A DNA stretch of 64,000 bases from NCBI RefSeq assembly GCF_011634835.1, contig NZ_SIRP01000001.1, positions 2,847,511-2,911,510 of the forward strand, given 5' to 3'. Within the stretch, counting starts at the first letter, position 1. Each line of letters starts with the position of its first letter. The notes below the pieces were generated by a model. The model had not been told where the DNA came from, ran no database searches, and worked only from the letters and a program-made list of their open reading frames with translations. The position numbers were made by a program, and so were the translations under genes. Source of the stretch: Isoptericola sp. BMS4. Its GTDB lineage: Bacteria > Actinomycetota > Actinomycetes > Actinomycetales > Cellulomonadaceae. This document shows, piece after piece, positions 1 to 64,000 of the stretch.

Positions 1-2
1 TC

Positions 3-167
3 GTCGACACCGAGGCGCGGTTCGTCGACGACGGCGACGTCGTCACGGCCGCGGGCGTCTCGGCGGGTATCGACATGGCGCTGCACCTCGTGGCGCGCCT
101 GGAGACGCCGGAGGTCGCCCGCGCGGTGCGCCGGGCGATCCAGTACGACCCGGCACCGCCGGTCTGA
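3..167 (+). CDS. DJ-1/PfpI family protein, C-terminal fragment
   Basis: Only the last 54 residues are in the window; the gene starts upstream. The visible part has TAAGVSAGIDMALHLV, the conserved helix near the C-terminus of DJ-1/PfpI (class I glutamine amidotransferase-like) proteins, where the segment packs against the active-site region. The nucleophilic cysteine and its elbow lie outside the window, so the exact subfamily (isonitrile hydratase-like, AraC-fused or stand-alone) cannot be told. It ends with a TGA, and the next gene follows after about 77 bases on the same strand. Confidence 0.7.
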   Translation, partial: VDTEARFVDDGDVVTAAGVSAGIDMALHLVARLETPEVARAVRRAIQYDPAPPV

Positions 168-244
168 CCCGCCTGGCATCCGTGCGACATCCGTCCGGCA
201 CCCTCAGTACCTAGTACCACGGGTTGCCGATATACGCTGCGCTG

Positions 245-790
245 GTGACTCGAATGATCCAGCTCACCTGGGCGTCCCTGAGGCCGCGCAAGCCGGTCCC
301 CGGCCAGGGCGTGCTCGACCCGTCGGTGACGCGGCTGCGGGTGCACCCCGGCGACCTCGACCTCTACTTGCACGTGAACAACGGCGCGTACCTGCAGATG
401 ATGGACGTGGCGCGGTCGAACTTCATCGCCGACCTGGACGGGTTCCGCCGGATCGGCGACCGGAAGTGGTACCCGGTCGTCGCCGCCTCGACGATGACCT
501 ACAAGCGCTCGCTGCGACTGTGGGACCCGGTCGAGATCACCACCCGGGTGCTCGGCTGGGACCAGCGGGTCGTGTACATGGAGCAGGTCATCACCTGCCG
601 CGACCGGCTCTCCGCGCGCGGGTACGTGGCGGGCCGCTTCCTCGGCCCGGGGGCCGAGAGGGTCCCTGCCCCCGACGTCGTCGCGCTCATGGGGCCGGAC
701 GCGCCCGCCGAGAGCCCGGCGCTGCCGGACGACGTGGCCGCGTGGGCCCGCGCGCTGGACGTCGCGCACCGCGACCGCACCCAGGCCTGA
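245..790 (+). CDS. Thioesterase-like (hot dog fold) protein
   Basis: A 181-residue protein with the segment D-L-x-Y-L-H-V-N-N-G-A-Y, typical of the acyl-CoA thioesterase-like family related to 4HBT/THEM6 proteins, where the N-N-G-x-Y helix start forms part of the active site. It is probably cytosolic and may hydrolyse or bind acyl-CoA; the substrate is unknown. The GTG at 245 is chosen because TACGCT at 233-238 stands exactly six bases before it, a leaderless promoter arrangement. A TTG at 224 and an ATG at 254 are in frame alternatives. Convergent with the dipeptidase gene. Confidence 0.75.
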   Translation: MTRMIQLTWASLRPRKPVPGQGVLDPSVTRLRVHPGDLDLYLHVNNGAYLQMMDVARSNFIADLDGFRRIGDRKWYPVVAASTMTYKRSLRLWDPVEITTRVLGWDQRVVYMEQVITCRDRLSARGYVAGRFLGPGAERVPAPDVVALMGPDAPAESPALPDDVAAWARALDVAHRDRTQA

Positions 791-806
791 GCTCGGACGG
801 GTCTCG

Positions 807-2273
807 TCAGACCGCGGCCGCGACCTGCCGCAGCAGCAGCGCCTCGGCGAGGACCACCTTGCGCAGCTCGCCCAGGTGCACCGACTCGTTGGCGCCATGG
901 GCGCGCGAGTCCGGGTCCTCCACGCCGGTGACCAGGATCGCGGCGTCGGGGAACTGCTCGAGCAGGTCGGCGATGAACGGGATCGACCCACCGACGCCGA
1001 CGTCCACCGGCTCGGTCCCCCAGGCGGCGGAGAACGCCGCGCGGGCGGCGCGCATCGCCGCCGTGTCGCCGGAGGCGTGGAAGGCCTTGCCCTGCTCCCC
1101 CGGCCGCCACGTCACGCGCGCGCCGAACGGGGCGCGCGCCTCGAGGTGCGCACGCAGCGCGTCCTCGGCGGCCTGCGGGTCCTGGCCCGGGGGGAGGCGC
1201 AGGGACAGCTTCGCGGCCGCCCGGGGCGCGATGGTGTTCGACGCGTGCGCGACGCTCGTGGCGTCGATGCCGATGACGGACAGCGCGGCCCGGGCCCACA
1301 GCCGCCCGGCGATACTCCCCGTGCCGGCGAGCTCGACGCCGTCCAGCACCGAGGAGTCCGCCCGGAACGCCGCCTCGTCGTAGTCGACGGCCGGCTCGGG
1401 CGCCGCGACCAGCCCCTCGACGGCGACGTCGCCGGCGTCGTCGTGCAGCGTGGCGACCAGACGGGCGAGCAGCGTGTTCGCGTCCAGCAGCGGGCCGCCG
1501 AACATGCCGGAGTGCACGGCGTGGCCCAGCGCCTCGACCTCGACGACGCCGTCCACCAGGCCACGCAGCGACGTGGTGAGCGCGGGCACCCCGACCTTCC
1601 AGTTCGTGGAGTCGGCGACGACGATGACGTCGGCGCCGAGCAGCTCGCGGTGCTCGGTCAGGAACCGGCCGAAGCTCGGCGACCCCGCCTCCTCCTCGCC
1701 CTCGACGAACACGGTCACGCCGACCTCGAGCCCGTCGCCGCTCTCGGCGCCCAAGGCGGCCAGGGCCCGCAGTGCGCCCACGTGCGCCATGATCCCCGCC
1801 TTGTCGTCGGCGGCGCCGCGGCCGAAGAGCCGCTCCCCCACCTGGACGGGCTCGAACGGGTCCGTCTCCCACGCGGCCGCGTCGCCGGGCGGCTGGACGT
1901 CGTGGTGCGCGTACAGCAGGACCGTCGGGGCGCCCGCGGGCGCGACGCGGCGGGCGACCACGGCCGGCGCCCCCGGAGTGCCGTCCGGGCGGTCGGAACG
2001 CAGGATCCGTACGTCGGGCAGCCCGGCGTCGCGCAGCAGGCCGGCCACCGCCTCGGCGCTCGCCGCCACGTGCGCCTGGTCGAAGGCGGCGGCGGAGACG
2101 CCGGGGATCCGGACCAGGGACTCCAGGTCGGCCTGCAGCGCGGCGAACTGGGCCTCGACGTGCTCGCGCAGGGTCTCGACCTGTGCGGGATCGACCTGGG
2201 CGGGATCGACGCCGGAGGCGGCCTCGGGGGCGGGTTCGGACGAGGGGACGGGTGCGGCGGGAAGATCGGTCAC
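807..2273 (-). CDS. M20 family dipeptidase
   Basis: A 488-residue zinc metallopeptidase of the M20 (carnosinase/PepV-like) family. The metal-binding hallmarks are visible: L-L-Y-A-H-H-D-V-Q-P near residue 120, G-R-G-A-A-D-D-K-A-G near 155, and V-E-G-E-E-E-A-G-S near 190 (metal-bridging Asp and catalytic Glu). The protein should hydrolyse dipeptides or N-acyl amino acids in the cytosol. The first about 30 residues are Ala/Pro-rich and low complexity. GTG start preceded by TAGCGT and six bases, suggesting a leaderless message. It is divergent from the DUF3043 gene, with 70 bases between the starts. Confidence 0.9.
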   Translation of the reverse strand: MTDLPAAPVPSSEPAPEAASGVDPAQVDPAQVETLREHVEAQFAALQADLESLVRIPGVSAAAFDQAHVAASAEAVAGLLRDAGLPDVRILRSDRPDGTPGAPAVVARRVAPAGAPTVLLYAHHDVQPPGDAAAWETDPFEPVQVGERLFGRGAADDKAGIMAHVGALRALAALGAESGDGLEVGVTVFVEGEEEAGSPSFGRFLTEHRELLGADVIVVADSTNWKVGVPALTTSLRGLVDGVVEVEALGHAVHSGMFGGPLLDANTLLARLVATLHDDAGDVAVEGLVAAPEPAVDYDEAAFRADSSVLDGVELAGTGSIAGRLWARAALSVIGIDATSVAHASNTIAPRAAAKLSLRLPPGQDPQAAEDALRAHLEARAPFGARVTWRPGEQGKAFHASGDTAAMRAARAAFSAAWGTEPVDVGVGGSIPFIADLLEQFPDAAILVTGVEDPDSRAHGANESVHLGELRKVVLAEALLLRQVAAAV

Positions 2274-2343
2274 GCGCTCACGCTACTCGTCCGGGCACCG
2301 CCGGCCGGTCCCGGCGGCCGCCCGGCTCGACTACCCTGGGAGC

Positions 2344-2976
2344 GTGTTCTCCCGCAACAAGTCCGGCGCGCCGGCGTCCACGAGCCCCGAGCCCTCCGAC
2401 CCCGCCCGCGCCGCGGCCGAGATCGAGAAGGCCGGGGCGCCGGTGAAGAACGGGTCGGACCGCAAGGGCCGCCCGACGCCCAAGCGCAGCGAGGCGGAGG
2501 CCGCGAACAAGCGACCCCTCGTGCCGAACGACCGCAAGGCGGCCGCCAAGGCGGCACGGGAGAAGGCGCGCGAGCAGCGCAACGTCGAGTACCGGGCGAT
2601 GCAGACCGGCGACGAGCGCCACCTGCCGGCGCGCGACAAGGGCCCGCTGAAGCGGTACGTGCGCAACTACGTCGACGCCCGCTGGAACCTCGGCGAGTTC
2701 TTCCTGCCGGTCGCGTTCGCCTTCATCGTCCTGAACTTCATCTTCATGCAGAACGCGACCATGTCGGTCGTCGTGCTGATGCTGCTGTACGGCGTCGTGC
2801 TGCTCACCCTCGCCGACGCGTTCCTGCTGTGGCGCGGGCTGAAGAAGCGCCTGCGCGCGAAGTTCGGCGACGTGCCGCGGGGAACGATGATGTACGCCGT
2901 GATGCGCGCCTTCCAGATCCGGCGCTCCCGGCTGCCGAAGCCGTCGTCGAAGAAGCACGGCGTCTGGCCCGACTGA
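2344..2976 (+). CDS. DUF3043 membrane protein
   Basis: A 210-residue protein of the actinobacterial DUF3043 family, function unknown. A long, highly charged cytosolic N-terminus (Lys/Arg/Glu-rich to about residue 110) is followed by two hydrophobic helices (about 122-142 and 145-162) and a basic C-terminal tail. The conserved run R-N-Y-V-D-A-R-W-N-L-G-E precedes the first helix. The GTG at 2344 is preferred over upstream in-frame codons because TACCCT sits six bases before it and the family normally starts with such a short M/V-F-S/G segment. Confidence 0.85.
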   Translation: MFSRNKSGAPASTSPEPSDPARAAAEIEKAGAPVKNGSDRKGRPTPKRSEAEAANKRPLVPNDRKAAAKAAREKAREQRNVEYRAMQTGDERHLPARDKGPLKRYVRNYVDARWNLGEFFLPVAFAFIVLNFIFMQNATMSVVVLMLLYGVVLLTLADAFLLWRGLKKRLRAKFGDVPRGTMMYAVMRAFQIRRSRLPKPSSKKHGVWPD

Positions 2977-3069
2977 CCGTACCGCCCCAGGTCGGCGCCT
3001 CGCGCCCGACGGGCCGAAGGCCCCCGAACGCCGTTCGAATCGATCCGACGCTCCGCGTAGGGTGATCGC

Positions 3070-4083
3070 ATGGTCAACTACCGGTACCTCGGCAACAGCG
3101 GTCTGAAGATCAGCGAGATCACCTACGGCAACTGGCTCACCCACGGCTCCCAGGTCGAGAACGACGTCGCGACCAAGTGCGTGCACGCCGCCCTCGACGC
3201 GGGCATCACCTCGTTCGACACCGCGGACGTCTACGCGAACACCAAGGCCGAGTCGGTGCTCGGCGAGGCGCTCAAGGGGCAGCGCCGCGAGTCGCTCGAG
3301 ATCTTCACCAAGGTCTACTGGCCGACCGGGCCCGCCGGCCCCAACGACACGGGGCTCTCGCGCAAGCACGTCATGGAGTCCATCGACGGGTCGCTGCGGC
3401 GTCTCGGCACCGACTACGTCGACCTGTACCAGGCGCACCGGTACGACGTGGAGACGCCGCTCGAGGAGACGATGCAGGCGTTCGCCGACATCGTGCGCCA
3501 GGGCAAGGCGCTCTACATCGGCGTCTCCGAGTGGACGGCGGACCAGATCCGCGAGGGGCACCGCTACGCCAAGGAGCTCGGCTTCCAGCTCATCTCCTCC
3601 CAGCCGCAGTACTCCATGCTGTGGCGGGTCATCGAGGACGAGGTCGTGCCGACGTCGGCCGAGCTCGGGCTCTCGCAGATCGTCTGGTCGCCCATCGCCC
3701 AGGGCGTGCTGACCGGCAAGTACGTGCCGGGCAAGGAGCTGCCCGCCGGGTCGCGCGCGACCGACGACAAGGGTGGCGCGAAGATGATCCAGCGTTTCAT
3801 GCGCGACGAGGTCCTCGAGCGCGTGCAGGGCCTGAAGCCGGTGGCCGACGAGCTCGACCTGTCGATGGCGCAGCTCGCGGTGGCGTGGGTGCTGCAGAAC
3901 GACAACGTCGCCGCCGCGCTCGTCGGGGCCTCCCGTCCCGAGCAGGTGGCCGAGAACGTCAAGGCGTCCGGCGTCGAGATCCCCGCCGAGCTGATGACGC
4001 GGATCGACGAGGTCCTGGGCGACGTCGTCGAGCGGGACCCGGGCAAGACGCTCGAGGGGATGCCGAAGACCCGCGTGGCCTGA
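3070..4083 (+). CDS. Aldo/keto reductase
   Basis: A 337-residue NADPH-dependent oxidoreductase with the TIM-barrel fold of the AKR superfamily, close in appearance to the potassium-channel beta-subunit/YghZ group. The catalytic tetrad is visible: Asp and Tyr in F-D-T-A-D-V-Y (about 50-56), Lys in I-F-T-K-V-Y-W (about 81), His in Y-Q-A-H-R-Y (about 121). The C-terminal cofactor segment V-G-A-S-R-P-E-Q is present. Physiological substrate unknown. ATG at 3070 follows TAGGGT by six bases, so the transcript is probably leaderless. A hairpin lies just downstream. Confidence 0.92.
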   Translation: MVNYRYLGNSGLKISEITYGNWLTHGSQVENDVATKCVHAALDAGITSFDTADVYANTKAESVLGEALKGQRRESLEIFTKVYWPTGPAGPNDTGLSRKHVMESIDGSLRRLGTDYVDLYQAHRYDVETPLEETMQAFADIVRQGKALYIGVSEWTADQIREGHRYAKELGFQLISSQPQYSMLWRVIEDEVVPTSAELGLSQIVWSPIAQGVLTGKYVPGKELPAGSRATDDKGGAKMIQRFMRDEVLERVQGLKPVADELDLSMAQLAVAWVLQNDNVAAALVGASRPEQVAENVKASGVEIPAELMTRIDEVLGDVVERDPGKTLEGMPKTRVA

Positions 4084-4092
4084 CGACTCGGT

Positions 4093-4146
4093 GACGTAGC
4101 GGTCGCTGCCGGTTCCCACCGGGCAACCGTCAGCGACCGCTACGTC
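4093..4146. terminator. Bidirectional terminator hairpin
   Basis: Perfect 16-base inverted repeat (arms 4093-4108 and 4131-4146), extended after one mismatch by five more pairs (4110-4114 with 4125-4129). It lies between the convergent aldo/keto reductase and yczE-like genes and overlaps the last codons of the latter. No T-run follows, as is usual in very GC-rich actinobacteria. Confidence 0.7.
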
Positions 4147-4816
4147 GACGGCTCCCTGCGGAGAGACCGTACGGCGCGAGAACGCGCGCCGACACCTGGA
4201 CGACGACGCCGACGCCCAGCGCGTAGACGACGGTCACCCACCCGACGGTCCCGCCGAGCACCCAGCCGGCGGCGACGACCGTGAGCTCGATGAGCGTCTT
4301 GACCAGCCGCACGGACCGGCCGGTGCGGGCCACCAGCCCGGTGAGCAGCCCGTCGCGGGGCCCCGGGCCGAGGCGCACGCCGACGTACGCGGCGGTCGCG
4401 ACGCCGTTGAGCACGATCCCGCCCACGGCGAGCGCGACCCGCGCGGGGGTCCCCGGCGACGGGGCCGCCGCCTCGAGGAGCGCGAGCCACGGGTCGATCG
4501 TCACGCTGAGCAGGACGACGTTGGCGACCGTGCCGATCCCGGGCCGCTGGCGCAGCGGGACCCAGGCCAGGAGCACCACCACGGAGATGATCCCCGTGAC
4601 GACGCCGAAGGACAGGCCGGTGGTACGCACGAGGCCCTGCGAGAGCACGTCCCACGGCATCGCGCCCAGGCCCGCGTGCAGCATCATCGCCATCGACGCC
4701 GAGTACGCGAGCAGGCCCAGGACGAGCTGGACGCCCCGGCGGCCGGGACCGAAGCCGCGGACGGGGGCGGGCCGTGGCGCGACGACGGCGGGGGTGGCGC
4801 GCTTGCTGAGAGGCAT
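4130..4816 (-). CDS. YczE/YyaS/YitT family membrane protein
   Basis: A 228-residue integral membrane protein with about five hydrophobic helices and the family pattern G-A-M-P-W-D-V-L-S-Q-G near residue 60 and L-G-P-G-P-R-D-G-L-L-T-G near 150. This family is of unknown transport function. In many bacteria yczE is controlled by a divergently encoded MocR-type regulator (YczR); here the same arrangement is present, with 60 bases between the two starts. ATG at 4816 is used; an in-frame ATG 45 bases further upstream is possible. The stop codon sits inside the terminator hairpin. Confidence 0.85.
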   Translation of the reverse strand: MPLSKRATPAVVAPRPAPVRGFGPGRRGVQLVLGLLAYSASMAMMLHAGLGAMPWDVLSQGLVRTTGLSFGVVTGIISVVVLLAWVPLRQRPGIGTVANVVLLSVTIDPWLALLEAAAPSPGTPARVALAVGGIVLNGVATAAYVGVRLGPGPRDGLLTGLVARTGRSVRLVKTLIELTVVAAGWVLGGTVGWVTVVYALGVGVVVQVSARVLAPYGLSAGSRRRSGR

Positions 4817-4836
4817 GGCACCACCCTGGACGGTTT

Positions 4837-4857
4837 TGGCCTTGTGATCCATGGCCA
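4837..4857. promoter_or_regulatory. Candidate YczR-type operator
   Basis: In the 60-base divergent region between the yczE-like gene and the MocR regulator there is TGGCC, 11 bases, GGCCA. The position between two divergent starts makes it a candidate site for the MocR protein. MocR operators are often direct repeats, so the assignment is weak. Confidence 0.35.
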
Positions 4858-4876
4858 TTCGGGCGAGAGTGGCACG

Positions 4877-6349
4877 ATGACCGCGCCGACGCTCGCCCCG
4901 ACCGCCCCGCCCGCACCGCTGCGCCACGTGTCCGCCCCGGGCGTCGCGCGCCTGCTGGGCACGTGGCGGGCAGGCGGCCCGGCCTACCGCGCGCTCGCCG
5001 ACGCGTTGCGGGCGGCGCTGCTCGCCGGGACGCTGGCACCCCTGACCCGGCTGCCGAGCGAGCGCGACCTGGCCACCACGCTCGGGGTGTCCCGCACCAC
5101 GACCAGCGCCGCGTACGCCGAGCTGCGCGAGCGCGGGTTCGCCACCAGCCGGGTCGGGTCCGGCACCGTGACGACGCTGCCGCGCGGGACGGCGACGCAC
5201 CGGCGCGGCACCCGGCGCCCCCTGGCGGGCGACGCGCCCGCGACCGACGTCCCCGCCGGCCCGTTCGGCCGGCACCCGGGCGGCGACCTGATCGACCTCG
5301 CGCAGGCGACCCCCGTGGCCTCACCGGCCCTGCACGCGGCGTACGAGCGGGCGCTCGAGGCGCTCCCCGCCTACCTGGGCACCGGCGGCTACGCGCACCT
5401 CGGGCTGGACGAGATGCGCTCCGCCGTCGCGGACCGCTACACCGCACGGGGCACCCCCACGACGCCGGACCAGGTGCTCGTCACGACCGGCGCGCAGCAC
5501 GCCATCTCCCTGCTCGCGCAGACCTACCTGCGGCCGCGGGACCTCGCCGTCGTGGAGTCACCCACCTACGTGCACGCCATGGAGGCGCTGCGCGCCGCGG
5601 GCGGCCGGGTCGCCGGGGTGCCGGCCGGCGACGTCGACGCCCTCGTGTCCACCCTGCACCGCGCGGGGGCGCGCCTCGCCTACGTCGTGCCCGACTGCCA
5701 CAACCCCACCGGGGCGTCCCTCGACGCCGGGGGGCGGGCCGCCGTCCGGGCGGCGGCCGACCGCTCCGGCGTGACGGTCGTCGGTGACGAGACGCTCGGC
5801 GACCTCGTGCTCGACGGCGCGGAGCACCCCCCGTTCGCCGGCGACGGCGCCTCGCCGCGGGTCGTGACCGTGGGGTCGGCGTCCAAGACCTTCTGGGGCG
5901 GGCTCCGGGTGGGCTGGGTGCGCGCCGACGCGCAGACCGTGCACCGGTTGGCCCGGACCCGGCAGGCCTCGGACACGGCCACGTCCGTCCTGGAGCAGCT
6001 CGCCGTCGTGGAGCTGCTCCGCGAGCACGCGGCTCTGCTGCCCGCGCGGGTCGCCGCTCTGCGGGAGCGCCGCGACCTGCTCGCCGGGATGCTGCGCGAG
6101 GCGCTGCCGGACTGGGACGTGCCGACACCGGCCGGGGGGCTGTGCCTGTGGGTCGGCCTGGGCCGCCCGGTGGCCCACGCCCTCGCGGGCGCGGCCGCGG
6201 CGGAGGGCGTGCTCGTCGGTGCCGGCCCGGACTTCACACCGGACCGCACCGCGCACGACCGGGTCCGGCTCACGTTCACGCGACCGCCCGAGGAGCTCGC
6301 CGAGGCCGTGCCACGACTGGCCCGCGCCTGGTCACGCGTCCGGTCGTGA
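4877..6349 (+). CDS. MocR-type PLP-dependent transcriptional regulator
   Basis: A 490-residue chimera: an N-terminal GntR-type winged helix (about 35-105, with L-P-S-E-R-D-L-A and G-V-S-R-T-T) joined to a fold-type I aminotransferase domain (about 130-485). The PLP lysine is in G-S-A-S-K-T-F-W-G-G near residue 337, preceded by P-D-C-H-N-P-T-G, the Asn/Pro-rich cofactor loop. MocR proteins sense amino compounds or PLP and control neighbouring genes; the divergent yczE-like membrane protein is the evident target, as in the YczR group. ATG at 4877 keeps the usual length. The gene ends ten bases before a convergent gene. Confidence 0.9.
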   Translation: MTAPTLAPTAPPAPLRHVSAPGVARLLGTWRAGGPAYRALADALRAALLAGTLAPLTRLPSERDLATTLGVSRTTTSAAYAELRERGFATSRVGSGTVTTLPRGTATHRRGTRRPLAGDAPATDVPAGPFGRHPGGDLIDLAQATPVASPALHAAYERALEALPAYLGTGGYAHLGLDEMRSAVADRYTARGTPTTPDQVLVTTGAQHAISLLAQTYLRPRDLAVVESPTYVHAMEALRAAGGRVAGVPAGDVDALVSTLHRAGARLAYVVPDCHNPTGASLDAGGRAAVRAAADRSGVTVVGDETLGDLVLDGAEHPPFAGDGASPRVVTVGSASKTFWGGLRVGWVRADAQTVHRLARTRQASDTATSVLEQLAVVELLREHAALLPARVAALRERRDLLAGMLREALPDWDVPTPAGGLCLWVGLGRPVAHALAGAAAAEGVLVGAGPDFTPDRTAHDRVRLTFTRPPEELAEAVPRLARAWSRVRS

Positions 6350-6358
6350 TGCCGTCGC

Positions 6359-6568
6359 TCAGGCCCCCGGCAGCGCGACGCCCGGCGCGGCCTGGGCCCC
6401 GTCGTGCAGAAGGCGCGCGGTCGCGGCGCCCTCCGCCGCGACGCCGCGCCAGTGCTCGCCGAGCCACTGCTCGGCGTCGTACTGCGAGGTGAAGACGGGG
6501 CTGACGGCGGCGTCGACCGGCTGACCGGCGGCGTCGTCGAACGCCCACACCCAGCGCGGGCGGATCAC
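6359..6568 (-). CDS. Small conserved-looking protein downstream of pyrD
   Basis: A 69-residue protein of unknown function, aromatic near the start (R-P-R-W-V-W-A-F-D-D) with Y-D-A-E-Q-W-L-G-E-H-W in the middle. The GTG start at 6568 shares four bases with the pyrD stop codon (GTGA), so it is the last gene of the four-gene pyrD operon. A longer reading frame runs through this region, but the GTGA coupling and the loss of protein-like composition upstream favour the short form. No domain recognised. Confidence 0.65.
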   Translation of the reverse strand: MIRPRWVWAFDDAAGQPVDAAVSPVFTSQYDAEQWLGEHWRGVAAEGAATARLLHDGAQAAPGVALPGA

Positions 6569-7680
6569 GCCGGGCCCCCCGCCGAGGTCCCCGCGGGCCG
6601 CCCGGCGATGCTGCCCGCCGCCACCGAGCCGCGCGTGCGGGTCAGGGCGCGGTTGACGCGCGAGGGCCACAGCGGGCCGGAGTAGACGAACGACGTGTAG
6701 CCCTGCGTGAGGTCGGCTCCCGCCCGCAGATAGGCGCGCACGTCGTCGGCGCCGGAGATGCCGCCCACGCCGATGATCACCGGGTCGCTGCCGAGCCGCT
6801 CACGCAGCCGCGCCACGACCTCCAGCCCGCGCTCGAGCAGGGGCGGCCCCGACAGCCCGCCCGGGCCTCGGTCGTGCCCGATCGTCGTGTTGACGGCGAC
6901 CACGCCGTCGAGGCCGAGCTCGGCGACCAGGGCGGCGACCTCGTCGACGTCCTCGTCCGCCAGGTCCGGCGCGATCTTCACCAGCAGGGGCGCGCGGCGG
7001 ACCCCGGCCGCCGCCGTCGCCTCGTCGGCCGCCGACCGCGCGGCCGCGAGGATCGGGCGCAGCTCGGTCGTGGTCTGCAGGTCGCGCAGCCCGGGCGTGT
7101 TGGGCGAGGAGACGTTGACGACCAGGTAGTCGGCCCACGGAGCCAGCTCGCGGGCGCAGGCCGCGTAGTCGTCGGAGGCGCGGTCGGCGGGGGTGGTCTT
7201 GTTCTTGCCGATGTTCGCCCCGACGACGACGGCCCGCCCGGCCGCCGTGGCGCGCAGCGCCCGCAGCCGCTCCGCCGCCGCGGCCGCGCCGTCGTTGTTG
7301 AACCCCATCCGGTTGCGGACGCCCCGCAGGTCGAGCTCGCGCCACATCCGCGGCTTCTCGTTGCCCGGCTGGGGGCGGGGCGTCACTGTGCCGATCTCGA
7401 CGAAGCCGAACCCGAGCATCGTCAGCCCCCGCACGGCACGCGCGTTCTTGTCGAAGCCGCCCGCCAGGCCGAACGGAGCCGGCACGGTGCGCCCGAGCAC
7501 CTCGACGCTGCCCGGGCCGCCGTGGCCACGGCCCAGGTAGGGCGCGAGGGCGCCCTGCACGACGTCGCGCAGCACCGGGACCCGCCCCGCGCACGCGATC
7601 GCGCGGAACGCGACCTCGTGGGCACGCTCGGGGTCCATGTGGCGGAACACGCCGTTGAACAGCAGGGAGTACGGGCTCAT
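6565..7680 (-). CDS. pyrD: Dihydroorotate dehydrogenase (quinone), class 2
   Basis: A 371-residue membrane-associated flavoenzyme that oxidises dihydroorotate to orotate in pyrimidine synthesis with quinone as acceptor. Visible features: an amphipathic N-terminal quinone-binding segment, G-L-A-G-G-F-D-K-N-A near residue 68, N-R-M-G-F-N-N near 120, V-N-V-S-S-P-N-T-P-G near 185 (catalytic Ser), and FMN-binding G-V-G-G-I near 300. ATG at 7680 is chosen because it overlaps the stop of the upstream membrane protein (ATGA). It overlaps the downstream small gene in the same way. Confidence 0.93.
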   Translation of the reverse strand: MSPYSLLFNGVFRHMDPERAHEVAFRAIACAGRVPVLRDVVQGALAPYLGRGHGGPGSVEVLGRTVPAPFGLAGGFDKNARAVRGLTMLGFGFVEIGTVTPRPQPGNEKPRMWRELDLRGVRNRMGFNNDGAAAAAERLRALRATAAGRAVVVGANIGKNKTTPADRASDDYAACARELAPWADYLVVNVSSPNTPGLRDLQTTTELRPILAAARSAADEATAAAGVRRAPLLVKIAPDLADEDVDEVAALVAELGLDGVVAVNTTIGHDRGPGGLSGPPLLERGLEVVARLRERLGSDPVIIGVGGISGADDVRAYLRAGADLTQGYTSFVYSGPLWPSRVNRALTRTRGSVAAGSIAGRPAGTSAGGPA

Positions 7681-8150
7681 CGGACCTCCGGGTCGGGTGC
7701 GGGCGTCGTGCCGGGCGTCGGGGGTTCGGGTGGCGCGCCGCGGTTCCCCGGCCGAGTGTGCCAGAGCCACCACAGCCCGACGAAGGGCAGCACCAGGGGG
7801 ACGTAGCCGTACCCCTGGCCGAACGACGACCAGACCGTCGTCTCGCCGAACACGTCGGGCGCGACGGCGGAGGCCGTGCCCACCGCCAGCACGCCGACCG
7901 CCTCGAACCCGACCGTCACCCAGGCGGTCCGCCGCCAGCCGGTGCCACCCCGGGCCAGCGCGACCGTGGCGAGCACGTAGACCACCGCGGACAGGGTCGA
8001 CAGTCCGTACGCGACGGGGGCCTCGGCGAACTTCGTGGCCAGCTCGTAGGACGAGCGCCCGACGGCGGCGAAGGCGAGGATCCCGTAGACCGTCACGAGC
8101 AGGCGGCCGAAGCCCCGCCCCGTGCGCCCGGGCGTGGTGGTCGCGCTCAC
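7677..8150 (-). CDS. Membrane protein of the pyrD operon
   Basis: A 157-residue integral membrane protein with four hydrophobic segments (about 16-34, 47-65, 76-93 and 108-130) and a Pro-rich C-terminal tail. No family recognised with certainty. It starts with GTG at 8150, sharing four bases (GTGA) with the upstream membrane protein gene, and ends in an ATGA overlap with pyrD. Such tight coupling suggests co-translation with pyrD, but not necessarily a pyrimidine function. Confidence 0.75.
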   Translation of the reverse strand: MSATTTPGRTGRGFGRLLVTVYGILAFAAVGRSSYELATKFAEAPVAYGLSTLSAVVYVLATVALARGGTGWRRTAWVTVGFEAVGVLAVGTASAVAPDVFGETTVWSSFGQGYGYVPLVLPFVGLWWLWHTRPGNRGAPPEPPTPGTTPAPDPEVR

Positions 8151-8509
8151 GCCGCCGCCTCCCAGATCTGCCACAGGCGCCAGTCGAGGAACGCGACGGT
8201 CACCGCGGCGACGGCGAGCACGACCGACGACCACTTGGTGCGCTCGGCGAAGGCCCACGCGGCGGCGACCGGGAGGATCACGAGGGCAGTCGCCACGTAG
8301 CCCCAGAACAGGGCGCCGTCGAGCGCGACGTCGCTGGTCGCCTGGCGGACCCCCGCGATGACGGCCTGCACCACGAGGACGGCCTCGATCGCGGCCGCGC
8401 CGAACAGCTGGCGCAGGATCACGGCACGGTCGCGGACCACGAACCACAGCGCCCACCCGGCCAGCGCCGCGCACAGCGCGGCCACGAGGATCAGCAGGGG
8501 AAACACCAC
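8147..8509 (-). CDS. Membrane protein, first gene of the pyrD operon
   Basis: A 120-residue protein with four predicted transmembrane helices covering most of its length (about 3-25, 35-55, 65-88, 93-112); function unknown. GTG start at 8509 follows TAGTCT by six bases on the minus strand, so this is probably the leaderless first gene of a four-gene operon that continues into pyrD. It is divergent from the leucyl aminopeptidase gene, with 64 bases between starts. Confidence 0.75.
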   Translation of the reverse strand: MVFPLLILVAALCAALAGWALWFVVRDRAVILRQLFGAAAIEAVLVVQAVIAGVRQATSDVALDGALFWGYVATALVILPVAAAWAFAERTKWSSVVLAVAAVTVAFLDWRLWQIWEAAA

Positions 8510-8573
8510 GCCCGCAGACTACCGGCCCACCCGCGCACCGACCCCGCCGGTCCCGCGGCGATACCATCGCCGG

Positions 8574-10076
8574 GTGGCAGACCTCACCCTGACAGGCAAG
8601 AATCCCAGCTCGCTCAAGACCGACGCGCTCGTCGTCGGGACCTGCTCCACCTCCGACGGCGTGGCCGTCGTCGCGGACCAGCTCCCCGCGGACCTCGTCC
8701 GGCAGATCGAGGCGCTCGCTCCCCGCCTCCGCCTCACGGGAGCGACGGACGAGGTGCGCACCCTGCCCGCCGGCGACGACGTCAGGGCCGACGTCCTCGT
8801 GCTGACGGGACTCGGCGAGCGCGACTCCGACGGCACGTTCCCCCGTGAGACGCTCCGCGCGGCCGCCGGCGCCGCCGTCCGCAGCCTCGCCGGCACCTCG
8901 TCGGCCGCGATCGCCCTGCCGGTCGTCGACGAGGACGACCTCGCGGCGGTGGCCGAGGGCGCGCTGCTCGGCGCCTACGCCTACACCCCCTACCGCAGCG
9001 GCGAGCCCGCGGCCGAGCGGACGCCGGTCGAGCACGTCGAGATCGTCACGTCGTCCGCGCGGTCCGCCCGCGCCAAGGCCGCCGCGCACCGCGCGGAGAT
9101 CCTCGCCGCGGCGGTGCACGGCACCCGCGACCTGGTCAACATGCCGCCCAACGACCTGTACCCAGCGGCGTTCGCCGACGCCGCCAAGGCCGCGGTCAAG
9201 GAGCTCGGCGCCAAGGGCGTCAAGATCACCGTCCTGGACGACAAGCAGCTCGTCGCCGGCGGCTACGGCGGCATCGCCGGCGTCGGCCAGGGCTCCACCC
9301 GCGGGCCCCGCCTGGTCAAGCTCACCTACGCCCCGGCCAAGGCGACGTCGAAGGTCGCCGTCGTCGGCAAGGGCATCACCTTCGACACCGGCGGCATCTC
9401 CCTCAAGCCGCCGGCCAGCATGGTCACGATGAAGTCGGACATGGCCGGCGCGGCCGCCGTCCTGCACACGGTGATCGCCGCCGCCCGCCTCGGGCTGCCC
9501 GTCGCGGTGACGGGCTACCTGTGCCTCGCGGAGAACATGCCCGGCGGCGCCGCGCAGCGCCCGTCGGACGTCGTGACGATGCGCGGCGGCAAGACCGTCG
9601 AGATCACGAACACCGACGCCGAGGGCCGCCTCGTCATGGCGGACGGCCTCGTCGCCGCCGTGGAGGACGGGCACGACGCCGTCCTGGACATCGCGACCCT
9701 CACCGGGGCGCAGATGGTGGCGCTCGGCAACCGCACGTCCGGGCTCATGGGGACCGACTCCGTGCGCGACGAGGTCAAGGAGGCCGCCGACGTCGCGGGC
9801 GAGGCCTTCTGGCCGATGCCGCTGCCCGGCGAGCTCAAGGCCGGCCTCAAGTCGCTCGTCGCGGACATGGTGAACTCGGCGCCCGACCGCGCGGGCGGCA
9901 TGCTCTTCGCCGGGCACTTCCTGTCCGAGTTCGTCGGCGACACCCCCTGGGGGCACCTGGACATCGCCGGCCCCTCGTACAACGAGAAGGCGCCGTACGG
10001 GTACACCCCGGCCGGCGGCACCGGCGTCGGCGTGCGCACCCTCCTCGCGTTCCTCGAGGGCCGCGCGGAGAGCTGA
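8574..10076 (+). CDS. pepA: Leucyl aminopeptidase (M17)
   Basis: A 500-residue dinuclear-metal aminopeptidase of family M17 that removes N-terminal residues from peptides in the cytosol. The N-terminal macro-like domain covers about 1-170 and the catalytic domain 180-495. Diagnostic motifs are V-G-K-G-I-T-F-D-T-G-G-I-S-L-K-P (about 264-279) and the metal and bicarbonate site N-T-D-A-E-G-R-L (about 346-353). The GTG at 8574 is preceded by TACCAT and six bases (leaderless). Mycobacteria carry the same gene shortly before the E2 gene of the 2-oxo acid dehydrogenase, as here. Confidence 0.95.
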   Translation: MADLTLTGKNPSSLKTDALVVGTCSTSDGVAVVADQLPADLVRQIEALAPRLRLTGATDEVRTLPAGDDVRADVLVLTGLGERDSDGTFPRETLRAAAGAAVRSLAGTSSAAIALPVVDEDDLAAVAEGALLGAYAYTPYRSGEPAAERTPVEHVEIVTSSARSARAKAAAHRAEILAAAVHGTRDLVNMPPNDLYPAAFADAAKAAVKELGAKGVKITVLDDKQLVAGGYGGIAGVGQGSTRGPRLVKLTYAPAKATSKVAVVGKGITFDTGGISLKPPASMVTMKSDMAGAAAVLHTVIAAARLGLPVAVTGYLCLAENMPGGAAQRPSDVVTMRGGKTVEITNTDAEGRLVMADGLVAAVEDGHDAVLDIATLTGAQMVALGNRTSGLMGTDSVRDEVKEAADVAGEAFWPMPLPGELKAGLKSLVADMVNSAPDRAGGMLFAGHFLSEFVGDTPWGHLDIAGPSYNEKAPYGYTPAGGTGVGVRTLLAFLEGRAES

Positions 10077-10108
10077 GCGGGCCGAGCCCCGCGTCGACAA
10101 CCCGGCGG

Positions 10109-10159
10109 CACGGCGACGGCGGCGCTCCCCCGCACCGGGGGGGCGCCGCCGTCGCCGTG
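10109..10159. terminator. Terminator between convergent pepA and downstream gene
   Basis: Perfect 17-base inverted repeat (10109-10125 and 10143-10159), extended by C/G pairs towards the loop. It lies between the convergent pepA and the minus-strand gene ending at 10186, and can serve both. Confidence 0.8.
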
Positions 10160-10185
10160 TCGGGGACCGCCCGGCGGACCGCGCG

Positions 10186-10536
10186 TCAGCGGCGCCGCTT
10201 CGCCCGCTGCGCGCTGTTCCAGTCCCGCATGCGCTGCGGGTAGCCGGTGAACCGCACGTTGTAGACGGGCACGCCGAGCGAGCGCGCCACCTCGAAGCCG
10301 GTGCGCTCGTCGGGGACCCGGCGCCGCGTCCACTCCCCCGTGGTCGCCACGAGGAGCACCGTCGCCGGGGTCTGCGCGTTCGGCGGCTCCACGTATGCCT
10401 CCACGCCCACCCGCGTCCGGGCGAACTCCTCCAGGTGAGCGACGGTCGCACCCCGCGAGCCGGACGACGGCGCGGCGGCCCCCGACCGTGCGGCGGGACG
10501 CCCCCGCAGCCGGTCCAGCACGGTCCTGATCGACAT
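10186..10536 (-). CDS. Conserved-looking actinobacterial protein, unknown function
   Basis: A 116-residue soluble protein. The first about 30 residues are Arg/Ala/Ser-rich; the remainder looks like a compact alpha/beta domain (V-E-A-Y-V-E-P-P, T-V-L-L-V-A-T-T-G-E-W-T-R-R, P-V-Y-N-V-R-F-T-G-Y-P-Q-R-M-R-D-W). The tail is very basic. I do not recognise the family. ATG at 10536 follows TAGTGT by seven bases on the minus strand, consistent with a leaderless transcript. It sits between pepA and sucB, a place where small unknown genes often occur. Confidence 0.7.
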   Translation of the reverse strand: MSIRTVLDRLRGRPAARSGAAAPSSGSRGATVAHLEEFARTRVGVEAYVEPPNAQTPATVLLVATTGEWTRRRVPDERTGFEVARSLGVPVYNVRFTGYPQRMRDWNSAQRAKRRR

Positions 10537-10805
10537 GGTCGTGACACTACCGCCGCGGCGGCCTGGCCGGCTCGACCGACCGCGAGGCCCCACCGACCCG
10601 CACACGTCGTCCCCTCGACCCCACCGGATCCCCGCCATGACGTCACCAGATGTTCCCAGCGTCACACCACCGGGACGCCCCGATCGATTGGGGACCCGCC
10701 CCCGAAGGTGACAAGATGGCAGGCAGTGACCAGAACGCGGCAACCGGAGAGGTCGCGGACCGGCGAGGGCCGGCCCGCCACGGCACGTCGCCTGACCCAC
10801 TGATC

Positions 10806-10811
10806 GAAGGA
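10806..10811 (+). promoter_or_regulatory. Shine-Dalgarno site of sucB
   Basis: AAGGAG lies 13 bases before the ATG at 10825. It supports this start over other in-frame codons and shows that this gene, unlike many neighbours, has a leader. The 288 bases upstream (10537-10824) hold no gene that I can support. Confidence 0.6.
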
Positions 10812-10824
10812 GACTCCACAGGTC

Positions 10825-12609
10825 ATGTCTGAGAACGTGCAGCTCCCTGCACTCGGCGAGTCCGTCACCGAGGGCACCGTCACCCGGTGGCTCAAGGCCG
10901 TCGGGGACACCGTCGAGGTCGACGAGCCCCTGCTCGAGGTCTCCACCGACAAGGTCGACACCGAGATCCCGTCGCCCGTGGCCGGCACCCTGCAGCAGAT
11001 CCTCGTCGAGGAGGACGAGACGGTCGAGGTCGGCGCCACGCTGGCCGTCGTGGGTGACGGCGAGGGCGCGGGCGACTCCGCCGCCGCCGAGGCCCCGGCT
11101 CCCGCCGCCGAGGAGAAGCCCGCCGGGGCTGCCGCCCCGGAGAAGCCGTCCGAGCCGGAGCCGGCTGCCCAGACCCCCTCCGAGCCCGCCGAGAAGCCTG
11201 CCGAGGAGCCCGCCGCGGCGCCCGCCGGCGGCGGCGAAGGCACCGAGGTGACCCTGCCCGCGCTGGGCGAATCCGTCACCGAGGGCACCGTCACCCGCTG
11301 GCTCAAGAGCGTCGGGGACACCGTCGAGGTCGACGAGGCTCTGCTCGAGGTCTCGACCGACAAGGTCGACACCGAGATCCCGTCGCCGGTCGCCGGCACC
11401 ATCCAGGAGATCCGCGTCGAGGAGGACGAGACGGTCGAGGTCGGCGCCGTGCTCGCGCTCGTCGGGTCCGGCGCCGCCGCGCCGGCCGCGAAGCCCGCCG
11501 AGGCCGCCCCGGCACCGGCCCCCGAGCCGGTCGGCGCGCCGGAGAAGCCGGAGCAGGCCACCCCGGCGCCCGCCGAGGAGAAGCCTGCCCAGCCCGCGCC
11601 CGCCGCGGAGACGCCGGCGCAGCCCGCCCCGGCCGCCGCTCCCGCGGCCCCGGCGGCGGCGGCCAACGGCAAGGGCTCCTACCTCACGCCGCTCGTGCGC
11701 AAGCTCGCGGCCGAGAAGAACGTGGACGTCTCGACCATCCAGGGCACCGGCGTCGGCGGGCGTATCCGCAAGGAGGACGTCCTCGCCGCCGCCGAGAAGG
11801 CCGCAGCGCCGGCGCCCGCCGCCGCGGGGGCCCCGGCCGCCGCGCCGTCGGCCCCGAAGTCCGCCACGATCCCTCCGGTCTCGCCGCTGCGCGGCACCAC
11901 GGAGAAGATGTCGCGCCTGCGCAAGGTCGTCGCCGAGCGCATGCACGAGGCGCTGCACACGCAGGCCCAGCTCACCACGGCCGTCGAGGTCGACGTGACG
12001 AAGGTCGCGAAGCTGCGCAAGGCGGCCAAGGAGTCCTTCAAGGCTCGTGAGGGCGCCAACCTGACGTTCCTGCCCTTCTACACGCTGGCCGCCGTCGAGG
12101 CGCTCAAGGCGTTCCCGAAGATCAACGCGTCGATCGACACCGACGCCGGGCAGATCACCTACCACGAGTCGGAGAACGTCGGCATCGCCGTGGACACCGA
12201 GCGTGGCCTCGTCGTGCCGGTGATCAAGAACGCCGGGGACCTGAACCTCGCCGGCATCGCCCGCCAGATCGGGGACCTCGGGGCGCGCACGCGGGCCAAC
12301 AAGGTCAGCCCGGACGAGCTGAGCGGCGCGACGTTCACGATCACGAACACCGGCTCCGGCGGCGCGCTCTTCGACACGCCGATCGTGCCGGTGGGCCAGG
12401 TCGCGATCCTCGGCACGGGCACGATCACGAAGAAGCCCGTCGTGGTCACCGCGCCCGACGGCGAGGAGACCATCGCGATCCGGCAGATGGCGTATCTGTT
12501 CCTGTCGTACGACCACCGCCTCGTCGACGGCGCGGACGCCGCCCGGTTCCTCACCGCGATCAAGACCCGCATCGAGGAGGGCGCGTTCGAGTCCGAGATC
12601 GGTCTCTGA
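10825..12609 (+). CDS. sucB: Dihydrolipoamide acyltransferase (E2), two lipoyl domains
   Basis: A 594-residue E2 of a 2-oxo acid dehydrogenase complex, annotated in actinobacteria as 2-oxoglutarate dehydrogenase E2 (sucB/dlaT); in mycobacteria the same protein serves pyruvate dehydrogenase. Order: lipoyl domain 1 (about 2-77, lipoyl Lys43 in S-T-D-K-V-D), Ala/Pro/Glu linker, lipoyl domain 2 (about 140-213, Lys180), second linker, E3/E1-binding domain (about 290-325), catalytic domain (about 355-590) ending in D-H-R-L-V-D-G (563-569) with the active His. The lipoyl domains are near-copies at DNA level. lipB and lipA, which make the lipoyl group, lie about 9-10 kb downstream. Confidence 0.93.
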
Positions 12610-12638
12610 CCCGGACTGCGCACGCTCGCACCGAGCAT

Positions 12639-12683
12639 CCACGAGGGGCGCCCCCGGCCATCGGCCGGGGGCGCCCCTCGTGG
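12639..12683 (+). terminator. Terminator of sucB
   Basis: Perfect 21-base inverted repeat (12639-12659 and 12663-12683) around a three-base loop, 30 bases after the sucB stop. Very stable stem, no T-run. It can also stop transcription of the convergent minus-strand gene. Confidence 0.85.
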
Positions 12684-12702
12684 TCCCGGACACGGCAGGA
12701 CC

Positions 12703-12755
12703 ACCGAGCACCGAGCACCGAGCACCGAGCACCGAGCACCGAGCACCGAGCACCG
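12703..12755. repeat. Heptanucleotide tandem repeat, seven copies
   Basis: Seven perfect head-to-tail copies of ACCGAGC (12703-12751) followed by a partial ACCG. It lies between the sucB terminator and the stop codon of the pseudokinase-like gene, outside any supported gene. Perfect short tandem arrays of this type can vary in copy number by slippage. Confidence 0.95.
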
Positions 12756-12771
12756 GCGAGGCGACGGCCCC

Positions 12772-14232
12772 TCACCCGACGTCGGACACCCGCCAGCCCT
12801 CGCCGGTCCACGCGAGCTCCAGCTCCACGCGGCGTGGCCCCGACGCCGCCACGGACGTCGTCGCGCCGTCTGCCGTGCGCTGCTCGTGCGCGCCGATCTC
12901 GTAGTCGACGACGACCGAGGCGGTCCCGTCCCCGCTCCCCGTCACGCGGGTCCCGAGAACCTCCACGCCCACGTCGTGCACGGTCGTGCCGTCGCCGGCG
13001 AGGTCGGCCAGCAGCGCCACGTCGGCGTCGTGCGCGGGCGAGCCCGCGAGATCGACCCGGGCCATCGCCTCGGCCGGGTCGGGTACGCCGGGCGGCTCCG
13101 CGGTGCCGGACAGCAGCGCGACACGGTGCTCCGTCAGCGCGGCGGCCGCGCCCGCGGGGTCGGTCCGGTCGCGCAGGGCCCGGACCGTGTCGGAGTCCGA
13201 CCCTGTGCTCGACCGTCCGCCCGACCCTGCGCTCGACTCCGTGTCCGCCGGGGCCGCGGCGCTCGCGGTGGCCTCCTTCGGCCCGGCGGCCGGGGTCGCC
13301 GGGGCGGTCGCGTCCGGCGGGTCCGGCTGCCGCACCTGGAGCGCGACCGCCGCGAGCACCGCCACGAGGGCCAGCACGCCGGCGGCACCGGCGAGACGAG
13401 GCACGACGCCGGGCACGTGCCGCCGTCCGCCGCCGCGGCGCCTCCCGGCGTTCCGCCGCCCGCGCCCGGCCGCCGCGGGAGCTTCTCCCCCGGTCCGGCG
13501 CGGGCGCCGCGCCACCGCCCGCTCCCGCGTCCCCCGCCGCGACGACCGAGAGGGCTGCGGCTCTCGCGCGTCGCCGCCCCGTGGCGTGCCGGACCCCGCA
13601 CCCAGGGCCGCCGCCACGAGCTGGGCGCGCTCGGGCATCCGCACCGGCTCGGGCGGGACGGTTCCGGCGGCCTGCGCCGCGAGGGTGCCCGCCTCGGGGC
13701 GGACACGAGCGTCGGGGGCGAGGGCGGGCGCGAGCACGGCGCGCAGCGCGACGACGTCGTCGCCGTCGCCCGTGCCGAGCAGCTCGTCCGCGAGCGCCGC
13801 GAGGCCGTGCACGTCCTCGGCGCACGCGGCCTCCGGCCCGTCCCCGGGCATGCCGGGGTGCTCGAGGCGTGGCCGCAGCAGCGCGGCCCCGTCCGCGGCG
13901 AGGCCCACGTCGCCGGCCTCGACCCGACCGTGGGCCAAGCCGGCGCTGTGCAGGGCGGCGAGCCCCTGGGCGAGGCCGACGAGGAGCTCGCCGACCTCGG
14001 GCGGGGCGAGCCGTCCGCGGACGGTCAGCAGGGTCGGCAGGTCCGCCACGACACCGGGCCCGCGGGGCACGGCGAGCCGCCCGTCCGGGCGCACGGCCGG
14101 TGCGCCCACGGGCTCGACGCGCGGGTGGTCGAGCGCGGCGAGGGTGCGCACCCGCCCGAGCAGGAGGTCGCGGGCGGCGGCGTCGGCGGGGACCGGGATC
14201 AGCGCGTCGGTGGGCACCCGCCCATGGAACAC
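12772..14232 (-). CDS. Membrane-anchored pseudokinase-like protein
   Basis: A 486-residue protein. Residues about 1-190 resemble the C-lobe half of a bacterial Ser/Thr kinase: L-A-A-L-H-S-A-G-L-A-H-G-R-V-E-A-G-D-V-G (about 91-110) aligns with the usual H-R-D-V-K-P-x-N catalytic loop, but the Asp and Asn are gone. No glycine loop, ATP-binding Lys or DFG is visible, so catalysis is unlikely. A very basic stretch (225-272), one transmembrane helix (280-300) and a Ser/Thr-rich outer domain (about 340-486) follow. GTG start. Probably a signalling scaffold or sensor; partner unknown. The outer domain resembles association domains placed after Ser/Thr-rich linkers. Confidence 0.6.
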   Translation of the reverse strand: MFHGRVPTDALIPVPADAAARDLLLGRVRTLAALDHPRVEPVGAPAVRPDGRLAVPRGPGVVADLPTLLTVRGRLAPPEVGELLVGLAQGLAALHSAGLAHGRVEAGDVGLAADGAALLRPRLEHPGMPGDGPEAACAEDVHGLAALADELLGTGDGDDVVALRAVLAPALAPDARVRPEAGTLAAQAAGTVPPEPVRMPERAQLVAAALGAGSGTPRGGDAREPQPSRSSRRGTRERAVARRPRRTGGEAPAAAGRGRRNAGRRRGGGRRHVPGVVPRLAGAAGVLALVAVLAAVALQVRQPDPPDATAPATPAAGPKEATASAAAPADTESSAGSGGRSSTGSDSDTVRALRDRTDPAGAAAALTEHRVALLSGTAEPPGVPDPAEAMARVDLAGSPAHDADVALLADLAGDGTTVHDVGVEVLGTRVTGSGDGTASVVVDYEIGAHEQRTADGATTSVAASGPRRVELELAWTGEGWRVSDVG

Positions 14233-14289
14233 CGTCCGGTCGTGCCCGCGCTGCGCTCGTCCACAGGGCTTGACGGGCCCGCGCGGGTC

Positions 14290-15393
14290 TCAGACGTCGA
14301 CGCGGGAGCCGCGGCGGGCCGACTCCCGGGCCGCGTCGAGCACCTCGGCGGTCCGCACGGCGTCGGCGGGGTCGACCGGGGCGGGGGCCTCGCCGCGCAG
14401 CCACGGGCCGAGTGCGCGGTAGAAGTCGGCGTGCCCGCCCTCGGCGGCGGGCACGGGCTGCCGGTCCCGGCCGCGGGTGAACCATCCGAGGGTCCCGTCC
14501 GGGGCGTCGTCGTCGAAGAGCTCGAACGGCGAGGCGTCCTGCTCGAACGTCGTGACGACGTAGGCTCCCGCGGAGCCGAGCACGCGGGTGCGCGGCCCGG
14601 GCGCGCCGACGACGGACCCTGCCCACAGGCGGGACACCACGCCGTGGGGGCTCGCGGCGGCCCCGCCGCCGGGCTCGTGCTGCAGCACCAGGAAGACGTC
14701 GTCCTCGGTGGGCGTCGTCAGGGCTCGGGTCTGCGCCCACACGGACCGTACGGGCCCGAAGAGGCGGGTGGCGGAGTCGACGAGGTGGGGGCCGAGGTCG
14801 AGCAGCAGCCCGCCGCCGGTCGGGTCGTTCTCCTTCCAGCGCTGGCGCGGCGTGGGGCGCCAGCGCTCCCAGCGGCGCTCGAAGGTGTGCACGTCGCCCA
14901 GCTCCCCGCGCGCGAGCAGCGCCTCCAGGGTGAGCTGCTCCGGGTCCCACCGCCGGTTCTGGAAGACCGTGAACGGCGTGGCGGTCGCGGCGGCCTCCTC
15001 GACGACGGCGCGCGCCTCGTGGGCGTCGACGCCGATGGGCTTGTCCAGGACGAACGGCACCCCGGCGCGGGCGAGCGCGGCCGCGTGCTCGGCGTGCCGT
15101 GCCGTGGGGCTCGCGAGGACCACGAGGTCGTAGGTGCCGCGGGCCGCCAGCAGCTCGTCGAGGGTCCGGTGCAGCCGCGCGCCCGGCCAGTCGCCGGCCG
15201 CCTGGGTGCGCCGCCCCGGGTCGCGGGTGACGACCGCTGTCACGGGCAGACCGGCTTCGGCCGCGAGGCGCCCGTGGATCTCGCGCCCGGCGCCGCCGTA
15301 GCCGACGATCGCGAGCCGGACCCGCGGGTGCTCCCCTCCTCCACGGGCGTCCGCGGTGGTCTCGTCCGTCGCGTCGTCCTCATGCGTGACCAT
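14290..15393 (-). CDS. Gfo/Idh/MocA family oxidoreductase
   Basis: A 367-residue NAD(P)-dependent sugar or inositol dehydrogenase-like protein. The N-terminal Rossmann motif is V-R-L-A-I-V-G-Y-G-G-A-G (about 24-35) and the family signature D-K-P-I-G-V-D near residue 122 supplies the Lys of the E/D-K-P motif. The C-terminal substrate domain includes G-G-L-L-L-D-L-G-P-H-L-V-D. Substrate unknown. The start is uncertain: ATGs at 15435, 15402 and 15393 are in frame, and all lie close to or inside the end of the upstream DUF418 gene (stop at 15380), which suggests coupled translation. Confidence 0.85.
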   Translation of the reverse strand: MVTHEDDATDETTADARGGGEHPRVRLAIVGYGGAGREIHGRLAAEAGLPVTAVVTRDPGRRTQAAGDWPGARLHRTLDELLAARGTYDLVVLASPTARHAEHAAALARAGVPFVLDKPIGVDAHEARAVVEEAAATATPFTVFQNRRWDPEQLTLEALLARGELGDVHTFERRWERWRPTPRQRWKENDPTGGGLLLDLGPHLVDSATRLFGPVRSVWAQTRALTTPTEDDVFLVLQHEPGGGAAASPHGVVSRLWAGSVVGAPGPRTRVLGSAGAYVVTTFEQDASPFELFDDDAPDGTLGWFTRGRDRQPVPAAEGGHADFYRALGPWLRGEAPAPVDPADAVRTAEVLDAARESARRGSRVDV

Positions 15394-16429
15394 GACGACC
15401 ATGGTGCCCGACGACGTCCGCAGCGACGTCGTCACCGGGACCGGCGCGCCGCAGCGGCACCCGCTCCCACCACGTCACGCAGCGCCAGAGCCATTCGACC
15501 GGCCCGTAGCGGAACCGGCGCAGCCACCACGCGCTCGCGACGGCCTCCAGCACGATGATCAGCAGCACCAGGACGGCGATCGCCCCGCCGTCGTCCAGGC
15601 CGTCGATGCCGAGCGGCCCGGCGAGGCCCAGCATCAGTGCCGTGGCGAGCAGGTAGTTCGTCAGGGCCGTGCGTCCCATGGGTGCGAGCGCGGCGCGCAG
15701 GGCCCCGCCGGCCCGGGTGCGCAGCAGCAGCACGGTCCCGGTGGCGTACGCGAGGCCGGTGCAGATCCCGACGAGCTGGCCGGTGAGGCTCGACCAGCCC
15801 CACGAGAGCGTCGGCACCGAGACGCCGGCCGAGATCGCGCCGATGTACGCGACCGCGACGGCGGTGCAGGTGGCGAACGTCGCGGCGACGCGACCGGGGT
15901 GCCGGCCGAGGCCCTCGGGGACACCCCGGCGCGCCAGTCCCAGGCCGAGGACGAGCAGCCCCGGCATCACGCCGTAGCCAGGGACGAGCTGGCCGCCGAC
16001 GAGCACCAGCGCGACACCCGTCACGCACGCCGCCGTGCCGGTGAGCCACGAGCCGGGAAGCAGGACGACCAGCCCGAGGACCGCGTACACGAGCAGCACC
16101 TCCCCCGGATGGACGAGCTGGTGCAGGACTCCGAGGACCGCGAGCGCCGCGAGGCGGCGCGCGAGCACCACGCGCGGGCGGTCGGTCCGGCGTGCGGCGC
16201 GGGCCAGGAAGATGCCGGCGGAGACCCCGAACAGCAGCGTGAAGAGGGGCAGGAAGCGCTCGTAGAAGCCGTACCGGACGACGTCGGGCAGCTCGGCGAG
16301 GCCGAACCCGATCCCCTCCGGGTACACCTGCGGCAGCACGACCTGCTGGTAGACGTTCACCACGTGGATGCCGCACAGCGCCAGCCCGCGCACGACGTCG
16401 AGGTCCTCGATCCGGTTCTCCGATGTCAC
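15380..16429 (-). CDS. DUF418 family membrane protein
   Basis: A 349-residue polytopic membrane protein with about eight to ten hydrophobic helices. The start R-I-E-D-L-D-V-V-R-G-L-A-L-C-G-I and the C-terminal DUF418 region (P-M-G-R-T-A-L-T-N-Y-L, then F-R-Y-G-P-V-E-W-L-W-R) are the family signatures. Function in general is unknown; related YeiB-type proteins resemble membrane acyltransferases. GTG start at 16429. It overlaps the downstream oxidoreductase start and is divergent from the two-component system with 117 bases between. Confidence 0.88.
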   Translation of the reverse strand: MTSENRIEDLDVVRGLALCGIHVVNVYQQVVLPQVYPEGIGFGLAELPDVVRYGFYERFLPLFTLLFGVSAGIFLARAARRTDRPRVVLARRLAALAVLGVLHQLVHPGEVLLVYAVLGLVVLLPGSWLTGTAACVTGVALVLVGGQLVPGYGVMPGLLVLGLGLARRGVPEGLGRHPGRVAATFATCTAVAVAYIGAISAGVSVPTLSWGWSSLTGQLVGICTGLAYATGTVLLLRTRAGGALRAALAPMGRTALTNYLLATALMLGLAGPLGIDGLDDGGAIAVLVLLIIVLEAVASAWWLRRFRYGPVEWLWRCVTWWERVPLRRAGPGDDVAADVVGHHGRHGHA

Positions 16430-16546
16430 GCTCCTACCCCACGCCGTTCGGACGCTCTCCTCAAGACGCGCGGGTACGACCAAAGGAGGGGGTCTTTCGC
16501 GCGTCCGTGCTGCGCTCGCGCCGGCGGGTACCGGAGGATGGCGGCG

Positions 16547-17641
16547 ATGAGACTTCTGCCGCTCGAGCGGATCGCCGCGGACGTGCTGCTCGGCGCCACC
16601 GTGGTCGCCGCCGGCGTGTGGCGCGACGTCCTGCGGGGCGCCGGCACCGACTTCCTGCTGCCGGTGTCGCCCGAGGCGGCGGTCGCCGTCCACGTGGCGT
16701 CCGCCGTCGTGCTCGTCGTCCTGCGCCGCCGGCGGCCGCGCGTCTGCGCGCTGGCGCTCGGGGGCCTGTCCGTCGTGGTGCCGTCGTACGCGGCCCTGGT
16801 GATGCCCTACTCGGCGGCCCGGTACGGCCGGCGCGGTGCGGCCACGGTGGTGTGCGGCCTCGCCGCGCCGGCAGGCTGGGTCGTCGGCGCCGACCTGTGG
16901 GCCGGCGGCGACCCGGTCAGCGGCGTGCTCCTGGCCGCGGCCACGGCGACGGCGGGCCTCTATGCCCGCGGGCGGGCCGAGGCGCTGGAGTGCCTCGAGG
17001 AGCAGGTGGTCCGGACGGCGCGCACCGAGGACCGGCGCCGGGTGGCCGCCGACCTGCACGGCGCCGTCACGCACCACGTCACGCTCGCGGTGATGCGGGC
17101 CGGTGTGCTCGCGGCGCGCGCCCCCGACGACGCGGTGCGTACGGAGGCCGAGGGCGTGCGCGCGCACGGCGTGCACGCCCTGCGGGAGCTGGGCGACATG
17201 GTGGCCGCGCTGTCCGATCCGGCGCCGGGCGCCGGCGTGAGCACGACCCGACCCCCGTCGTGGACGCGGGTCGTCGAGGAGGCCGTCGCCGCGGGCCAGG
17301 ACGTCACGTCGCACCAGGTCGGTGACGCGCTGGATCCCGGCGACCCCGTGGCCGGGCTGGTCGACGACGCCGTGAGGGAGGCCCTGGCGAACGCCCGCAA
17401 GCATGCGGCGGGTGCCGCCGTCGCGGTCCATCTGGCGGTGCGCGCGGCGTCCGTCCGGCTCCTGGTCCGTGACGACGGCGCGGCGGCGGGCGGCCGGGGC
17501 CCGGGGACCGGGGCGGGCACGGGCCTGGACCGGCTACGACGAGCCGCGGCCGCGCTGGGCGGGCGGCTGGAGGCGGCACCGACGCCCGAGGGCGGTTTCG
17601 AGGTGGACGTGCGCGTGCCGCGCACCGGGGAGGCGTCGTGA
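16547..17641 (+). CDS. Sensor histidine kinase (HisKA_3 type)
   Basis: A 364-residue NarL-family sensor kinase. Residues about 10-140 form four or five membrane helices. The dimerisation/phosphoacceptor box is R-R-R-V-A-A-D-L-H-G-A-V-T-H-H (His171); the usual D-V after the His is replaced by G-A. The ATPase domain has an N-box R-E-A-L-A-N-A-R-K-H-A (about 275-285) and a glycine-rich lid G-T-G-A-G-T-G-L. ATG at 16547 is chosen because GGAGG lies nine bases upstream; an ATG at 16538 is too close to it. The stop overlaps the response regulator start by four bases. Confidence 0.9.
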   Translation: MRLLPLERIAADVLLGATVVAAGVWRDVLRGAGTDFLLPVSPEAAVAVHVASAVVLVVLRRRRPRVCALALGGLSVVVPSYAALVMPYSAARYGRRGAATVVCGLAAPAGWVVGADLWAGGDPVSGVLLAAATATAGLYARGRAEALECLEEQVVRTARTEDRRRVAADLHGAVTHHVTLAVMRAGVLAARAPDDAVRTEAEGVRAHGVHALRELGDMVAALSDPAPGAGVSTTRPPSWTRVVEEAVAAGQDVTSHQVGDALDPGDPVAGLVDDAVREALANARKHAAGAAVAVHLAVRAASVRLLVRDDGAAAGGRGPGTGAGTGLDRLRRAAAALGGRLEAAPTPEGGFEVDVRVPRTGEAS

Positions 17642-18297
17642 CCCTCGGAGCGCCGGGCCGCCTCGTCGACGTGCTGCTCGTGGACGACGACCCGCAGGTC
17701 TGCGCGCACCTGGCGGCGATGCTGGGCGGCGACGCCGCGCTCCGGGTGGTCGGCCGGGCGCACGACGGCCCGGCCGCGGTCCGCGAGGCGGGCCGGCTGC
17801 GCCCCGACGTCGTCCTCCTCGACCTGCGGATGCCGGGCGGGGACGGCCTGGACGCCGTCGCACCGCTCGCGGCGCTCGGAGCCCGGGTGGTGGTCCTCAC
17901 GGCGTTCGACTCCGGCCGGGACGTCGACGCCGCGCTCCACCACGGCGCCGCCGGCTACGTGCTGAAGTCGAGCGCGCCCCGCGACCTGGTGCACGTGGTG
18001 CGTGCCGCGGCGGCCGGCCACCAGGTGCTCGCGCCGCCGGTGGTGCGGCGCCTGTCGCGGCGCACGACGCACGAGGCCGCGCTGGCGGCCATGATCCGAC
18101 GCACGCTGACGGACCGGGAGCTCGAGACGCTGCGTTCCCTGGCGGCGGGCATGTCGAACGGGCAGATCGCCGACGACCTCGGCATCGGCGTCCCGACCGT
18201 CAAGGGCCACGTGTCCGCGCTGGTGCGCAAGCTCGGGTGCTCCAGCCGGCTGCAGGCCGCGCTGCTCGCCCGGGACGCCGGCATCGACCGGGTCTGA
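17638..18297 (+). CDS. NarL/LuxR-type response regulator
   Basis: A 219-residue response regulator. The receiver domain (about 9-125) has the acidic pair D-D-D at 16-18, the phosphoacceptor Asp62 in L-L-D-L-R-M-P-G, Thr and Lys in V-V-L-T-A-F and Y-V-L-K-S. The DNA-binding domain (about 155-215) is a LuxR HTH with L-T-D-R-E-L-E-T-L and V-P-T-V-K-G-H-V. GTG start overlaps the kinase stop (GTGA), so the pair is translated together. Targets are unknown; the convergent MMPL gene, or the divergent DUF418 gene, are possible. Confidence 0.93.
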   Translation: MTLGAPGRLVDVLLVDDDPQVCAHLAAMLGGDAALRVVGRAHDGPAAVREAGRLRPDVVLLDLRMPGGDGLDAVAPLAALGARVVVLTAFDSGRDVDAALHHGAAGYVLKSSAPRDLVHVVRAAAAGHQVLAPPVVRRLSRRTTHEAALAAMIRRTLTDRELETLRSLAAGMSNGQIADDLGIGVPTVKGHVSALVRKLGCSSRLQAALLARDAGIDRV

Positions 18298-18310
18298 CTC
18301 CTGGGGCGGG

Positions 18311-20593
18311 TCAGGCGCGGCGCCCGCCCGCGCGGGCGAGGCGCGCCGGCCACCACACCCGGTCCCCGACGTCGTGGACGAGGGCGGGGACGAGGAGGCT
18401 GCGGACCACGAGGGTGTCGACCAGCACGCCGAACGCGACGATGAACGCGAGCTGGGCGAGGAAGAGCAGCGGGATGACGCCGAGCGCCGCGAAGGTCGCG
18501 GCGAGCACGACTCCGGCGGAGGTGATCACCGACCCGGTGACGGCCAGGCCTCGCAGCACGCCGCGCCGGGTGCCGATCTGCAGGCTCTCCTCGCGCACCC
18601 GGGTCATGAGGAAGATCGAGTAGTCCACGCCGAGGGCGACGAGGAAGCAGAACGCGTACAGCGGGACGGACGGGTCGGCGCCGGGGAAGTCGAACACGTG
18701 GTTGAACAGGATCGCTGCGACGCCGAGCGCCGAGCCGAACGAGAGCACGTTGGCGGCCATGAGGAGGACGGCCGCCAGGACCGAGCGCAGCAGCAGCATG
18801 AGGATGACGAGGATGACCAGGAGCACCACGGGCACGATGACCCGCAGGTCTCGTTGCCCGGCGAGCTGGGTGTCCAGCCTCTCGGCGGCCGCTCCCCCGA
18901 CGACCGCGTCCGGGGAGACCTCCTGGACGGATTCGCGCAGCGCCTGGACGGTCTCGACGGCTTCCTGGCTGTCGGACGGCGCCTCGGTGGTGACGTCGAC
19001 GCGGACCTGGTCGTCGACGACGAGCGGGTCGCCCTGGGCGGGCGCACCGGGCGCCGGGGCGGGCTGGTCGGTGACGGGAGTCGCGGCCGCGACTCCGGTG
19101 GTGGCTCCGGCGGCGTCGACGACCGCGTCGAGGTCGTCCGCGGGCGCGACGACGGTCGCCGGCTGGGCGGAGACGCCCTCGAAGTGGGAGGTGAGCGCCT
19201 CCTCACCGTCGACGGAGTCCACCTGCGTGAGGAACACCTCGGAGTCCCCGGTGCCGTCGGAGTCGAGGGTCGGCACGAAGGCCGCGGCAGCGGCGAGCAC
19301 GAGTGCGGTGACGATCCAGACGGGCCGGTCGTGCCGGCCGACGAACCCGGCGACGCGCGACCACAGACCGTGGCCGGCGACGGAGACCGCGTTGTCGTCG
19401 TCCGGGGCGTCAGCCGCTGCGGGCTGCGCGGCGGGGGCACCGGTGCCGTGCCGGGCGTGGCCGGGACCGTGCGGGACGCGGGGCCAGAAGACCCAGCGGG
19501 CGCGGCGTCCGCCGACGAGCAGCAGGGCGGGCAGCAGGGTGAAGGCGGACAGGAAGGCCGCGATGATGCCGATCGCGGCGACCGGGCCGAGGCTGCGGTT
19601 GGAGGACAGGTCGGACAGCAGCAGGCACAGCAGCCCGGCGACGACGGTGCCGGCGCTGGCGGCGATGGGCTCGAGGGAGGCGCGCACCGACCGCCGCAGT
19701 GCGGTGTAGGTGGAGTCGACGCGGCCGAGCTCCTCGCGGTACCGCGCGACGACGAGCAGCGCGTAGTCCACGGAGGCGCCGACGACGAGGATCGACAGGA
19801 TGCCCTGGGACTGGCCGTTGAGGACCAGGATGTCGTTGGCGGCGAGGTGATACACCGCGAGCCCGGCGAGGCTCAGGGCCAGGACGGCGTTGATGATGAC
19901 GACGAAGGGCAGGACGGGTGAGCGGTAGACGAGCGCGAGGATGACCAGCACGGCGCCGAGGGCGACCAGCAGCAGCACGGTGTCGATGGCTCCGAAGGCA
20001 TTGGTCAGGTCGGCGACGAACCCGGCGGGCCCGGTGACCCACGCGTCGAGACCGGACCCGGCGAGACCGCCGTCGGCCGTGTCCGCCGCGGCGAGGTCGC
20101 GCAGCGCGGTGATCGACAGCCCCGCGACGCTGGACTCGTCCGCGCCGACGTCCTCCTGGGCGAGGTCGGCGTCCAGGGAGATCACCACGAGGGCCGCTTC
20201 GCCGTCCTCGGAGGGCACGACGACGGGGTCGGCGACGCTCACCTCGCCCACCGTGGCGGGCTCGTCGCCGGAGGTGCCCTCGAGCGGCGAGTCCGGCACG
20301 GCGTCGGCGTAGGCCTGGACCTGCCCGAGCTGGGCCTGGGTGAGCGGGGACCCGTCGGGGGTCTCCGCGACGAGCAGGGCGGGCAGGGTGGTGTCGTCGG
20401 CGAACTCGGCGGCGAGCTCCGCGGCCCGGGTGGACTCCGCGCTCTCCGGCAGAAACGCCGAGGACTCGTTCGTCTGGACGCTGCTCAGGTTGCCCTGCGC
20501 CTGCCCGCCGAAGGCGCCGACGGCGAGCCACACACCGAGGGCTGCCAGAATGATCAGTCCGCGGAGAGCTCCGCCCCACCTATTGCTCAGCAT
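18311..20593 (-). CDS. MMPL/RND family exporter
   Basis: A 760-residue RND-type membrane protein of the MMPL family, which exports lipids, drugs or pigments using the proton gradient. Layout: one N-terminal helix, an outer loop of about 150 residues, helices about 195-350 (with V-G-A-S-V-D-Y-A-L-L-V-V-A-R-Y-R-E-E, the family motif), a cytosolic loop, helix about 420, a second outer loop, and a final six-helix bundle with G-V-D-Y-S-I-F-L-M-T-R. ATG at 20593 is used; ATG at 20605 is equally possible. Divergent from a MarR regulator, which probably controls it. Confidence 0.9.
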   Translation of the reverse strand: MLSNRWGGALRGLIILAALGVWLAVGAFGGQAQGNLSSVQTNESSAFLPESAESTRAAELAAEFADDTTLPALLVAETPDGSPLTQAQLGQVQAYADAVPDSPLEGTSGDEPATVGEVSVADPVVVPSEDGEAALVVISLDADLAQEDVGADESSVAGLSITALRDLAAADTADGGLAGSGLDAWVTGPAGFVADLTNAFGAIDTVLLLVALGAVLVILALVYRSPVLPFVVIINAVLALSLAGLAVYHLAANDILVLNGQSQGILSILVVGASVDYALLVVARYREELGRVDSTYTALRRSVRASLEPIAASAGTVVAGLLCLLLSDLSSNRSLGPVAAIGIIAAFLSAFTLLPALLLVGGRRARWVFWPRVPHGPGHARHGTGAPAAQPAAADAPDDDNAVSVAGHGLWSRVAGFVGRHDRPVWIVTALVLAAAAAFVPTLDSDGTGDSEVFLTQVDSVDGEEALTSHFEGVSAQPATVVAPADDLDAVVDAAGATTGVAAATPVTDQPAPAPGAPAQGDPLVVDDQVRVDVTTEAPSDSQEAVETVQALRESVQEVSPDAVVGGAAAERLDTQLAGQRDLRVIVPVVLLVILVILMLLLRSVLAAVLLMAANVLSFGSALGVAAILFNHVFDFPGADPSVPLYAFCFLVALGVDYSIFLMTRVREESLQIGTRRGVLRGLAVTGSVITSAGVVLAATFAALGVIPLLFLAQLAFIVAFGVLVDTLVVRSLLVPALVHDVGDRVWWPARLARAGGRRA

Positions 20594-20599
20594 GCTGAG
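20586..20599. promoter_or_regulatory. Candidate MarR operator
   Basis: Perfect 14-base palindrome CTCAGCATGCTGAG between the divergent MMPL and MarR starts. It covers the MMPL start codon at 20593. Position and symmetry fit a MarR-family dimer site repressing both genes. Confidence 0.6.
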
Positions 20600-20630
20600 T
20601 ATCATGACAAACACGGAGATGGGAGTGCAA

Positions 20631-21128
20631 GTGAGCGACGTCGCGCGATGGCCGGGCGAGCAGGAGCCCGAGCCCACGAGCGAGGACCCGGGTCAGTGGC
20701 CCACGGGACGCCTGCTCTTCACCGTCGCGCGCCGCATCGAGAGGGACTGGAACGCACACCTGGCGGCCTGGGAGCTCAACCACGCCGGACACCCCGTCCT
20801 CCTGCACCTGCTGGGCGGACCCCTCACCCAGCGGGAGATCGCGGCCCGCAGCGGGGTCACCGAGCAGACCATGAGTCGCATCGTCACGCGCCTCGAGCGT
20901 TCCGGGTACGTCACGCGCGACGACGACCCCCGCGACCGCCGTCGTCGCGCCGTCACCATCACCGACCCCGGGCGGCGCGCCGTCCTCGAGGCATCCCGGG
21001 TCCAGCCCGCCGAGGACCTGACGTCCCGCGGTCTCGACCCTGCGCAGGTCGAGCAGCTCCGCGCCCTCCTCGTCGCCATGGTCCGGGCCCAGCGGAGCTC
21101 CGACGGCGACGTCGACGGCGAGGGTTAG
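20631..21128 (+). CDS. MarR family transcriptional regulator
   Basis: A 165-residue winged-helix regulator. The wHTH is clear: T-Q-R-E-I-A-A-R-S-G-V-T-E-Q-T-M-S-R-I-V-T-R-L-E (about 62-85) followed by the wing R-D-D-D-P-R-D-R-R-R-R-A-V. GTG at 20631 has GGGAG five bases upstream; longer forms starting at 20604 or 20619 remain possible. Divergent from the MMPL exporter with a palindrome in between, the usual arrangement for a drug- or lipid-responsive repressor and its pump. The lipB promoter overlaps the end of this gene. Confidence 0.88.
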   Translation: MSDVARWPGEQEPEPTSEDPGQWPTGRLLFTVARRIERDWNAHLAAWELNHAGHPVLLHLLGGPLTQREIAARSGVTEQTMSRIVTRLERSGYVTRDDDPRDRRRRAVTITDPGRRAVLEASRVQPAEDLTSRGLDPAQVEQLRALLVAMVRAQRSSDGDVDGEG

Positions 21129-21137
21129 TCTGACCCG

Positions 21138-21842
21138 ATGGACGTCCTCGCGCTGCCCGGGCTGACCGACTACCACGAGGCGTGGGAGCTGCAGCGCCGC
21201 GTCCACGCCGAGGTCGTCGCCGGCGAGCGGCCCGACACCCTGATCGTCGTCGAGCACCCCGACGTGTACACCGCCGGGCGGCGCACCCACCGCGACGAAC
21301 GCCCGACGGACGGCACGCCGGTCGTCGACGTCGACCGCGGCGGCAAGGTCACCTGGCACGGGCCCGGCCAGCAGGTCGTCTACCCGATCCTGCGCCTCGC
21401 CGAGCCGGTCGACGTCGTCGCCTACGTCCGTGCCCTCGAGGAGGCCGTCATGGGCGTGTGCGCCCTCCAAGGCCTGGACACGATCCGCGTGGAGGGCCGC
21501 ACGGGCGTGTGGCTGGCGGCGGACGACACGCGCCGCGAGCGCAAGGTCTGCGCCATCGGCGTGCGCACCGCCAAGGGCGTCACGATGCACGGCATCGCCC
21601 TCAACTGCTGCCCGGACCTGAGCCGGTTCGAGACCATCGTGCCGTGCGGCATCACCGACGCGGACGTGACGTCGCTGACGATCGAGACCGGTCGCACCGT
21701 CACGCTCGACGAGGTGGTCGCGCCGCTCACCGAGGCGCTGGCCCGCGAGCTCGCTCCGCTGCGGGCCGCGGTGCGCGGTGCCTCTGGTGTCTCTGGTGTC
21801 TCTCGTGCCGCCGGTGTTGCTGAGGTCACGTCCAGGCCGTGA
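21138..21842 (+). CDS. lipB: Octanoyl-ACP:protein octanoyltransferase
   Basis: A 234-residue cofactor transferase that moves octanoyl groups from acyl carrier protein to lipoyl domains such as those of the E2 encoded upstream. The active pair is present: Lys136 in R-K-V-C-A-I-G and Cys170 in [18 protein letters not shown] (68-79) is the family signature. The last 25 residues are a poorly conserved tail encoded by a short imperfect repeat (tctggtgtc). TAGTCT stands six bases before the ATG, so it is probably leaderless. lipA follows after 122 bases. Confidence 0.95.
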
Positions 21843-21964
21843 GAGTCGGGGTCCTCCGGCGCGCGGCTCTCACGTAGTCTGACGACGTCCGGCGCGGCAC
21901 ATCGGGCCAGCACAGACCCGCCCCGCCGGGCGTCCACCTGCTCGACGACGACCGGGAGACACCC

Positions 21965-22975
21965 GTGACGATCGCACCCGAGGGCCGCCGCATGCTGCGC
22001 ATCGAGGCCCGCAACGCCGAGACGCCCATCGAGAAGAAGCCCGAGTGGATCAAGACGAAGGCCGTGATGGGCCCGGAGTACCGGGACCTCAAGGGCCTGG
22101 TCAAGGGCGAGGGCCTGCACACGGTGTGCGAGGAAGCGGGCTGTCCCAACATCTTCGAGTGCTGGGAGGACCGCGAGGCCACGTTCCTCATCGGTGGCGA
22201 CCAGTGCACCCGCCGGTGCGACTTCTGCCAGATCGACACGGGCAAGCCGGCCGAGTTCGACGCCGACGAGCCGCGCCGCGTCGCCGAGTCCGTGCGCACG
22301 ATGGGCCTGAAGTACTCGACGGTCACCGGCGTCGCCCGTGACGACCTGCCGGACGGCGGCGCCTGGCTGTACGCCGAGACGGTGCGCCAGATCCACGCCC
22401 TCAACCCCGGCACGGGCGTCGAGCTGCTCATCCCGGACTTCAACGCGATCCCGGAGCTCCTGGACCAGGTCAACGAGTCGCGCCCCGAGGTGATGGCGCA
22501 CAACGTCGAGACGGTGCCGCGGATCTTCAAGCAGATCCGCCCCGCCTTCCGCTACGAGCGGTCGCTGTCGGTGCTGACCCGGGCCCGCGACGCCGGCCTC
22601 ATCACCAAGTCGAACCTCATCCTCGGCATGGGCGAGACCATCGACGAGGCGCGCGAGGCGCTGGTCGACCTGCACGAGGCCGGGTGCGACCTCATCACCA
22701 TCACCCAGTACCTGCGCCCGTCGGTGCGCCACCACCCGGTCGAGCGCTGGGTGCGGCCCGAGGAGTTCGTCGAGCTGTCGCAGGCGGCGGAGGAGATCGG
22801 CTTCCTCGGCGTCATGGCGGGTCCCCTCGTGCGGTCGTCCTACCGCGCGGGGCGCCTCTGGGGCCAGGCGATGACCAAGCACGGGCGGCCGATCCCCGAG
22901 GCCCTGTCCCACCTGGCCGAGCCGACGACGGCACGCCAGGAGGCGGCGAGCCTGCTCTCGCCCACCACCCACTGA
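21965..22975 (+). CDS. lipA: Lipoyl synthase
   Basis: A 336-residue radical SAM enzyme that inserts two sulfur atoms into protein-bound octanoyl groups. Auxiliary cluster ligands are Cys55, Cys60 and Cys66; the radical SAM cluster ligands are Cys81, Cys85 and Cys88 in C-T-R-R-C-D-F-C. The C-terminal R-S-S-Y-R-A-G segment carries the Ser ligand of the auxiliary cluster. GTG start at 21965 with a GGGAG-like site upstream. Works directly after lipB and serves the sucB-type E2 and the glycine cleavage H protein. Confidence 0.96.
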
Positions 22976-23007
22976 CCACACCCGCCCGCCCACTAGACTG
23001 GACCACC

Positions 23008-23742
23008 ATGGCCCGCTCCAAGTCCGACGCCGACGCGCCCGCAGAGGGCACCGGCAAGCAGAAGAAGCCGAAGAAGCAGCGCTGGTACCACCAGGTGTGG
23101 GCCGCGTACCAGATGACGCGCAAGCAGGACCCGACCGTCACCTGGGTGATCCTCGGCGTCTTCGTCGGCGTCCTCGCGGTCGCGCTGATCCTCGGGCTGG
23201 TCTTCGACGCCCCCGTATACGCGACGATCGTCGGGCTGCCGTTCGCGCTCCTCGCCTCGATGTTCACCCTGACCCGCAAGGCGGAGAAGGCGGCGTACAC
23301 GCAGATCGCCGGGCAGCCCGGAGCCGCGCGTGCCGCGCTCGGCACGGTGCGCGGCGGCTGGGTGTTCGACGACGAGCCGGTCGCGATCAACCCGCGCACC
23401 CAGGACTTCATCTTCCGTGGGGTGGGTCGTCCCGGCGTCGTGCTCGTCAGCGAGGGCCCGTCGCACCGGGTCACCAAGATGCTGGAGGACGAGCGCCGGA
23501 AGGTCTCCCGCGTGCTGCCGAACGTGCCGGTCACGCTGGTCCAGTGCGGCGACGGCGAGGGCCAGGTGCCCCTGCCGAAGGTGGCCCGCAAGGTGCAGAA
23601 GCTCAAGCGCACGCTCACCAAGCCCGAGGCCGACCAGGTGCGCAAGCGCCTCAAGGCGCTCGGCGGGGCCCGCCTGCCGATCCCGAAGGGCGTCGACCCG
23701 ATGCGGGCGCGCCCCGACCGCAAGGGGATGCGCGGCCGCTGA
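23008..23742 (+). CDS. DUF4191 membrane protein
   Basis: A 244-residue protein of the actinobacterial DUF4191 family (Rv2219-like), always found next to lipA; function unknown. A Lys-rich cytosolic N-terminus (1-40) is followed by two transmembrane helices (about 46-66 and 70-90) and a soluble domain (100-244) with V-F-D-D-E-P-V-A-I-N-P-R and a basic C-terminus. ATG at 23008 follows TAGACT by eight bases. A strong hairpin follows the gene. Confidence 0.88.
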   Translation: MARSKSDADAPAEGTGKQKKPKKQRWYHQVWAAYQMTRKQDPTVTWVILGVFVGVLAVALILGLVFDAPVYATIVGLPFALLASMFTLTRKAEKAAYTQIAGQPGAARAALGTVRGGWVFDDEPVAINPRTQDFIFRGVGRPGVVLVSEGPSHRVTKMLEDERRKVSRVLPNVPVTLVQCGDGEGQVPLPKVARKVQKLKRTLTKPEADQVRKRLKALGGARLPIPKGVDPMRARPDRKGMRGR

Positions 23743-23755
23743 CCGCGACCCGGCA

Positions 23756-23801
23756 ACACGACGAGCCCCCGGCGCCTGACGGCGCCGGGGGCTCGTCGTG
23801 T
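23756..23801. terminator. Terminator after the lip cluster
   Basis: Perfect 21-base inverted repeat (23756-23776 and 23781-23801) with a four-base loop, 14 bases after the DUF4191 stop and in front of the convergent RDD gene. It should stop transcription from both sides. Confidence 0.85.
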
Positions 23802-23863
23802 CACGGCCGGGTCAGGTCACGGCCGGGTCAGCGCGACGGCCAGGTCATCTCCGACCCCAGCCG

Positions 23864-24310
23864 TCACCGCCGGACGATGACGGTGCCGGCGGCGCGGTCG
23901 TGAAGGCCTCGCCCGTCGGAGGCCCACACGACGGCGGGGATGACCAGGCACAGCAGCACGGTGCGGACCGCGCCGCGCGCGAAGCCGACCAGGACTCCGG
24001 CCGGGGCACCGAGCACCCGCACCTGCAGGCCGAGGATCCGGTGCCCGAGAGTGAACCCGACCGTGCTCACCAGCAGGAGGTTCTCCAGGGCGAAGATGCC
24101 CAGGGTCGCCCACGAGTTCGCGTCGGCGAGCAGGTAGCTGATGAGCATGGCCACGAGCCAGTCGAGGACGAGCGCGACCAGCCGGCGGGACAGCGGCGCC
24201 GGCGACCCCGGGCCGGACTCGGGCAGGCCCAGGCGCTCGGCTGACGACCCGCCGGGCCCCGCCCCGGAGCCGCCCTCGAGCCACGACCCCATGTCCTCGC
24301 GTGATGGCAT
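23864..24310 (-). CDS. RDD family membrane protein
   Basis: A 148-residue RDD-domain protein with two or three transmembrane helices (about 43-62, 68-88, 107-127) and the family features S-R-R-L-V-A-L-V-L-D-W at 41-51 and G-H-R-I-L-G-L-Q-V-R at 88-97. Function unknown. The same family stands beside glnA in mycobacteria (Rv2219A). ATG at 24310 follows TAGGCT by six bases on the minus strand, a leaderless arrangement. It is divergent from glnA. Confidence 0.88.
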   Translation of the reverse strand: MPSREDMGSWLEGGSGAGPGGSSAERLGLPESGPGSPAPLSRRLVALVLDWLVAMLISYLLADANSWATLGIFALENLLLVSTVGFTLGHRILGLQVRVLGAPAGVLVGFARGAVRTVLLCLVIPAVVWASDGRGLHDRAAGTVIVRR

Positions 24311-24399
24311 GGTGCCAGCCTACGTCGGGCGCTCCCTGCGCCTGAGCCGCCGTCCCGCGTCATCTGCCGGACGGTCCCGACCGCCGCACCACCCCGTGT

Positions 24400-24437
24400 G
24401 TAACATGCCGGAAACACCGGGGCCATGCCAGGGTAAC
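24400..24437 (+). promoter_or_regulatory. GlnR-type operator of glnA
   Basis: GTAAC at 24400-24404, six bases, GAAAC at 24411-24415, exactly the GTNAC-N6-GAAAC consensus of GlnR in Streptomyces. A third half-site GTAAC lies at 24433-24437, three 11-base steps from the first. The likely -10 element TAGCGT is at 24448-24453, so the boxes occupy about -60 to -23, a place suited to activation under nitrogen limitation. Confidence 0.65.
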
Positions 24438-24447
24438 GACTCCCTTC

Positions 24448-24453
24448 TAGCGT
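24448..24453 (+). promoter_or_regulatory. Candidate -10 element of glnA
   Basis: TAGCGT matches the actinobacterial TANNNT pattern. It predicts a transcript start near 24460 and a leader of about 75 bases before the glnA start, unlike the many leaderless genes around it. AAGGAG near 24520 serves as ribosome binding site. Confidence 0.45.
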
Positions 24454-24534
24454 CGGGCACGCCGACCCACGGCCCCTCACCGCGGCACGTCCGCGCGGTA
24501 TGTCCGAGCGGTAAGTCCAGCAAGGAGCGCACGC

Positions 24535-25959
24535 ATGTTCACCAACGCCGACGAGGCCATCGCCTATACCCGTCGTGAGGGGGTGGAGTTCATCGACGTC
24601 CGGTTCATCGACCTGCCGGGCGTGATGCAGCACTTCAACATCCCCGTCGAGCAGTTCGACGAGGACTCGTTCACCGACGGCCTCATGTTCGACGGGTCCT
24701 CGATCCGCGGCTTCCAGGCGATCCACGAGTCGGACATGAAGCTCGTGCCGGACGTCACCACCGCGTACCTGGACCCGTTCCGCAAGCGCAAGACGCTCAT
24801 CATGAACTTCTCGATCGTGGACCCGTTCACGGACGAGCCGTACTCCCGCGACCCGCGCACCATCGCCGCCAAGGCCGAGGCGTACCTGCGCTCCACCGGC
24901 ATCGCGGACACCGCGTTCTTCGCGCCCGAGGCCGAGTTCTACATCTTCGACGACGTGCGCTTCAAGACCGCGTCGAACGAGGGGTACTACCACATCGACT
25001 CCGTCGAGGCCGCGTGGAACACCGGTCGCGAGGAGGAGGGCGGCAACCTCGGGTACAAGACGCGGTACAAGGGTGGCTACTTCCCCGTCTCCCCGAACGA
25101 CCAGTTCGCGGACCTGCGTGACGACATCTGCGCCGCGCTCGCCGAGGTCGGCCTCGACGTCGAGCGCGCGCACCACGAGGTGGGCACCGCCGGTCAGCAG
25201 GAGATCAACTACAAGTTCAACACCCTGCTGCACTCCGCCGACGACCTGATGAAGTTCAAGTACGTCGTCAAGAACGTCGCCTGGCAGGCGGGCAAGTCCG
25301 TCACCTTCATGCCGAAGCCGATCTTCGGCGACAACGGCTCGGGCATGCACTCCCACCAGTCCCTGTGGCTGAACGGCGACCCGCTGTTCTACGACGAGAA
25401 GGGCTACGGTGGCCTCTCGGACACGGCCCGCTGGTACATCGGCGGCCTGCTCAAGCACGCCCCGTCGCTGCTGGCCTTCACCAACCCGTCGGTGAACTCC
25501 TACCACCGCCTGGTCCCCGGCTACGAGGCCCCGGTCAACCTGGTCTACTCGGCCCGCAACCGCTCCGCGTGCATCCGCATCCCGGTCACCGGCTCCTCGC
25601 CGAAGGCCAAGCGCGTCGAGTTCCGCGTGCCGGACCCGTCGGCCAACCCGTACCTGGCGTTCGCCGCCCAGCTCCTCGCGGGCCTCGACGGCATCAAGAA
25701 CCGCATCGAGCCCCCGGCGCCGGTCGACAAGGACCTGTACGAGTTGCCCCCGGAGGAGCACGCGCAGATCGCCCAGGTCCCCGCCTCGCTCGGCGAGGCC
25801 CTCGACAACCTCGAGCGCGACCACGAGTTCCTCACCCAGGGCGACGTCTTCTCCGAGGACCTCATCGCCACCTGGATCGACTACAAGCGCTCCAACGAGA
25901 TCGACCCGATCCGGCTGCGCCCGCACCCGCACGAGTTCGAGCTCTACTACGACATCTGA
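24535..25959 (+). CDS. glnA: Glutamine synthetase, type I-beta
   Basis: A 474-residue glutamine synthetase making glutamine from glutamate, ammonia and ATP; forms dodecamers in the cytosol. The substrate and metal motifs are present: F-D-G-S-S-I-R-G-F near 52-60, F-F-A-P-E-A-E-F-Y near 129-137, G-S-G-M-H-S-H-Q-S near 266-274, and N-R-S-A-C-I-R-I-P. The adenylylation site is Tyr402 in D-K-D-L-Y-E-L-P, so activity should be controlled by the GlnE protein encoded about 6-11 kb downstream. ATG with AAGGAG upstream. Transcription is probably under GlnR (boxes at 24400-24437). Confidence 0.97.
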
Positions 25960-25991
25960 TCGGCGGCCCGCGTAGGGCCTGACCGGGTCAC

Positions 25992-26053
25992 CGAAACGGC
26001 GGCTGACCTGCACGGACGTCAATCGACGTTGTGCAGCGTCGGTCGCCGTTTCG
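25992..26053 (+). terminator. Imperfect long hairpin after glnA
   Basis: CGAAACGGCG at 25992-26001 pairs with CGCCGTTTCG at 26044-26053. Inside, GAC and TGCAC pair with their complements after single mismatches. It starts 33 bases after the glnA stop and probably ends that transcript. Confidence 0.6.
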
Positions 26054-26133
26054 CATGCTCCCGTGTCACGGATGCGTCATCCCCCAGACGATGCCGCGGT
26101 GCACGCTCGCCCGTAGGGACCGCCGCGGCGAGT

Positions 26134-26149
26134 TGTACCATCTGGTACA
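26134..26149. promoter_or_regulatory. TetR-type operator covering -10 and start codon
   Basis: Perfect inverted repeat TGTACCA, two bases, TGGTACA. The candidate -10 TACCAT (26136-26141) lies inside it, and the last base is the A of the ATG at 26149. A TetR dimer here would block a leaderless SRPBCC-tetR operon and thus autoregulate. Confidence 0.65.
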
Positions 26150-26571
26150 TGCTGACCATCGAACGTGTCATCCACGCCGCACGGAACCACGTCTGGGACT
26201 TCCTCGGCGACCTCGAGGCGTGGGCCGGGATGCTCCCGACCGTCGACGAGATCGAGCGCGTCGACGGCGTCGGCCCGATCGCCGTCGGCTCCCGGTTCCG
26301 CGTCAGGCAGCCGGGGCTCGCCGAGGCGACGTACGAGATCACCGAGTGGCAGCCGGGCCGCGCCTTCACCTGGCAGGCCCCGCTGCGCGGCGTCCGCACC
26401 GTGGCGACCCACCACCTCCGCGACCACGATTCCGGGAGTGAGCTCACGCTCGGGATCGCGTGGCACGGACCACTCGCCGGACCGGTACGCCTGACCTTCC
26501 GCCGGAAGACGCTCCGCTTCCTCGACGCGGAGGCGGCCACGCTCGCGCGGCTCGCCGAGGCGCGCCCGTGA
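26149..26571 (+). CDS. SRPBCC family lipid-binding-like protein
   Basis: A 140-residue protein with the START/Bet v 1-like fold (SRPBCC, polyketide cyclase/dehydrase-like): the start T-I-E-R-V-I-H-A-A-R-N-H-V-W-D-F-L-G-D-L-E as paired elements, then G-S-R-F-R-V-R-Q-P-G and a long C-terminal helix. Such proteins bind hydrophobic ligands; the ligand here is unknown. The stop overlaps the TetR start (GTGA), so the two genes form a unit. TACCAT with seven bases before ATG implies a leaderless message lying inside a palindrome. Confidence 0.8.
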   Translation: MLTIERVIHAARNHVWDFLGDLEAWAGMLPTVDEIERVDGVGPIAVGSRFRVRQPGLAEATYEITEWQPGRAFTWQAPLRGVRTVATHHLRDHDSGSELTLGIAWHGPLAGPVRLTFRRKTLRFLDAEAATLARLAEARP

Positions 26572-27152
26572 GCACAGCGCGAGACGCACTGCTGCAACGT
26601 GCGGTGGCATGGTTCGGAGAGCACGGCGTGGGCGACACCAGCATGCGGGCCCTGGCCGCCGCACTGGGCACCAGTCACCGGATGCTGCACTACCACTTCG
26701 GCTCTAGGGAAGGACTGCTCGGCGCCGTGATGGAGCACGTCGAGCACAGCGAACGCGACGAGCTCGCCCACATCACCACGTCGGACGACGACCCCCTGGG
26801 TGCCGCGCTCAACCTGTGGCACCGTATCGCCGACGCCGCCGAGACCTTCGCCCCGCTCTTCTTCGAGCTGTCCAGCCACGCGATGCTCGGGCATGAGTAC
26901 GCCCAGCCGTGGCGTGCCTGGGTCGCCGGCTGGACCGCCGTCACCACCTCCTTCTACGAGAAGGCGGGCGCCGCACCCGGAGAGGCCGAGACGCTCGCCC
27001 GGCTGTCCCTGGCCCAGACCCGCGGCCTGCTTTTCGAGGTCGCGCTCACGGGCGACCGGAGCGCGGCCGACGTGGCCATGGCGCGCTTCGTCGCCATGAT
27101 GCGGGCGGCGCTGCCGGACAGCAGCACACGTGGAGCCGCGAGCGAGGAGTGA
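26568..27152 (+). CDS. TetR family transcriptional regulator
   Basis: A 194-residue TetR-type regulator. The HTH is within about 10-55: L-L-Q-R-A-V-A-W-F-G-E-H-G-V-G-D-T-S-M and then H-R-M-L-H-Y-H-F-G-S-R-E-G-L-L, the recognition helix region. The C-terminal ligand domain (60-185) is helical and contains W-x-x-W motifs. GTG start overlaps the SRPBCC stop by four bases. It most likely represses its own operon through the palindrome at 26134-26149; the SRPBCC protein may carry or remove the inducing ligand. Confidence 0.88.
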   Translation: MSTARDALLQRAVAWFGEHGVGDTSMRALAAALGTSHRMLHYHFGSREGLLGAVMEHVEHSERDELAHITTSDDDPLGAALNLWHRIADAAETFAPLFFELSSHAMLGHEYAQPWRAWVAGWTAVTTSFYEKAGAAPGEAETLARLSLAQTRGLLFEVALTGDRSAADVAMARFVAMMRAALPDSSTRGAASEE

Positions 27153-27204
27153 CACCGCCATGAACGTGGCGTCGTCTCGAGACGACCGGAGGCCCAGCAG
27201 GCCC

Positions 27205-27480
27205 CTACCGGTGCGCCGCGGCGGCGTCGCGGATCGCGGTGCGGGTCGCTCCGTGGACGGCAGGCAGGGCCACGCGCGACGCCCATGGCGCGCCGCGAAC
27301 GTCTCGGGGAAAACGCAGCCGGCGGAGGAGGTAGAGCTCCTCGATGTCGTCGAGCGTGAGCCCGACGACGAAGACCCCCCGGCGGCGCGACTCCACCAGC
27401 CCTCGGCCTCGGCTCGCCGGACGGGACGCAAGCCTCCAGGTCACGCCGTGCGCACGGCCCTCGCCATGGGCCAGACTGAG
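27205..27480 (-). pseudogene. Probable remnant of a GntR/FadR-type regulator
   Basis: The 354-base gap between the tetR and lacI genes has no intact gene. On the minus strand, 27316-27399 encodes G-L-V-E-S-R-R-R-G-V-F-V-V-G-L-T-L-D-D-I then E-E-L-Y-L-L-R-R, which looks like the end of a GntR winged helix running into the FadR/FCD ligand domain. The expected helix-turn-helix before it and the rest of the FCD domain after it are missing or scrambled, and the frame stops after about 40 further residues. I read it as a decayed gene that lost both ends. Confidence 0.45.
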
Positions 27481-27506
27481 CACCGCACCCGACCCGAGGA
27501 GGCCCC

Positions 27507-28532
27507 GTGACACGCATCGTCGACGTCGCCCGGCGCGCAGGCGTGTCCACGGCGACCGTCTCGCGCGTGCTCAACGGGAAGTCCGTGCGCCCCGCGCTCG
27601 CCGCCGCCGTGCACGACGCCGTCGCGGAGCTCGGGTACACCCCGGACCGCACGGCACGGTCGCTGCGGCGGCGGCACAGCGAGACCGTCGCCCTCGTGCT
27701 GCCCGACGTCGAGAACCCCTTCTTCACCGCCGTGGCGCGCGGGGTGGAGGACGCGGCGCTCGCGGCGGGGTACTCGGTCGTGCTGTGCAACACCGACGAC
27801 CGCGCCGACAAGGAGGACCTCTATCTCACCGTCGCGGACGTCGAGAACATGGCGGGCGTCGTCCTCGCCCCGGCGGACGCCCACCCGGCGATCGACCGAC
27901 TGGTGGAGCGCGGCAGGAGCGTCGTCGTCATCGACCGGCGCGTCGCCCACGACGTCGACCAGGTGACCTTCGACAACCGGGCGCTCGGCCACCGGGCCGC
28001 GACCGCGCTCCTCGACCGCGGCTTCCGCCGCATCGCGTGCGTGACGGGCCCCGCGACGACGAGCACGGCCGTCGACCGGGCCGAGGGCTGGCGCGCCGCC
28101 CTGCACGACGCGGGCCTCGCCGCGGACGACGACCTGCTCGTGCACGCGAACTTCCGCGTCGACGGCGGCTACGACGCGATCGGCACCCTGCTCGGGCGGT
28201 CACCCGCCCCCGACGCCGTCGTGGCGACCAACAACCTCGCCGGCGTCGGGGTGCTGCGCGCGCTCGCTGACCGGCACGGCGGCCCCGTGCCCGCGCCGGC
28301 CGGCGACGGACCCGACGGCCCGGGGCTGGGCGTGGGCGTCATCGGCGACCTGCCGTTCGCGACCTCGCGGACGTCGGACGTCGCCCTGGTCCCGCTCAAC
28401 CCGCGCGGACTCGGCACGACGGCGGCACGCCTGCTGCTCGAGCGGATCGCGGGGAGCGACGCCCCGGCACGCCACCTCGTCCAGGAGATCGGGGACGGCA
28501 CCGATGCCGTGGCCCCGGCCCGCCCGGCCTGA
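27507..28532 (+). CDS. LacI family transcriptional regulator
   Basis: A 341-residue LacI-type repressor. The HTH (about 2-24) is I-V-D-V-A-R-R-A-G-V-S-T-A-T-V-S-R-V-L-N, the hinge helix is R-T-A-R-S-L-R, and the periplasmic-binding-protein-like sugar domain covers about 60-330 (V-A-L-V-L-P-D-V-E-N-P-F-F). GTG at 27507 with GAGGAGG upstream. It is followed by an L-fucose isomerase-like gene whose promoter region has a palindrome typical for this family, so it probably controls that gene in response to a sugar. Confidence 0.92.
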   Translation: MTRIVDVARRAGVSTATVSRVLNGKSVRPALAAAVHDAVAELGYTPDRTARSLRRRHSETVALVLPDVENPFFTAVARGVEDAALAAGYSVVLCNTDDRADKEDLYLTVADVENMAGVVLAPADAHPAIDRLVERGRSVVVIDRRVAHDVDQVTFDNRALGHRAATALLDRGFRRIACVTGPATTSTAVDRAEGWRAALHDAGLAADDDLLVHANFRVDGGYDAIGTLLGRSPAPDAVVATNNLAGVGVLRALADRHGGPVPAPAGDGPDGPGLGVGVIGDLPFATSRTSDVALVPLNPRGLGTTAARLLLERIAGSDAPARHLVQEIGDGTDAVAPARPA

Positions 28533-28624
28533 CCACCCGCTTCCCCCCGCTCTCCCGACGCCGCACCTCGGGGCCACCGGCCGGGCCCGCCCGCCGACCA
28601 CGGCACGCACCGCACTTGCACGCT

Positions 28625-28636
28625 GTAATCGATTAC
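28625..28636. promoter_or_regulatory. LacI-type operator
   Basis: Perfect 12-base palindrome GTAATCGATTAC with the central CG typical of LacI/GalR operators, 43 bases before the isomerase start. A -35-like TTGCAC at 28616-28621 overlaps its left flank. The site is AT-rich in an otherwise GC-rich region, which makes chance less likely. Confidence 0.65.
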
Positions 28637-28679
28637 TGGCAGGCTGGGTACCCGTCCGTCGCCCCGAAGGAGCCGCCTC

Positions 28680-30344
28680 GTGACCACTCCCGCCTACGCC
28701 GTCCCCGCCCTCCCGGAGCCACCGGCCGCCCCCGCGCGCACCGCCTACCTCGTGGCGTCCGGCGACCTGCGCGAGTCCGCGAACGTCGCCGGCTGGCCCA
28801 CCCAGGTGGGCCTGGAGCGGATCCTCACCGCCGCGTTCGCCGCGCACGGCTGGGCCCTGGAGCGCGGCCACGACGTCGACCCCGTCACCGGGCACGGGTT
28901 CATCAGCTCCCAGCGCATGGGCATGACCGTCTTCGCCTCGATCCCGCCCGACGCGCCGCTCGTCGTCGCCGAGGCGGTGTGGCAGTACAGCCACCACGTG
29001 CTCGCCGGCCTGCGCACCCACCGCGGCCCGATCCTCACCGCCGCGAACTTCGCCGGCGACTGGCCCGGCCTCGTCGGCCTGCTGGGCCTCAACGCCGGCC
29101 TGACGAAGATGGGCCGGGAGTACTCCACGGTCTGGACCGTCGACGGCACCGACGCGTGGTTCCGCGACGCGATCGGCGAGTGGGTCACCACCGGCCGGGT
29201 CACCCACGACGACTCCCACGTCCATGCGCTGCCCGCCCTGCCCGGCACCCCCGAGACGCGGCTCGGGGAGGCGCTCGCCGCCCAGCTGCTCCGGGAGAAG
29301 GCGATCATCGGCGTCTTCGACGAGGGCTGCATGGGCATGTACAACGCGATCTTCGACGACGAGCTCCTGGCCGGCATCGGCATCTACAAGGAGCGGCTGT
29401 CCCAGTCCGCGCTGTGGGCCGAGATGCAGCGGGTGGGCGACGCCGAGGCCGACGAGGTGCAGCGGTGGCTGGAGGACGCCGGCATGACGTTCCGCCTCGG
29501 CACCGACGAGGCCACCGAGCTCACGCCCGCCCAGCTGCGCTGGCAGCACAAGATGTACGTCGCGGCCCTGCGCATCGCGGACGACTTCGGCCTCGACGCC
29601 GTCGGCATCCAGTACCAGCAGGGCCTCAAGGACCTCTCCCCCGCCTCCGACCTCGCCGAGGGCCTGCTCAACAACACCCGGCGCCCGCCCGTGCGCTCGC
29701 GCGACGGCGCGCGCGTGCTGTGGGAGGGTCGGGCGTTCCCGCACTTCAACGAGGCGGACGAGGGCGTGGCCGTCGACGCGCTGGTGACCCACCGGCTCTG
29801 GACCGCGATGGGCCTCGACCCCGCGACCACGCTGCACGACGTGCGCTGGGGCGAGGAGTACGACGGGCAGTTCGTCTGGGTCCTGGAGATCTCCGGCTCC
29901 GTGCCGCCCTCCCACCTCGAGGGCGGGTACGCCGGCGCCGAGGGCTGGCGTCAGGACCCCGTGTTCTTCCCCGCCGGCGGCTCCACGATCAACGGCGTCT
30001 CCAGGCCCGGCGAGATCGTCTGGTCCCGCGTCTACATCGCGGACGGGCGCCTGCAGGTCGACCTCGGCCGCGCGACCGCGGTCCGCCTCCCCGACGCCGA
30101 GACGCTGCGCCGCAAGCAGGCCACCAACCCCGAGTGGCCGATCATGCACGCGGTGCTCCACGGCGTCACCCGCGACCAGTTCATGGCCCGGCACAAGGCC
30201 AACCACCTCAACGTGGCCTACGCCCCCGACGCCGCGACGGCCGACAAGGCGCTGGAGGCCAAGGCGGCGCTCTTCGCCGGTCTCGGGATGCCCGTCCACC
30301 TGTGCGGCGACACGGCCCTGACCGCCGGGGGCGGCGGGCGCTGA
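28680..30344 (+). CDS. L-fucose isomerase-family protein
   Basis: A 554-residue protein resembling the L-fucose/D-arabinose isomerase fold found in actinobacteria. F-D-E-G-C-M-G-M-Y-N-A near 214-224 matches the central segment carrying an active-site Glu; D-A-V-G-I-Q-Y-Q-Q-G near 308 and E-W-P-I-M-H-A-V-L near 484 correspond to the other metal-ligand regions. It should interconvert an aldose and ketose with Mn2+; the true substrate is not clear. GTG start with AAGGAG upstream. Controlled most likely by the LacI protein next door. No kinase, aldolase or transporter accompanies it, so the pathway must be completed elsewhere. Confidence 0.7.
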   Translation: MTTPAYAVPALPEPPAAPARTAYLVASGDLRESANVAGWPTQVGLERILTAAFAAHGWALERGHDVDPVTGHGFISSQRMGMTVFASIPPDAPLVVAEAVWQYSHHVLAGLRTHRGPILTAANFAGDWPGLVGLLGLNAGLTKMGREYSTVWTVDGTDAWFRDAIGEWVTTGRVTHDDSHVHALPALPGTPETRLGEALAAQLLREKAIIGVFDEGCMGMYNAIFDDELLAGIGIYKERLSQSALWAEMQRVGDAEADEVQRWLEDAGMTFRLGTDEATELTPAQLRWQHKMYVAALRIADDFGLDAVGIQYQQGLKDLSPASDLAEGLLNNTRRPPVRSRDGARVLWEGRAFPHFNEADEGVAVDALVTHRLWTAMGLDPATTLHDVRWGEEYDGQFVWVLEISGSVPPSHLEGGYAGAEGWRQDPVFFPAGGSTINGVSRPGEIVWSRVYIADGRLQVDLGRATAVRLPDAETLRRKQATNPEWPIMHAVLHGVTRDQFMARHKANHLNVAYAPDAATADKALEAKAALFAGLGMPVHLCGDTALTAGGGGR

Positions 30345-30365
30345 CCCCTCCGGGCCCGGGCGGGG

Positions 30366-30971
30366 CTACTGGCCCACGCGGCCGTCGACGCACTCGCGCA
30401 GCAGGTCCGCGTGGCCGCAGTGCCGCGCGTACTCCTCGATGTGGCTGACGAGGAGCTCGCGCAGCTGCAGGCTCCCGCCCGGCTCCGGCCCGAGGTCGGA
30501 CAGGCCGGCGTTCGTCGCGCCGAGGTCGTCGATGCCGTCGACCATCCGGTCGGTGGCCGCCATCTCGTCGCGCCATCGGCGAAAGGCGTCCGCCACCACG
30601 GCGGGGTCGGCGACGGCGCCGTTCCAGTCCCCGTCGCGGTCGTCCTCGCTGCGGTACAGCCAGGGCGCGTCCTCGCCCGTCATGATCCTGCGGACGTGCC
30701 GCTCGTCCTCGGTGAGGTGCCGCACCAGCCCCAGCAGGGACATGGTGGACGGCGGGACCGACCGGCGCGCGAGCTGCTCCGCGTCCAGACCGGCGCACTT
30801 CATCTCGACGGTCAACCGGTAGGAGCGCAGGTCCTCGAGCAGGATGCCGCGCTCGTCGTCGCGCGCGGCGTCGGTCTCACGCGGGTCGTCGTCCGGGTCC
30901 ACCCACATGTCGGCGTACACGGTCGCCTTCGTCCACCGCGCGGGTGCGGTCTCGCCGTCCGAGGAGGTCAT
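30366..30971 (-). CDS. DinB family protein (DUF664)
   Basis: A 201-residue four-helix-bundle protein of the DinB/DUF664 group. Metal-binding histidines are suggested by G-L-V-R-H-L-T-E-D-E-R-H near 88-99 and S-H-I-E-E-Y-A-R-H-C-G-H-A-D near 180-193. Members include thiol-dependent S-transferases (for example bacillithiol or mycothiol dependent) and many of unknown function. ATG start at 30971. It is convergent with the isomerase gene, 21 bases apart, and stands in the block inserted between glnA and glnE. Confidence 0.85.
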   Translation of the reverse strand: MTSSDGETAPARWTKATVYADMWVDPDDDPRETDAARDDERGILLEDLRSYRLTVEMKCAGLDAEQLARRSVPPSTMSLLGLVRHLTEDERHVRRIMTGEDAPWLYRSEDDRDGDWNGAVADPAVVADAFRRWRDEMAATDRMVDGIDDLGATNAGLSDLGPEPGGSLQLRELLVSHIEEYARHCGHADLLRECVDGRVGQ

Positions 30972-31048
30972 GCCGGCATCGTCCACCGGACCCGGCCCGG
31001 CTCGCCACGTGATTTTCGCGCCGGCGCGCAGGCGCCGGGCACCATCGC

Positions 31049-32038
31049 TCAGGCGGTCGTCCCGTCGCCCGCCCCGGCGGAACCCGCCGCGGCCGGGGCC
31101 TCGTCGCGCGGGTCGTCGTCGCTGCCGAACGGGTGCATCACCGCGACGGCGACGGCACCGACGACGACGCCGACGAGGGCGGAGAAGAACGTGTTGACCA
31201 GCCACGCCAGGAACCCGCCGACGCCGGGGACGGCGTGGGCGACGACCTCCTCGAGGTGGTGGACCACCTCGTACGGTCCGTGCCAGCCGAGCTCGTCGAC
31301 GCCGACGAGCAGGATGTGCCCGCCCACCCAGAGCATCGCGACGGTCCCGACGACGGAGATCACGGCGAGCACCTTCGGCATGCCGGACACGAGCCCTCGC
31401 CCGACCCGCCGGCTCGTCGCGGAGGAGCGCCGCGCCAGCGACAGGCCGACGTCGTCCATCTTCACGATGAGGGCGACCACGCCGTAGACGATCACGGTGA
31501 TCGCGAACGCCACGACGAGCAGGATCACGAGGCGCGAGAAGAACGGCTCGTCGGCGACCTCGTCGAGCGCGATGACCATGATCTCCGCGGACAGGATGAG
31601 GTCGGTGCGCATGGCGCCGGACACGAGCGTCTTCTCGGCGTCCGGGCCCACGGCGGCGGCGGGCTTCTCGTGGTCGGTGTGCCCGCGCACGCGCCGCCAG
31701 ACCTTCTCGGCGCCCTCGAACGCCAGGTACGTGCCGCCGAGCATGAGGATCGGGGTGAGCAACCAGGGCGCCCACTGGCTCAGGATCAGGGCGATCGGCA
31801 GGATGATCAGGACCTTGTTGCGGATCGACCCGATCGCGATCTTCTTCACGATGGGGATCTCACGCTCGGCGGCCACGCCGTGCACGTACTGCGGGGTCAC
31901 GGCGGTGTCGTCCACGACGACGCCCGCGGCCTTCGCCGTCGCCCGGCCGGCCGCGGCACCGACGTCGTCGAGCGACGCGGCCGCGAGCTTCGCGATCGCC
32001 GCGACGTCGTCGAGCAGCCCGAGCAGGCCGGCGCTCAC
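31049..32038 (-). CDS. DUF808 family membrane protein (YedI-like)
   Basis: A 329-residue integral membrane protein of the DUF808/YedI family, function unknown. The start G-L-L-G-L-L-D-D-V-A-A-I-A-K-L-A and the segment T-P-Q-Y-V-H-G near residue 49 are typical; several hydrophobic helices follow (about 75-110, 150-190, 210-235, 275-300). GTG start. It lies upstream on the same strand as the DinB gene, 77 bases away. Confidence 0.88.
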   Translation of the reverse strand: MSAGLLGLLDDVAAIAKLAAASLDDVGAAAGRATAKAAGVVVDDTAVTPQYVHGVAAEREIPIVKKIAIGSIRNKVLIILPIALILSQWAPWLLTPILMLGGTYLAFEGAEKVWRRVRGHTDHEKPAAAVGPDAEKTLVSGAMRTDLILSAEIMVIALDEVADEPFFSRLVILLVVAFAITVIVYGVVALIVKMDDVGLSLARRSSATSRRVGRGLVSGMPKVLAVISVVGTVAMLWVGGHILLVGVDELGWHGPYEVVHHLEEVVAHAVPGVGGFLAWLVNTFFSALVGVVVGAVAVAVMHPFGSDDDPRDEAPAAAGSAGAGDGTTA

Positions 32039-32157
32039 GCCGTCACCACCGCACGGGTCGTGCGTCCGTCGACGAGCGGTGAGAGCCCTGAGGTTCGCAT
32101 GTGCTCATGGTGCCGTACGCGGCGGCGCGGCAGCACGCACGACCACCGGCACCACCG

Positions 32158-35100
32158 TCAGTCCTCGCCGTAGAAGAGGCGCTCCATCACGGCGCGGGCG
32201 CGGCGGGCGGTGCGCAGGTACAGGTCCTCCAGCTCGGCGCCGGTACCGACGTCCCCCATGAGGCTCGCGACGCCCGCGAGGGCACGCCGGTCGTGCGGCA
32301 GCACGTCCACCTGGGCGCCGCTGGTGCGCCCCGACCACAGCACGACGGCGGACCGCAGCCGGGAGGCGAAGTGCCAGGCGTCGCGCAGGCAGGACGTGTC
32401 GTCCGCGTCGATCAGCCCCGCGTCCTCGGCGGCCTCCAGCGCGGCGACCGTCCCGGTGGTGCGCAGGGCGGGCACCTCGTGGGCGTGCTGCAGCTGCAGC
32501 AGCTGGGCGGTCCACTCGACGTCGGACACGGCCCCGCGGCCGAGCTTGAGGTGGCGCGCGGGGTCCGCGCCGCGCGGCAGTCGCTCCGCCTCGACGCGCG
32601 CCTTGATGCGCCGCACCTCGCGCAGGTCGGCGTCCGCCAGCCCGCCGGTGCGGTAGCGCAGCGGGTCGACGAGCGCGGTGAACCGCGCGCCCAGCCCCTC
32701 GACGTCGCCGGCCACGGGGCGGGCCCGCAGCAGCGCCTGCGACTCCCAGACGCTCGACCAGCGCTGGTAGTACTCGGCGTAGGAGGCGAGGGTGCGCACC
32801 AGCGGTCCCTGACGCCCCTCGGGGCGCAGGTCGGCGTCGACGGGCAGCGCCGGCTCGGGCCCGACGGCGGACAGCAGGGCCCGCAGCCGCGCCGCGGCCG
32901 TCTGCGCGAAGGCCTGGGCGGCCCCCGGGTCGGCGCCGTCGACCGGGTCGTGCACGAACAGCACGTCGGCGTCCGACCCGTAGCTCATCTCGCGTCCGCC
33001 GAGCCGGCCCATGGCCACCACGAGCATCCGTGTCGGGTCGTCGGCCGGGCCGGCGATCCCGTGCTCGGCGCGGGCCGCGTGCTCGGCGACCCGCAGGCCC
33101 CCGACGAGCACCATGTCGGCGGCGTCGGAGATCGCGGCGGCGGCGTCGACGGCGTCGAGCAGGCCCAGGACCTCCGCCGCTCCGGTGCGGGCGAGCTCGC
33201 GGCGGCGGACGGCGCGCAGGCTCGTCGCCGCCTGGTCGACGTCGTCCGCGCGCGTGAGCACGGAGTCGACCTCCGCGGCGAGCCGCTCGGCCCCCCGTGG
33301 CTCGAGCCCCGCCGTGTCGGCGAGCCACTGCACCGACTCCGGGGACCGTGCGAGCGCCTCGGCGAGGTAGGCGGAGGACGACAGCAGGCGGGCCAGGTGG
33401 AAGGCCGCGTTCTCCGAGTCGCGCAGCAGCCGCAGGTACCAGGGGGTGCTGCCCAGGGCGTCCGACAGCTTGCGGAAGGCCAGCAGCCCCGCGTCGGGGT
33501 CGGCGCCGTCGGCGAACCAGCCGAGGAGCACGGGCAGGAGCTGGCGCTGCAGGGACGCGCGGCGCGAGGTGCCGGCGGTGAGGGCGGTGACGTGCCGCAT
33601 GGCGCCGTCCGGGTCGCGGTAGCCGATCGCGGCGAAGCGCTCGCGCGCGACGTCCGGGGACAGCGACAGCTCGTCGTCGGAGAGCTGGGCCGACGCCGGC
33701 AGCAGCGGCCGGTAGAAGACAGCCTGGTGCAGGGAGCGCACCTCGCGACGGGTCGCGCGCCACCGCCGCTGCAGGCCGTCCGCGCCCTCGGCGCCCGTCC
33801 CGAGGGAGCGGGCGAGACGGCGCAGGTCCTCGTCCGCCGTCGGCAGCAGGTGCGTGCGACGCAGCCGGAACAGCTGGACCCGGTGCTCCAGCGCCCGCAG
33901 GAACCGGTAGCACTCCCCCATCCGCGCCGCGTGCTCACGGCCCACGTAGCCGCCCGCCGCGAGGGCCGCCAGCGCCGTCAGGGTGTGCGGGCTGTGGATC
34001 CGCTCGTCGGTCCGCCCGTGCACGAGCTGCAGGAGCTGGACGGTGAACTCGACGTCGCGCAGCCCGCCCTTGCCAAGCTTGATCTGCCGGTCCGCCTCGG
34101 CGGGCGGCACGTGCTCCTCGACCCGCCGCCGCATCGCCTGGGCGTCCTCGACGAAGTTCTCCCGGTTGACGGCGGACCACACGAAGTCCTCGACGGCGTC
34201 GCGGTAGTCCCGCCCGAGCTCGGCGTCGCCCGCGACCGGGCGCGCCTTGAGCAGGGCCTGGAACTCCCACGTCGCGGCCCACCGCTCGTAGTAGGCGACG
34301 TGGCTGGCGAGCGTGCGCACCAGCGGCCCCTGCTTGCCCTCGGGCCGCAGCGCCGCGTCGACGGGCCACAGCGCCGGCTCGGCGGACGTGCCCGAGCACA
34401 CCCGCTGCAGCCCGGTCGCGAGCCGGGTGCCGACGGCGAGCGCCTCCTCCTCGGTCGTGGCCGTGCCGTCCGGCCGGGTGCCCGGCTCGCACACGTAGAC
34501 CACGTCGACGTCGGAGACGTAGTTGAGCTCGCGGCCGCCCGTCTTGCCCATGCCGATGACGGCCAGGCGCACGCCGGTGCCGTGCGGGTCGTCCTGGGGG
34601 CCCTCGAGCTCGGCGCGCGCGACCGCCAGCGCCGCCTCCAGCGCGGCGGCGGCCAGGTCGGCCAGCGCCGCCCCGACGACGGGCAGGTGCTCGGTGGCGT
34701 CGGGGGCCGTGAGGTCGTCGGCCGCGATGCGCAGCAGCCGCTCCCGGTAGGCGCGCCGCAGCGCGTCGGTGGTCGTCGGTGCCCCGGCGTCGGGCCAGTC
34801 GCGGCCCGGCTCGCCGTCGGGCGGGGCCGCCACCGGGACCGCGACGTCCGGGTCGGCGCCGACGGCGCGCAGCAGCGTCGCGCGGACGGCGCGCTCGGCG
34901 CCGTCGGGGACCCCGACGTCCTCCGTCCTCGTGTCGTCGTGAGGCGCGTCCTCGGCGGGCTCGGGCACGGTGGGCTCGGGCTCGGCGGTGCCCTCCGCGT
35001 CCGCGGGACCGCCGTCGCCGGCCAGGGCGTCCAGCAGCTCGGGGCGCCGCACGACCTCGTCCCCGAGGGCGGACGAGGCGCCCAGCACGGCGACCAGGCG

Positions 35101-35388
35101 GGCCCGGAGCGCCGCGTCCGCGGAGCCGGCCGGTGCGGCGAGCGCCGCGGCCACCTGCTCGCGCGCGGGCTCGCTCTCGGCGAGGCGCACGAGCTGGAGC
35201 AGCGCCAGGTCGGGGTCGGCGCTGGCGCCGAGCGCCGTCAGCACCGCCACGCCGTCCCCGTCGGGCAGCACCCGCTCCAGCGACGGGTCGGCCCACAGGG
35301 TCGCCGACCGGGTGAGGTCCGCGAACCCCGCCTGCAGGAGCCGCCGGGTGGGGGTCTCGCGTCTGCCTGTGCCGGACGTGGTACTCAC
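32158..35388 (-). CDS. glnE: Glutamine synthetase adenylyltransferase/deadenylyltransferase
   Basis: A 1076-residue bifunctional enzyme that attaches AMP to, and removes it from, the regulatory Tyr of glutamine synthetase. Two nucleotidyltransferase domains are visible, each with G-G-R-E-x-x-Y-x-S-D-x-D: one near 276-298 (deadenylylation half) and one near 789-812 (adenylylation half), each followed by a helical GlnD-type domain. Its substrate is Tyr402 of the glnA product. GTG at 35388 follows TAGGGT by seven bases on the minus strand. Placed next to glnA2 as in mycobacteria, where it is essential. Confidence 0.96.
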   Translation of the reverse strand: MSTTSGTGRRETPTRRLLQAGFADLTRSATLWADPSLERVLPDGDGVAVLTALGASADPDLALLQLVRLAESEPAREQVAAALAAPAGSADAALRARLVAVLGASSALGDEVVRRPELLDALAGDGGPADAEGTAEPEPTVPEPAEDAPHDDTRTEDVGVPDGAERAVRATLLRAVGADPDVAVPVAAPPDGEPGRDWPDAGAPTTTDALRRAYRERLLRIAADDLTAPDATEHLPVVGAALADLAAAALEAALAVARAELEGPQDDPHGTGVRLAVIGMGKTGGRELNYVSDVDVVYVCEPGTRPDGTATTEEEALAVGTRLATGLQRVCSGTSAEPALWPVDAALRPEGKQGPLVRTLASHVAYYERWAATWEFQALLKARPVAGDAELGRDYRDAVEDFVWSAVNRENFVEDAQAMRRRVEEHVPPAEADRQIKLGKGGLRDVEFTVQLLQLVHGRTDERIHSPHTLTALAALAAGGYVGREHAARMGECYRFLRALEHRVQLFRLRRTHLLPTADEDLRRLARSLGTGAEGADGLQRRWRATRREVRSLHQAVFYRPLLPASAQLSDDELSLSPDVARERFAAIGYRDPDGAMRHVTALTAGTSRRASLQRQLLPVLLGWFADGADPDAGLLAFRKLSDALGSTPWYLRLLRDSENAAFHLARLLSSSAYLAEALARSPESVQWLADTAGLEPRGAERLAAEVDSVLTRADDVDQAATSLRAVRRRELARTGAAEVLGLLDAVDAAAAISDAADMVLVGGLRVAEHAARAEHGIAGPADDPTRMLVVAMGRLGGREMSYGSDADVLFVHDPVDGADPGAAQAFAQTAAARLRALLSAVGPEPALPVDADLRPEGRQGPLVRTLASYAEYYQRWSSVWESQALLRARPVAGDVEGLGARFTALVDPLRYRTGGLADADLREVRRIKARVEAERLPRGADPARHLKLGRGAVSDVEWTAQLLQLQHAHEVPALRTTGTVAALEAAEDAGLIDADDTSCLRDAWHFASRLRSAVVLWSGRTSGAQVDVLPHDRRALAGVASLMGDVGTGAELEDLYLRTARRARAVMERLFYGED

Positions 35389-35464
35389 CCCTCCGACCCT
35401 AGCGGCGCACGGTCCGCGGTCGCGGGTCGTCTCACGCCCGCGCCCCGCGGCCCACGGGCGGGCC

Positions 35465-36802
35465 TCACAGGTGCTGCAGGAACCGCCGCAGCTCGTACGG
35501 CGTCACCTGCGCGCGGTAGGCGTCCCACTCCTGGCGCTTGTTGCGCAGCACGTAGTCGAAGACGTGCTCGCCGAGCGTCTCCGCCACCAGCTCGGACCCC
35601 TCCATGAGCTCGATGGCGTCGTCGAGCGACTGCGGCAGCGGGGCGATGCCCAGCGCGCGCCGCTCGCGGTCCGTCAGCTCCCAGACGTCGTCGCCGGTCG
35701 CCTCCGGAAGGTCGTACCCCTCCTCGATCCCCTTGAGACCGGCCGCCAGCAGCACGGCGAAGGCCAGGTAGGGGTTGGCGGCGGAGTCGAGCGCCCGGTA
35801 CTCCACGCGGGCGGAGTTGCCCTTGCCCGGCTTGTACATCGGCACGCGCACCAGCGCGGAGCGGTTGTTGTGGCCCCAGCACACGTAGCTCGGCGCCTCG
35901 GACCCGCCCCACAGCCGCTTGTAGGAGTTGACGTACTGGTTCGTCACGGCGGTGATCTCGGCGGCGTGCACGAGCAGGCCGGCGATGAACTGCCGCGCCG
36001 TCTTGGAGAGCTCGAACTGGGCCCCCGGCTCGTGGAAGGCGTTGCGGTCGCCCTCGAACAGCGACAGGTGGGTGTGCATGCCCGAGCCCGGCTGGTCCGC
36101 GATCGGCTTCGGCATGAAGGACGCGAACACACCCTGCTCGAGCGCGACCTCCTTCACCACGGTGCGGAACGTCATGAGGTTGTCCGCCGTGGTCAGGGCG
36201 TCGGCGTAGCGCAGGTCGATCTCGTTCTGCCCCGGCCCCGCCTCGTGGTGGGAGAACTCCACCGAGATGCCCATCGACTCCAGCATCGTGATCGCGGCGC
36301 GCCGGAAGTCGTGCGTGCTGCCGCGGGCCAGGTGGTCGAAGTAGCCGCCGTTGTCCACCGGGACGAGCGGGGCCTGCGGGGACTCGACCTGGTTGAACAG
36401 GTAGAACTCCACTTCGGGGTGCGTGTAGAAGGTGAACCCGCGGTCGCTGGCCTTCGCCAGCGTCCGCTTGAGGACGTTGCGCGAGTCCGCGAGCGACGGC
36501 TCGCCGTCGGGCGTGAGCAGGTCGCAGAACATGCGCGCGGTGCCGTGGCGCTCGCCGCGCCAGGGCAGCACCTGGAAGGTGGTCGGGTCGGGCTTGGCGA
36601 TCATGTCCGCCTCGTAGACCCGGGTGAGGCCCTCGATCGAGCTGCCGTCGAACCCGATGCCCTCCGCGAACGCCTGCTCGAGCTCGGCCGGGGCGACCGC
36701 CACCGACTTCAGGATGCCGAGCACGTCGGTGAACCAGAGCCGGATGAAGCGGATGTCGCGCTCCTCGACCGTGCGGAGCACGAACTCCTGCTGCCTGTCC
36801 AT
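35465..36802 (-). CDS. glnA2: Glutamine synthetase GlnA2, non-adenylylated type
   Basis: A 445-residue type I-alpha-like glutamine synthetase. Core motifs are intact: F-D-G-S-S-I-E-G near 50-57, E-V-E-F-Y-L-F near 127, H-H-E-A-G-P-G-Q-N-E near 186, G-S-G-M-H-T-H-L-S near 241. In the position of the adenylylation Tyr the sequence reads D-V-W-E-L-T, so this enzyme cannot be modified by the neighbouring GlnE and lacks the about 25-residue insertion of I-beta enzymes. ATG at 36802 fixes the standard length. A GlnR-type box lies at 36825-36840. Confidence 0.93.
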   Translation of the reverse strand: MDRQQEFVLRTVEERDIRFIRLWFTDVLGILKSVAVAPAELEQAFAEGIGFDGSSIEGLTRVYEADMIAKPDPTTFQVLPWRGERHGTARMFCDLLTPDGEPSLADSRNVLKRTLAKASDRGFTFYTHPEVEFYLFNQVESPQAPLVPVDNGGYFDHLARGSTHDFRRAAITMLESMGISVEFSHHEAGPGQNEIDLRYADALTTADNLMTFRTVVKEVALEQGVFASFMPKPIADQPGSGMHTHLSLFEGDRNAFHEPGAQFELSKTARQFIAGLLVHAAEITAVTNQYVNSYKRLWGGSEAPSYVCWGHNNRSALVRVPMYKPGKGNSARVEYRALDSAANPYLAFAVLLAAGLKGIEEGYDLPEATGDDVWELTDRERRALGIAPLPQSLDDAIELMEGSELVAETLGEHVFDYVLRNKRQEWDAYRAQVTPYELRRFLQHL

Positions 36803-36824
36803 GTGACCATCCTGCACGAGTCGT

Positions 36825-36840
36825 GTTTCCAACGGGTGAC
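36825..36840 (-). promoter_or_regulatory. GlnR-type operator of glnA2
   Basis: On the minus strand GTCAC (36840-36836), six bases, GAAAC (36829-36825): a full match to GTNAC-N6-GAAAC. Another GTCAC lies 33 bases from the first, directly before the start codon, as in the glnA operator. CAGGAT stands six bases before the ATG and could be the -10. Confidence 0.6.
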
Positions 36841-36920
36841 ACGCACCCCGCCGGGCGTGGGGCGGCGGCGTACGGGTACACCGTGCGGGTACACAGCGAG
36901 CCTGGCATACGCTGACGTCC

Positions 36921-37781
36921 ATGGCGACACCCCTCGCGACCCCTGGTGACGACGCCGCGCACGGCTCCGACGCGCCCCGCCGTCGCCGCTACCGCGTGCA
37001 CCACCTGGCCCGGGCGAAGGAGTCCGGCGAACGGATCACGATGCTCACCGCGTACGACGCGGTCACGGCCGCCGTCTTCGACGCCGCCGGCATCGACGTC
37101 CTCCTCGTGGGCGACTCCATCGGCAACACGATGCACGGGCACGCGACGACGCTGCCGGTCACGGTCGACGACATGATCCCGGCCGCCCGGGCCGTCGCCG
37201 GGGCCGCCGCGCACGCGCTCGTCGTGGTGGACCTGCCGTTCGGCTCGTACGAGGCCGGCCCGGAGCAGGCCCTGGGCACCGCCGTGCGCATCATGAAGGA
37301 GACCGGGGCCGCCGCGGTCAAGCTCGAGGGCGGACGCCGCTCGGCCGCGCAGATCCGCGCGCTGACCGACGCGGGCATCCCCGTCGTGGGACACCTCGGC
37401 TTCACCCCGCAGTCGGAGCACGCCCTCGGCGGGCCGCGGGTGCAGGGGCGCGGCGACGACGCGGCCGAGGCGCTGTGCGAGGACGCCCTCGCGGTGCAGG
37501 ACGCCGGCGCGGTCGCCGTCGTCCTCGAGATGGTGCCGGTGGCCGTCGCCGAGCGCGCCACGGAGATCCTGCACATCCCCACGATCGGCATCGGCGCCGG
37601 CCCGCGGACCGACGGGCAGGTGCTCGTGTGGACCGACATGGCGGGCATGACGTCGTGGTCGCCGCGGTTCGCGCGTCGGTACGCGGAGCTCGGCCGGGTG
37701 CTGCAGCAGGCCGCGGAGGACTACGCGGACGAGGTGCGCTCGGGGGCCTTCCCGGACGCGGAGCACTCGTTCGAGCGCTGA
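36921..37781 (+). CDS. panB: 3-methyl-2-oxobutanoate hydroxymethyltransferase
   Basis: A 286-residue ketopantoate hydroxymethyltransferase, first step of pantothenate and coenzyme A synthesis. The barrel motifs are clear: M-L-T-A-Y-D-A near 41-47, V-G-D-S-I-G-N-T near 63-70 (metal-binding Asp), V-K-L-E-G-G near 134, G-H-L-G-F-T-P-Q near 156 and I-G-I-G-A-G near 215. The N-terminal 25 residues are an Arg/Ala-rich extension. TACGCT precedes the ATG by seven bases. Divergent from glnA2, as in mycobacteria apart from two genes that lie between there. Confidence 0.95.
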   Translation: MATPLATPGDDAAHGSDAPRRRRYRVHHLARAKESGERITMLTAYDAVTAAVFDAAGIDVLLVGDSIGNTMHGHATTLPVTVDDMIPAARAVAGAAAHALVVVDLPFGSYEAGPEQALGTAVRIMKETGAAAVKLEGGRRSAAQIRALTDAGIPVVGHLGFTPQSEHALGGPRVQGRGDDAAEALCEDALAVQDAGAVAVVLEMVPVAVAERATEILHIPTIGIGAGPRTDGQVLVWTDMAGMTSWSPRFARRYAELGRVLQQAAEDYADEVRSGAFPDAEHSFER

Positions 37782-37815
37782 CGCCGGGGGCCCTCACCCC
37801 GCGCCGGGCAGGCGG

Positions 37816-38013
37816 TCAGTCGCGGCCGCGCCAGTGGTCGTCCTCCTCCTCCCACGTGTCGTTGCGGCGTCGCGCCGTGTCCAGGGCGTGCTGGGCCGCG
37901 TCGCGCGTCGGGTAGGGGCCCATCCGGTGGGTCCAGCTCGACCGGTCGCGGCTCTCCTCCACCTCGCCGGTCTTGGTGTTGTACCAGTACTGCACCGCTC
38001 CTGTGTCGCTCAT
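37816..38013 (-). CDS. Small SPOR-like protein
   Basis: A 65-residue soluble protein, W/Y-rich: [12 protein letters not shown] near 8-19 and [14 protein letters not shown] near 31-44, ending in an acidic and tryptophan-rich tail. In actinobacteria such proteins are often labelled SPOR domain-containing; a role is not known. ATG at 38013 is used; another ATG 15 bases upstream is in frame. It is convergent with panB and divergent from the glucokinase gene. Confidence 0.75.
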
Positions 38014-38041
38014 ACGTCGATCCTGCATCAAGATGGTCGCC

Positions 38042-38806
38042 ATGGTGGAGGAGACGTCGCACCGGGTCGCGTTCGGCATCGACATCGGTGGCTCGGGGAT
38101 CAAGGGGGCGCCCGTCGATCTCACGACGGGCGAGTTCGCCGCGGACCGGCGGCGGGTCCCCACGCCCGAGAAGTCCACGCCCCCGGCGGTGGCGACAGTG
38201 CTCGCCGAGCTGGTCGACTCGTTCGACCTGCCCGCCGACTGCCCCGTCGGCGTCGCGTTCCCCGCGCCCATGGACCGCGGGGTCGTGCGGTTCATCGCCA
38301 ACCTCGACAAGTCGTGGAAGGGCGTCGACCTGCCCGCCCTCGTGCACGACGCCACCGGCCGCGCCGTCCGCGCCGTCAACGACGCGGATGCCGCGGGGGT
38401 GGGCGAGCACCGGTACGGCGCCGCCCGCGGCACCGACGGCGTCGTCCTCGTCGTCACGCTCGGCACCGGGATCGGCTCGGCCCTGCTGGTCGACGGCGTC
38501 CTGGTGCCGAACACGGAGCTCGGGCACCTGGAGATCGACGGGCACGACGCCGAGCACCGCGCCGCCGAGTCGGCGCGCGAGCGGCACGACCTGTCCTGGG
38601 AGAAGTGGGCCAAGCGCCTGCAGCGCTACTTCGAGACGGTCGAGATGCTGCTCTCCCCCGACCTCATCGTCGTCGGCGGCGGGGTGAGCAAGCAGCACAA
38701 GAAGTTCCTGCCGCTGCTGGACCTGCGGGCGCCGATCGTGCCCGCGACGCTGCTCAACCGGGCCGGCATCGTGGGCGCCGCTGCCCTCGCCGCCGACGCC
38801 GGCTGA
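38042..38806 (+). CDS. ppgK: Polyphosphate glucokinase
   Basis: A 254-residue ROK-fold kinase that phosphorylates glucose with polyphosphate (and often ATP). The phosphate-binding loop is [12 protein letters not shown] (11-22), catalytic Asp is in A-V-N-D-A-D-A-A near 116, and the second phosphate loop is L-G-T-G-I-G-S-A near 144. The segment S-W-E-K-W-A-K-R-L is typical of polyphosphate-using members rather than ordinary glucokinases. ATGs at 38033 and 38042 are both possible. Ends 11 bases before the convergent STAS gene. A VTC-domain gene is encoded about 13 kb away. Confidence 0.93.
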
Positions 38807-38817
38807 GCGGCCGCGCC

Positions 38818-39186
38818 TCAGGTCATCGCACCCTCCAGCATCTCGGCCCCCACGTCGCGGGGGTCCACGTGCAGCAGGTGCAGCACGTCGCGCACCGCCG
38901 GCGGCGGCCGGTGCACCGAGACGTGCAGGCCCTCGTCCCGGCCGATGCGGCACAGCTGGATGAGGAAGGCCACCCCCGCGGAGTCGATGAACGTCACGTG
39001 GGACGTGTCGACGACGACGGGGAGGTCACGCTCGAACGCCTGGGCCAGGGCTGCCCCGGCCTCGTTGCGCAGGGAGATGTCGATCTCTCCCCACATGTCC
39101 ACCACGCTGGCGTCGGGCCGCTCGCGCAGGGCGATGCCCCCGGTCCGTGCCTCGCTGGTGCGTGTCGTTGCAGCACTGTCAGCCAT
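38818..39186 (-). CDS. STAS-domain anti-sigma factor antagonist
   Basis: A 122-residue single STAS domain. The phosphorylatable Ser is in V-T-F-I-D-S-A-G-V-A-F-L (about 64-75), as in SpoIIAA/RsbV. Such proteins free a SigB/SigF-type sigma factor by binding its anti-sigma kinase. No anti-sigma kinase or sigma gene is adjacent. A promoter that resembles SigB/SigF sites lies upstream (39264-39290), which would give positive feedback. ATG at 39186. Confidence 0.88.
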   Translation of the reverse strand: MADSAATTRTSEARTGGIALRERPDASVVDMWGEIDISLRNEAGAALAQAFERDLPVVVDTSHVTFIDSAGVAFLIQLCRIGRDEGLHVSVHRPPPAVRDVLHLLHVDPRDVGAEMLEGAMT

Positions 39187-39263
39187 GGTCCTACCACCTG
39201 CGCCTCACGTCGTGAACGCTTGCGATCGGGACTCGCGACGTCGTCGTCGCGACCCGGCCAACG

Positions 39264-39290
39264 TACACCGGTGAGGAAGATCACGAAACC
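39264..39290 (-). promoter_or_regulatory. Candidate SigB/SigF-type promoter of the STAS gene
   Basis: On the minus strand GGTTTC, 15 bases, GGTGTA; the known SigB/SigF pattern in actinobacteria is about GNNTN-N14-16-GGGTAY. It would give a leader of about 70 bases. The match at the -10 is imperfect. Confidence 0.4.
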
Positions 39291-39610
39291 ACAACAGAGG
39301 ATGTCTTTACTATTCGTTCACACGCCAGTAGGGACCCGGTCGATGGCCCACGGTTGCCCTCCACGATTCCCGCCACCGGGCGTGGCCTGCACGGTGACCG
39401 CCGCGTGGTGGCCCCGCGGGCTCCTCGGCGTCCTGCGTGCGGCGTTCCCGGCGGGTCTGGTCGGCGTCTGGAATCGGTACGCACGCGTCACGGTCGACGT
39501 GCACGCCGGAGCACGGGCGAGGACGGGCGGGCCGGCGGCCCGACGTCCCCGGCGTCGGCCCGTCAGGCACCGTGCACCAGGGGGCCCCACGCTCTATCCT
39601 GTGAGGGCTC
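39291..39610. other. Gene-free stretch with AT-rich promoter-like spot
   Basis: No supported gene between the STAS gene start and the kinase region. TACTAT at 39308-39313 (plus strand) lies in an unusually AT-rich spot and may be a -10 for the kinase gene, giving a leader of about 300 bases. The remainder holds nothing that I recognise. Confidence 0.3.
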
Positions 39611-39691
39611 ATGACTGATATGACCGGGATCGCCGCGCCGACGGCACCGCCGTGCGCGGCCGCCCATCGACACACGCACCAGCAGCGGTGA
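39611..39691 (+). CDS. Possible 26-residue leader ORF of the kinase gene
   Basis: ATG at 39611 with GAGGG four bases upstream opens a 26-codon frame whose TGA (39689-39691) overlaps an in-frame GTG of the kinase gene at 39688 (GTGA). Four-base overlaps of this form link real genes throughout this window, so the kinase may actually begin at 39688 and be coupled to this leader. The peptide itself has no recognisable features. Confidence 0.3.
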   Translation: MTDMTGIAAPTAPPCAAAHRHTHQQR

Positions 39692-41439
39692 CCCCCGTGG
39701 CACCGGACGGACCGGCCGGCGGGTCGGGCGAGCACGTGGTGCTCGGGGGCAGGTACGCCCTCGGCGACATCCTCGGCACGGGCGGCACGTACACGGTCTA
39801 CGAGGCCACGCGGGTGCTCGCGCCCGAGCCCTCTCCGGGAGCAGATGACGGGACGGAGCCGGCGCTCCTCGTCAAGGTCCTCCACCCGCACCTGGTCGAC
39901 GACGACGCGGCCCGCACCGCCCTGGCACGCGAGATCGCGGCGTCGGACCGGGTGGACCACCCGGGCGTCGTGAAGGTCCTGGACACCGGCGAGGACGTCG
40001 TCGCGGGCGCGACCGTGCCCTGGATCCTGACCCGCCGCCTGCCGGGCGTTCCCCTCTCGGAGCTCGCGGCCGGCGACGGGCTGCCGTGGCGGGACGCGCT
40101 CGCCGTCGTGGGCGGGCTGCTCGACGCCCTCGGGGCCGTGCACGCCGCCGGTCTGGTGCACCGTGACGTCAGCCCGCGCAACGTCGTCGTGGACCGGGGC
40201 GACGAAGGCGCGACGACCGTCGGTCTGCTCGACCTCGGGCTGGCCGTCGCCGCGGGAGGCGACGGCGACGGCGCACGCGTCGCCGGGTCGGTGGCGTACA
40301 TGTCGCCGGAGCAGGCCCAGGGCCGGCCGCTCGACGCACGCAGCGACCTGTACTCGGCCGGCGCCCTGGCGTACTTCGCGCTGACCGGGCACGCGCCCTA
40401 CGAGCGGGCGAGGCTCGCCGACGTGGCGCGCGCCCACGTCCAGGCGCCCGTGCCCGCGCCGTCGGCGCGACGGGCCGCCGTCCCCGCCGCCGTGGACCGC
40501 TTCGTGGCGCGGGCGATGGCCAAGGACCCCGCCCGGCGCTTCGCGGCCGCCGGGGCCATGGGCGCCGAGGTGTCGGCGCTGCTCGGCGCGGGCGCCGCCC
40601 CCGACGAGGGCGCCGACCAGACCATGACGCTGGGCCAGATCGCCGCGGAGGACCACGACAGGACGGCCGTCCTCGGGGCGGCGGGCCTCGCCGCGGCCGG
40701 AGCCGCCGCGGCTGCCGAGGAGGGCGACGCCGAGCTCCAGCGCACGCGGCAGTTCGACGCCGTCGACGCGGACGACACCGCCGAGGCGGCCGGTGCCGTC
40801 GGTGTCGCAGGTGCGGCAGAGCCAGGCGCCCCGACGACCGACACCGCCGAGGTTCCCGGCGTGCCGGCGGCCGACGCGGCGCCCGCGCCGGCGGAGCCCG
40901 AGGAGTCCGAGCGGCGGGGGTTCCTCACCGGGCGCAGGCGTGTCGCGGCGATCGTCCTGGCGCTGGTCCTGGCCGCTGCCGTGGGTGCCGTCGCGTTCGT
41001 GAACCTGCGCGACACCGGCGACCGCGAGCCGGTCGCGCCGGTGACGAACAGCCCGTCGCCGTCCCCCACGCCGTCGCCCACTGACCCCACCACCGCGCCG
41101 CCCAGCCCGACGACCGAGCCGACGTCCCGACCGACCCGGACATCGACGCCGACCCCGACCGAGACGCCCACCGAAGAGCCGACGCCGACCGACACGCCGT
41201 CCCCGACGCCGACGCCGACCGAGACGCCCACCCAGGAGCCCACGCCCACCGAGGAGCCCACGCCCACCGAGGAACCGACCCCGACGGAGGAGCCGACGCC
41301 CACCGAGGAACCGACCCCGACGGAGGAGCCGACGCCCACGGAGGAACCGACGCCGACGGAGGAGCCGACCCAGCCGGTCGAGTCGACCCCCACGGCAGAC
41401 ACAGGCGAGACCGGCACCGGCGCCGCCGCCTCCCCGTGA
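39652..41439 (+). CDS. PknB-type Ser/Thr protein kinase with Pro/Thr/Glu-repeat outer tail
   Basis: A 595-residue kinase (numbering from GTG 39652; GTG at 39688 or 39697 may be the real start). The kinase domain (about 32-310) has G-T-G-G near 42, ATP-binding Lys75, H-R-D-V-S-P-R-N (catalytic Asp172), and D-L-G instead of DFG at 194-196. A juxtamembrane region of about 115 residues leads to one transmembrane helix (about 431-450). The outer part is low complexity, mostly Pro and Thr, with seven E-E-P units. No PASTA domain. Probably senses or spans the cell wall. The juxtamembrane segment holds T-M-T and T-R-Q-F, candidate phosphorylation sites. Confidence 0.85.
   Translation: MRGRPSTHAPAAVTPVAPDGPAGGSGEHVVLGGRYALGDILGTGGTYTVYEATRVLAPEPSPGADDGTEPALLVKVLHPHLVDDDAARTALAREIAASDRVDHPGVVKVLDTGEDVVAGATVPWILTRRLPGVPLSELAAGDGLPWRDALAVVGGLLDALGAVHAAGLVHRDVSPRNVVVDRGDEGATTVGLLDLGLAVAAGGDGDGARVAGSVAYMSPEQAQGRPLDARSDLYSAGALAYFALTGHAPYERARLADVARAHVQAPVPAPSARRAAVPAAVDRFVARAMAKDPARRFAAAGAMGAEVSALLGAGAAPDEGADQTMTLGQIAAEDHDRTAVLGAAGLAAAGAAAAAEEGDAELQRTRQFDAVDADDTAEAAGAVGVAGAAEPGAPTTDTAEVPGVPAADAAPAPAEPEESERRGFLTGRRRVAAIVLALVLAAAVGAVAFVNLRDTGDREPVAPVTNSPSPSPTPSPTDPTTAPPSPTTEPTSRPTRTSTPTPTETPTEEPTPTDTPSPTPTPTETPTQEPTPTEEPTPTEEPTPTEEPTPTEEPTPTEEPTPTEEPTPTEEPTQPVESTPTADTGETGTGAAASP
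41251..41370 (+). repeat. In-gene 18-base tandem repeat encoding E-E-P-T-P-T
   Basis: Seven E-E-P units at 18-base spacing. The codons alternate GAGGAG and GAGGAA, so the larger DNA unit is 36 bases, which suggests growth by duplication of pairs. Copy number may differ between strains and would change the length of the outer stalk of the kinase. Confidence 0.9.
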
Positions 41440-41541
41440 CAAGCCTCCTGCCGGACGCCTCACCGACCATCGATCCGGTGTGCCGGCCGCTGCCGTGACG
41501 TGCAGCAACAACACCTGACGTGGGCGGTGGGATGGTGCGGA

Positions 41542-41936
41542 CGAGTCGGTCTGTACGCCGGGTTCTGTTCCCGCGCCCGGTTGCCCTGGCGCGGGTGACG
41601 GTCATCCATCTAGGACCTGCGTTGCCGCAGGCCTCACGCGGTCTACCCGACTGTGCTTCTCCGCAGAGAATCGGGCGGGCCGCCCTCTGACACAGTCTGT
41701 CTGACCTTGCTCCAGGTGGGGTTTACCGAGCCACGCCCGTCACCGGGCGTGCTGGTGGTCTCTTACACCACCGTTTCACCCTCACCGCCGGTCTCCCGGC
41801 GGCGGTCTGTTCTCTGTGGCACTGTCCCGCGGGTCACCCCGGGTGGCCGTTAGCCACCACCTTGCCCTTCGGAGCCCGGACGTTCCTCGGCGACGGCACC
41901 CGAGGGCACCGCCGACGCGACCGCCCGACCGACTCG
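41542..41936 (-). ncRNA. rnpB: RNase P RNA, class A
   Basis: The minus strand carries the universal P RNA elements in order: GAGGAAAGTC-like GAGGAACGTCCGGGCTCC near 41870-41888, GAAGGGCAAGGTGGTGGCTA near 41850-41870, a core GACAGTGCCACAGAGA segment near 41815-41828, and at the 3-prime side AAACCCCACCTGGAG and GAACCCGGCGTACAGACC near 41545-41565. The ends pair: CGAGTCGGTC (41936-41927) with its complement at 41551-41542 forms helix P1. Length about 395 bases, normal for actinobacteria. This is the catalytic RNA that matures tRNA 5-prime ends. Confidence 0.93.
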
Positions 41937-41948
41937 TCCGCGCCGACC

Positions 41949-41954
41949 AGTGTA
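41949..41954 (-). promoter_or_regulatory. Candidate -10 element of rnpB
   Basis: TACACT on the minus strand, about 12 bases before the 5-prime end of helix P1. Fits TANNNT and would start transcription within a few bases of the mature RNA end. Confidence 0.5.
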
Positions 41955-42005
41955 TCCGCAGCCCACGGCCTCCGGGGACGAGCTCGAGGTCGTCGGCGAC
42001 GCGGC

Positions 42006-42623
42006 TCAGTCGCGGTCGGCCCCCTCGAACAGCGGACGGTCCTCGACCATGCGGGCCGGATCCCAGGTGAGGTCACCGGAGCGGAGGTCCGTGACGACCT
42101 GGCGCACCCAGTCGAGCTCGGCGCGCGTCACGGCGACGAGGTGCTCGTGCTCGAGCATCAGCACGCGCGGCAGCCCCCACGAGGCGGTGAGGTCCGCCTC
42201 GGCGGCGGCGCGCTCGAGCACGGACTCCAGCGCCGCGGCACGCTCGTCCAGCCGGTCGGCCACGACCTCCGGGGAGGTCAGCGCGAGCACGGCGAGCACG
42301 GCCCGGAACTCGGGGAACTCTCGTGCCGGGGTGGCGAGCGCCGCGTCCACCCACCTGCGCAGCGCGTCCCGACCGGCCGCCGTGAGCGCGTAGACGATCC
42401 GTGCGGGGGCGACGTCGCTCGCGACCTTCTCGTGGACCGCGACGAGCCCGTCGCGCTCCAGGCGCTCCAGCGCCTGGTAGACGCTGTTGCTGCGCGCGAC
42501 GTTGACGACGGCGTCCTTCTGCCGGCTCTTGATCAGCCGCTGCATCCGGTACGCGTGCATCGGCTCCTCGGCGAGCAGCGCGAGCAGCACCATCGCCAGC
42601 GGGGAGCGGGGTCGGTCGGTCAC
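42006..42623 (-). CDS. PadR family transcriptional regulator
   Basis: A 205-residue PadR-type repressor. The winged helix covers about 10-85 (M-V-L-L-A-L-L-A-E-E-P-M-H-A-Y, then N-S-V-Y-Q-A-L-E-R-L-E-R-D-G-L-V); a helical C-terminal dimerisation domain follows (90-185). GTG at 42623 follows TAGGCT by seven bases on the minus strand. Divergent from an FAD monooxygenase gene with a strong inverted repeat between the two, so it most likely represses both genes and is released by an aromatic or drug-like compound. Confidence 0.9.
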   Translation of the reverse strand: MTDRPRSPLAMVLLALLAEEPMHAYRMQRLIKSRQKDAVVNVARSNSVYQALERLERDGLVAVHEKVASDVAPARIVYALTAAGRDALRRWVDAALATPAREFPEFRAVLAVLALTSPEVVADRLDERAAALESVLERAAAEADLTASWGLPRVLMLEHEHLVAVTRAELDWVRQVVTDLRSGDLTWDPARMVEDRPLFEGADRD

Positions 42624-42654
42624 GCACGTCAGCCTACGACCGTCACACCTCTTG

Positions 42655-42680
42655 CCATAAGATGGCTATCCATTTTATGG
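42655..42680. promoter_or_regulatory. PadR operator
   Basis: Inverted repeat with 11-base arms (42655-42665 and 42670-42680), one mismatch, four-base spacer: CCATAAGATGG and CCATTTTATGG. It overlaps the TATGGT -10 of the monooxygenase gene at 42676-42681. AT-rich against its surroundings, and centred between the two divergent starts. Confidence 0.7.
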
Positions 42681-42687
42681 TGTCGCT

Positions 42688-43881
42688 ATGAGAGCACTCG
42701 TGATCGGAGCGGGCATCGCTGGGCCCGTGACCGCCATGGCACTGCAGAAGGCCGGCCTCGACGTCACGGTCCTCGAGGCCCACGCACGCACCGCGGACGA
42801 CGCCGGCGCCTTCCTCACGCTCGCCCCCAACGGGCTGCACGCGCTCGAGGTGCTGGACATCGACCACCACGACCTCGGGGGGTTCGACACGACCGCCCTG
42901 CAGATGCGCAACGCCCGGGGCCGCGCGCTCACCCGGCTGCCGATGGACGCGCCGGGCGGCGGGCTGCACTCCCAGACCGTCCGGCGCGCGGACCTCTACA
43001 CGGCCCTGCGCGACGAGGCCGGCCGCCGCGGGATCGCCGTCGAGCACGGCAGGCGACTCGCCGACGTGACGCCCGGCCGCACGGGCGGCGTCGTCGCGAC
43101 GTTCGAGGACGGCACGCGCGAGACGGGCGACATGCTGGTCGGCGCCGACGGGATCGGCTCGCGCACACGGCAGGTGCTCGACCCGGCCTGCCCGGCGCCG
43201 CGCTACACCGGCCTGCTCAACACCGGCGGGTACGCCACCGGGGTGGCGGTGGACGCCGAACCCGGCGTGTTCACGATGGTCTTCGGGCGCCGAGCTTTTT
43301 TCGCGTACCTGTGCCGCGGCCCCGGCGAGGTGTGGTGGTTCGCGAACATTCCCCGCACGGCGGCGGCCACGGCCGACGAGCTCGCGGCCTGGACGCCGGC
43401 CACCTGGCGCGCCGAGCTGGAGCGCCTCTTCGCGGACGACCGCTCCCCGGCGCTCGAGCTTCTCGCGGGCACCCCGCGGCTCCTCGGGCCGTGGAACACC
43501 CGTGACCTGCCGAAGGTCCCCGTCTGGCACCGCGGGCCCGTCGGGCTGGTCGGTGACGCCGCCCACGCCATCTCCCCGACGTCCGGCCAGGGGGCGTCGT
43601 TGGCCGTCGAGGACGGCGTCCTGCTGGCGCGGTGGGTACGCGACCTGGGCGACCCCGCCGCCGCGTTCGCCGCCTTCGAGGCGCAGCGCCGCCGCCGGGT
43701 CGAACGCCTCGTGGCGCAGGCGAAGCGCACGTCGAACCTCAAGATTCCCAACCCCCTGTCCCGAGCCGTGCGGGACCGGGTCGTGCTGCCCGCCGTGGGT
43801 CGGGTCGCGACCCGCACGTCCCGCGACTGGGTGACCGACTTCCGCGTCACGTGGGAGGAGCGTTCCGCACCGGCCCGGTGA
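42688..43881 (+). CDS. FAD-dependent monooxygenase (PHBH family)
   Basis: A 397-residue class A flavoprotein monooxygenase. The FAD motif G-A-G-I-A-G-P is at 7-13, the second motif M-L-V-G-A-D-G-I-G-S near 150, and the C-terminal G-D-A-A-H-A-I-S-P-T-S-G-Q-G near 289-302. Uses NAD(P)H and oxygen to hydroxylate aromatic compounds, or inactivate drugs in TetX-like members; substrate unknown. ATG follows TATGGT by six bases (leaderless), with the PadR site on top of the promoter. Confidence 0.92.
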   Translation: MRALVIGAGIAGPVTAMALQKAGLDVTVLEAHARTADDAGAFLTLAPNGLHALEVLDIDHHDLGGFDTTALQMRNARGRALTRLPMDAPGGGLHSQTVRRADLYTALRDEAGRRGIAVEHGRRLADVTPGRTGGVVATFEDGTRETGDMLVGADGIGSRTRQVLDPACPAPRYTGLLNTGGYATGVAVDAEPGVFTMVFGRRAFFAYLCRGPGEVWWFANIPRTAAATADELAAWTPATWRAELERLFADDRSPALELLAGTPRLLGPWNTRDLPKVPVWHRGPVGLVGDAAHAISPTSGQGASLAVEDGVLLARWVRDLGDPAAAFAAFEAQRRRRVERLVAQAKRTSNLKIPNPLSRAVRDRVVLPAVGRVATRTSRDWVTDFRVTWEERSAPAR

Positions 43882-43915
43882 CCCGTCGGGCACCGTGCCC
43901 GACTAGGGTGTCCGG

Positions 43916-44743
43916 GTGCTGATCTGCCTGCCGCCCTCCGAGGGCAAGACGCCGGCGCCCGACGGCGGCGCCCCGGTCGACCTGGCCCGCCTCACCGCGG
44001 CCGAGGACCTGACCGACCGCCGCCGCGAGGTGCTCGACGCCCTCGCCGCCGTCAGCACCGGTCCCGACGCCCCCGAGGTCCTCGGCGTGGGCGCGTCGCT
44101 CGCCGCGGAGGTCGCCCGCAACGTCGACCTCAAGTCCGCCCCGACGGCGCCCGCCGCCCGCGTCTACACCGGGGTCCTGTACGCCGCCGCGGGTCTGGCG
44201 GACCTGCCCGACGACGTCGCGGCGCGCGCCGCCGACGACGTGCGGGTCTTCTCCGGCCTGTGGGGCGCCGTCTCCCCCGCCGACCGCATCCCTGCCTACC
44301 GGCTGTCCATGGGCGTCGACCTGCCCGGCGTCGGCAGGCTCGCCGCCGCGTGGCGCGCACCTCTGGCCGCCGCGCTCGACGACCGCGCCGCGGGCGACGT
44401 CGTCGTCGACTGCCGCTCCGCCGCCTATCTGGCCGCCTGGAAGCCCGACACCACCGCCACCGACTGGGTGACCGTACGGGTCGTGCGCGAGTCCGCCGGC
44501 AGGCGCACCGTCGTCTCCCACAACGCCAAGCACACGCGCGGGGTCCTGACGGGCCACCTGCTGCGACGCACAGGAGCCGCGCCGTCGTCGGCGACCGCCC
44601 TCCTGGACGCCGCCCGAGAGCTGGACGGCGAGATCATCGGCACCGAGGTCGGCAGCGGCCTGTCGTACCGCATGGTCGAGGCGACGATGCACGACGCGAC
44701 GACGCGCCGCGGACCGCGCACCCTCGAGGTCGTCATCGCGTGA
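43916..44743 (+). CDS. yaaA: YaaA family peroxide stress protein
   Basis: A 275-residue member of the YaaA/DUF328 family. The start L-I-C-L-P-P-S-E-G-K-T, V-F-S-G-L-W-G-A-V near 109-117, I-P-A-Y-R-L-S-M-G near 122-130 and H-N-A-K-H-T-R-G near 202-209 are the family motifs. In E. coli YaaA lowers free iron during peroxide stress and binds DNA. GTG at 43916 follows TAGGGT by six bases. TfoX-like gene follows on the same strand. Confidence 0.88.
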   Translation: MLICLPPSEGKTPAPDGGAPVDLARLTAAEDLTDRRREVLDALAAVSTGPDAPEVLGVGASLAAEVARNVDLKSAPTAPAARVYTGVLYAAAGLADLPDDVAARAADDVRVFSGLWGAVSPADRIPAYRLSMGVDLPGVGRLAAAWRAPLAAALDDRAAGDVVVDCRSAAYLAAWKPDTTATDWVTVRVVRESAGRRTVVSHNAKHTRGVLTGHLLRRTGAAPSSATALLDAARELDGEIIGTEVGSGLSYRMVEATMHDATTRRGPRTLEVVIA

Positions 44744-44787
44744 CGGCCCGCGCGCGACGACGGCCGGGCGCACGCACACTGAGGTCC

Positions 44788-45126
44788 ATGGCTTTCGACG
44801 AAGAGCTCGCCGCCCGCGTGCGCGCCGCCGTCGGCGAGCGCGCGGACTTCACCGAGCGACGGATGTTCGGCGGGCTGGCGATCATGGTGCACACCCACAT
44901 GGCCGTCGGAGTGACCCGCGACGAGCTGATGGTCCACGTGGGCACGGACGGGCACGAGGCGGCCCTGGCCGCCGGCGCGCACGAGCTGCGCATGGGCGAC
45001 CGCGTCATGCGCGGCACGGTCGGCGTCGCGGCGTCCGCGACGGCCGACGAGGAGACGCTGCGCGCCTGGGTGGACCGGGGCGTCGACCTCGCGCTCGCCA
45101 CCCCGCCGAAGCCGGCACGGCGGTAG
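44788..45126 (+). CDS. TfoX/Sxy N-terminal domain protein
   Basis: A 112-residue TfoX N-terminal domain: E-R-R-M-F-G-G-L-A-I-M-V at about 23-34 is the family signature. Short proteins of this type occur widely outside competence systems and their role is not known. ATG at 44788. Convergent with the phosphatase gene, 17 bases apart. Confidence 0.85.
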   Translation: MAFDEELAARVRAAVGERADFTERRMFGGLAIMVHTHMAVGVTRDELMVHVGTDGHEAALAAGAHELRMGDRVMRGTVGVAASATADEETLRAWVDRGVDLALATPPKPARR

Positions 45127-45143
45127 CGCTCTGCCGGCCGCGC

Positions 45144-45836
45144 TCAGACGTCGGTCGGGAAGCCGGTCGCGGTGATCTCGGCGAGCGTGGGCACCCCGTC
45201 GTCCGCGAGACCGAACCGGAGCACGGTGAGCGAGCAGGGCGGCAGCCGCAGCACCGGCCAGGACGACGGGGGCGCCCCGAGGGCGCGCCCGACCAGGGCA
45301 CGGATCGTGATCGTGTGCGTCGCGACGACCGTGGTGGCGGACGGCTCCCCCGCGCCCACGACGTCCCGCAGACCCGCCCAGGCCCGCTCACCCACCTGCG
45401 CGAGGGACTCGCCGCCGGGCGGCGCGACGCCCGCGGACCTCCAGGCCTCGAGCTCGGCGGGCCATGCCTCGGCGACCTGCTCGGGCGTGAGGCCCTCCCA
45501 CGCGCCGAAGTCGCACTCGGCGAACCGCTCGTCGGTACGCGGGTGCCGCCCCGTCCGGCGCCCGACCGCGGCCGCCGTCTCCAGCGTGCGCAGCATCGGC
45601 GAGGCGACGAGCGCGCCCGCGCGCGGCAGGTCGGGCCACAGGTCCTTGCCGATCCGGAAGACGGCATCGGCGGCGCGGGCCGCCTGGGTCCGGCCCCGCC
45701 CCGTGAGGGACGGCCCCGGGACGCCGCCGCCCGAGTACGCCCGCACCTCGGTCAGCGCGGTGACGCCGTGGCGCACCAGCACCACGGTGCGCGCCGTCGA
45801 GTCGGCGAGCGGGCTCGCCCCGGACGGGCGGATCAT
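45144..45836 (-). CDS. Histidine phosphatase family protein
   Basis: A 230-residue phosphoglycerate mutase-like phosphatase. The catalytic motif L-V-R-H-G-V-T is at about 19-25 (His22 attacks phosphate), the second Arg is in S-P-M-L-R-T-L-E-T, Glu in F-A-E-C-D-F-G-A-W-E and His in A-T-H-T-I-T. In mycobacteria the corresponding domain is fused to RNase HI (Rv2228c); here it stands alone. ATG at 45836 shares its A with the TGA of the zinc ribbon gene. Confidence 0.9.
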   Translation of the reverse strand: MIRPSGASPLADSTARTVVLVRHGVTALTEVRAYSGGGVPGPSLTGRGRTQAARAADAVFRIGKDLWPDLPRAGALVASPMLRTLETAAAVGRRTGRHPRTDERFAECDFGAWEGLTPEQVAEAWPAELEAWRSAGVAPPGGESLAQVGERAWAGLRDVVGAGEPSATTVVATHTITIRALVGRALGAPPSSWPVLRLPPCSLTVLRFGLADDGVPTLAEITATGFPTDV

Positions 45837-46633
45837 CAGGCGCCCGCGGCCTCGTCCGGCTGGCGCACGAGGATGCGGCCGCACTCCTCGCACCGCACGA
45901 CCTGCTCCGGCGCGGCCGAGCGCGCCGCCGCGAGGTCGCCGGGGTTGAGCTCGAGCCGGCAGCCCTCGCAGCGGCCGCCGCGCAGGGCGGCCGCGCCCAG
46001 CCCGCCGAGCTGCGCCCGCAGCTTGTCGTACAGGGCGAGCAGGCCCGCGTCGAGGCTGTCGGCGACCCGGGCGCGCTCGGCCTGCACGCCGCGGCCGGCG
46101 GTGTCGATCTCGGCCCAGGCGGCGTCCCGCTCCGCGGTGGCCTTCTCCTTGCCCGCGACGAGCTCGGCGTGCGCCGCCTCGACCTTCGCCAGGGACTCCT
46201 GGTGGGCCTCGAGACGCTCCATGACCTCCAGCTCGACGTCCTCCAGCACGGACTGCCGCCGCGCGAGGGACTCGATCTCGCTCAGCACGGCCTGGGAGTC
46301 CTTCGCGGACAGCGCGCCCGAGTCGAGGCGCTGCTGGTCGCGCTCGGCGCGGGTGCGCACCTGCGCGACGTCCGCCTCCGCCTTCGCGACCTCCCGCTCG
46401 AGATCGGACACCGCGGTGCGCGAGTCCACGAGCGACCCCTGCAGGTCGGCCAGGCGCTTGTCGAGCTCGGCGATCGTCGCGAGCGACGGGTGGGTGCGGC
46501 GCTGGTGCACGAGCTGCTGCAACCGCGTGTCGAGCTCCTGGACCTCGAGCAGTGTGCGCTGGTCCTCGGGCGGTGCAGTGGCCACGGGCGGGTCCTCTCG
46601 TGCGACGTCGTCGGGTGGGTCAGCTCTGGTCAT
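45836..46633 (-). CDS. Coiled-coil and C4 zinc ribbon protein
   Basis: A 265-residue protein. After a 25-residue acidic start, about 30-200 forms a long coiled coil, followed by a zinc ribbon with C-E-G-C and C-E-E-C pairs near 211-214 and 236-239. The family (Rv2229c, CT398-like) pairs with NIF3-like proteins in many bacteria; related coiled-coil zinc proteins bind the flagellar or type III machinery or RNA polymerase in other phyla. Role here unknown. ATG overlaps the NIF3 stop (ATGA). Confidence 0.9.
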   Translation of the reverse strand: MTRADPPDDVAREDPPVATAPPEDQRTLLEVQELDTRLQQLVHQRRTHPSLATIAELDKRLADLQGSLVDSRTAVSDLEREVAKAEADVAQVRTRAERDQQRLDSGALSAKDSQAVLSEIESLARRQSVLEDVELEVMERLEAHQESLAKVEAAHAELVAGKEKATAERDAAWAEIDTAGRGVQAERARVADSLDAGLLALYDKLRAQLGGLGAAALRGGRCEGCRLELNPGDLAAARSAAPEQVVRCEECGRILVRQPDEAAGA

Positions 46634-47520
46634 CCGGTGCGGTCCGCGCCGATCCGGGCGGACCACGGATCGGTGCCCAGGGTGCTCACCCTCGTGGTCA
46701 CCGTACCGTCTGGCAGGCGTGCCTCGAGATCCTCGGCGGCGTAGCGCAGCCACGGCCACTCGCTGGCGAAGTGCGCCACGTCCACGAGGAACGGCGTGCC
46801 CGCGTCGGCGGGGCGGTCGCGGTGCTCGAACGCGGCGCGCTCGCGCAGCTCGGACGCCGGGTGGTGGCGCAGGTCGGCGGTGACGTACACGTCCGCGGCG
46901 GCGTCGCGCACGGCGTCGAACAGCGAGTCGCCGGAGCCCCCGACGACGGCGGCGGTCCGCACGGTGGCATCGAGATCGCCGGCCACCCGGACCCCCTGCG
47001 CCGTCGCGGGCAGCACGTCGGCCACGTGCTCGGCGAAGGCCCGCAGCGTGACGGGCGAGGCCAGGCGGCCCACCCGGCCGATGCCGCGCTCCGCGCCGTC
47101 CGCACCGTCCGAGTCGTCGGTGCGCGCGACGAGCGGACGCCGCCCGGTGACGCCGACCAGGTCGGCGAGCGCGTCCGCGACGCCGCGCGGCGCGGCGTCG
47201 GCGTTGGTGTGCGCCACGTGCAGGCCGCAGCCGGCCCGCAGCAGCCGGTGCACCACGTCGCCCTTGAACGTCGTCGCGGCGACGGAGTGCACGCCGCGCA
47301 GGAACAGCGGGTGGTGGGTCACGAGGAGGTCGGCGCCCCACTCCACGGCCTCGTCGACAACGGCCGCGACCGGGTCGACGGCGAACAGCACGCGGCGCAC
47401 CGGGGCGGCGGGGTCCCCGGCGACCAGACCCACGGCGTCCCAGCCCTCCGCCGTCGACGGCGGGTACAGGGCGTCCAGGGCGTCGACGACGTCGGCCAGC
47501 GTGAGGGGTGCGGAGGTCAT
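46630..47520 (-). CDS. NIF3-like dinuclear metal hexameric protein
   Basis: A 296-residue NIF3/YbgI family protein with the metal-binding motif L-V-T-H-H-P-L-F-L near 66-74, H-T-N-A-D near 105-109 and C-terminal H-F-A-S-E-W near 254-259 containing further ligands. Related proteins include GTP cyclohydrolase I type 2-like annotations, but true activity is not established. ATG at 47520 is preceded by TAGGGT and six bases, the promoter of the three-gene operon with the zinc ribbon and phosphatase genes. Confidence 0.92.
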   Translation of the reverse strand: MTSAPLTLADVVDALDALYPPSTAEGWDAVGLVAGDPAAPVRRVLFAVDPVAAVVDEAVEWGADLLVTHHPLFLRGVHSVAATTFKGDVVHRLLRAGCGLHVAHTNADAAPRGVADALADLVGVTGRRPLVARTDDSDGADGAERGIGRVGRLASPVTLRAFAEHVADVLPATAQGVRVAGDLDATVRTAAVVGGSGDSLFDAVRDAAADVYVTADLRHHPASELRERAAFEHRDRPADAGTPFLVDVAHFASEWPWLRYAAEDLEARLPDGTVTTRVSTLGTDPWSARIGADRTG

Positions 47521-47580
47521 GACCCGACCCTAGCGACCGCCGCCACGGGCAGAGGCCGCCTCCGCGGCTACCTTCCGCAG

Positions 47581-49347
47581 CTACTTGGCGTCGGCGTAGG
47601 CCTCCACGACCTCGACCGTGAGGGGGAAGGACACGGGGAAGTCGCCGAACAGCAGCCGACCGGCCTCCTCCGCGGCGGCACGCACCTGCTCGGCGACGGT
47701 CTCGGCCATGGCGACGGGGGCGTGCACCACCACCTCGTCGTGCAGGAAGAACACGAGGTGGGGGCGGTCGGCGAACGGCGCGGGCGCGAGCCCGGCGGGC
47801 CCCGCGGTCCCGAGCTCCCACAGCCGGCGGCGGATCGAGGCGAGCCAGCACAGCGCCCACTCGGCGGCGGTGCCCTGGACGACGAAGTTCCGGGTGAATC
47901 GCCCCCAGGAGCGCGTCGCCGTCCGGGCACGGGTCGCCGCGTCGGCGCCGGCGGCGTCCTCCAGGGCGCCCGCCTGCGCGGCGTCCCACTCGCTGCCCGG
48001 CGGCGGGGACGACCGGCCCAGCCGGGTCGTGACGATGCCCCCGCGCTCCCCCGTGCGGGCGGCGTCCTCGACCAGGGCCACGGAGCGTGGGAAGGCCCGC
48101 GCGAGACGCGGCAGCACCTGGGCGCTCGCGCCGGTGGTCCCGCCGTACAGGGCGCCGAGCATGCCGACCTTCGCCAGCTCGCGGGTGGCCACGGCTCCCG
48201 AGGCCACGATGCCGGCGTACAGGTCGCCGCCCCGGCCCGCGCGCGCCATCGCCTCGTCGCCCGCCATGCCCGCGAGCACACGCGGCTCGAGCTGGGCGGC
48301 GTCGGCGACGACGAAGCGCCACCCCGGGTCGGCCACGACGGCGCGGCGCACCGCCTTCGGCAGCTGCAGCGCTCCCCCGCCGCTGGACGCCCATCGGCCC
48401 GTCACCACCCCGCCGACCACGTACTCGGGGCGGAACCGGCCGCCCTCGACCCACGCGTCGAGCCAGTGCCACCCGTTGGCGGTGAGCAGCCGATACAGGT
48501 TCTTGTACTCCAGCAGGGGCGCGACCACCGGGTGGTCCACCTGCTCCAGCTCCCACTTGCGCAGGCTGCGCGCCCCGACCCCGGCGTACTGCATGGCCTT
48601 CAGCAGATCGGGGTGGGAGTCCGGGTTGAGGGTGGGCGGCGCGTCCAAGGCGGCGCGGATGCGGTCGGCGAGCGCCTCGAGCCGGGCGGGGCGGCGGCCC
48701 TCGGGCGGGCGCGGTCCCAGCACCTCGGTGAGGATCGCGTCGTGCACGTCGGTGCGCCACGGCAGGCCCGCGTGCCGCATCTCGGCGGCGACGAGCGCCC
48801 CGGCGGACTCCGCCGCCAGCAGCAGCCGGAGCCGGGACGGGTCGTCGGAGCCGGCGACGGCGGCCCGCTGCGCGCGCAGCTCGGCCACCGCGCCGGCGGC
48901 GTCCGGGGCGCCGCCCGGGTGCGCGCGGGCACCGGCCGCCGGCTCGGGCCGGAGGTCGAACAGGGCGTCCGCCTGCGGCGCACGCGGGCGCGGCACGGGG
49001 GTGTGCTCGGGCGTCGCGGGCTCGTCCCACGGCCCCGGGGGCGCGGTGGCGAGGCCGGAGCCGGACGCGAGGGTGGAGTGGCGCAGGATCCGGTGCGCCA
49101 GGCGCAGGTCGTGGGCACGCTCGACGCGGGCGCCGTCGGCGAGCAGCGGCGGGTACCGCACGGCGGTGTCGTCCCAGGTCCACCGCACCGCGGCACGGTC
49201 GCCGCTCCGGTCGCGCTCGAGGGCGCGGACGGCGGCCGTCGCGTCGGCGACGGCCCCGGGACCCGCGTCCCCGTCCGGGTCGTCGAGGCGCCGCAGGCGC
49301 ATGCCTCCGCCCGGCTCCGGGGCGAGGACGACGTGCACGGGCCCCAT
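47581..49347 (-). CDS. Family A DNA polymerase-like protein
   Basis: A 588-residue protein annotated in actinobacteria as bifunctional 3-5 exonuclease/DNA polymerase. The polymerase half (about 250-585) has motif A as V-A-D-A-A-Q-L-E-P-R-V-L, the O-helix region R-E-L-A-K-V-G-M-L-G-A-L-Y-G, and motif C as F-L-H-D-E-V-V-V. The N-terminal half has W-D-D-T-A-V-R-Y-P but no clear DEDD exonuclease residues. In motif A the usual D-Y-S-Q is D-A-A-Q, losing Tyr. Biochemical activity is unproven. Start between 49347 and 49368; the M-G-P-V form is used. Confidence 0.82.
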   Translation of the reverse strand: MGPVHVVLAPEPGGGMRLRRLDDPDGDAGPGAVADATAAVRALERDRSGDRAAVRWTWDDTAVRYPPLLADGARVERAHDLRLAHRILRHSTLASGSGLATAPPGPWDEPATPEHTPVPRPRAPQADALFDLRPEPAAGARAHPGGAPDAAGAVAELRAQRAAVAGSDDPSRLRLLLAAESAGALVAAEMRHAGLPWRTDVHDAILTEVLGPRPPEGRRPARLEALADRIRAALDAPPTLNPDSHPDLLKAMQYAGVGARSLRKWELEQVDHPVVAPLLEYKNLYRLLTANGWHWLDAWVEGGRFRPEYVVGGVVTGRWASSGGGALQLPKAVRRAVVADPGWRFVVADAAQLEPRVLAGMAGDEAMARAGRGGDLYAGIVASGAVATRELAKVGMLGALYGGTTGASAQVLPRLARAFPRSVALVEDAARTGERGGIVTTRLGRSSPPPGSEWDAAQAGALEDAAGADAATRARTATRSWGRFTRNFVVQGTAAEWALCWLASIRRRLWELGTAGPAGLAPAPFADRPHLVFFLHDEVVVHAPVAMAETVAEQVRAAAEEAGRLLFGDFPVSFPLTVEVVEAYADAK

Positions 49348-49521
49348 CATCGCCCGTGGTACCGACATCGCCGACGCCCGGTGGTGGCGGCGGCCGGTCG
49401 CGTCCCGGGTCGTGAGGCCCGGGGTCCAGCGGTGGTCACCGCGGGCACCGTGTGGTGCCCTGGGAGCGACCACCCGTAGCGCGCCCGGGCACCCCGGGGG
49501 CCGGACGACGAGGAGCCGAGC

Positions 49522-50964
49522 ATGGCAGAGCAGGACGCGGGCCGGGCGCCGGCCGACGAGCAGGTCGACGTCGTGGTGGTCGGGCTGGGCCCCGGCGGCG
49601 AGGACGTCGCGGCACGGCTCGCCCGCGCGGGGCTGGCCGTCGTCGGGGTCGAGGCGAACCTGGTCGGTGGCGAGTGCCCCTACTACGGCTGCATCCCCAC
49701 CAAGATGATGATCCGCGCCGCGAACGCGCTCGCCGAGGCCCGCCGGGTGGACGACCTCGCCGGCTCGGCCGAGGTGCACCCCGACCTGGCGCCCGTGGCG
49801 CGCCGCATCCGCGACGAGGCCACCACCGACTGGGACGACGCCGCGGCGGTCGAGCGCCTCGAGTCGGCGGGCGGCCGGTTCGTGCGGGGGTGGGGCCGCC
49901 TCGTCGGGCCGCGGGAGGTCGCCGTGGCGACGGCCGGCGGCGAGCGGCGGTTCCGCGCCCGGACCGGGGTCGTGCTCAACCCGGGCACGGCGCCCGTCGT
50001 CCCGCCGGTCGACGGGCTCGCCGACACGCCGTTCTGGACCAACCGCGAGGCCGTGAAGGCCGAGGAGGCGCCGCGGTCCCTCACGGTGCTGGGTGGCGGC
50101 GCGATCGGCTGCGAGCTGGCGCAGGCGTTCGCGCGCTTCGGGTCCGCGGTGCGGGTCGTCGAGGCCGGCCCGCGGCTGCTGCCCGCGGACGAGCCGGAGG
50201 CCGCCGCCCTCGTCGCGGAGCGGTTCGCCGCCGAGGGCATCGACGTGCGCACGGGGGTCAGGGCGTCGCAGGTCCGGCACGACGGCGAGGAGTTCGCGCT
50301 GCGTCTGGAGGACGGGACCGTGCTGGCGTCCTCCCACCTGCTGGTCGCGACGGGTCGGCGCACCGACCTGCCCGCCCTCGGGCTCGCGGCGGCGGGGATC
50401 GACGACGGCACCGACTCGGGCGCCCGCACGATCGCCGTCGACGACCGCATGCGGGCCGCGGACGGCGTGTGGGCAGTCGGCGACGTGACCGGCCACGGCG
50501 CCTTCACCCACATGTCCGTGTACCAGGCGCGCATCGCCGCGGCCGACGTCCTGGCCGCGCACGGCGCCGGCGACGGGGACGGGGAGCGCGCCGACTACCG
50601 CGCCGTGCCGCACGTGACGTTCACCGACCCGGAGATCGGCGCCGTCGGCCTCACCGAGGCCGCGGCGCGCGAGGCCGGCCTCACGGTGCGCACGGGCAGC
50701 GTGCCGGTGCCGTCGTCGACCCGCGGCTGGATCCACGGCGTCGGCAACGAGGGCTTCGTCAAGCTCGTCGCCGACGCCGACGCGGGGGTGCTGGTCGGCG
50801 CGACGTCGGCGGGCCCCCACGGCGGGGAGGTGCTCGCGATGCTCACGCTCGCGGTCCACGCACGGGTGCCCGTCGACCGGCTGCGGCAGATGGTCTACGC
50901 CTACCCGACGTTCCACCGGGCCGTCGAGGCCGCGCTGGACGACCTCCAGGGCGACGGGTCCTGA
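49522..50964 (+). CDS. FAD-dependent pyridine nucleotide-disulfide oxidoreductase
   Basis: A 480-residue two-dinucleotide-fold flavoprotein. The FAD motif G-L-G-P-G-G is at 21-26, the redox pair is Cys52 and Cys57 in G-E-C-P-Y-Y-G-C-I-P-T-K, the NAD(P) motif G-G-G-A-I-G near 192, and G-D-V-T-G-H-G-A-F near 321. The C-terminal active site reads Y-A-Y-P-T-F-H, lacking the His-x-His-Pro-Thr of lipoamide dehydrogenase, so it is not a standard Lpd. Mercuric reductase-like or orphan thiol reductase are alternatives. GAGGAG upstream of ATG. Its last 64 bases overlap the convergent VTC gene. Confidence 0.88.
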   Translation: MAEQDAGRAPADEQVDVVVVGLGPGGEDVAARLARAGLAVVGVEANLVGGECPYYGCIPTKMMIRAANALAEARRVDDLAGSAEVHPDLAPVARRIRDEATTDWDDAAAVERLESAGGRFVRGWGRLVGPREVAVATAGGERRFRARTGVVLNPGTAPVVPPVDGLADTPFWTNREAVKAEEAPRSLTVLGGGAIGCELAQAFARFGSAVRVVEAGPRLLPADEPEAAALVAERFAAEGIDVRTGVRASQVRHDGEEFALRLEDGTVLASSHLLVATGRRTDLPALGLAAAGIDDGTDSGARTIAVDDRMRAADGVWAVGDVTGHGAFTHMSVYQARIAAADVLAAHGAGDGDGERADYRAVPHVTFTDPEIGAVGLTEAAAREAGLTVRTGSVPVPSSTRGWIHGVGNEGFVKLVADADAGVLVGATSAGPHGGEVLAMLTLAVHARVPVDRLRQMVYAYPTFHRAVEAALDDLQGDGS

Positions 50965-51722
50965 CGCGCTGCGGCCTCGTCGGCGGCCCGGCCGAAGTAG
51001 CGCCGCAGCGTCCGGTGCCACGGGTTGTGCGGCAGCTCGGGGTAGCACAGGGCCGCGGCCACGCAGTACTTGCTCACGGAGTGCGGGCGGATCGAGCGGC
51101 GCAGCAGGGCCCGGTCCATCGCGCCCGCGGCGCCGGGCGTCTTGGTCTCGACGAGCACGTCGTCGGGGCCGTGGAACTCCCGGCCCGCGCCGCGGCACAC
51201 GAGGTCGAGGTCGCAGGTCACCCGCTGGTCGTCGAGGTGGAGCGTCGTGCGGCGGTACACGGTCTCGACGACCGGGGACAGCCCGGCGGCCCGCACCGGG
51301 GCGAGCCGCTCCACGAATTCCGCCCCCGCTCCCCCGAGCTCGGCGGGCAGCCGGGGGTCGTGCTCGATGCGCTCCTTGACCGTGCGGCCCCGGTACCCCT
51401 TCGACTTCACCTCCAGCAGGCAGTCGCCGGAGTCGCAGTACGTGCGGGTGCGCACCTTGTAGCGCTGCCGGCGGCGCTGCACGTGGTCGCGGTAGAAGCC
51501 GAACCGCGGCGAGTCGAAGTACACGCTGCGGTACCGGAAGGCGCGCTGGTTGCCGATCTCGAGCACCCGGTAGCGGCCGCCGGCCTCGGCGAGGATCTCC
51601 GCGAGCGCCGCCCGGGGCACGAAGTACTTGCGGTCGACCCGGGTCATCAGGCCCGCCCGGGCGTCGAGCTCGCCGAGGGAGACCGGCTCGAGGTCGCCGA
51701 CGACGTCGTCCAGTGCGCTCAT
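50901..51722 (-). CDS. VTC-domain protein (polyphosphate polymerase-like fold)
   Basis: A 273-residue VTC domain. The tunnel-forming basic strands are visible: R-V-D-R-K-Y near 28-33, Y-R-S-V-Y-F-D near 62-68, R-R-R-Q-R-Y-K-V-R-T-R near 82-92, L-E-V-K-S-K near 101-106 and E-T-K near 195. In yeast this domain makes polyphosphate; in bacteria it usually pairs with a DUF4956 membrane protein and its product is not established. ATG overlaps the DUF4956 stop (ATGA). The C-terminal 20 residues lie inside the convergent oxidoreductase gene. Confidence 0.88.
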   Translation of the reverse strand: MSALDDVVGDLEPVSLGELDARAGLMTRVDRKYFVPRAALAEILAEAGGRYRVLEIGNQRAFRYRSVYFDSPRFGFYRDHVQRRRQRYKVRTRTYCDSGDCLLEVKSKGYRGRTVKERIEHDPRLPAELGGAGAEFVERLAPVRAAGLSPVVETVYRRTTLHLDDQRVTCDLDLVCRGAGREFHGPDDVLVETKTPGAAGAMDRALLRRSIRPHSVSKYCVAAALCYPELPHNPWHRTLRRYFGRAADEAAARQDPSPWRSSSAASTARWNVG

Positions 51723-52333
51723 GCGCTCACCCGCTCCGCCGGCGCGGACACCGGGGTCGCCTCTGCCGGCGTCCCCGGGGTGGTCATGGCGTGGGCGGCC
51801 CGGTAGCGCACGTCGACGAGCGTCGTGTCGCGCACCAGGTCCAGGTCGAGCACCTCGACGCGCAGCACGCGGCCGCCCAGCAGGCGCTCCAGGTGCGCGA
51901 CCAGCCGCGGCTCGTCGCCGTAGGCGCGGTCCACGGTGACGGTGTGCCGGCGCGTGCGCGACGCGACCCGCGGGCTGTCCACGACCGCCGTCACGACCAG
52001 CATCAGCGCGGTGAGGGCGGGGGTGACCCACGCCGGGCCGGGCTGCAGGCCCGCCAGCAGGCCGAGGGCGAGCGCGGTGAAGTAGTAGGCGATCTCCTGC
52101 TGCGTGATCTGGTCGGACCGCAGCCGGATGATCGACAGGATGCCGAACAGGCCCATGCCCAGCCCGATGCTCACCTCGACGGAGCCCAGCGCCATCGTGA
52201 CGGCGAGGACGCCGACGTTGAGCGCGAAGTAGGACAGCATGAGGTCGCGCCTGCGGTGCCGGCGGAAGTAGAGCACGTACGCGAGGACGACGACCGCCGC
52301 GAGGTCGGTGGCGATCGGGAGCAGGGCTGTCAT
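51719..52333 (-). CDS. DUF4956 membrane protein
   Basis: A 204-residue protein with four transmembrane helices in the first half (about 6-22, 33-52, 57-73, 86-120), including the signature G-L-F-G-I-L-S-I-I-R-L-R-S near 62-74, and a cytosolic C-terminal domain (130-204). It is the standard partner of bacterial VTC-domain proteins and may anchor or export its product. ATG with GGAG upstream on the minus strand; first gene of the pair. About 250 bases separate it from the divergent next gene. Confidence 0.88.
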   Translation of the reverse strand: MTALLPIATDLAAVVVLAYVLYFRRHRRRDLMLSYFALNVGVLAVTMALGSVEVSIGLGMGLFGILSIIRLRSDQITQQEIAYYFTALALGLLAGLQPGPAWVTPALTALMLVVTAVVDSPRVASRTRRHTVTVDRAYGDEPRLVAHLERLLGGRVLRVEVLDLDLVRDTTLVDVRYRAAHAMTTPGTPAEATPVSAPAERVSA

Positions 52334-52582
52334 GGGTGGTTCTCCTTGTCGGGGACTCCGGCCGTGATCGGCCGGACAACGCGTCACCGACCCTTCCCGA
52401 CCGCCCTGTGAGGCCGATGGGACGAGCATGGGAGAACCCTCCCACCAGCACGTTCGCCCCTCGCTGGGGCGGGGCGCGCGGGGCGGGGCTCCGCTAGCCT
52501 GCTGCTCACGCCGTCCGCCGGCCGGCCCCGCGGGCGGGCGCGAGCACGTCGACCGAACTGCCGACAGACCTTGGAGAGCCCG

Positions 52583-53104
52583 ATGCCCGTGCCCTTCGTC
52601 CGCGACGAGACCTTCACCCTGCTGCACCGGGGCAACACCGTGGCGAGGACGGTGGAGACCTCGGACGGGGCGCGCGCATTCGGCTGGGCGTACAGCGGCG
52701 AGCGCTGGTCGGCCACCCGCCCGGAGGACGGCGAGCCGCCGGCCGACGTGACCGTGATCTGCCCGGTGTGCTCCCTGCCGCTGCGCTACCGCGTCTACTC
52801 GGTGGCCGCGGCGGACAAGATCCGCGCGTCGTTCCGCTGGGCGGCGGCGGTCGTCGCCGTGGTCGCCGTCCTCGGCGTGGTGCTCGCCGCCCAGATGATC
52901 GGGATCGCCGACGACAGCGCGCTGCCTGACGCGGAACGGGACGCCGCCGTCCCCGGAGTGGTCACGGGCGTGCTGGTGGCGATGGCCGGGCTCACGGGCG
53001 CATGGGCGCTCTTCCTCAAGGCGAACGCGCAGGTCGGGGTCACCGGACGCGGGGCGGGGGCTGCCGGCTACGCCAAGCACGTCGTGGGCCGCGAGGGCGA
53101 GTAG
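52583..53104 (+). CDS. Small membrane protein with Cys pair
   Basis: A 173-residue protein of unknown function. A soluble N-terminal part (1-85) ends in V-I-C-P-V-C-S-L-P-L, a single C-x-x-C that may hold metal or form a disulfide, followed by two transmembrane helices (about 89-110 and 128-152). ATG at 52583 has GGAG six bases upstream; TAGCCT at 52495-52500 may be the promoter. Divergent from the VTC/DUF4956 pair. Confidence 0.75.
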   Translation: MPVPFVRDETFTLLHRGNTVARTVETSDGARAFGWAYSGERWSATRPEDGEPPADVTVICPVCSLPLRYRVYSVAAADKIRASFRWAAAVVAVVAVLGVVLAAQMIGIADDSALPDAERDAAVPGVVTGVLVAMAGLTGAWALFLKANAQVGVTGRGAGAAGYAKHVVGREGE

Positions 53105-53197
53105 CGGCACGGCCGACCACGGTTGGCGGGTGTCAGCACGGGGAGGGTGGTGCGCGGACGTGACCGGGCTACGCTCGTCGGGAGGGCAGGTGTCGTC

Positions 53198-54868
53198 ATG
53201 GGTGTCACGGAGGACCTGGAACAGGCACGCGCGGCGTACGAGCGCCGTGAGTGGCTCGACGCCTACCGCGGGCTGTCCGGGCTCGAGGACGACGTCCTCC
53301 CGTTCGCGGACCTGCTCGACCTGGCGACCGCCGCCTACCTCACGGGACGTCACGACGACTGCGTCCTGGTGCTCCAGCGCGCCTACCAGCGCGCCCTCGA
53401 CTCGGTGGACGCCGTCGGCGCGGCCCGTGCCGCGGGCTGGTTGTGCCAGCTGCTGGTCGACGACGGCGAGCTCGCGGTCGCGGACGGCTGGGCCGCCCGC
53501 GCCGAGCGGCTGCTCGACGCGTCCGGGGCCGGACCCGACGAGCCCGCCGAGCGGGGCCTGCTGCGCTGCACCCGGATCTTCCGGCTGCTCGCCGCGGGAG
53601 ACGTCGGCGCGGCCCTCGAGACGGCCCGCGAGGTGGCGGACTTCGGCGAGAGGTTCGACGACGCCGACCTGCGCGCCCTCGGCCTGCTGACGCAGGGACG
53701 GCTCCTGACGCTGACGGGACAGGTGCGCGAGGGCCTGCGGTGCATGGACGAGGCGATGGTCGGCGTCGTCGCCGGCGAGGTCTCCCCGGTGGCCGCCGGC
53801 CTCGTGTACTGCTCGATGATCGAGGGCTGTACGTCGGTGTCGGACTTCGGACGCGCGGCCGAGTGGACCCACGCGCTCACCGCCTGGTGCGCCGCCCAGC
53901 CGGGGATCGTGGTGTTCACGGGGCAGTGCGCGGTGCACCGCGCGCAGCTGCTGCGCCTGCACGGACGGTACGACGCCGCGCTCGCCGAGCTGGACCGCGC
54001 CGCGGAGCGCTACGAGCTCGCCGGCGAGGAGGAGGCTGGCCGGCTCGTGGCGGCCGAGCGGGGCGACGTCCTGCAGATCCTGGGTCGCGACGGCGAGGCG
54101 GAGGAGGCCTACGCGCTCGCCGCGGCGGACGGCCGCGACGCGGACCTGGCGGCCCCCGGTCGTGCCCTGCTGTGGCTGCGCCGACGTCGGCACGGGACGG
54201 CCCGGGACGCCGTGCGGCGCATGCTCGCCGAGGCGGGCGACCCCGCGACCCGCAGCCGCGTGCTGCCCGCGGCGGCCGAGGTGCTCGCGGCGACCGGCGA
54301 CGTCGACGAGGCCGGCACGGCGGCCGACGAGCTGCGCCGGCTGGCCGAGACGTTCGGCGTCCCGGCCCTGCACGCGGCGTCCGCGTGCGCGACGGCGCGG
54401 GTCGCCGTCGCGCGCGCGGACGCGGCCACCGCCACCGCGTCCGCCCGGACGGCGGTCGCCGGCTGGTCGGCCCTGTCCGCCACCCACGAGGCGGCGCGCT
54501 GCCGGGTGGTGCTCGGCGAGGCGCTGCGGCTGCGCGGGGACGAGGGCGTCGCACGCGCGGAGCTCCGCGCCGCCCGCGCGACGTTCGTGGCGATCGGGGC
54601 GGCCCCCGACGCCCGTCGCTGCACCCACCTGCTGGGCGAGGACGCGGCGCCACACCGTCTCAGCGACCGCGAGCTCGACGTGCTGCGCCTGGTGGCCACC
54701 GGCTGCACCAACGCCGCCGTCGCGGCCGAGCTCGGCATCGCCCCCAAGACGGTGTCGCGGCACCTGTCGAACATCTTCGCCAAGCTGGACGTCACGACGC
54801 GGACCGCGGCGGCGGCGTTCGCCTACGACCACGGCCTCGCGCCGCTGGGGCGTTCGACCCACGCGTGA
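53198..54868 (+). CDS. LuxR family regulator with helical-repeat sensor region
   Basis: A 556-residue regulator. Residues about 1-470 are Ala-rich paired helices of the tetratricopeptide type (A-R-A-A-Y-E-R-R-E-W-L-D-A-Y-R-G-L at the start is typical). The LuxR HTH is at about 490-550: L-S-D-R-E-L-D-V-L-R-L-V-A-T-G-C-T-N and K-T-V-S-R-H-L-S-N-I-F. No ATPase domain, so it is a short relative of LAL-type regulators. Often placed before a flavin monooxygenase gene in actinobacteria, as here, and probably controls it. ATG at 53198 is preferred; a longer frame begins at 53123. Confidence 0.85.
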   Translation: MGVTEDLEQARAAYERREWLDAYRGLSGLEDDVLPFADLLDLATAAYLTGRHDDCVLVLQRAYQRALDSVDAVGAARAAGWLCQLLVDDGELAVADGWAARAERLLDASGAGPDEPAERGLLRCTRIFRLLAAGDVGAALETAREVADFGERFDDADLRALGLLTQGRLLTLTGQVREGLRCMDEAMVGVVAGEVSPVAAGLVYCSMIEGCTSVSDFGRAAEWTHALTAWCAAQPGIVVFTGQCAVHRAQLLRLHGRYDAALAELDRAAERYELAGEEEAGRLVAAERGDVLQILGRDGEAEEAYALAAADGRDADLAAPGRALLWLRRRRHGTARDAVRRMLAEAGDPATRSRVLPAAAEVLAATGDVDEAGTAADELRRLAETFGVPALHAASACATARVAVARADAATATASARTAVAGWSALSATHEAARCRVVLGEALRLRGDEGVARAELRAARATFVAIGAAPDARRCTHLLGEDAAPHRLSDRELDVLRLVATGCTNAAVAAELGIAPKTVSRHLSNIFAKLDVTTRTAAAAFAYDHGLAPLGRSTHA

Positions 54869-54946
54869 TCCGCGGGTCTGGGTGTCGCGACCGATGCGCC
54901 CGGCCCGCCCTCGCGCCTAGCGTCGGTGGCGCGAAGGAGGCGGATC

Positions 54947-56038
54947 ATGGCCGAGCGCAGCGAGCACGTGCCGACACTCGTGATCGGCGGCGGGCAGGCG
55001 GGCCTCGCGGTCGCGCACCACCTGCGGGCCCGCGGCAGCGAGTGCCTCGTCGTCGAGGCGAACGCCCGGGTCGGCGACAGCTGGCGCCGGCACTGGGACT
55101 CGATCCGGCTGTTCACCCCCGGCCGGTACGACGGACTGCCGGGCATGCGGTTCCCGGGGGACCCCCGGCGGTACCCCGGCAAGGACGACATGGCGGACTA
55201 CCTCGAGGCGTACGCCGCCGAGCAGGACCTCCCCGTGCGGCTCCGCACCCGGGTGGACCGCCTCGGCGCAGGCCCCGACGGCGGCTTCGTCGCCTCGGTC
55301 GGCACCGCCGAGATCACCTGTGAGCACGTGGTGGTCGCGACCGGCACGTACACCGGGCGACCGCGGGTCCCGGCGTGCGCTGCCGAGCTCGCGCCGGGGG
55401 TCCGGCAGCTGCACTCCAGCGAGTACCACCGGCCGTCGGACCTGCTGCCGGGGCCCGCGCTCGTCGTCGGCGCGGCGAACTCCGGCTGCGAGATCGCGTT
55501 CGAGCTCGCCGCGGACCGGCGCGTCGTCCTGTGCGGGCGGGACCCGGGTCACGAACCGTTCCGGCCCGGCACCGCCGCGGACAGGCTGGCCGTGCCGGCG
55601 ACCGTCTTCGTCGCCCGGCACGTCGCCACCCGCCGCGGGCCGCTGGGCCGCCGCCTGCTGACGTTCCGGCACCACGGCATCCCTGTCGGCCGGGTCCGGG
55701 CGAAGGACCTGCGGGCGCGGGGCGTCGAGAAGGTCGAGGCCCGCATGACCGGCGTCGAGGGAGGGATGCCCGCGCTCGGCGACGGCAGCGTGCACGAGGT
55801 CGCGAACGTGGTGTGGTGCACGGGGTTCGCGCCGGACTACGGGTGGATCGACCTGCCCGCGTTCGACGACGACGGCTTCCCGCGCGAGTACCGAGGGATC
55901 GCCGACGACGTGCCCGGCCTGTACTTCTGCGGGCTCGTGCTGCAGCACTCCGTCGCGTCGTCGGTGCTGCCGGGCGTCGGCCGGGACGCGGCGTTCGTGG
56001 CCCGCGCGCTCACAGCAGCCCCAGAGCGACCGCGATGA
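54947..56038 (+). CDS. Flavin-containing monooxygenase-like NAD(P)/FAD oxidoreductase
   Basis: A 363-residue flavoprotein related to CzcO/ArsO-type monooxygenases. FAD motif G-G-G-Q-A-G at 11-16, then R-V-G-D-S-W-R-R-H-W near 39-48, G-T-Y-T-G-R-P near 134, NADP motif V-G-A-A-N-S-G near 176-182, and C-T-G-F-A-P-D-Y near 290. The canonical F-x-G-x-x-x-H-x-x-x-Y/F motif appears as V-R-Q-L-H-S-S-E-Y. ATG at 54947 has AAGGAGG upstream. Its last 29 bases overlap the convergent crtEb gene. Substrate unknown; expression probably depends on the LuxR protein before it. Confidence 0.85.
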   Translation: MAERSEHVPTLVIGGGQAGLAVAHHLRARGSECLVVEANARVGDSWRRHWDSIRLFTPGRYDGLPGMRFPGDPRRYPGKDDMADYLEAYAAEQDLPVRLRTRVDRLGAGPDGGFVASVGTAEITCEHVVVATGTYTGRPRVPACAAELAPGVRQLHSSEYHRPSDLLPGPALVVGAANSGCEIAFELAADRRVVLCGRDPGHEPFRPGTAADRLAVPATVFVARHVATRRGPLGRRLLTFRHHGIPVGRVRAKDLRARGVEKVEARMTGVEGGMPALGDGSVHEVANVVWCTGFAPDYGWIDLPAFDDDGFPREYRGIADDVPGLYFCGLVLQHSVASSVLPGVGRDAAFVARALTAAPERPR

Positions 56039-56939
56039 GGAGCTGCGTCACGAGGAACCCGCTGACCATGTTCAGCCAGAGGAACCGGCGCCACCCCGGC
56101 CGGGCCCGCTCGCACTCCTCGTCACGGAGCCGGCGGTACGGCGCGATGCTGAACAGGTACGGCAGCGGGACGACCGCGGCGAGCAGGGCCGGCCACCCCG
56201 CGGCCGCCATCGCCACGGCCGCGAGCGCGTAGCCCGCCATCGCCGCCCGCACCGTGGCGCCGGCGCCGAGCCATGTGGCGACCGAGGCGATGCCGGCCGC
56301 CCGGTCGGCGACGACGTCCTGCACGGCACCGAACGCGTGCGAGGCCATCCCCCACAGGAAGAAGGCCACGAGGGTCGCGACCGCGGTCCGGCCCGGCTCG
56401 GCGCCCGCGAGCGCGAGGCCGAACACGGCGGGGCTGACGAAGTGCGTGCTGGACGTGACGGAGTCCAGCACCGGGCGCTCCTTGAACCGGAGCACGGGGA
56501 CGGAGTAGGCGACGACGGCGACGACGCTCACGGCGAGCACCGCCGTCGACGCCGGCGTCCCGGCCAGGACAAGGAACACCAGGAAGGGCGCGTTGGCCAG
56601 GCCGGACGCCCACAGCACCGTGCGGTGCCAGGCCCGGTCCAGCACCACGCCCTCGACGCCGCCCTTGCGGGGGTTGCGCAGGTCCGACTCGTAGTCGAAG
56701 ACGTCGTTCACCCCGTACATCAGCAGGTTGTACGGGATCAGGAAGTACAGCGCGCCGACCACGAGGACGGCGTCGAGACCACCGCCGCCCAGCAGGTAGG
56801 CGGCCGCGAACGGGTAGGCCGTGTTGACCCAGCTGATCGGGCGGGACGCTCCCAGGAGCTGGGCGAGGACGCCGCCCGGCACCGACCGCGAGACCCCGGC
56901 CGACGCGCCTGCCGAGCCCGACGGGGCCGGCGCGCTCAC
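56010..56939 (-). CDS. crtEb: Lycopene elongase/hydratase-type UbiA prenyltransferase
   Basis: A 309-residue UbiA-family membrane enzyme. Prenyl diphosphate motifs are N-D-V-F-D-Y-E-S-D (78-86) and D-V-V-A-D (208-212); eight or nine helices fill the rest. As last gene of a carotenoid operon beside crtYe/crtYf it should add two dimethylallyl units to lycopene, giving C50 flavuxanthin, as CrtEb in Corynebacterium glutamicum or CrtE2 in Micrococcus. GTG start overlaps the crtYf stop (GTGA). Confidence 0.9.
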   Translation of the reverse strand: MSAPAPSGSAGASAGVSRSVPGGVLAQLLGASRPISWVNTAYPFAAAYLLGGGGLDAVLVVGALYFLIPYNLLMYGVNDVFDYESDLRNPRKGGVEGVVLDRAWHRTVLWASGLANAPFLVFLVLAGTPASTAVLAVSVVAVVAYSVPVLRFKERPVLDSVTSSTHFVSPAVFGLALAGAEPGRTAVATLVAFFLWGMASHAFGAVQDVVADRAAGIASVATWLGAGATVRAAMAGYALAAVAMAAAGWPALLAAVVPLPYLFSIAPYRRLRDEECERARPGWRRFLWLNMVSGFLVTQLLIAVALGLL

Positions 56940-57265
56940 GCCGCCTCCTCACGCGCGGGTCCCCCGCGACCGCCGAGCAGCTGCCACACCGCGGGGAGCA
57001 GGAGCGCCGCGGCCAGGGGCCAGGCGAAGTCCTCCACGGGCGCCGCGCCGACACGCAGCCCGCTCAGCGCGGCCTCGTCGAACCGGTAGAGGTCGGCCGC
57101 GATCATGAGCGAGTCGAAGACCGCCGTGAGGACGACGAGCGCGGCGGCCACGAGCACGACGCTCCCCCACCACCGGGCACCCGGCCGCACCCGGACCGCG
57201 CACACCAGGGCCACCACCGCCGCGACGACGACGACGCCGCACGCCAGCCAGCCGTAAGAGCTCAT
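56936..57265 (-). CDS. crtYf: C50 carotenoid cyclase subunit
   Basis: A 109-residue membrane protein with three hydrophobic helices. V-F-D-S-L-M-I-A-A-D-L-Y-R-F-D near 49-63 matches the conserved core of the lycopene cyclase subunit family, and P-V-E-D-F-A-W-P near 76-83 is the P-x-E-D/E-x-x-x motif of these cyclases. Works as a heterodimer with the product of the preceding gene to form the end rings of a C50 carotenoid. Whether rings are epsilon (decaprenoxanthin) or gamma (sarcinaxanthin) cannot be told. ATG overlaps the crtYe stop. Confidence 0.85.
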   Translation of the reverse strand: MSSYGWLACGVVVVAAVVALVCAVRVRPGARWWGSVVLVAAALVVLTAVFDSLMIAADLYRFDEAALSGLRVGAAPVEDFAWPLAAALLLPAVWQLLGGRGGPAREEAA

Positions 57266-57612
57266 CGACCCACCTCCTGCTCACGACGGGCGCGAGCCGA
57301 CCGCCGCGCGCCGAACCGTTCGGCGACACCCCACAGCACCATCGTGAGGTAGCACAGGAACGTCACGAAGACGACCTCCTCGATCGGCAGGTGCGGCAGG
57401 ACCTCGATCCCGCTCAGGGCCGCGCCGCCTCCGCGACCGTAGAACCCGAGCGCGATCGCCGCGAGGTCGGCGAGCAGGAAGAACACCACCCCGCACGCGA
57501 CGGTGACGGCGGCGCGGCGGGGCGTGGCGAACGCGAACAGGCGCCACCGCCGGTCCACGGCGGCCGTCCCCGCCACGGACACCAGGAGACACGCCAGGTA
57601 CAGCCACCTCAT
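57262..57612 (-). CDS. crtYe: C50 carotenoid cyclase subunit
   Basis: A 116-residue membrane protein with three helices, the partner of crtYf. D-R-R-W-R-L-F near 20-26 and L-P-I-E-E-V-V-F-V near 76-84 are the family signatures (the latter being the P-x-E-E motif). Heterodimeric cyclases of this type occur in actinobacteria and arose from the same ancestor as the archaeal and fungal CarRA cyclase domain. ATG at 57612 overlaps the crtI stop by four bases (ATGA). The C-terminal tail is basic. Confidence 0.87.
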   Translation of the reverse strand: MRWLYLACLLVSVAGTAAVDRRWRLFAFATPRRAAVTVACGVVFFLLADLAAIALGFYGRGGGAALSGIEVLPHLPIEEVVFVTFLCYLTMVLWGVAERFGARRSARARREQEVGR

Positions 57613-59180
57613 GCCGGCTCCGGCAGCGGGCCCGCGGACCTGTCCCCGCGCAGCCGCTTGAGGACGAGCTCCGCGCTGATCAGGCACATCGGCAGGCCGA
57701 TCCCCGGGATCGTGCTGGCCCCGGCATAGTAGAGGCCGTCCACGGCCCGGGAGGCGTTGCGTCCGCGCAGGAACGCGCTCTGTCGCCACGTGTGGGCCGG
57801 GCCCAGCGCTCCCCCGGACCAGGCGTGCAGGTCCGCGGCGAAGTCGCCCGGGCCGACCGTGCGCCGCAGGACGACGCGCTCGGCGAGGTCGTGGACGCCG
57901 GACCACTCCGCGACCAGCGTGACCGCGGCGTCCGCCACCCGCTCGACGGCGGGGTCGCCGGCGCCGTCGAGCCCGCCCCGGCCGAGCCGCGGGTCGGCCG
58001 GCACGGGAACGAGCACGAACAGGTTCTCGAACCCGTCGGGGGCGACCGTCGGGTCGGTCGCCGACGGGCGGCAGACGTAGCAGGAGGCAGGGTCCGGCAC
58101 CCGCTTCTGCGCACCGAAGACGTCGTCGAAGTTCCGTTCCCAGTCGCGGGTGAAGAAGAGCGAGTGGTGGGCCAGCTCCGGCAGCGCGCCGCGGACCCCG
58201 AGATTGACCAGGACGGCGCCCGGCCCGGGGTCGCGTCGCTCCCACCAGGGCTCCGGGTAGGTCTGCACCTCGGGCGGCAGCAGCGCGGTCTCGACGTGGT
58301 GCAGGTCCGCGGCGCCCACGACGACGTCGGCGGCGAGGAACCGCTCATGGCCGTCCTGCCGGAACCGGACGCCGGTGGCCCGGGCACGCCCGCGCGACGG
58401 CGTCGTCGTCGTGACGGCCGTGACCGTCGCGCCCGTGCGCAGGCGGGCGCCCTCCTTCTCGGCACGCGCGGCGATCGCCTCGACGACGCGGGCGAACCCG
58501 CCCCGCGGGTAGCGCACGCCGTCGACCAGGTCGAGGTGGCTCATCATGTGGTACATGCTGGGCGCCCGGTCCGGCGACGACCCGAGGAAGACGGCCGGAT
58601 ACCCGAGGATCTGACGGAGCCGCCGGTCGGAGAACGACCGCGCGACGAAGGTGTCCAGCGTGGTGCGCAGGAGGGAGACCAGGCGAGGCGCGCTCGCCAG
58701 GACCTCGCGGCGCAGGAACGGCACCGGCGACTCGAAGCTCGTGTAGAGGAAGCTGCGCGTCGCGACGTCGTGCACCTCGCGCGCCGACGCGAGGTAGCGC
58801 TCGAGCCGGGCCCCTGCCCCGGGCTCGAGCGCCTCGAACGTCGCGACGTTGGCCGCCACGTCGGCGCGCACGTCCACGGGGCGCTCGTCGCCCTCGAAGA
58901 AGACGCGGTACCCGGGGTCGAGGACGTCGAGGTCCAGCTCGGCCTCGGCCGTCGTGCCCAGCAGGCGGAAGAAGTGGTCGAAGGCCTCGGGCATCAGGTA
59001 CCAGGACGGACCGGTGTCGAAGCGGAACCCGTCCTGGGACCAGGAGCCCGCACGGCCGCCGAGGTGCTCCTGCTGCTCGAGCAGCTCCACGTCGTACCCG
59101 TCGCGCGCCAGCAGGGCGGCGGTCGCGAGCCCCGCGACACCGCCGCCGACGACGACCGCCCGCCGGGGCGTGCCCGTCAC
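57609..59180 (-). CDS. crtI: Phytoene desaturase
   Basis: A 523-residue CrtI-type FAD enzyme that converts phytoene to lycopene. The dinucleotide motif is V-V-V-G-G-G-V-A-G-L near 9-18, followed by L-G-G-R-A-G-S near 40; S-S-P-D-R-A-P-S-M-Y near 216 and the C-terminal signature D-G-L-Y-Y-A-G-A-S-T then P-G-I-G-L-P-M complete the family pattern. GTG start overlaps the crtB stop by four bases, and its own stop overlaps crtYe. Membrane-associated, uses oxygen or quinone as acceptor. Confidence 0.95.
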   Translation of the reverse strand: MTGTPRRAVVVGGGVAGLATAALLARDGYDVELLEQQEHLGGRAGSWSQDGFRFDTGPSWYLMPEAFDHFFRLLGTTAEAELDLDVLDPGYRVFFEGDERPVDVRADVAANVATFEALEPGAGARLERYLASAREVHDVATRSFLYTSFESPVPFLRREVLASAPRLVSLLRTTLDTFVARSFSDRRLRQILGYPAVFLGSSPDRAPSMYHMMSHLDLVDGVRYPRGGFARVVEAIAARAEKEGARLRTGATVTAVTTTTPSRGRARATGVRFRQDGHERFLAADVVVGAADLHHVETALLPPEVQTYPEPWWERRDPGPGAVLVNLGVRGALPELAHHSLFFTRDWERNFDDVFGAQKRVPDPASCYVCRPSATDPTVAPDGFENLFVLVPVPADPRLGRGGLDGAGDPAVERVADAAVTLVAEWSGVHDLAERVVLRRTVGPGDFAADLHAWSGGALGPAHTWRQSAFLRGRNASRAVDGLYYAGASTIPGIGLPMCLISAELVLKRLRGDRSAGPLPEPA

Positions 59181-60085
59181 GACCGGCCCCCGAGAACGAG
59201 GGCGCGCACCAGGATCCACGCCTTGCCCGCCGCGGGCACCCGCACGCGCGTGCGTCGCAGACGGCCCGGGGGCACGCGGCGCAGCCGGCGCGAGAGCGCG
59301 GCGAACAGCCCGTGGGCCGCGCCCACCGCCCGGCGGCTGCTGCGCGGCAGGCGCGCCACGGCGGTCGCGGCGACCGCGAGGTCGGCGTCGATGTCGTCGA
59401 GGATCTGGTCCCGGCGCGCGGCGTCGAGGCGCCCGCCGGTCCCCGGGAGGTAGGTCCGGCCCCGCAGGTCCTCGTCGGCGCCCAGGTCGCGCAGGAAGTT
59501 GACCTTCTGGAACGCCGCGCCGAGCCGCCGCGCCCCCGGGGCGAGATCGTCGTAGTCGGCCCGGTCCGCCGCGTCCGGGGCGGCGACGAACACCCGCAGG
59601 CACATCAGGCCGACCACCTCGGCGGACCCGTACACGTAGTCGGCGAGCGTGTTCTCGTCGTGGCTCGTCACGCTGAGGTCGGTGCGCATGGACGCGAAGA
59701 AGGGCCGGATCAGGTCGGACCCGATCCCGCACTCGCGCGCCGTCAGCGCGAAGGCGTGCACGACGAGGTTGGTGCTGCGGCCGGTCGCCACGGCGTCGAG
59801 GGTCTCGGCCTCGAGCGCGTCGAGCTGCGCCCCGGTCCGGGGGTCGCCCGCGGCCGGCCCGTCGACGAGCTCGTCGGCCACGCGGACGAGGGCGTACACG
59901 TCACGCACGTGGGTCCGGACGGGCTCCGCCAGCAGCCGGCAGGCCCAGCCGAACGACGTCGAGTAGCCGGCGATGACGGCGCGGGCGCTGCGGCGGGCGA
60001 CCCGGTCGTACAGGGGGTCCGCCGGGACGCTCGCCGCGGTGACGGGGACGGCCGACGCGGCACGGGCCTCGGTCCGGGCGGTCAT
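59177..60085 (-). CDS. crtB: Phytoene synthase
   Basis: A 302-residue squalene/phytoene synthase that condenses two geranylgeranyl diphosphates to phytoene. Asp-rich motifs are D-E-L-V-D (71-75) and N-F-L-R-D-L-G-A-D-E-D (195-205); the start Y-S-T-S-F near 41-45 is also conserved. Ends with a basic R-R-L-R-R-V-P-P-G-R tail common to actinobacterial members. ATG overlaps the crtE stop (ATGA). Confidence 0.95.
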   Translation of the reverse strand: MTARTEARAASAVPVTAASVPADPLYDRVARRSARAVIAGYSTSFGWACRLLAEPVRTHVRDVYALVRVADELVDGPAAGDPRTGAQLDALEAETLDAVATGRSTNLVVHAFALTARECGIGSDLIRPFFASMRTDLSVTSHDENTLADYVYGSAEVVGLMCLRVFVAAPDAADRADYDDLAPGARRLGAAFQKVNFLRDLGADEDLRGRTYLPGTGGRLDAARRDQILDDIDADLAVAATAVARLPRSSRRAVGAAHGLFAALSRRLRRVPPGRLRRTRVRVPAAGKAWILVRALVLGGRS

Positions 60086-61131
60086 GCCGCCTGCCTGAGC
60101 ACGCCGCGGGTGCGGTCGTCCAGCCAGTCGAGCAGCTCGGTAGGCAGCCCCACCTCCGCGGCCAGCCTGAGTGCGGCCTCGAGCCGGTCCCGCGCGACGT
60201 CCTCCACGAAGCGCCGCGAGCCGCTCTCCTCCAGCAGCGCGCACACGCGGTCCGCCTGCGCCGGGGTGAGCGACGACGACCCGTGCAGCGGGGCGATGGA
60301 GGCCCACTGCGGGGTGGAGCGAGCATGGGCGACGAGCAGCGTCACCCGTCCCTGACGGAGGTCGGTGAGGCGGCTCTTGCCGCTGCGCTCCTCGTCGCCG
60401 AACGTCCCGATGAGATCGTCCTGGAGCTGGAACGCGAGGCCGGCGAGCCGCCCCACGTCCCCCAGCCGCTCGACGACGTCCGGCCCCGCCGCGGCGAGAA
60501 GGGCTCCGGCCTGCAGGGGAAGCGCGAAGGAGTAGGCCGCCGTCTTGCGCTCGGCCGCGGCGACCACCTCCTCGACGGTGGCCTCGCCGACGCCCGCGGA
60601 GAGACCGACGTCCGCCAGCTCGCCCGCGGCGCTGACGTGCACGGCGCGGTCGACGAGGTCGTACAGCCGCCGGAGGGTGGCCGGCGGCGCGCCGCACAGC
60701 GCGATCGCGCGCAGCGCCCCCGCCAGGGCCAGGTCGCCCGCGAGGATGCCCGCGGTGTCCGCGTAGGCGCGCTGGCCCGGCTCTCCGGCTCCCGCGTCCC
60801 GGGCGCGGCGCGCCGCCGCGCCGGACACGTTGGGGCGGCCGCGCCGGGTGCGGTCCCCGTCGATCACGTCGTCGTGGGCGACGAACGCGGTGTGCAGGAG
60901 CTCGACGGCGGCGCCGACGTCGGCGGCGAGGCGCCGGTCCCGGCCGCCGTACGCCAGGTACGTCGCCGTGAGCAGCGCCGGGCGGAACCGCTTGCCGCCG
61001 GACGTCGATTCCGCCACGTCCGACCACAGGTCGCGGTAGGGGTCCCCGAGGTCGCGGGAGATGACGTCCCCGCGCCGGGCGAACTCGCGCAGCGCGGGCG
61101 AGGGGTCGAGCCGCGGCACCGTCGCCGTCAT
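60082..61131 (-). CDS. crtE: Geranylgeranyl diphosphate synthase
   Basis: A 349-residue trans-prenyltransferase. First Asp-rich motif D-D-V-I-D (87-91) with the aromatic or small residues before it that set chain length, second motif D-D-L-I-G-T-F-G-D (238-246), and G-G-K-R-F-R-P at 45-51 binding isopentenyl diphosphate. Supplies C20 diphosphate to phytoene synthase. In C. glutamicum the CrtR repressor senses this product. ATG overlaps the idi stop (ATGA). Confidence 0.95.
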   Translation of the reverse strand: MTATVPRLDPSPALREFARRGDVISRDLGDPYRDLWSDVAESTSGGKRFRPALLTATYLAYGGRDRRLAADVGAAVELLHTAFVAHDDVIDGDRTRRGRPNVSGAAARRARDAGAGEPGQRAYADTAGILAGDLALAGALRAIALCGAPPATLRRLYDLVDRAVHVSAAGELADVGLSAGVGEATVEEVVAAAERKTAAYSFALPLQAGALLAAAGPDVVERLGDVGRLAGLAFQLQDDLIGTFGDEERSGKSRLTDLRQGRVTLLVAHARSTPQWASIAPLHGSSSLTPAQADRVCALLEESGSRRFVEDVARDRLEAALRLAAEVGLPTELLDWLDDRTRGVLRQAA

Positions 61132-61709
61132 CGGAGCGGCTCCGGCCAGGTCTCGGACGTGCCCCGGGACCCGCGCAGCTCGGGCACCTGCGCCACCGAC
61201 CAGGGGCTCAGTATCCACGGCGCCACGTCCACCAGGACCTCCACGTCCTCGATCCGTACCCAGCGTAGGTCCATGATCTCGTCCGGGTGGGGCTCCGGAT
61301 CGGCCTCGGAGGAGGCGAAAAATACGGGACAAACCTCGTTCTCCACCACGCCCCCGGCATCGACGGCGCGGTAGCGGAAGTCCGGGAGCACCACGTCCAC
61401 GGTGTCGAGGTCCATCCCGAGCTCGTGGCGGGCGTGCCGGCGGACGGCGTCCTGCAGGGCCTCCCCCTCGCGGGGATGACCGCAGAAGGAGTTGGTCCAC
61501 ACCCCGGGCCAGGTGCGCTTGGACAGCGCCCGCCGGGTGAGCAGCAGCTCCCCGTCGGGGCGGAAGAGGTAGCAGGAGAACCCGAGGTGCAGGGGTGTGT
61601 CACGCGTGTGGACGGTCGCCCGTGGCGCCGTCCCCGCGGGGGCACCCTCCTCGTCGAGCAGGACCACGTGGTCGGGGGTGTCGGCACCCAACGCTCTCCA
61701 CCTCCGCAT
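61128..61709 (-). CDS. idi: Isopentenyl-diphosphate delta-isomerase, type 1
   Basis: A 193-residue Nudix-fold isomerase interconverting isopentenyl and dimethylallyl diphosphate, the two building blocks used by crtE and crtEb. Catalytic Cys76 is in T-N-S-F-C-G-H-P and the acidic site is E-N-E-V-C (about 123-127); metal His residues near 34 and 41. First gene of the carotenoid operon. ATG at 61709 stands 13 bases from a CTAGCC palindrome and seven from TTATTT, with no ribosome binding site, so translation is probably leaderless. Confidence 0.92.
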   Translation of the reverse strand: MRRWRALGADTPDHVVLLDEEGAPAGTAPRATVHTRDTPLHLGFSCYLFRPDGELLLTRRALSKRTWPGVWTNSFCGHPREGEALQDAVRRHARHELGMDLDTVDVVLPDFRYRAVDAGGVVENEVCPVFFASSEADPEPHPDEIMDLRWVRIEDVEVLVDVAPWILSPWSVAQVPELRGSRGTSETWPEPLR

Positions 61710-61722
61710 GTCGACCAAATAA

Positions 61723-61735
61723 CTAGCCCGGCTAG
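61723..61735. promoter_or_regulatory. CrtR-type operator 1 (carotenoid operon/regulator)
   Basis: CTAGCC, C, GGCTAG: a perfect 6-1-6 inverted repeat between idi and the divergent MarR gene. Read towards idi it is GCTAGCCGGGCTAGTTA, nearly the same as operator 2 at 62329-62341. It lies just upstream of, or over, the -10 region of the carotenoid operon. Confidence 0.75.
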
Positions 61736-61760
61736 CAATAAGGAAAGGTAGCATCGAACC

Positions 61761-62294
61761 ATGCCGCTCACCAGTCCACGCCCGTACTGGTACGACGACG
61801 ACCGTGCGGTCGTCGCCGTCCTCGAGGCGCTGCGCCGGTTCCGGCGCGCGGACCAGGAGATGCGCACGCGGATCAGCGCCGGCATGCGGATGAACGTGAC
61901 GGACCTGCAAGCGCTGCGGTTCGTCATCGCCGCGGAGCGCCGCGGCACGGCCACGACTCCCCGTGCGCTGGCCGAGCACCTGCACATCTCGACGGCATCG
62001 ACCACCAAGCTGCTCGACCGCCTCGCCGCCTCGGGGCACCTCGTCCGGGAGCCGCACCCCACCGACCGCCGCTCGCTCGTCGTCGTCGCCACCGACCACG
62101 CGCACCACGAGGTGCGGGAGCGCCTGGCCCGCATGCACGAGGAGATGGCGCAGATCGCCCACGACATCCCCCCCGCGGCCCGTCCGTCCGTCGAGCAGTT
62201 CCTGCTCGCCATGGCGGACCGGCTCGAGCAGGAGGGCGACGTCGAGCCCCTGCGCCCCGACCCGCACCTCGACGGCCCGAGCCCGACCGCCTGA
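61761..62294 (+). CDS. MarR family regulator of carotenoid genes (CrtR-like)
   Basis: A 177-residue MarR-type winged-helix protein: T-P-R-A-L-A-E-H-L-H-I-S-T-A-S-T-T-K-L-L as HTH (about 70-90) and the wing R-E-P-H-P-T-D-R-R-S. It is divergent from the carotenoid operon, the same arrangement as crtR in Corynebacterium, whose product represses crt genes and is released by geranylgeranyl diphosphate. Family and position make this function likely. ATG follows TAGCAT by six bases (leaderless); operator 1 is immediately upstream. Confidence 0.88.
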   Translation: MPLTSPRPYWYDDDRAVVAVLEALRRFRRADQEMRTRISAGMRMNVTDLQALRFVIAAERRGTATTPRALAEHLHISTASTTKLLDRLAASGHLVREPHPTDRRSLVVVATDHAHHEVRERLARMHEEMAQIAHDIPPAARPSVEQFLLAMADRLEQEGDVEPLRPDPHLDGPSPTA

Positions 62295-62328
62295 CCTGGA
62301 GGAGGGCTCCCGCGCGGCGCGCATATCG

Positions 62329-62341
62329 CTAGCCAGGCTAG
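62329..62341. promoter_or_regulatory. CrtR-type operator 2 (SDR-DUF2867 gene)
   Basis: CTAGCC, A, GGCTAG: perfect 6-1-6 inverted repeat, next to TAACAT (62342-62347), the -10 of the downstream gene. Sequence, flanks (G before, TNA after) and distance to the start codon match operator 1, so the same protein should bind both. Confidence 0.75.
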
Positions 62342-62353
62342 TAACATTGCCTC

Positions 62354-63874
62354 ATGCCTCCCACCCCGCAGGCACGCAGCCGACCGAGCGCCGGCGACCT
62401 CGTCCTGGTCACCGGCGCCACGGGCTACATCGGCGGCAGGCTGGTCCCGGAGCTCCTCGACGCCGGCTACGCCGTCCGCGTGCTGGCACGCCACCCCGAG
62501 CGGATCGCCTCGCGGAGCTGGGCCGACGACGTCGAGGTCGTCCCCGGCGACGCGACCTCCCGCGACGACCTGCGCCGGGCCCTCGCCGGGGTCGACGTCG
62601 CCTACTACCTCGTCCACGCGCTCGGTGCCGGGCGAGGGTTCGCCGACCGTGACCGCGCCACCGCGCGGGGCTTCGCGACCGTGGCCCGGGAGCGAGGCGT
62701 GCGCCGCGTCGTCTACCTGGGCGGCCTGCACCCCGCCGACGAGCGGCTGTCGCCCCACCTGGAGTCGCGGCGTGAGGTCGGCGAGATCCTCCTCGACGGC
62801 GGCGTGCCCACGGTGGTGCTGCGGGCCGCCGTGATCCTCGGCTCCGGCAGCGCGTCGTTCGAGATGATGCGCTACCTCACCGAGCGCCTGCCCGCGATGG
62901 TCGCCCCGCGCTGGATCGACAACCGCATCCAGCCGATCGCCGTGCGCGACGTGCTGCGCTACCTGGTGGGGGCCGCGAGCATCCCGTCCGACGTCAGCCG
63001 GGCCTTCGACATCGGCGGGCCCGACGTGCTGACGTACCGCGAGATGATGCAGCGGTACGCCGCGGTGGCGGGACTGCGCCCCCGGGTGATCCGCGCCGTC
63101 CCCGTGCTGACGCCCGGGCTGGCGAGCCACTGGGTGGGGCTCGTGACCCCCGTGCCCCCGGCCATCGCCCGCCCGCTCGTCGGCTCGCTCGTGCACGAGG
63201 TCGTCACCCAGGAGGACGACATCAAGGCCTACGTGCCCGACCCCCCGGAGGGCATGCTGGGCTTCGACGCCGCGGTCGAGCTCGCGCTGACGCGGATCCG
63301 CGACCTGGACGTGCGCACGAGCTGGACGTCTGCCTCGACGCAGGGCGCGCCGTCGGACCCGCTCCCCCAGGACCCGGACTGGGCGGGCGGCAGCCTTCTC
63401 GTGGACGACCGCTCCCGCGAGGTGCGCACCACTCCCGAGGCGCTCTGGACGGTCGTCGAGGGCATCGGCGGCGCGCACGGCTGGTACTCGTGGCGTCTCG
63501 GCTGGGTGGCCCGAGGGGCCATGGACAGGCTCTTCGGCGGCCCGGGGCTGCGCCGCGGGCGCCGGCACCCGCACCGGCTCGCCCCCGGCGACGCCCTCGA
63601 CTGGTGGCGGGTGGAGGCCGTCGAGCCCGGGCACCTGCTGCGCCTGCGCGCGGAGATGCGGCTGCCCGGCCTCGCCTGGCTCGAGCTCTCCGTGGAGCCG
63701 GGCGACCCGTACCCCACGTTCCGCCAGCGCGCGATCTTCTACCCCCGGGGCCTGCTCGGCCAGGCGTACTGGTGGGCGATCAGCCCGTTCCACGGCATCG
63801 TCTTCGGCGGCATGCAGCGCAACATCGCCCGCGCCGCCGAGGCCGGACCGCGCGGAAAGGCCCACGACAAGTGA
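62354..63874 (+). CDS. Atypical SDR (NAD(P)-binding) fused to DUF2867
   Basis: A 506-residue protein. Residues about 15-300 are an atypical short-chain dehydrogenase/NmrA-like Rossmann domain with V-T-G-A-T-G-Y-I-G-G (19-28) and Y-Y-L-V-H near 84; the classical Y-x-x-x-K is not evident. The C-terminal part (about 345-495) is DUF2867, with E-A-L-W-T-V-V-E-G-I-G-G near 361-372 and R-Q-R-A-I-F-Y-P-R-G-L near 458-468. Function unknown. ATG at 62354 follows TAACAT by six bases. A CrtR-type operator in front ties it to carotenoid control, perhaps in modifying pigment, quinone or lipids. Confidence 0.85.
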   Translation: MPPTPQARSRPSAGDLVLVTGATGYIGGRLVPELLDAGYAVRVLARHPERIASRSWADDVEVVPGDATSRDDLRRALAGVDVAYYLVHALGAGRGFADRDRATARGFATVARERGVRRVVYLGGLHPADERLSPHLESRREVGEILLDGGVPTVVLRAAVILGSGSASFEMMRYLTERLPAMVAPRWIDNRIQPIAVRDVLRYLVGAASIPSDVSRAFDIGGPDVLTYREMMQRYAAVAGLRPRVIRAVPVLTPGLASHWVGLVTPVPPAIARPLVGSLVHEVVTQEDDIKAYVPDPPEGMLGFDAAVELALTRIRDLDVRTSWTSASTQGAPSDPLPQDPDWAGGSLLVDDRSREVRTTPEALWTVVEGIGGAHGWYSWRLGWVARGAMDRLFGGPGLRRGRRHPHRLAPGDALDWWRVEAVEPGHLLRLRAEMRLPGLAWLELSVEPGDPYPTFRQRAIFYPRGLLGQAYWWAISPFHGIVFGGMQRNIARAAEAGPRGKAHDK

Positions 63875-63890
63875 AAGTAAGTGCTTACTT
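63875..63890. promoter_or_regulatory. TetR-type operator at the window edge
   Basis: AAGTAAG, TG, CTTACTT: perfect 7-2-7 inverted repeat overlapping the stop codon region of the preceding gene and lying before TAGGGT (63895-63900), the -10 of the TetR gene. Likely autoregulatory site. Confidence 0.6.
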
Positions 63891-63907
63891 GCACTAGGGT
63901 CGGCCGC

Positions 63908-64000
63908 ATGAGCCCGCACCGTCCTCCCGAGACCCGCGCACGCATCCTCACCGAGGCCATGCGCCTCTTCGGCGAGAACGGCTTCGCCGCGACCCGCGTC
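63908..64000 (+). CDS. TetR family regulator, N-terminal fragment
   Basis: Only 31 codons are in the window: T-R-A-R-I-L-T-E-A-M-R-L-F-G-E-N-G-F-A-A-T then R-V, the first helices of a TetR DNA-binding domain. The gene continues beyond 64000. ATG at 63908 follows TAGGGT by seven bases, so it is probably leaderless and controlled by the palindrome at 63875-63890. Confidence 0.85.
   Translation, partial: MSPHRPPETRARILTEAMRLFGENGFAATRV

Follow-up and report, generated by a model that had tools for sequence, protein, structure and literature searches.

Analysis of a 64,000-nucleotide stretch of the Isoptericola sp. BMS4 genome (the window) revealed two copies of the palindrome CTAGCC-N-GGCTAG, one between a C50 carotenoid operon and a divergent marR gene, the other in front of the next gene, which encodes an SDR-DUF2867 protein. 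The two sites, their positions, their uniqueness in the genome and their conservation in relatives were observed directly. From them we infer that the marR product, a CrtR-type repressor, binds the sequence TNNCTAGCCNGGCTAGNNA and represses the idi-crt operon, its own gene and the SDR-DUF2867 gene, with release linked to isoprenoid supply or to light; we consider this reading highly probable. The operator would mark the SDR-DUF2867 oxidoreductase as co-regulated with C50 carotenoid synthesis, which opens its role to direct tests in soil bacteria and, through cg0727, in C. glutamicum.

Organization of the locus and position of the operators

The carotenoid operon lies on the minus strand. Its first gene, idi, encodes isopentenyl-diphosphate isomerase (61128..61709; NCBIfam NF002995, 2.8e-74, above cut-off) and is followed by crtE-crtB-crtI-crtYe-crtYf-crtEb (56010..61131), assigned from domains and gene order: polyprenyl synthetase (crtE), squalene/phytoene synthase (crtB), amine-oxidoreductase (crtI), lycopene cyclase (crtYf) and UbiA prenyltransferase (crtEb). 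A Pfam search with crtYe gave no match and this gene was named by its position. The genes are tightly packed, relatives keep the same order idi-crtE-crtB-crtI-crtYe-crtYf-crtEb, and idi-crtEBIYeYfEb is the gene set of a C50 carotenoid. At the far end of the operon the crtEb frame meets a facing frame for a flavin-dependent oxidoreductase (54926-56038), and the two share their last 29 bp (56010-56038).

The marR gene (61761..62294, plus strand) encodes a CrtR-type repressor of 177 aa, placed in a tree with CrtR of Corynebacterium; its winged-helix domain was recognized by PF12802 (MarR_2, 1.2e-12) and PF01047, both above cut-offs. It is followed on the same strand by the SDR-DUF2867 gene (62354..63874; 506 aa), whose product has an N-terminal NAD_binding_10/NmrA domain and a C-terminal DUF2867 domain. 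Just behind this gene there is a 7-2-7 inverted repeat, AAGTAAG-TG-CTTACTT (63875-63890). A frame that starts at 63908 and runs off the window has a weak TetR_N match (E 0.0026, below cut-off), and the repeat looks like the operator of that regulator itself.

Operator 1, CTAGCCCGGCTAG (61723..61735), is situated in the 51-bp gap between idi and marR, 13 bp from the idi start (CAT at 61707-61709) and 25 bp from the marR ATG at 61761. Operator 2, CTAGCCAGGCTAG (62329..62341), is situated in the 59-bp gap between marR and the SDR gene, 12 bp before the ATG at 62354. Both are exact matches, and no strand was assigned to either. An earlier note on this DNA had located the palindromes at these positions, at distances of 13 and 12 bases from the start codons of the two targets, and in this it was correct. 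It had also claimed that the flanks of the two sites agree. This holds for T at -9 and A at +9, which are constant in 21 of 21 sites from this genome and its relatives and give TNNCTAGCCNGGCTAGNNA; the remaining flank bases differ among the 21 sites.

The SDR start is preceded by CTAG-TAACAT-6 bp-ATG and the marR start by TAGCAT-6 bp-ATG, which provides candidate -10 elements on the plus strand at 62342..62347 (TAACAT) and 61749..61754 (TAGCAT). The latter also occurs shortly before the marR start in six relatives (L045, L046, L047, L048, L052 and L057). Both may be -10 elements of leaderless transcripts. If so, site 2 would be directly upstream of the SDR -10 element, and site 1 would span the core promoter of idi as well as the upstream portion of the promoter for marR.

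Occurrence of the operator in the genome

The assembly searched comprises 4,433,416 bases (4.43 Mb) in 47 contigs and is 99.99% complete. CTAGCC-N-GGCTAG was found in exactly two places, both in the window, and the reversed control pattern in six. The shorter form CTAG-N5-CTAG, with eight fixed bases, occurs genome-wide at the same two places only (364 for the reversed control); no third site was detected anywhere in the assembly, a statement that holds for this form alone. CTAG itself is rare: the window has 15, four of them inside the two sites. Given how often CTAG occurs in the window, independence would predict about 0.24 CTAG-N5-CTAG pairs per genome, and this is an over-estimate because the frequency includes the four CTAGs of the sites themselves. 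With up to two mismatches to CTAGCC-N-GGCTAG there are 204 matches in the genome against 816 for the control, and six in the window against 1.93 expected. Such forms are common, and near matches are therefore not discriminating. The genome-wide search, proposed in the earlier note, thus yielded only the two target sites and no spread of the motif over unrelated places.

Conservation of the operator in related genomes

The exact word was found in 10 of 58 genomes drawn as relatives and in 30 of 221 family genomes (34 sites); 191 of the 221 are without it, and many of these retain degenerate forms. We examined 33 of the 34 exact sites, leaving out the second site of G499. Twenty-eight of them adjoin a CrtR-type marR, idi/crtE, SDR or mmpL gene, which bears out the conservation that the earlier note had proposed to look for: 22 are next to a CrtR-type marR, idi or crtE, or the SDR-DUF2867 gene, three are next to a MarR gene of the sister clade (see below), and three precede an MMPL gene (G567, G576 and G029). 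MmpL genes are known crtR neighbours (PMC7432914, PMC5401885). The other five sites are located elsewhere.

The site between marR and idi/crtE recurs in relatives belonging to several genera. In Georgenia the exact word is present at two of the three marR genes seen, and Leifsonia and Brachybacterium have near forms. At marR of other genomes of the same genus as our strain only degenerate forms were found. Five of these loci (L049, L055, L058, L060 and L062) carry upstream of marR not one but two adjacent imperfect palindromes, approximately 16-20 bp apart.

Two further arrangements were observed. MMPL transporter genes are preceded by the exact operator in four family genomes (L243, L248, L041 and L043), and in L043 a sister-clade MarR gene is located on the other side of the operator. 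At L249 and L251 (G594 and G604) the exact operator separates a CrtR-type MarR gene of the sister clade from a gene for pyrimidine dimer DNA glycosylase, an arrangement that may link DNA repair to the same operator.

The MarR protein

A tree of 48 MarR sequences, rooted at the midpoint without an outgroup and with long branches flagged, contains two well-supported groups (split support 100/99). Group 1 holds CrtR of two Corynebacterium genomes that have the published C. glutamicum crtR start, and group 2 holds the window MarR. In this midpoint-rooted tree the window protein is consequently not in the clade of C. glutamicum CrtR and belongs to its sister clade. The TTAA motif, essential in the published C. 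glutamicum operator, was sought in both intergenic regions of the window and is absent from them; the operator word therefore differs from that of C. glutamicum. The likeness to crtR of Corynebacterium suggested by the earlier note is thus correct in that the gene encodes a CrtR-type MarR protein and is divergent from idi-crtEBIYeYfEb, and does not extend to one-to-one orthology or to a TTAA operator.

The crt loci of Promicromonospora and Antribacter encode group-1 CrtR proteins and yet have nearly the same operator word (ATAGCCTGGCTAG and the like). The recognition region of the window MarR, STASTTKLLDRL, is close to that of the Promicromonospora and Antribacter proteins (SSASTTKVLDRL in Promicromonospora L076), and Corynebacterium L283 has SPASVTKTLNRL. 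These regions fit, as a correlation only, a common operator in the window, Promicromonospora and Antribacter and another one in Corynebacterium. This clear palindromic operator thus seems to be common to two CrtR clades.

The SDR-DUF2867 gene and its operator

We analyzed 80 named SDR loci. CTAG-N5-CTAG is present within 260 bp upstream of the gene in all 13 loci at ≥83% identity and in none of the other 67, three of which have less than 100 bp of upstream DNA. In Isoptericola and Krasilnikoviella the site reads CTAGCCTGGCTAG or differs from it by one mismatch; in Promicromonospora and Antribacter it reads CTAGCCTATCTAG or CTAGCCTAACTAG. Ten of the 13 site-bearing loci (Promicromonospora, Antribacter and Isoptericola sp. 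QY 916) gave no CrtR-type gene in the fetched flanks with four queries, the flanks of three (L115, L120 and L135) being cut by contig ends. The SDR gene therefore retains its own site away from crtR. In Antribacter L113 crt genes are found within 10 kb of the SDR gene.

In an alignment of site 2 the core without its three centre columns has a mean pairwise identity of 0.99, against 0.41 and 0.37 for the flanks. Presence of the core was the criterion by which the rows had been selected; T at -9 and A at +9 played no part in the selection and are constant in 14 of 14 rows, a set that overlaps the 21 sites described above.

A CrtR-type gene is present in 12 of the 80 loci, from seven genera; four Streptomyces or Kitasatospora loci with weaker MarR matches (35-37% identity) were left out of this count. 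The SDR gene of Occultella glacieicola has no site in front of it, and its start codon shares bases with the marR stop codon (TGATG); in three Corynebacterium genomes the SDR gene is closely behind a MarR gene. With the SDR gene directly behind marR, a separate site is not needed there. SDR genes of less than 83% identity near a CrtR-type gene in Georgenia, two other Occultella, Leifsonia, Brachybacterium and Cellulomonas fimi SB have neither the site nor such an arrangement.

The domain assignment of the SDR-DUF2867 protein is based on PF13460 (8.1e-20) and PF11066 (5.2e-37). A profile built from 28 orthologues matches NAD(P)-binding SDR proteins of solved structure, including NDUFA9 of complex I and NmrA-like proteins. 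The conserved region YLGGLHP...SPHLxSRxEVG is without an evident YxxxK, as are atypical SDRs. The DUF2867 domain alone found no relative among solved structures; its weak match to Polyketide_cyc2 (E 0.0019, below cut-off) hints at a lipid-binding fold. The E. coli protein matched in the PF11066 search, which we take to be YbjT, shares DUF2867 with the window SDR, and we know of no link of YbjT to carotenoids. In the literature searched, DUF2867 turned up in a single unrelated paper and not in connection with carotenoid.

Proposed regulation and alternative explanations

In the proposed mechanism a dimer of the MarR protein (61761-62294) would bind TNNCTAGCCNGGCTAGNNA. At site 1 the dimer would lie over the core promoter of idi and the upstream portion of the promoter for marR, and, judged by operator position, both the idi-crt operon and marR would be repressed in this way. 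At site 2 the dimer would cover the core promoter of the SDR-DUF2867 gene and act by steric occlusion. The release signal may be isoprenoid supply, with geranylgeranyl diphosphate as the best candidate, or light; after release, pigment synthesis and the SDR protein would rise together. Geranylgeranyl diphosphate is a candidate ligand of the window MarR by analogy: C. glutamicum CrtR and five orthologues were released by it in gel shifts (PMC7432914). Isoptericola species with the crtR-crt layout make a carotenoid-like pigment in light (PMC6739363), and light may therefore act through the window MarR.

The regulon predicted by the earlier note, idi-crt together with the SDR gene, gains support from the uniqueness of the sites in the genome, from their conservation and from SDR orthologues that have the site and whose fetched flanks gave no CrtR-type gene. 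It is very probable that SDR-DUF2867 forms part of the pigment programme, and its product would serve carotenoid synthesis or photoprotection. Counting against the proposed regulation are the five of 33 exact sites located elsewhere, the 191 of 221 family genomes without the exact word, the SDR genes of less than 83% identity without a site, the absence of TTAA from both intergenic regions and the fact that cg0727 is missing from the table printed in PMC5401885.

An origin of both palindromes by chance would be favoured by the high frequency of forms with up to two mismatches, of which there are 204 in the genome. This explanation was rejected and is next to impossible, since CTAG-N5-CTAG is limited to two places in the genome, both here, and is conserved in family genomes and in SDR orthologues. 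The two sites could instead be operators of another regulator, a distant paralogue or a member of a different family, and not of the MarR protein encoded between them. Some genomes do have two CrtR-type MarR genes (G031, G047 and L066), and the exact word is also found beside sister-clade MarR genes and before mmpL. Nevertheless we hold another regulator to be improbable: our genome has one strong MarR homologue (the next among the matches listed is at E 9.0e-7), relatives from several genera have the site in the gap that separates marR from idi/crtE, and a sister-clade protein would still count as a CrtR-type repressor.

Slightly less probable again is that site 1 alone is functional, with site 2 a leftover beside marR and the SDR gene expressed by read-through from marR. 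The overlapping marR and SDR genes of Occultella glacieicola, without a site before SDR, and the three Corynebacterium genomes with a MarR gene directly before SDR speak for this reading. Against it, the site is present in Krasilnikoviella, Isoptericola sp. QY 916, Antribacter and Promicromonospora, where the SDR gene does not immediately follow marR (in Krasilnikoviella, idi is placed between the two). We thus favour repression of all three transcription units by the window MarR.

A wider role can be suggested only tentatively, and we think it somewhat less likely than not. SDR-DUF2867 could be a so far overlooked core component of photoprotection by carotenoids in actinobacteria, brought under CrtR-type control by its own operator, by an operon with crtR or by a place in the crt cluster. 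It could use its NAD(P) domain, together with a domain that may bind a hydrophobic ligand, to act on a carotenoid, isoprenoid or quinone. For Isoptericola the crtR-crt layout has been published before (PMC6739363). Neither a palindromic operator of this form, nor its occurrence in two CrtR clades, nor an SDR-DUF2867 target with its own site was found in the text of the literature searched.

Comparison with Isoptericola and Corynebacterium systems

The crtR-crt clusters of Isoptericola jiangsuensis and I. dokdonensis have the same layout and light-induced pigment; no operator or SDR target for them was found in the text of PMC6739363. In P. nicotinovorans the CrtR orthologue is divergent from idi, as in the window (PMC7432914).

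Among MarR-type repressors of carotenoid genes in bacteria, CrtR of C. glutamicum (cg0725) was called the first to have been studied in some detail (PMC5401885). It is a MarR-type repressor beside crt genes with a divergent promoter, an operator over promoter elements and autoregulation (PMC5401885, PMC6739363); the window shares these features, the repression and autoregulation as predictions. It represses by covering -10/-35 (PMC5401885, PMC6739363) and needs TTAA in its operator (PMC5401885), which was presented as a stretch that contains a short TTAA motif and later as a 15-bp motif around TTAA (PMC7432914). According to the text of PMC6739363 inverted repeats were not found in its footprint, and the C. 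glutamicum genome may have only one CrtR site (PMC5401885). The window differs in its sister-clade protein, in its 6-1-6 palindrome without TTAA and in a second predicted operator at the SDR-DUF2867 core promoter.

An 'epi' gene is named in Corynebacterium crt clusters (PMC5401885), and cg0727 is given as a nucleoside-diphosphate-sugar epimerase in PMC12113857. From position we infer that cg0727, or 'epi', corresponds to the SDR-DUF2867 gene: the L283 gene at this position has SDR and DUF2867 domains, and the PF11066 search matches C. glutamicum. The Corynebacterium SDR proteins are 44-50% identical to the window SDR. Matches to the SDR reached E 0.001 in 101 of 151 Corynebacterium genomes and were strong (E below 1e-40) in 38. 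Among the matches listed, a MarR homologue is within 1.5 kb of the SDR gene in 8 of 30 loci. Twenty larger regions were fetched, eight of them chosen since a MarR gene had already been seen, and 14 of the 20 contain either a CrtR-type MarR or crtB together with crtI. The SDR gene of Corynebacterium is often located within the crt locus. The order in L283 is crt operon, crtR, a minus-strand frame for a secreted protein (read as cg0726 by position) and SDR.

The published C. glutamicum crtR start, sought in 394 genomes of the class, gave 3-mismatch matches only. A leave-one-out matrix built from five crtE-crtR sites ranked the gap between the cg0726-like gene and SDR first or second in five of five regions, the fifth being weak (13.1 against 11.7 for the next). 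The training sites were chosen and aligned after both gaps had been seen, and the result is therefore supportive and not blind. With matrices from the sites of the other species (rank 1 or 2), a second CrtR operator is predicted in this gap at L283 11664-11687, L284 11416-11439, L285 11317-11340 and L286 10847-10870. In 15 further Corynebacterium regions the matrix scored 26.0 just before crtR of L298 and 15-17 in L293, L296 and L298 at places not before SDR; none of the other 12 exceeded 13.1.

In L283 the predicted second site ends 110 bp before the SDR start, near the start of the lipoprotein gene on the opposite strand. It therefore more likely controls the lipoprotein gene; such a site would explain the rise of cg0726, 8-10 fold without crtR (PMC5401885). 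Direct control of SDR by CrtR in C. glutamicum is without support in print, because the predicted site is closer to the cg0726-like gene and the crtR-deletion table as printed in PMC5401885 has no entry for cg0727. In one comparison in PMC12113857, cg0726, cg0727, crtE and crtB change in parallel, with values from -1.05 to -1.17.

The CTAGCC word was not found with up to one mismatch in the 20 Corynebacterium regions, and 12 of the 20 have two-mismatch forms. In L289 a two-mismatch palindrome (9320-9332) is present just before marR, which encodes a MarR protein of the window clade and is directly followed by the SDR gene.

What the first reader, a model, noticed from the sequence alone, without database searches (positions are those of the whole stretch)
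61723..62353. Two matching 6-1-6 operators suggest a CrtR regulon that includes an SDR-DUF2867 gene
CTAGCC-N-GGCTAG occurs at 61723-61735 in front of the carotenoid operon and again at 62329-62341 in front of the SDR-DUF2867 gene. Read towards each target the flanks also agree (GCTAGCCRGGCTAGTWA), and the distance to the start codon is 13 and 12 bases. The gene between is a MarR regulator placed like crtR of Corynebacterium, which senses geranylgeranyl diphosphate. The second site adds a gene of unknown function to the predicted carotenoid regulon.
Basis: partly seen in the sequence, partly recalled or inferred. Interest (0 to 1): 0.78.

Follow-up and report, generated by a model that had tools for sequence, protein, structure and literature searches.

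The report
Carotenoid repressor sites also control SDR
Two matching DNA switches, one before a pigment-making operon and one before a little-studied enzyme gene, are probably both bound by the regulator encoded between them, so the enzyme likely belongs to the cell's light-protection programme.

Summary
CTAGCC-N-GGCTAG lies at 61723-61735 (between idi and a MarR gene) and 62329-62341 (before SDR-DUF2867). These are the only two exact copies in the 4.43 Mb genome and its only two CTAG-N5-CTAG arrangements. The motif looks like the MarR protein's own operator: 66 of 91 distinct marR promoters of relatives have it with at most 2 mismatches (shuffles: 0.75), and 23 of 24 family genomes with an exact copy encode the MarR. 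The SDR site is conserved too: on a tree of 92 SDR-DUF2867 proteins, 17 of 17 in the window's clade have it and 0 of 75 others, also in Promicromonospora, where no marR lies beside the gene. In Promicromonospora 34 of 35 sites of a related pattern lie before carotenoid, idi, photolyase, pyrimidine-dimer glycosylase, MMPL, SDR/TspO-like or marR genes. The regulon reading is supported. Binding, GGPP sensing and the enzyme's reaction are untested, and the TTAA motif published for C. glutamicum CrtR is absent here. DUF2867 is predicted to have a START/Bet v 1-like fold. A new variant of the known CrtR system.

The parts
61723..61735 (.). Operator 1, CTAGCC-C-GGCTAG, between the divergent idi (13 bases) and marR (25 bases) start codons
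   Evidence: one of only two exact copies in the genome
62329..62341 (.). Operator 2, CTAGCC-A-GGCTAG, 12 bases before SDR-DUF2867
   Evidence: conserved in 17 of 17 SDR genes of the clade, the window's included
61761..62294 (+). MarR-family regulator (crtR-like), 177 aa
   Evidence: PF12802 and PF01047 above cut-off
62354..63874 (+). SDR-DUF2867 protein, 506 aa: NAD(P)-binding SDR domain plus a START-like domain
   Evidence: PF13460 and PF11066 above cut-off; models and fold searches
61128..61709 (-). idi, isopentenyl-diphosphate Delta-isomerase, first gene of the carotenoid operon
   Evidence: NF002995 248.8 bits, cut-off 127
60082..61131 (-). crtE-like polyprenyl diphosphate synthase
   Evidence: PF00348 above cut-off; no NCBIfam model above its cut-off
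59177..60085 (-). crtB-like phytoene synthase
   Evidence: PF00494 above cut-off; no NCBIfam model above its cut-off
57609..59165 (-). crtI-like phytoene desaturase (start codon not certain)
   Evidence: TIGR02734 556 bits, cut-off 238.1
57262..57612 (-). presumed first lycopene cyclase subunit (crtYe-like); coordinates approximate
   Evidence: position only; no Pfam hit
56936..57265 (-). lycopene cyclase domain protein (crtYf-like)
   Evidence: PF18916 and TIGR03462 above cut-off
56010..56939 (-). UbiA-type prenyltransferase (crtEb-like); suggests a C50-type carotenoid
   Evidence: PF01040 and NF009608 above cut-off
62342..62347 (+). TAACAT, -10-like hexamer 6 bases before the SDR ATG, next to operator 2; suggests a leaderless promoter
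   Evidence: read by eye; the sigma-70 scan finds no promoter
61749..61754 (+). TAGCAT, -10-like hexamer 6 bases before the marR ATG
   Evidence: read by eye; not found by the scan

Best explanation
The MarR protein is a CrtR-type autorepressor whose dimer binds the palindrome CTAGCC-N-GGCTAG. [quoted passage not shown] at 62329-62341 it blocks SDR-DUF2867. An inducer, presumably GGPP or another isoprenoid diphosphate that rises in the light, releases it, so pigment enzymes and the SDR-DUF2867 protein are made together. That protein, an NAD(P)-binding SDR domain joined to a START-like domain, probably acts on or binds a lipophilic isoprenoid or photo-oxidised molecule. Supported by comparison: the motif is an operator tied to this MarR clade and the SDR gene is a conserved target. 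Inferred: physical binding, repression, the inducer, the light link and the SDR's activity.
For: Only two copies in the genome, both here. 66 of 91 distinct marR promoters have a site with at most 2 mismatches, shuffles 0.75. 23 of 24 family genomes with an exact copy have the MarR at E 1e-20, which 66 of 150 genomes have (Fisher p 7.7e-9, not corrected for kinship). 23 of the 27 exact places lie at marR, idi/crt, SDR or MMPL genes. Residues 79-88 of the regulator are nearly invariant in 62 regulators with such a site. SDR: 17 of 17 in the clade with the site, 0 of 75 outside, one change on the tree; 25 of 26 in the wider clade have the site or a marR in the held flank, 1 of 66 outside. Promicromonospora group: 34 of 35 sites at the same functional set. 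Brachybacterium has the SDR gene inside the crt operon. All six Isoptericola strains listed in PMC6739363 make pigment in response to light.
Against: No binding or expression data. 25 of 91 marR promoters have no site with at most 2 mismatches, 18 of them beside idi/crt-linked regulators by the grouping (which has 86 rows). Only 4 of 15 other same-genus genomes have an exact copy, and most same-genus SDR genes belong to another clade without the site. The published CrtR motif (TTAA) is absent. Four of 27 exact places have no gene of the set beside them. The 17-row clade itself has support 94, under the star; the 18-row set with Occultella has 100.
Confidence: 0.85

Rival explanations
1. The sites are real operators but are bound by another factor (MerR/LitR, TetR or other) that controls the same genes.
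For: No binding test exists; marR is itself often next to idi/crt, so co-occurrence is partly confounded.
Against: The site stands in marR's own promoter also where the neighbour is a UV-repair or MMPL gene: 14 of 14 such regulators have at most 2 mismatches. Only 1 of the 24 genomes with an exact copy lacks the MarR. The putative recognition helix is nearly invariant.
Confidence: 0.08
2. Operator 1 works, but operator 2 is a leftover of a local duplication and does not control the SDR gene.
For: The two sites are 606 bp apart and share flanking letters.
Against: 17 of 17 SDR genes of the clade keep a site, with other letters in the centre and poorly conserved flanks (mean information 0.57 and 0.50 bits before and after), also where no marR lies in the held flank. 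The eight CTAG columns are conserved by the way rows were chosen, but no row of the clade failed the choice.
Confidence: 0.05
3. The palindromes act as RNA (terminator or attenuator) rather than as protein sites.
For: The scan lists one terminator-like hit over operator 1 on the minus strand.
Against: Similar sites serve divergent genes on both strands at varying distance, and the stem is short (6 pairs).
Confidence: 0.02

Closest known systems
CrtR of Corynebacterium glutamicum and tested orthologues (PMC5401885: passages and one section; PMC7432914: abstract and passages; PMC6739363: passages)
   Same: MarR-type repressor divergent from isoprenoid/carotenoid genes; P. nicotinovorans crtR is divergent from idi as here; autoregulation; regulator/MMPL neighbourhoods
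   Different: Published motif is TTAA-centred, here a CTAGCC-N-GGCTAG palindrome; published regulon is the crt operon, crtR and possibly cg0726, without an SDR target in what I read; GGPP response not tested here
CrtR of Mycobacterium kansasii (PMC9861118: passages and one section)
   Same: MarR-type repressor of crt, mmpL and an idi-type gene (fni); light also induces a photolyase-tspO-mmpL locus, a company like that found here in Promicromonospora
   Different: Paper leaves open whether CrtR controls the photolyase locus; no operator given in the passages read
LitR/CarH light clusters, e.g. Pseudomonas mendocina pmlR1 region (PMC9758184: passages)
   Same: A short-chain dehydrogenase lies with a photolyase and an FAD-dependent oxidoreductase, as in Antribacter L117 here
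   Different: MerR-type regulator; kinship of that dehydrogenase with SDR-DUF2867 not tested

Membership tests
CrtR (MarR-type carotenoid repressor) | MarR_2 (PF12802) winged-helix domain | tested here: met
   48.2 bits, cut-off 27
CrtR (MarR-type carotenoid repressor) | Gene divergent from crt operon, idi or mmpL | tested here: met
   divergent from idi-crtEBI
CrtR (MarR-type carotenoid repressor) | Operator in the shared promoter region of crt genes and crtR | tested here: met
   by sequence and conservation only; binding untested
CrtR (MarR-type carotenoid repressor) | Published TTAA-centred binding motif | tested here: not met
   no TTAA in either intergenic region; some relatives have TTAA in the flank of the palindrome
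CrtR (MarR-type carotenoid repressor) | Sequence orthology to C. glutamicum CrtR | not tested
   that protein's sequence was not retrieved
CrtR (MarR-type carotenoid repressor) | GGPP releases it from DNA | not testable with these tools
   needs gel shift
Short-chain dehydrogenase/reductase (SDR) | Rossmann fold with a glycine-rich TGxxGxxG motif | tested here: met
   G21, G24, G27 in 41 of 41; Pfam; fold
Short-chain dehydrogenase/reductase (SDR) | Catalytic YxxxK | tested here: inconclusive
   H135, S138 and R139 are invariant in 41 of 41 where I would place YxxxK; the placement is by eye from recalled SDR motifs
START / Bet v 1-like (SRPBCC) fold for DUF2867 | Fold match of the domain folded alone | tested here: met

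The most novel reading that the evidence does not exclude
In this family of actinobacteria a CrtR-type MarR protein is not just a carotenoid repressor: through one palindrome it runs a photoprotection regulon of pigment synthesis, UV-damage repair (photolyase, pyrimidine-dimer glycosylase), MMPL export, a TspO-like membrane protein and a two-domain SDR-START protein of unknown chemistry, released together by an isoprenoid signal made in the light. In the window's own genome only the pigment operon, the regulator and the SDR gene carry the site.
Probability: 0.5. Interest if true: 0.68.

Novelty: new variant of a known kind. Interest (0 to 1): 0.55.

Why it matters
In C. glutamicum CrtR was reported to act on little more than one site and one operon (PMC5401885, passages). 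A clear palindromic operator makes its regulon readable across a family, joins light-induced pigment with UV repair in Promicromonospora, and gives a first handle on SDR-DUF2867, a term that one paper of the searched library holds, on osteopontin by its title and abstract.

Tried and rejected
Two-mismatch scan of the own genome: 204 hits on the forward strand, only the first places listed, many GC-rich; not usable. CTAG-N5-CTAG as a family-wide pattern: too loose, 120 of 150 genomes have a match, some 14 to 29, and the listing was cut. A fixed 12-13 base distance: not conserved. Sigma-70 promoters: none found. Solved structures of the MarR: general MarR proteins; the top row (6xr1, a designed protein) was disregarded as it matches 38 residues. 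PDB matches of the whole SDR model cover only the SDR domain and give no substrate; the top rows are complex I chains, which I take from recall to be NDUFA9. The own-genome homologue of the TspO-like protein (C1:3627706, 46%) has no CTAG-N5-CTAG and no copy with 0-1 mismatch; weaker sites were not looked for. Exact places without a gene of the set beside them: G086, one of two in G014, G097 C29:209278, G120. Literature: no paper holds any of four spellings of the 13-mer; searches on CrtR with photolyase and on LitR were seen as listings, with passages read in five papers (and those cited).

The 91 marR promoters are those with at least 33% identity, 80 aligned residues and 220 bases upstream, near-copies dropped. 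Rows of the SDR tree come from loci L056-L084 and L115-L194; matches under 380 residues and near-copies were dropped. Of the 66 rows outside the wider clade 12 come from loci with about 1.5 kb flanks and 54 from named loci with up to 4 kb, so marR linkage may be undercounted. The motif table uses only sites with at most 2 mismatches, which inflates its core.

Full report
What is there. On the minus strand the window holds idi and crtE-, crtB-, crtI-, crtYf- and crtEb-like genes, with a presumed crtYe between crtI and crtYf that has no Pfam hit; on the plus strand a MarR regulator (61761-62294) and SDR-DUF2867 (62354-63874). CTAGCC-N-GGCTAG occurs at 61723-61735, between the divergent idi and marR genes, and at 62329-62341, before the SDR gene.

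Chance. The 4.43 Mb genome has two exact copies and two CTAG-N5-CTAG arrangements, the same two. The pattern read backwards gives 6 and 364, but has another make-up and is only a rough yardstick. From the frequency of CTAG in the window 0.24 are expected. One mismatch adds one place, with none of the tested genes in the 3 kb held around it.

Conservation at the regulator. Of 150 family genomes 24 have an exact copy, at 27 places; 4 of 15 other same-genus genomes are among them. 23 of the 27 places lie at marR, idi/crt, SDR or MMPL genes. 23 of the 24 genomes encode the MarR at E 1e-20, which 66 of 150 genomes have (Fisher p 7.7e-9, kinship not accounted for). Of 91 distinct marR promoters from family and order 66 have a site with at most 2 mismatches and 25 do not; shuffles give 0.75. 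Among 86 regulators grouped by their divergent neighbour, 45 of 63 beside idi/crt, 14 of 14 beside MMPL or a pyrimidine-dimer glycosylase and 3 of 9 others have such a site. In the 62 with a site, residues 79-88 (ASTTKLLDRL here) are nearly invariant, from 50 to 62 of 62 per position. This is what an autoregulatory operator looks like.

Conservation at the SDR gene. On a tree of 92 SDR-DUF2867 proteins the window's clade of 17 (support 94; 18 rows with Occultella, 100) has a CTAG-N5-CTAG site with at most 2 mismatches in 17 of 17; 0 of 75 others do; one change of state suffices. With the two-mismatch rule alone one other row, L173, would pass, through GC-rich letters before its start. In the wider clade of 26 rows, 25 have the site or a marR in the held flank; outside it 1 of 66 does. 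Promicromonospora SDR genes have no marR in the held flank but keep CTAGCCTATCTAG or a near variant. In Occultella glacieicola the SDR gene directly follows marR, and in Brachybacterium it lies, with a TspO-like gene, inside the crt operon. Against a general rule, most same-genus genomes have an SDR homologue of another clade (66 to 70% identical) without the site: the link belongs to this clade, not to every SDR-DUF2867 gene.

The wider regulon. In 13 genomes of the Promicromonospora group, CTAGCCWRKCTA has 35 distinct places in 12 genomes (37 rows; two places are listed on both strands). 34 of the 35 lie before crtB, idi, photolyase (2), pyrimidine-dimer glycosylase, MMPL, SDR with a divergent TspO-like gene (8) or marR; the exception is G097 C29:6562. 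The pattern read backwards gives 47 forward matches summed over the 13 genomes, so the count alone says little; the agreement of targets is the evidence. All nine SDR genes of this genus found in the family search keep a site. Glycosylase, photolyase and MMPL names rest on Pfam. The TspO-like protein scores below Pfam's cut-off in one case and has no hit in another, so its name is tentative.

Mechanism. For SDR and marR a TANNNT hexamer stands 6 bases before the ATG (by eye), which suggests leaderless promoters that a bound repressor would cover; the sigma-70 scan found no promoter. Reports that CrtR proteins are released from DNA by GGPP (PMC5401885, PMC7432914) and that six Isoptericola strains make pigment in the light (PMC6739363) make an isoprenoid-released, light-linked switch likely. 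None of this was tested on this protein.

Compared with print. CrtR is known as repressor of crt genes and of itself. Its published motif is TTAA-centred; none is present here, though some relatives have TTAA in the flank of the palindrome, so the two descriptions may overlap. A legend in PMC5401885 lists phr and 'epi, putative NDP sugar epimerase' among genes near crtR; the SDR gene may have been drawn there, but I could not see the figure. In C. [quoted passage not shown] In M. kansasii light induces crt, mmpL, fni, crtR and a photolyase-tspO-mmpL locus, with the role of CrtR in the latter left open. I found no report of this operator or of SDR-DUF2867 in the searched library, which lacks most subscription journals.

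Verdict. Observation confirmed; the regulon reading is supported by comparison of genomes; binding, ligand and enzyme function remain open.

Noticed in passing
window 63875-63890 and 63908-64000: An inverted repeat AAGTAAG-TG-CTTACTT just after the SDR stop, in front of a TetR-like gene that runs off the window: a likely TetR autoregulatory site.
   Followed up: partly
L297:4419-5816: A transposase-like reading frame about 2 kb beyond the window end, after the TetR-like gene and an epimerase-like gene; named from the look of the translation only.
   Followed up: no
L298, L302, L309, L310, L317, L324, L325, L330, L331: A pyrimidine-dimer DNA glycosylase gene starts next to the operator in Promicromonospora-group genomes, often divergent from a marR paralogue.
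   Followed up: yes
L299, L321: Operator-like sites 53 bases before photolyase genes in two Promicromonospora-group genomes.
   Followed up: partly
L143:2374-9470: Brachybacterium crt operon idi-crtE-SDR-TspO-like-crtB-crtI-crtYe-crtYf: the SDR gene lies inside the operon.
   Followed up: yes
L288, L291, L293: Order-level marR promoters with a different palindrome, TTGCTAG-ATAAT-CTAGCAA or close to it, at the same place: perhaps a variant operator.
   Followed up: no
L117:6300-9058: In Antribacter an FAD amine oxidase gene and a photolyase gene follow the SDR gene.
   Followed up: partly
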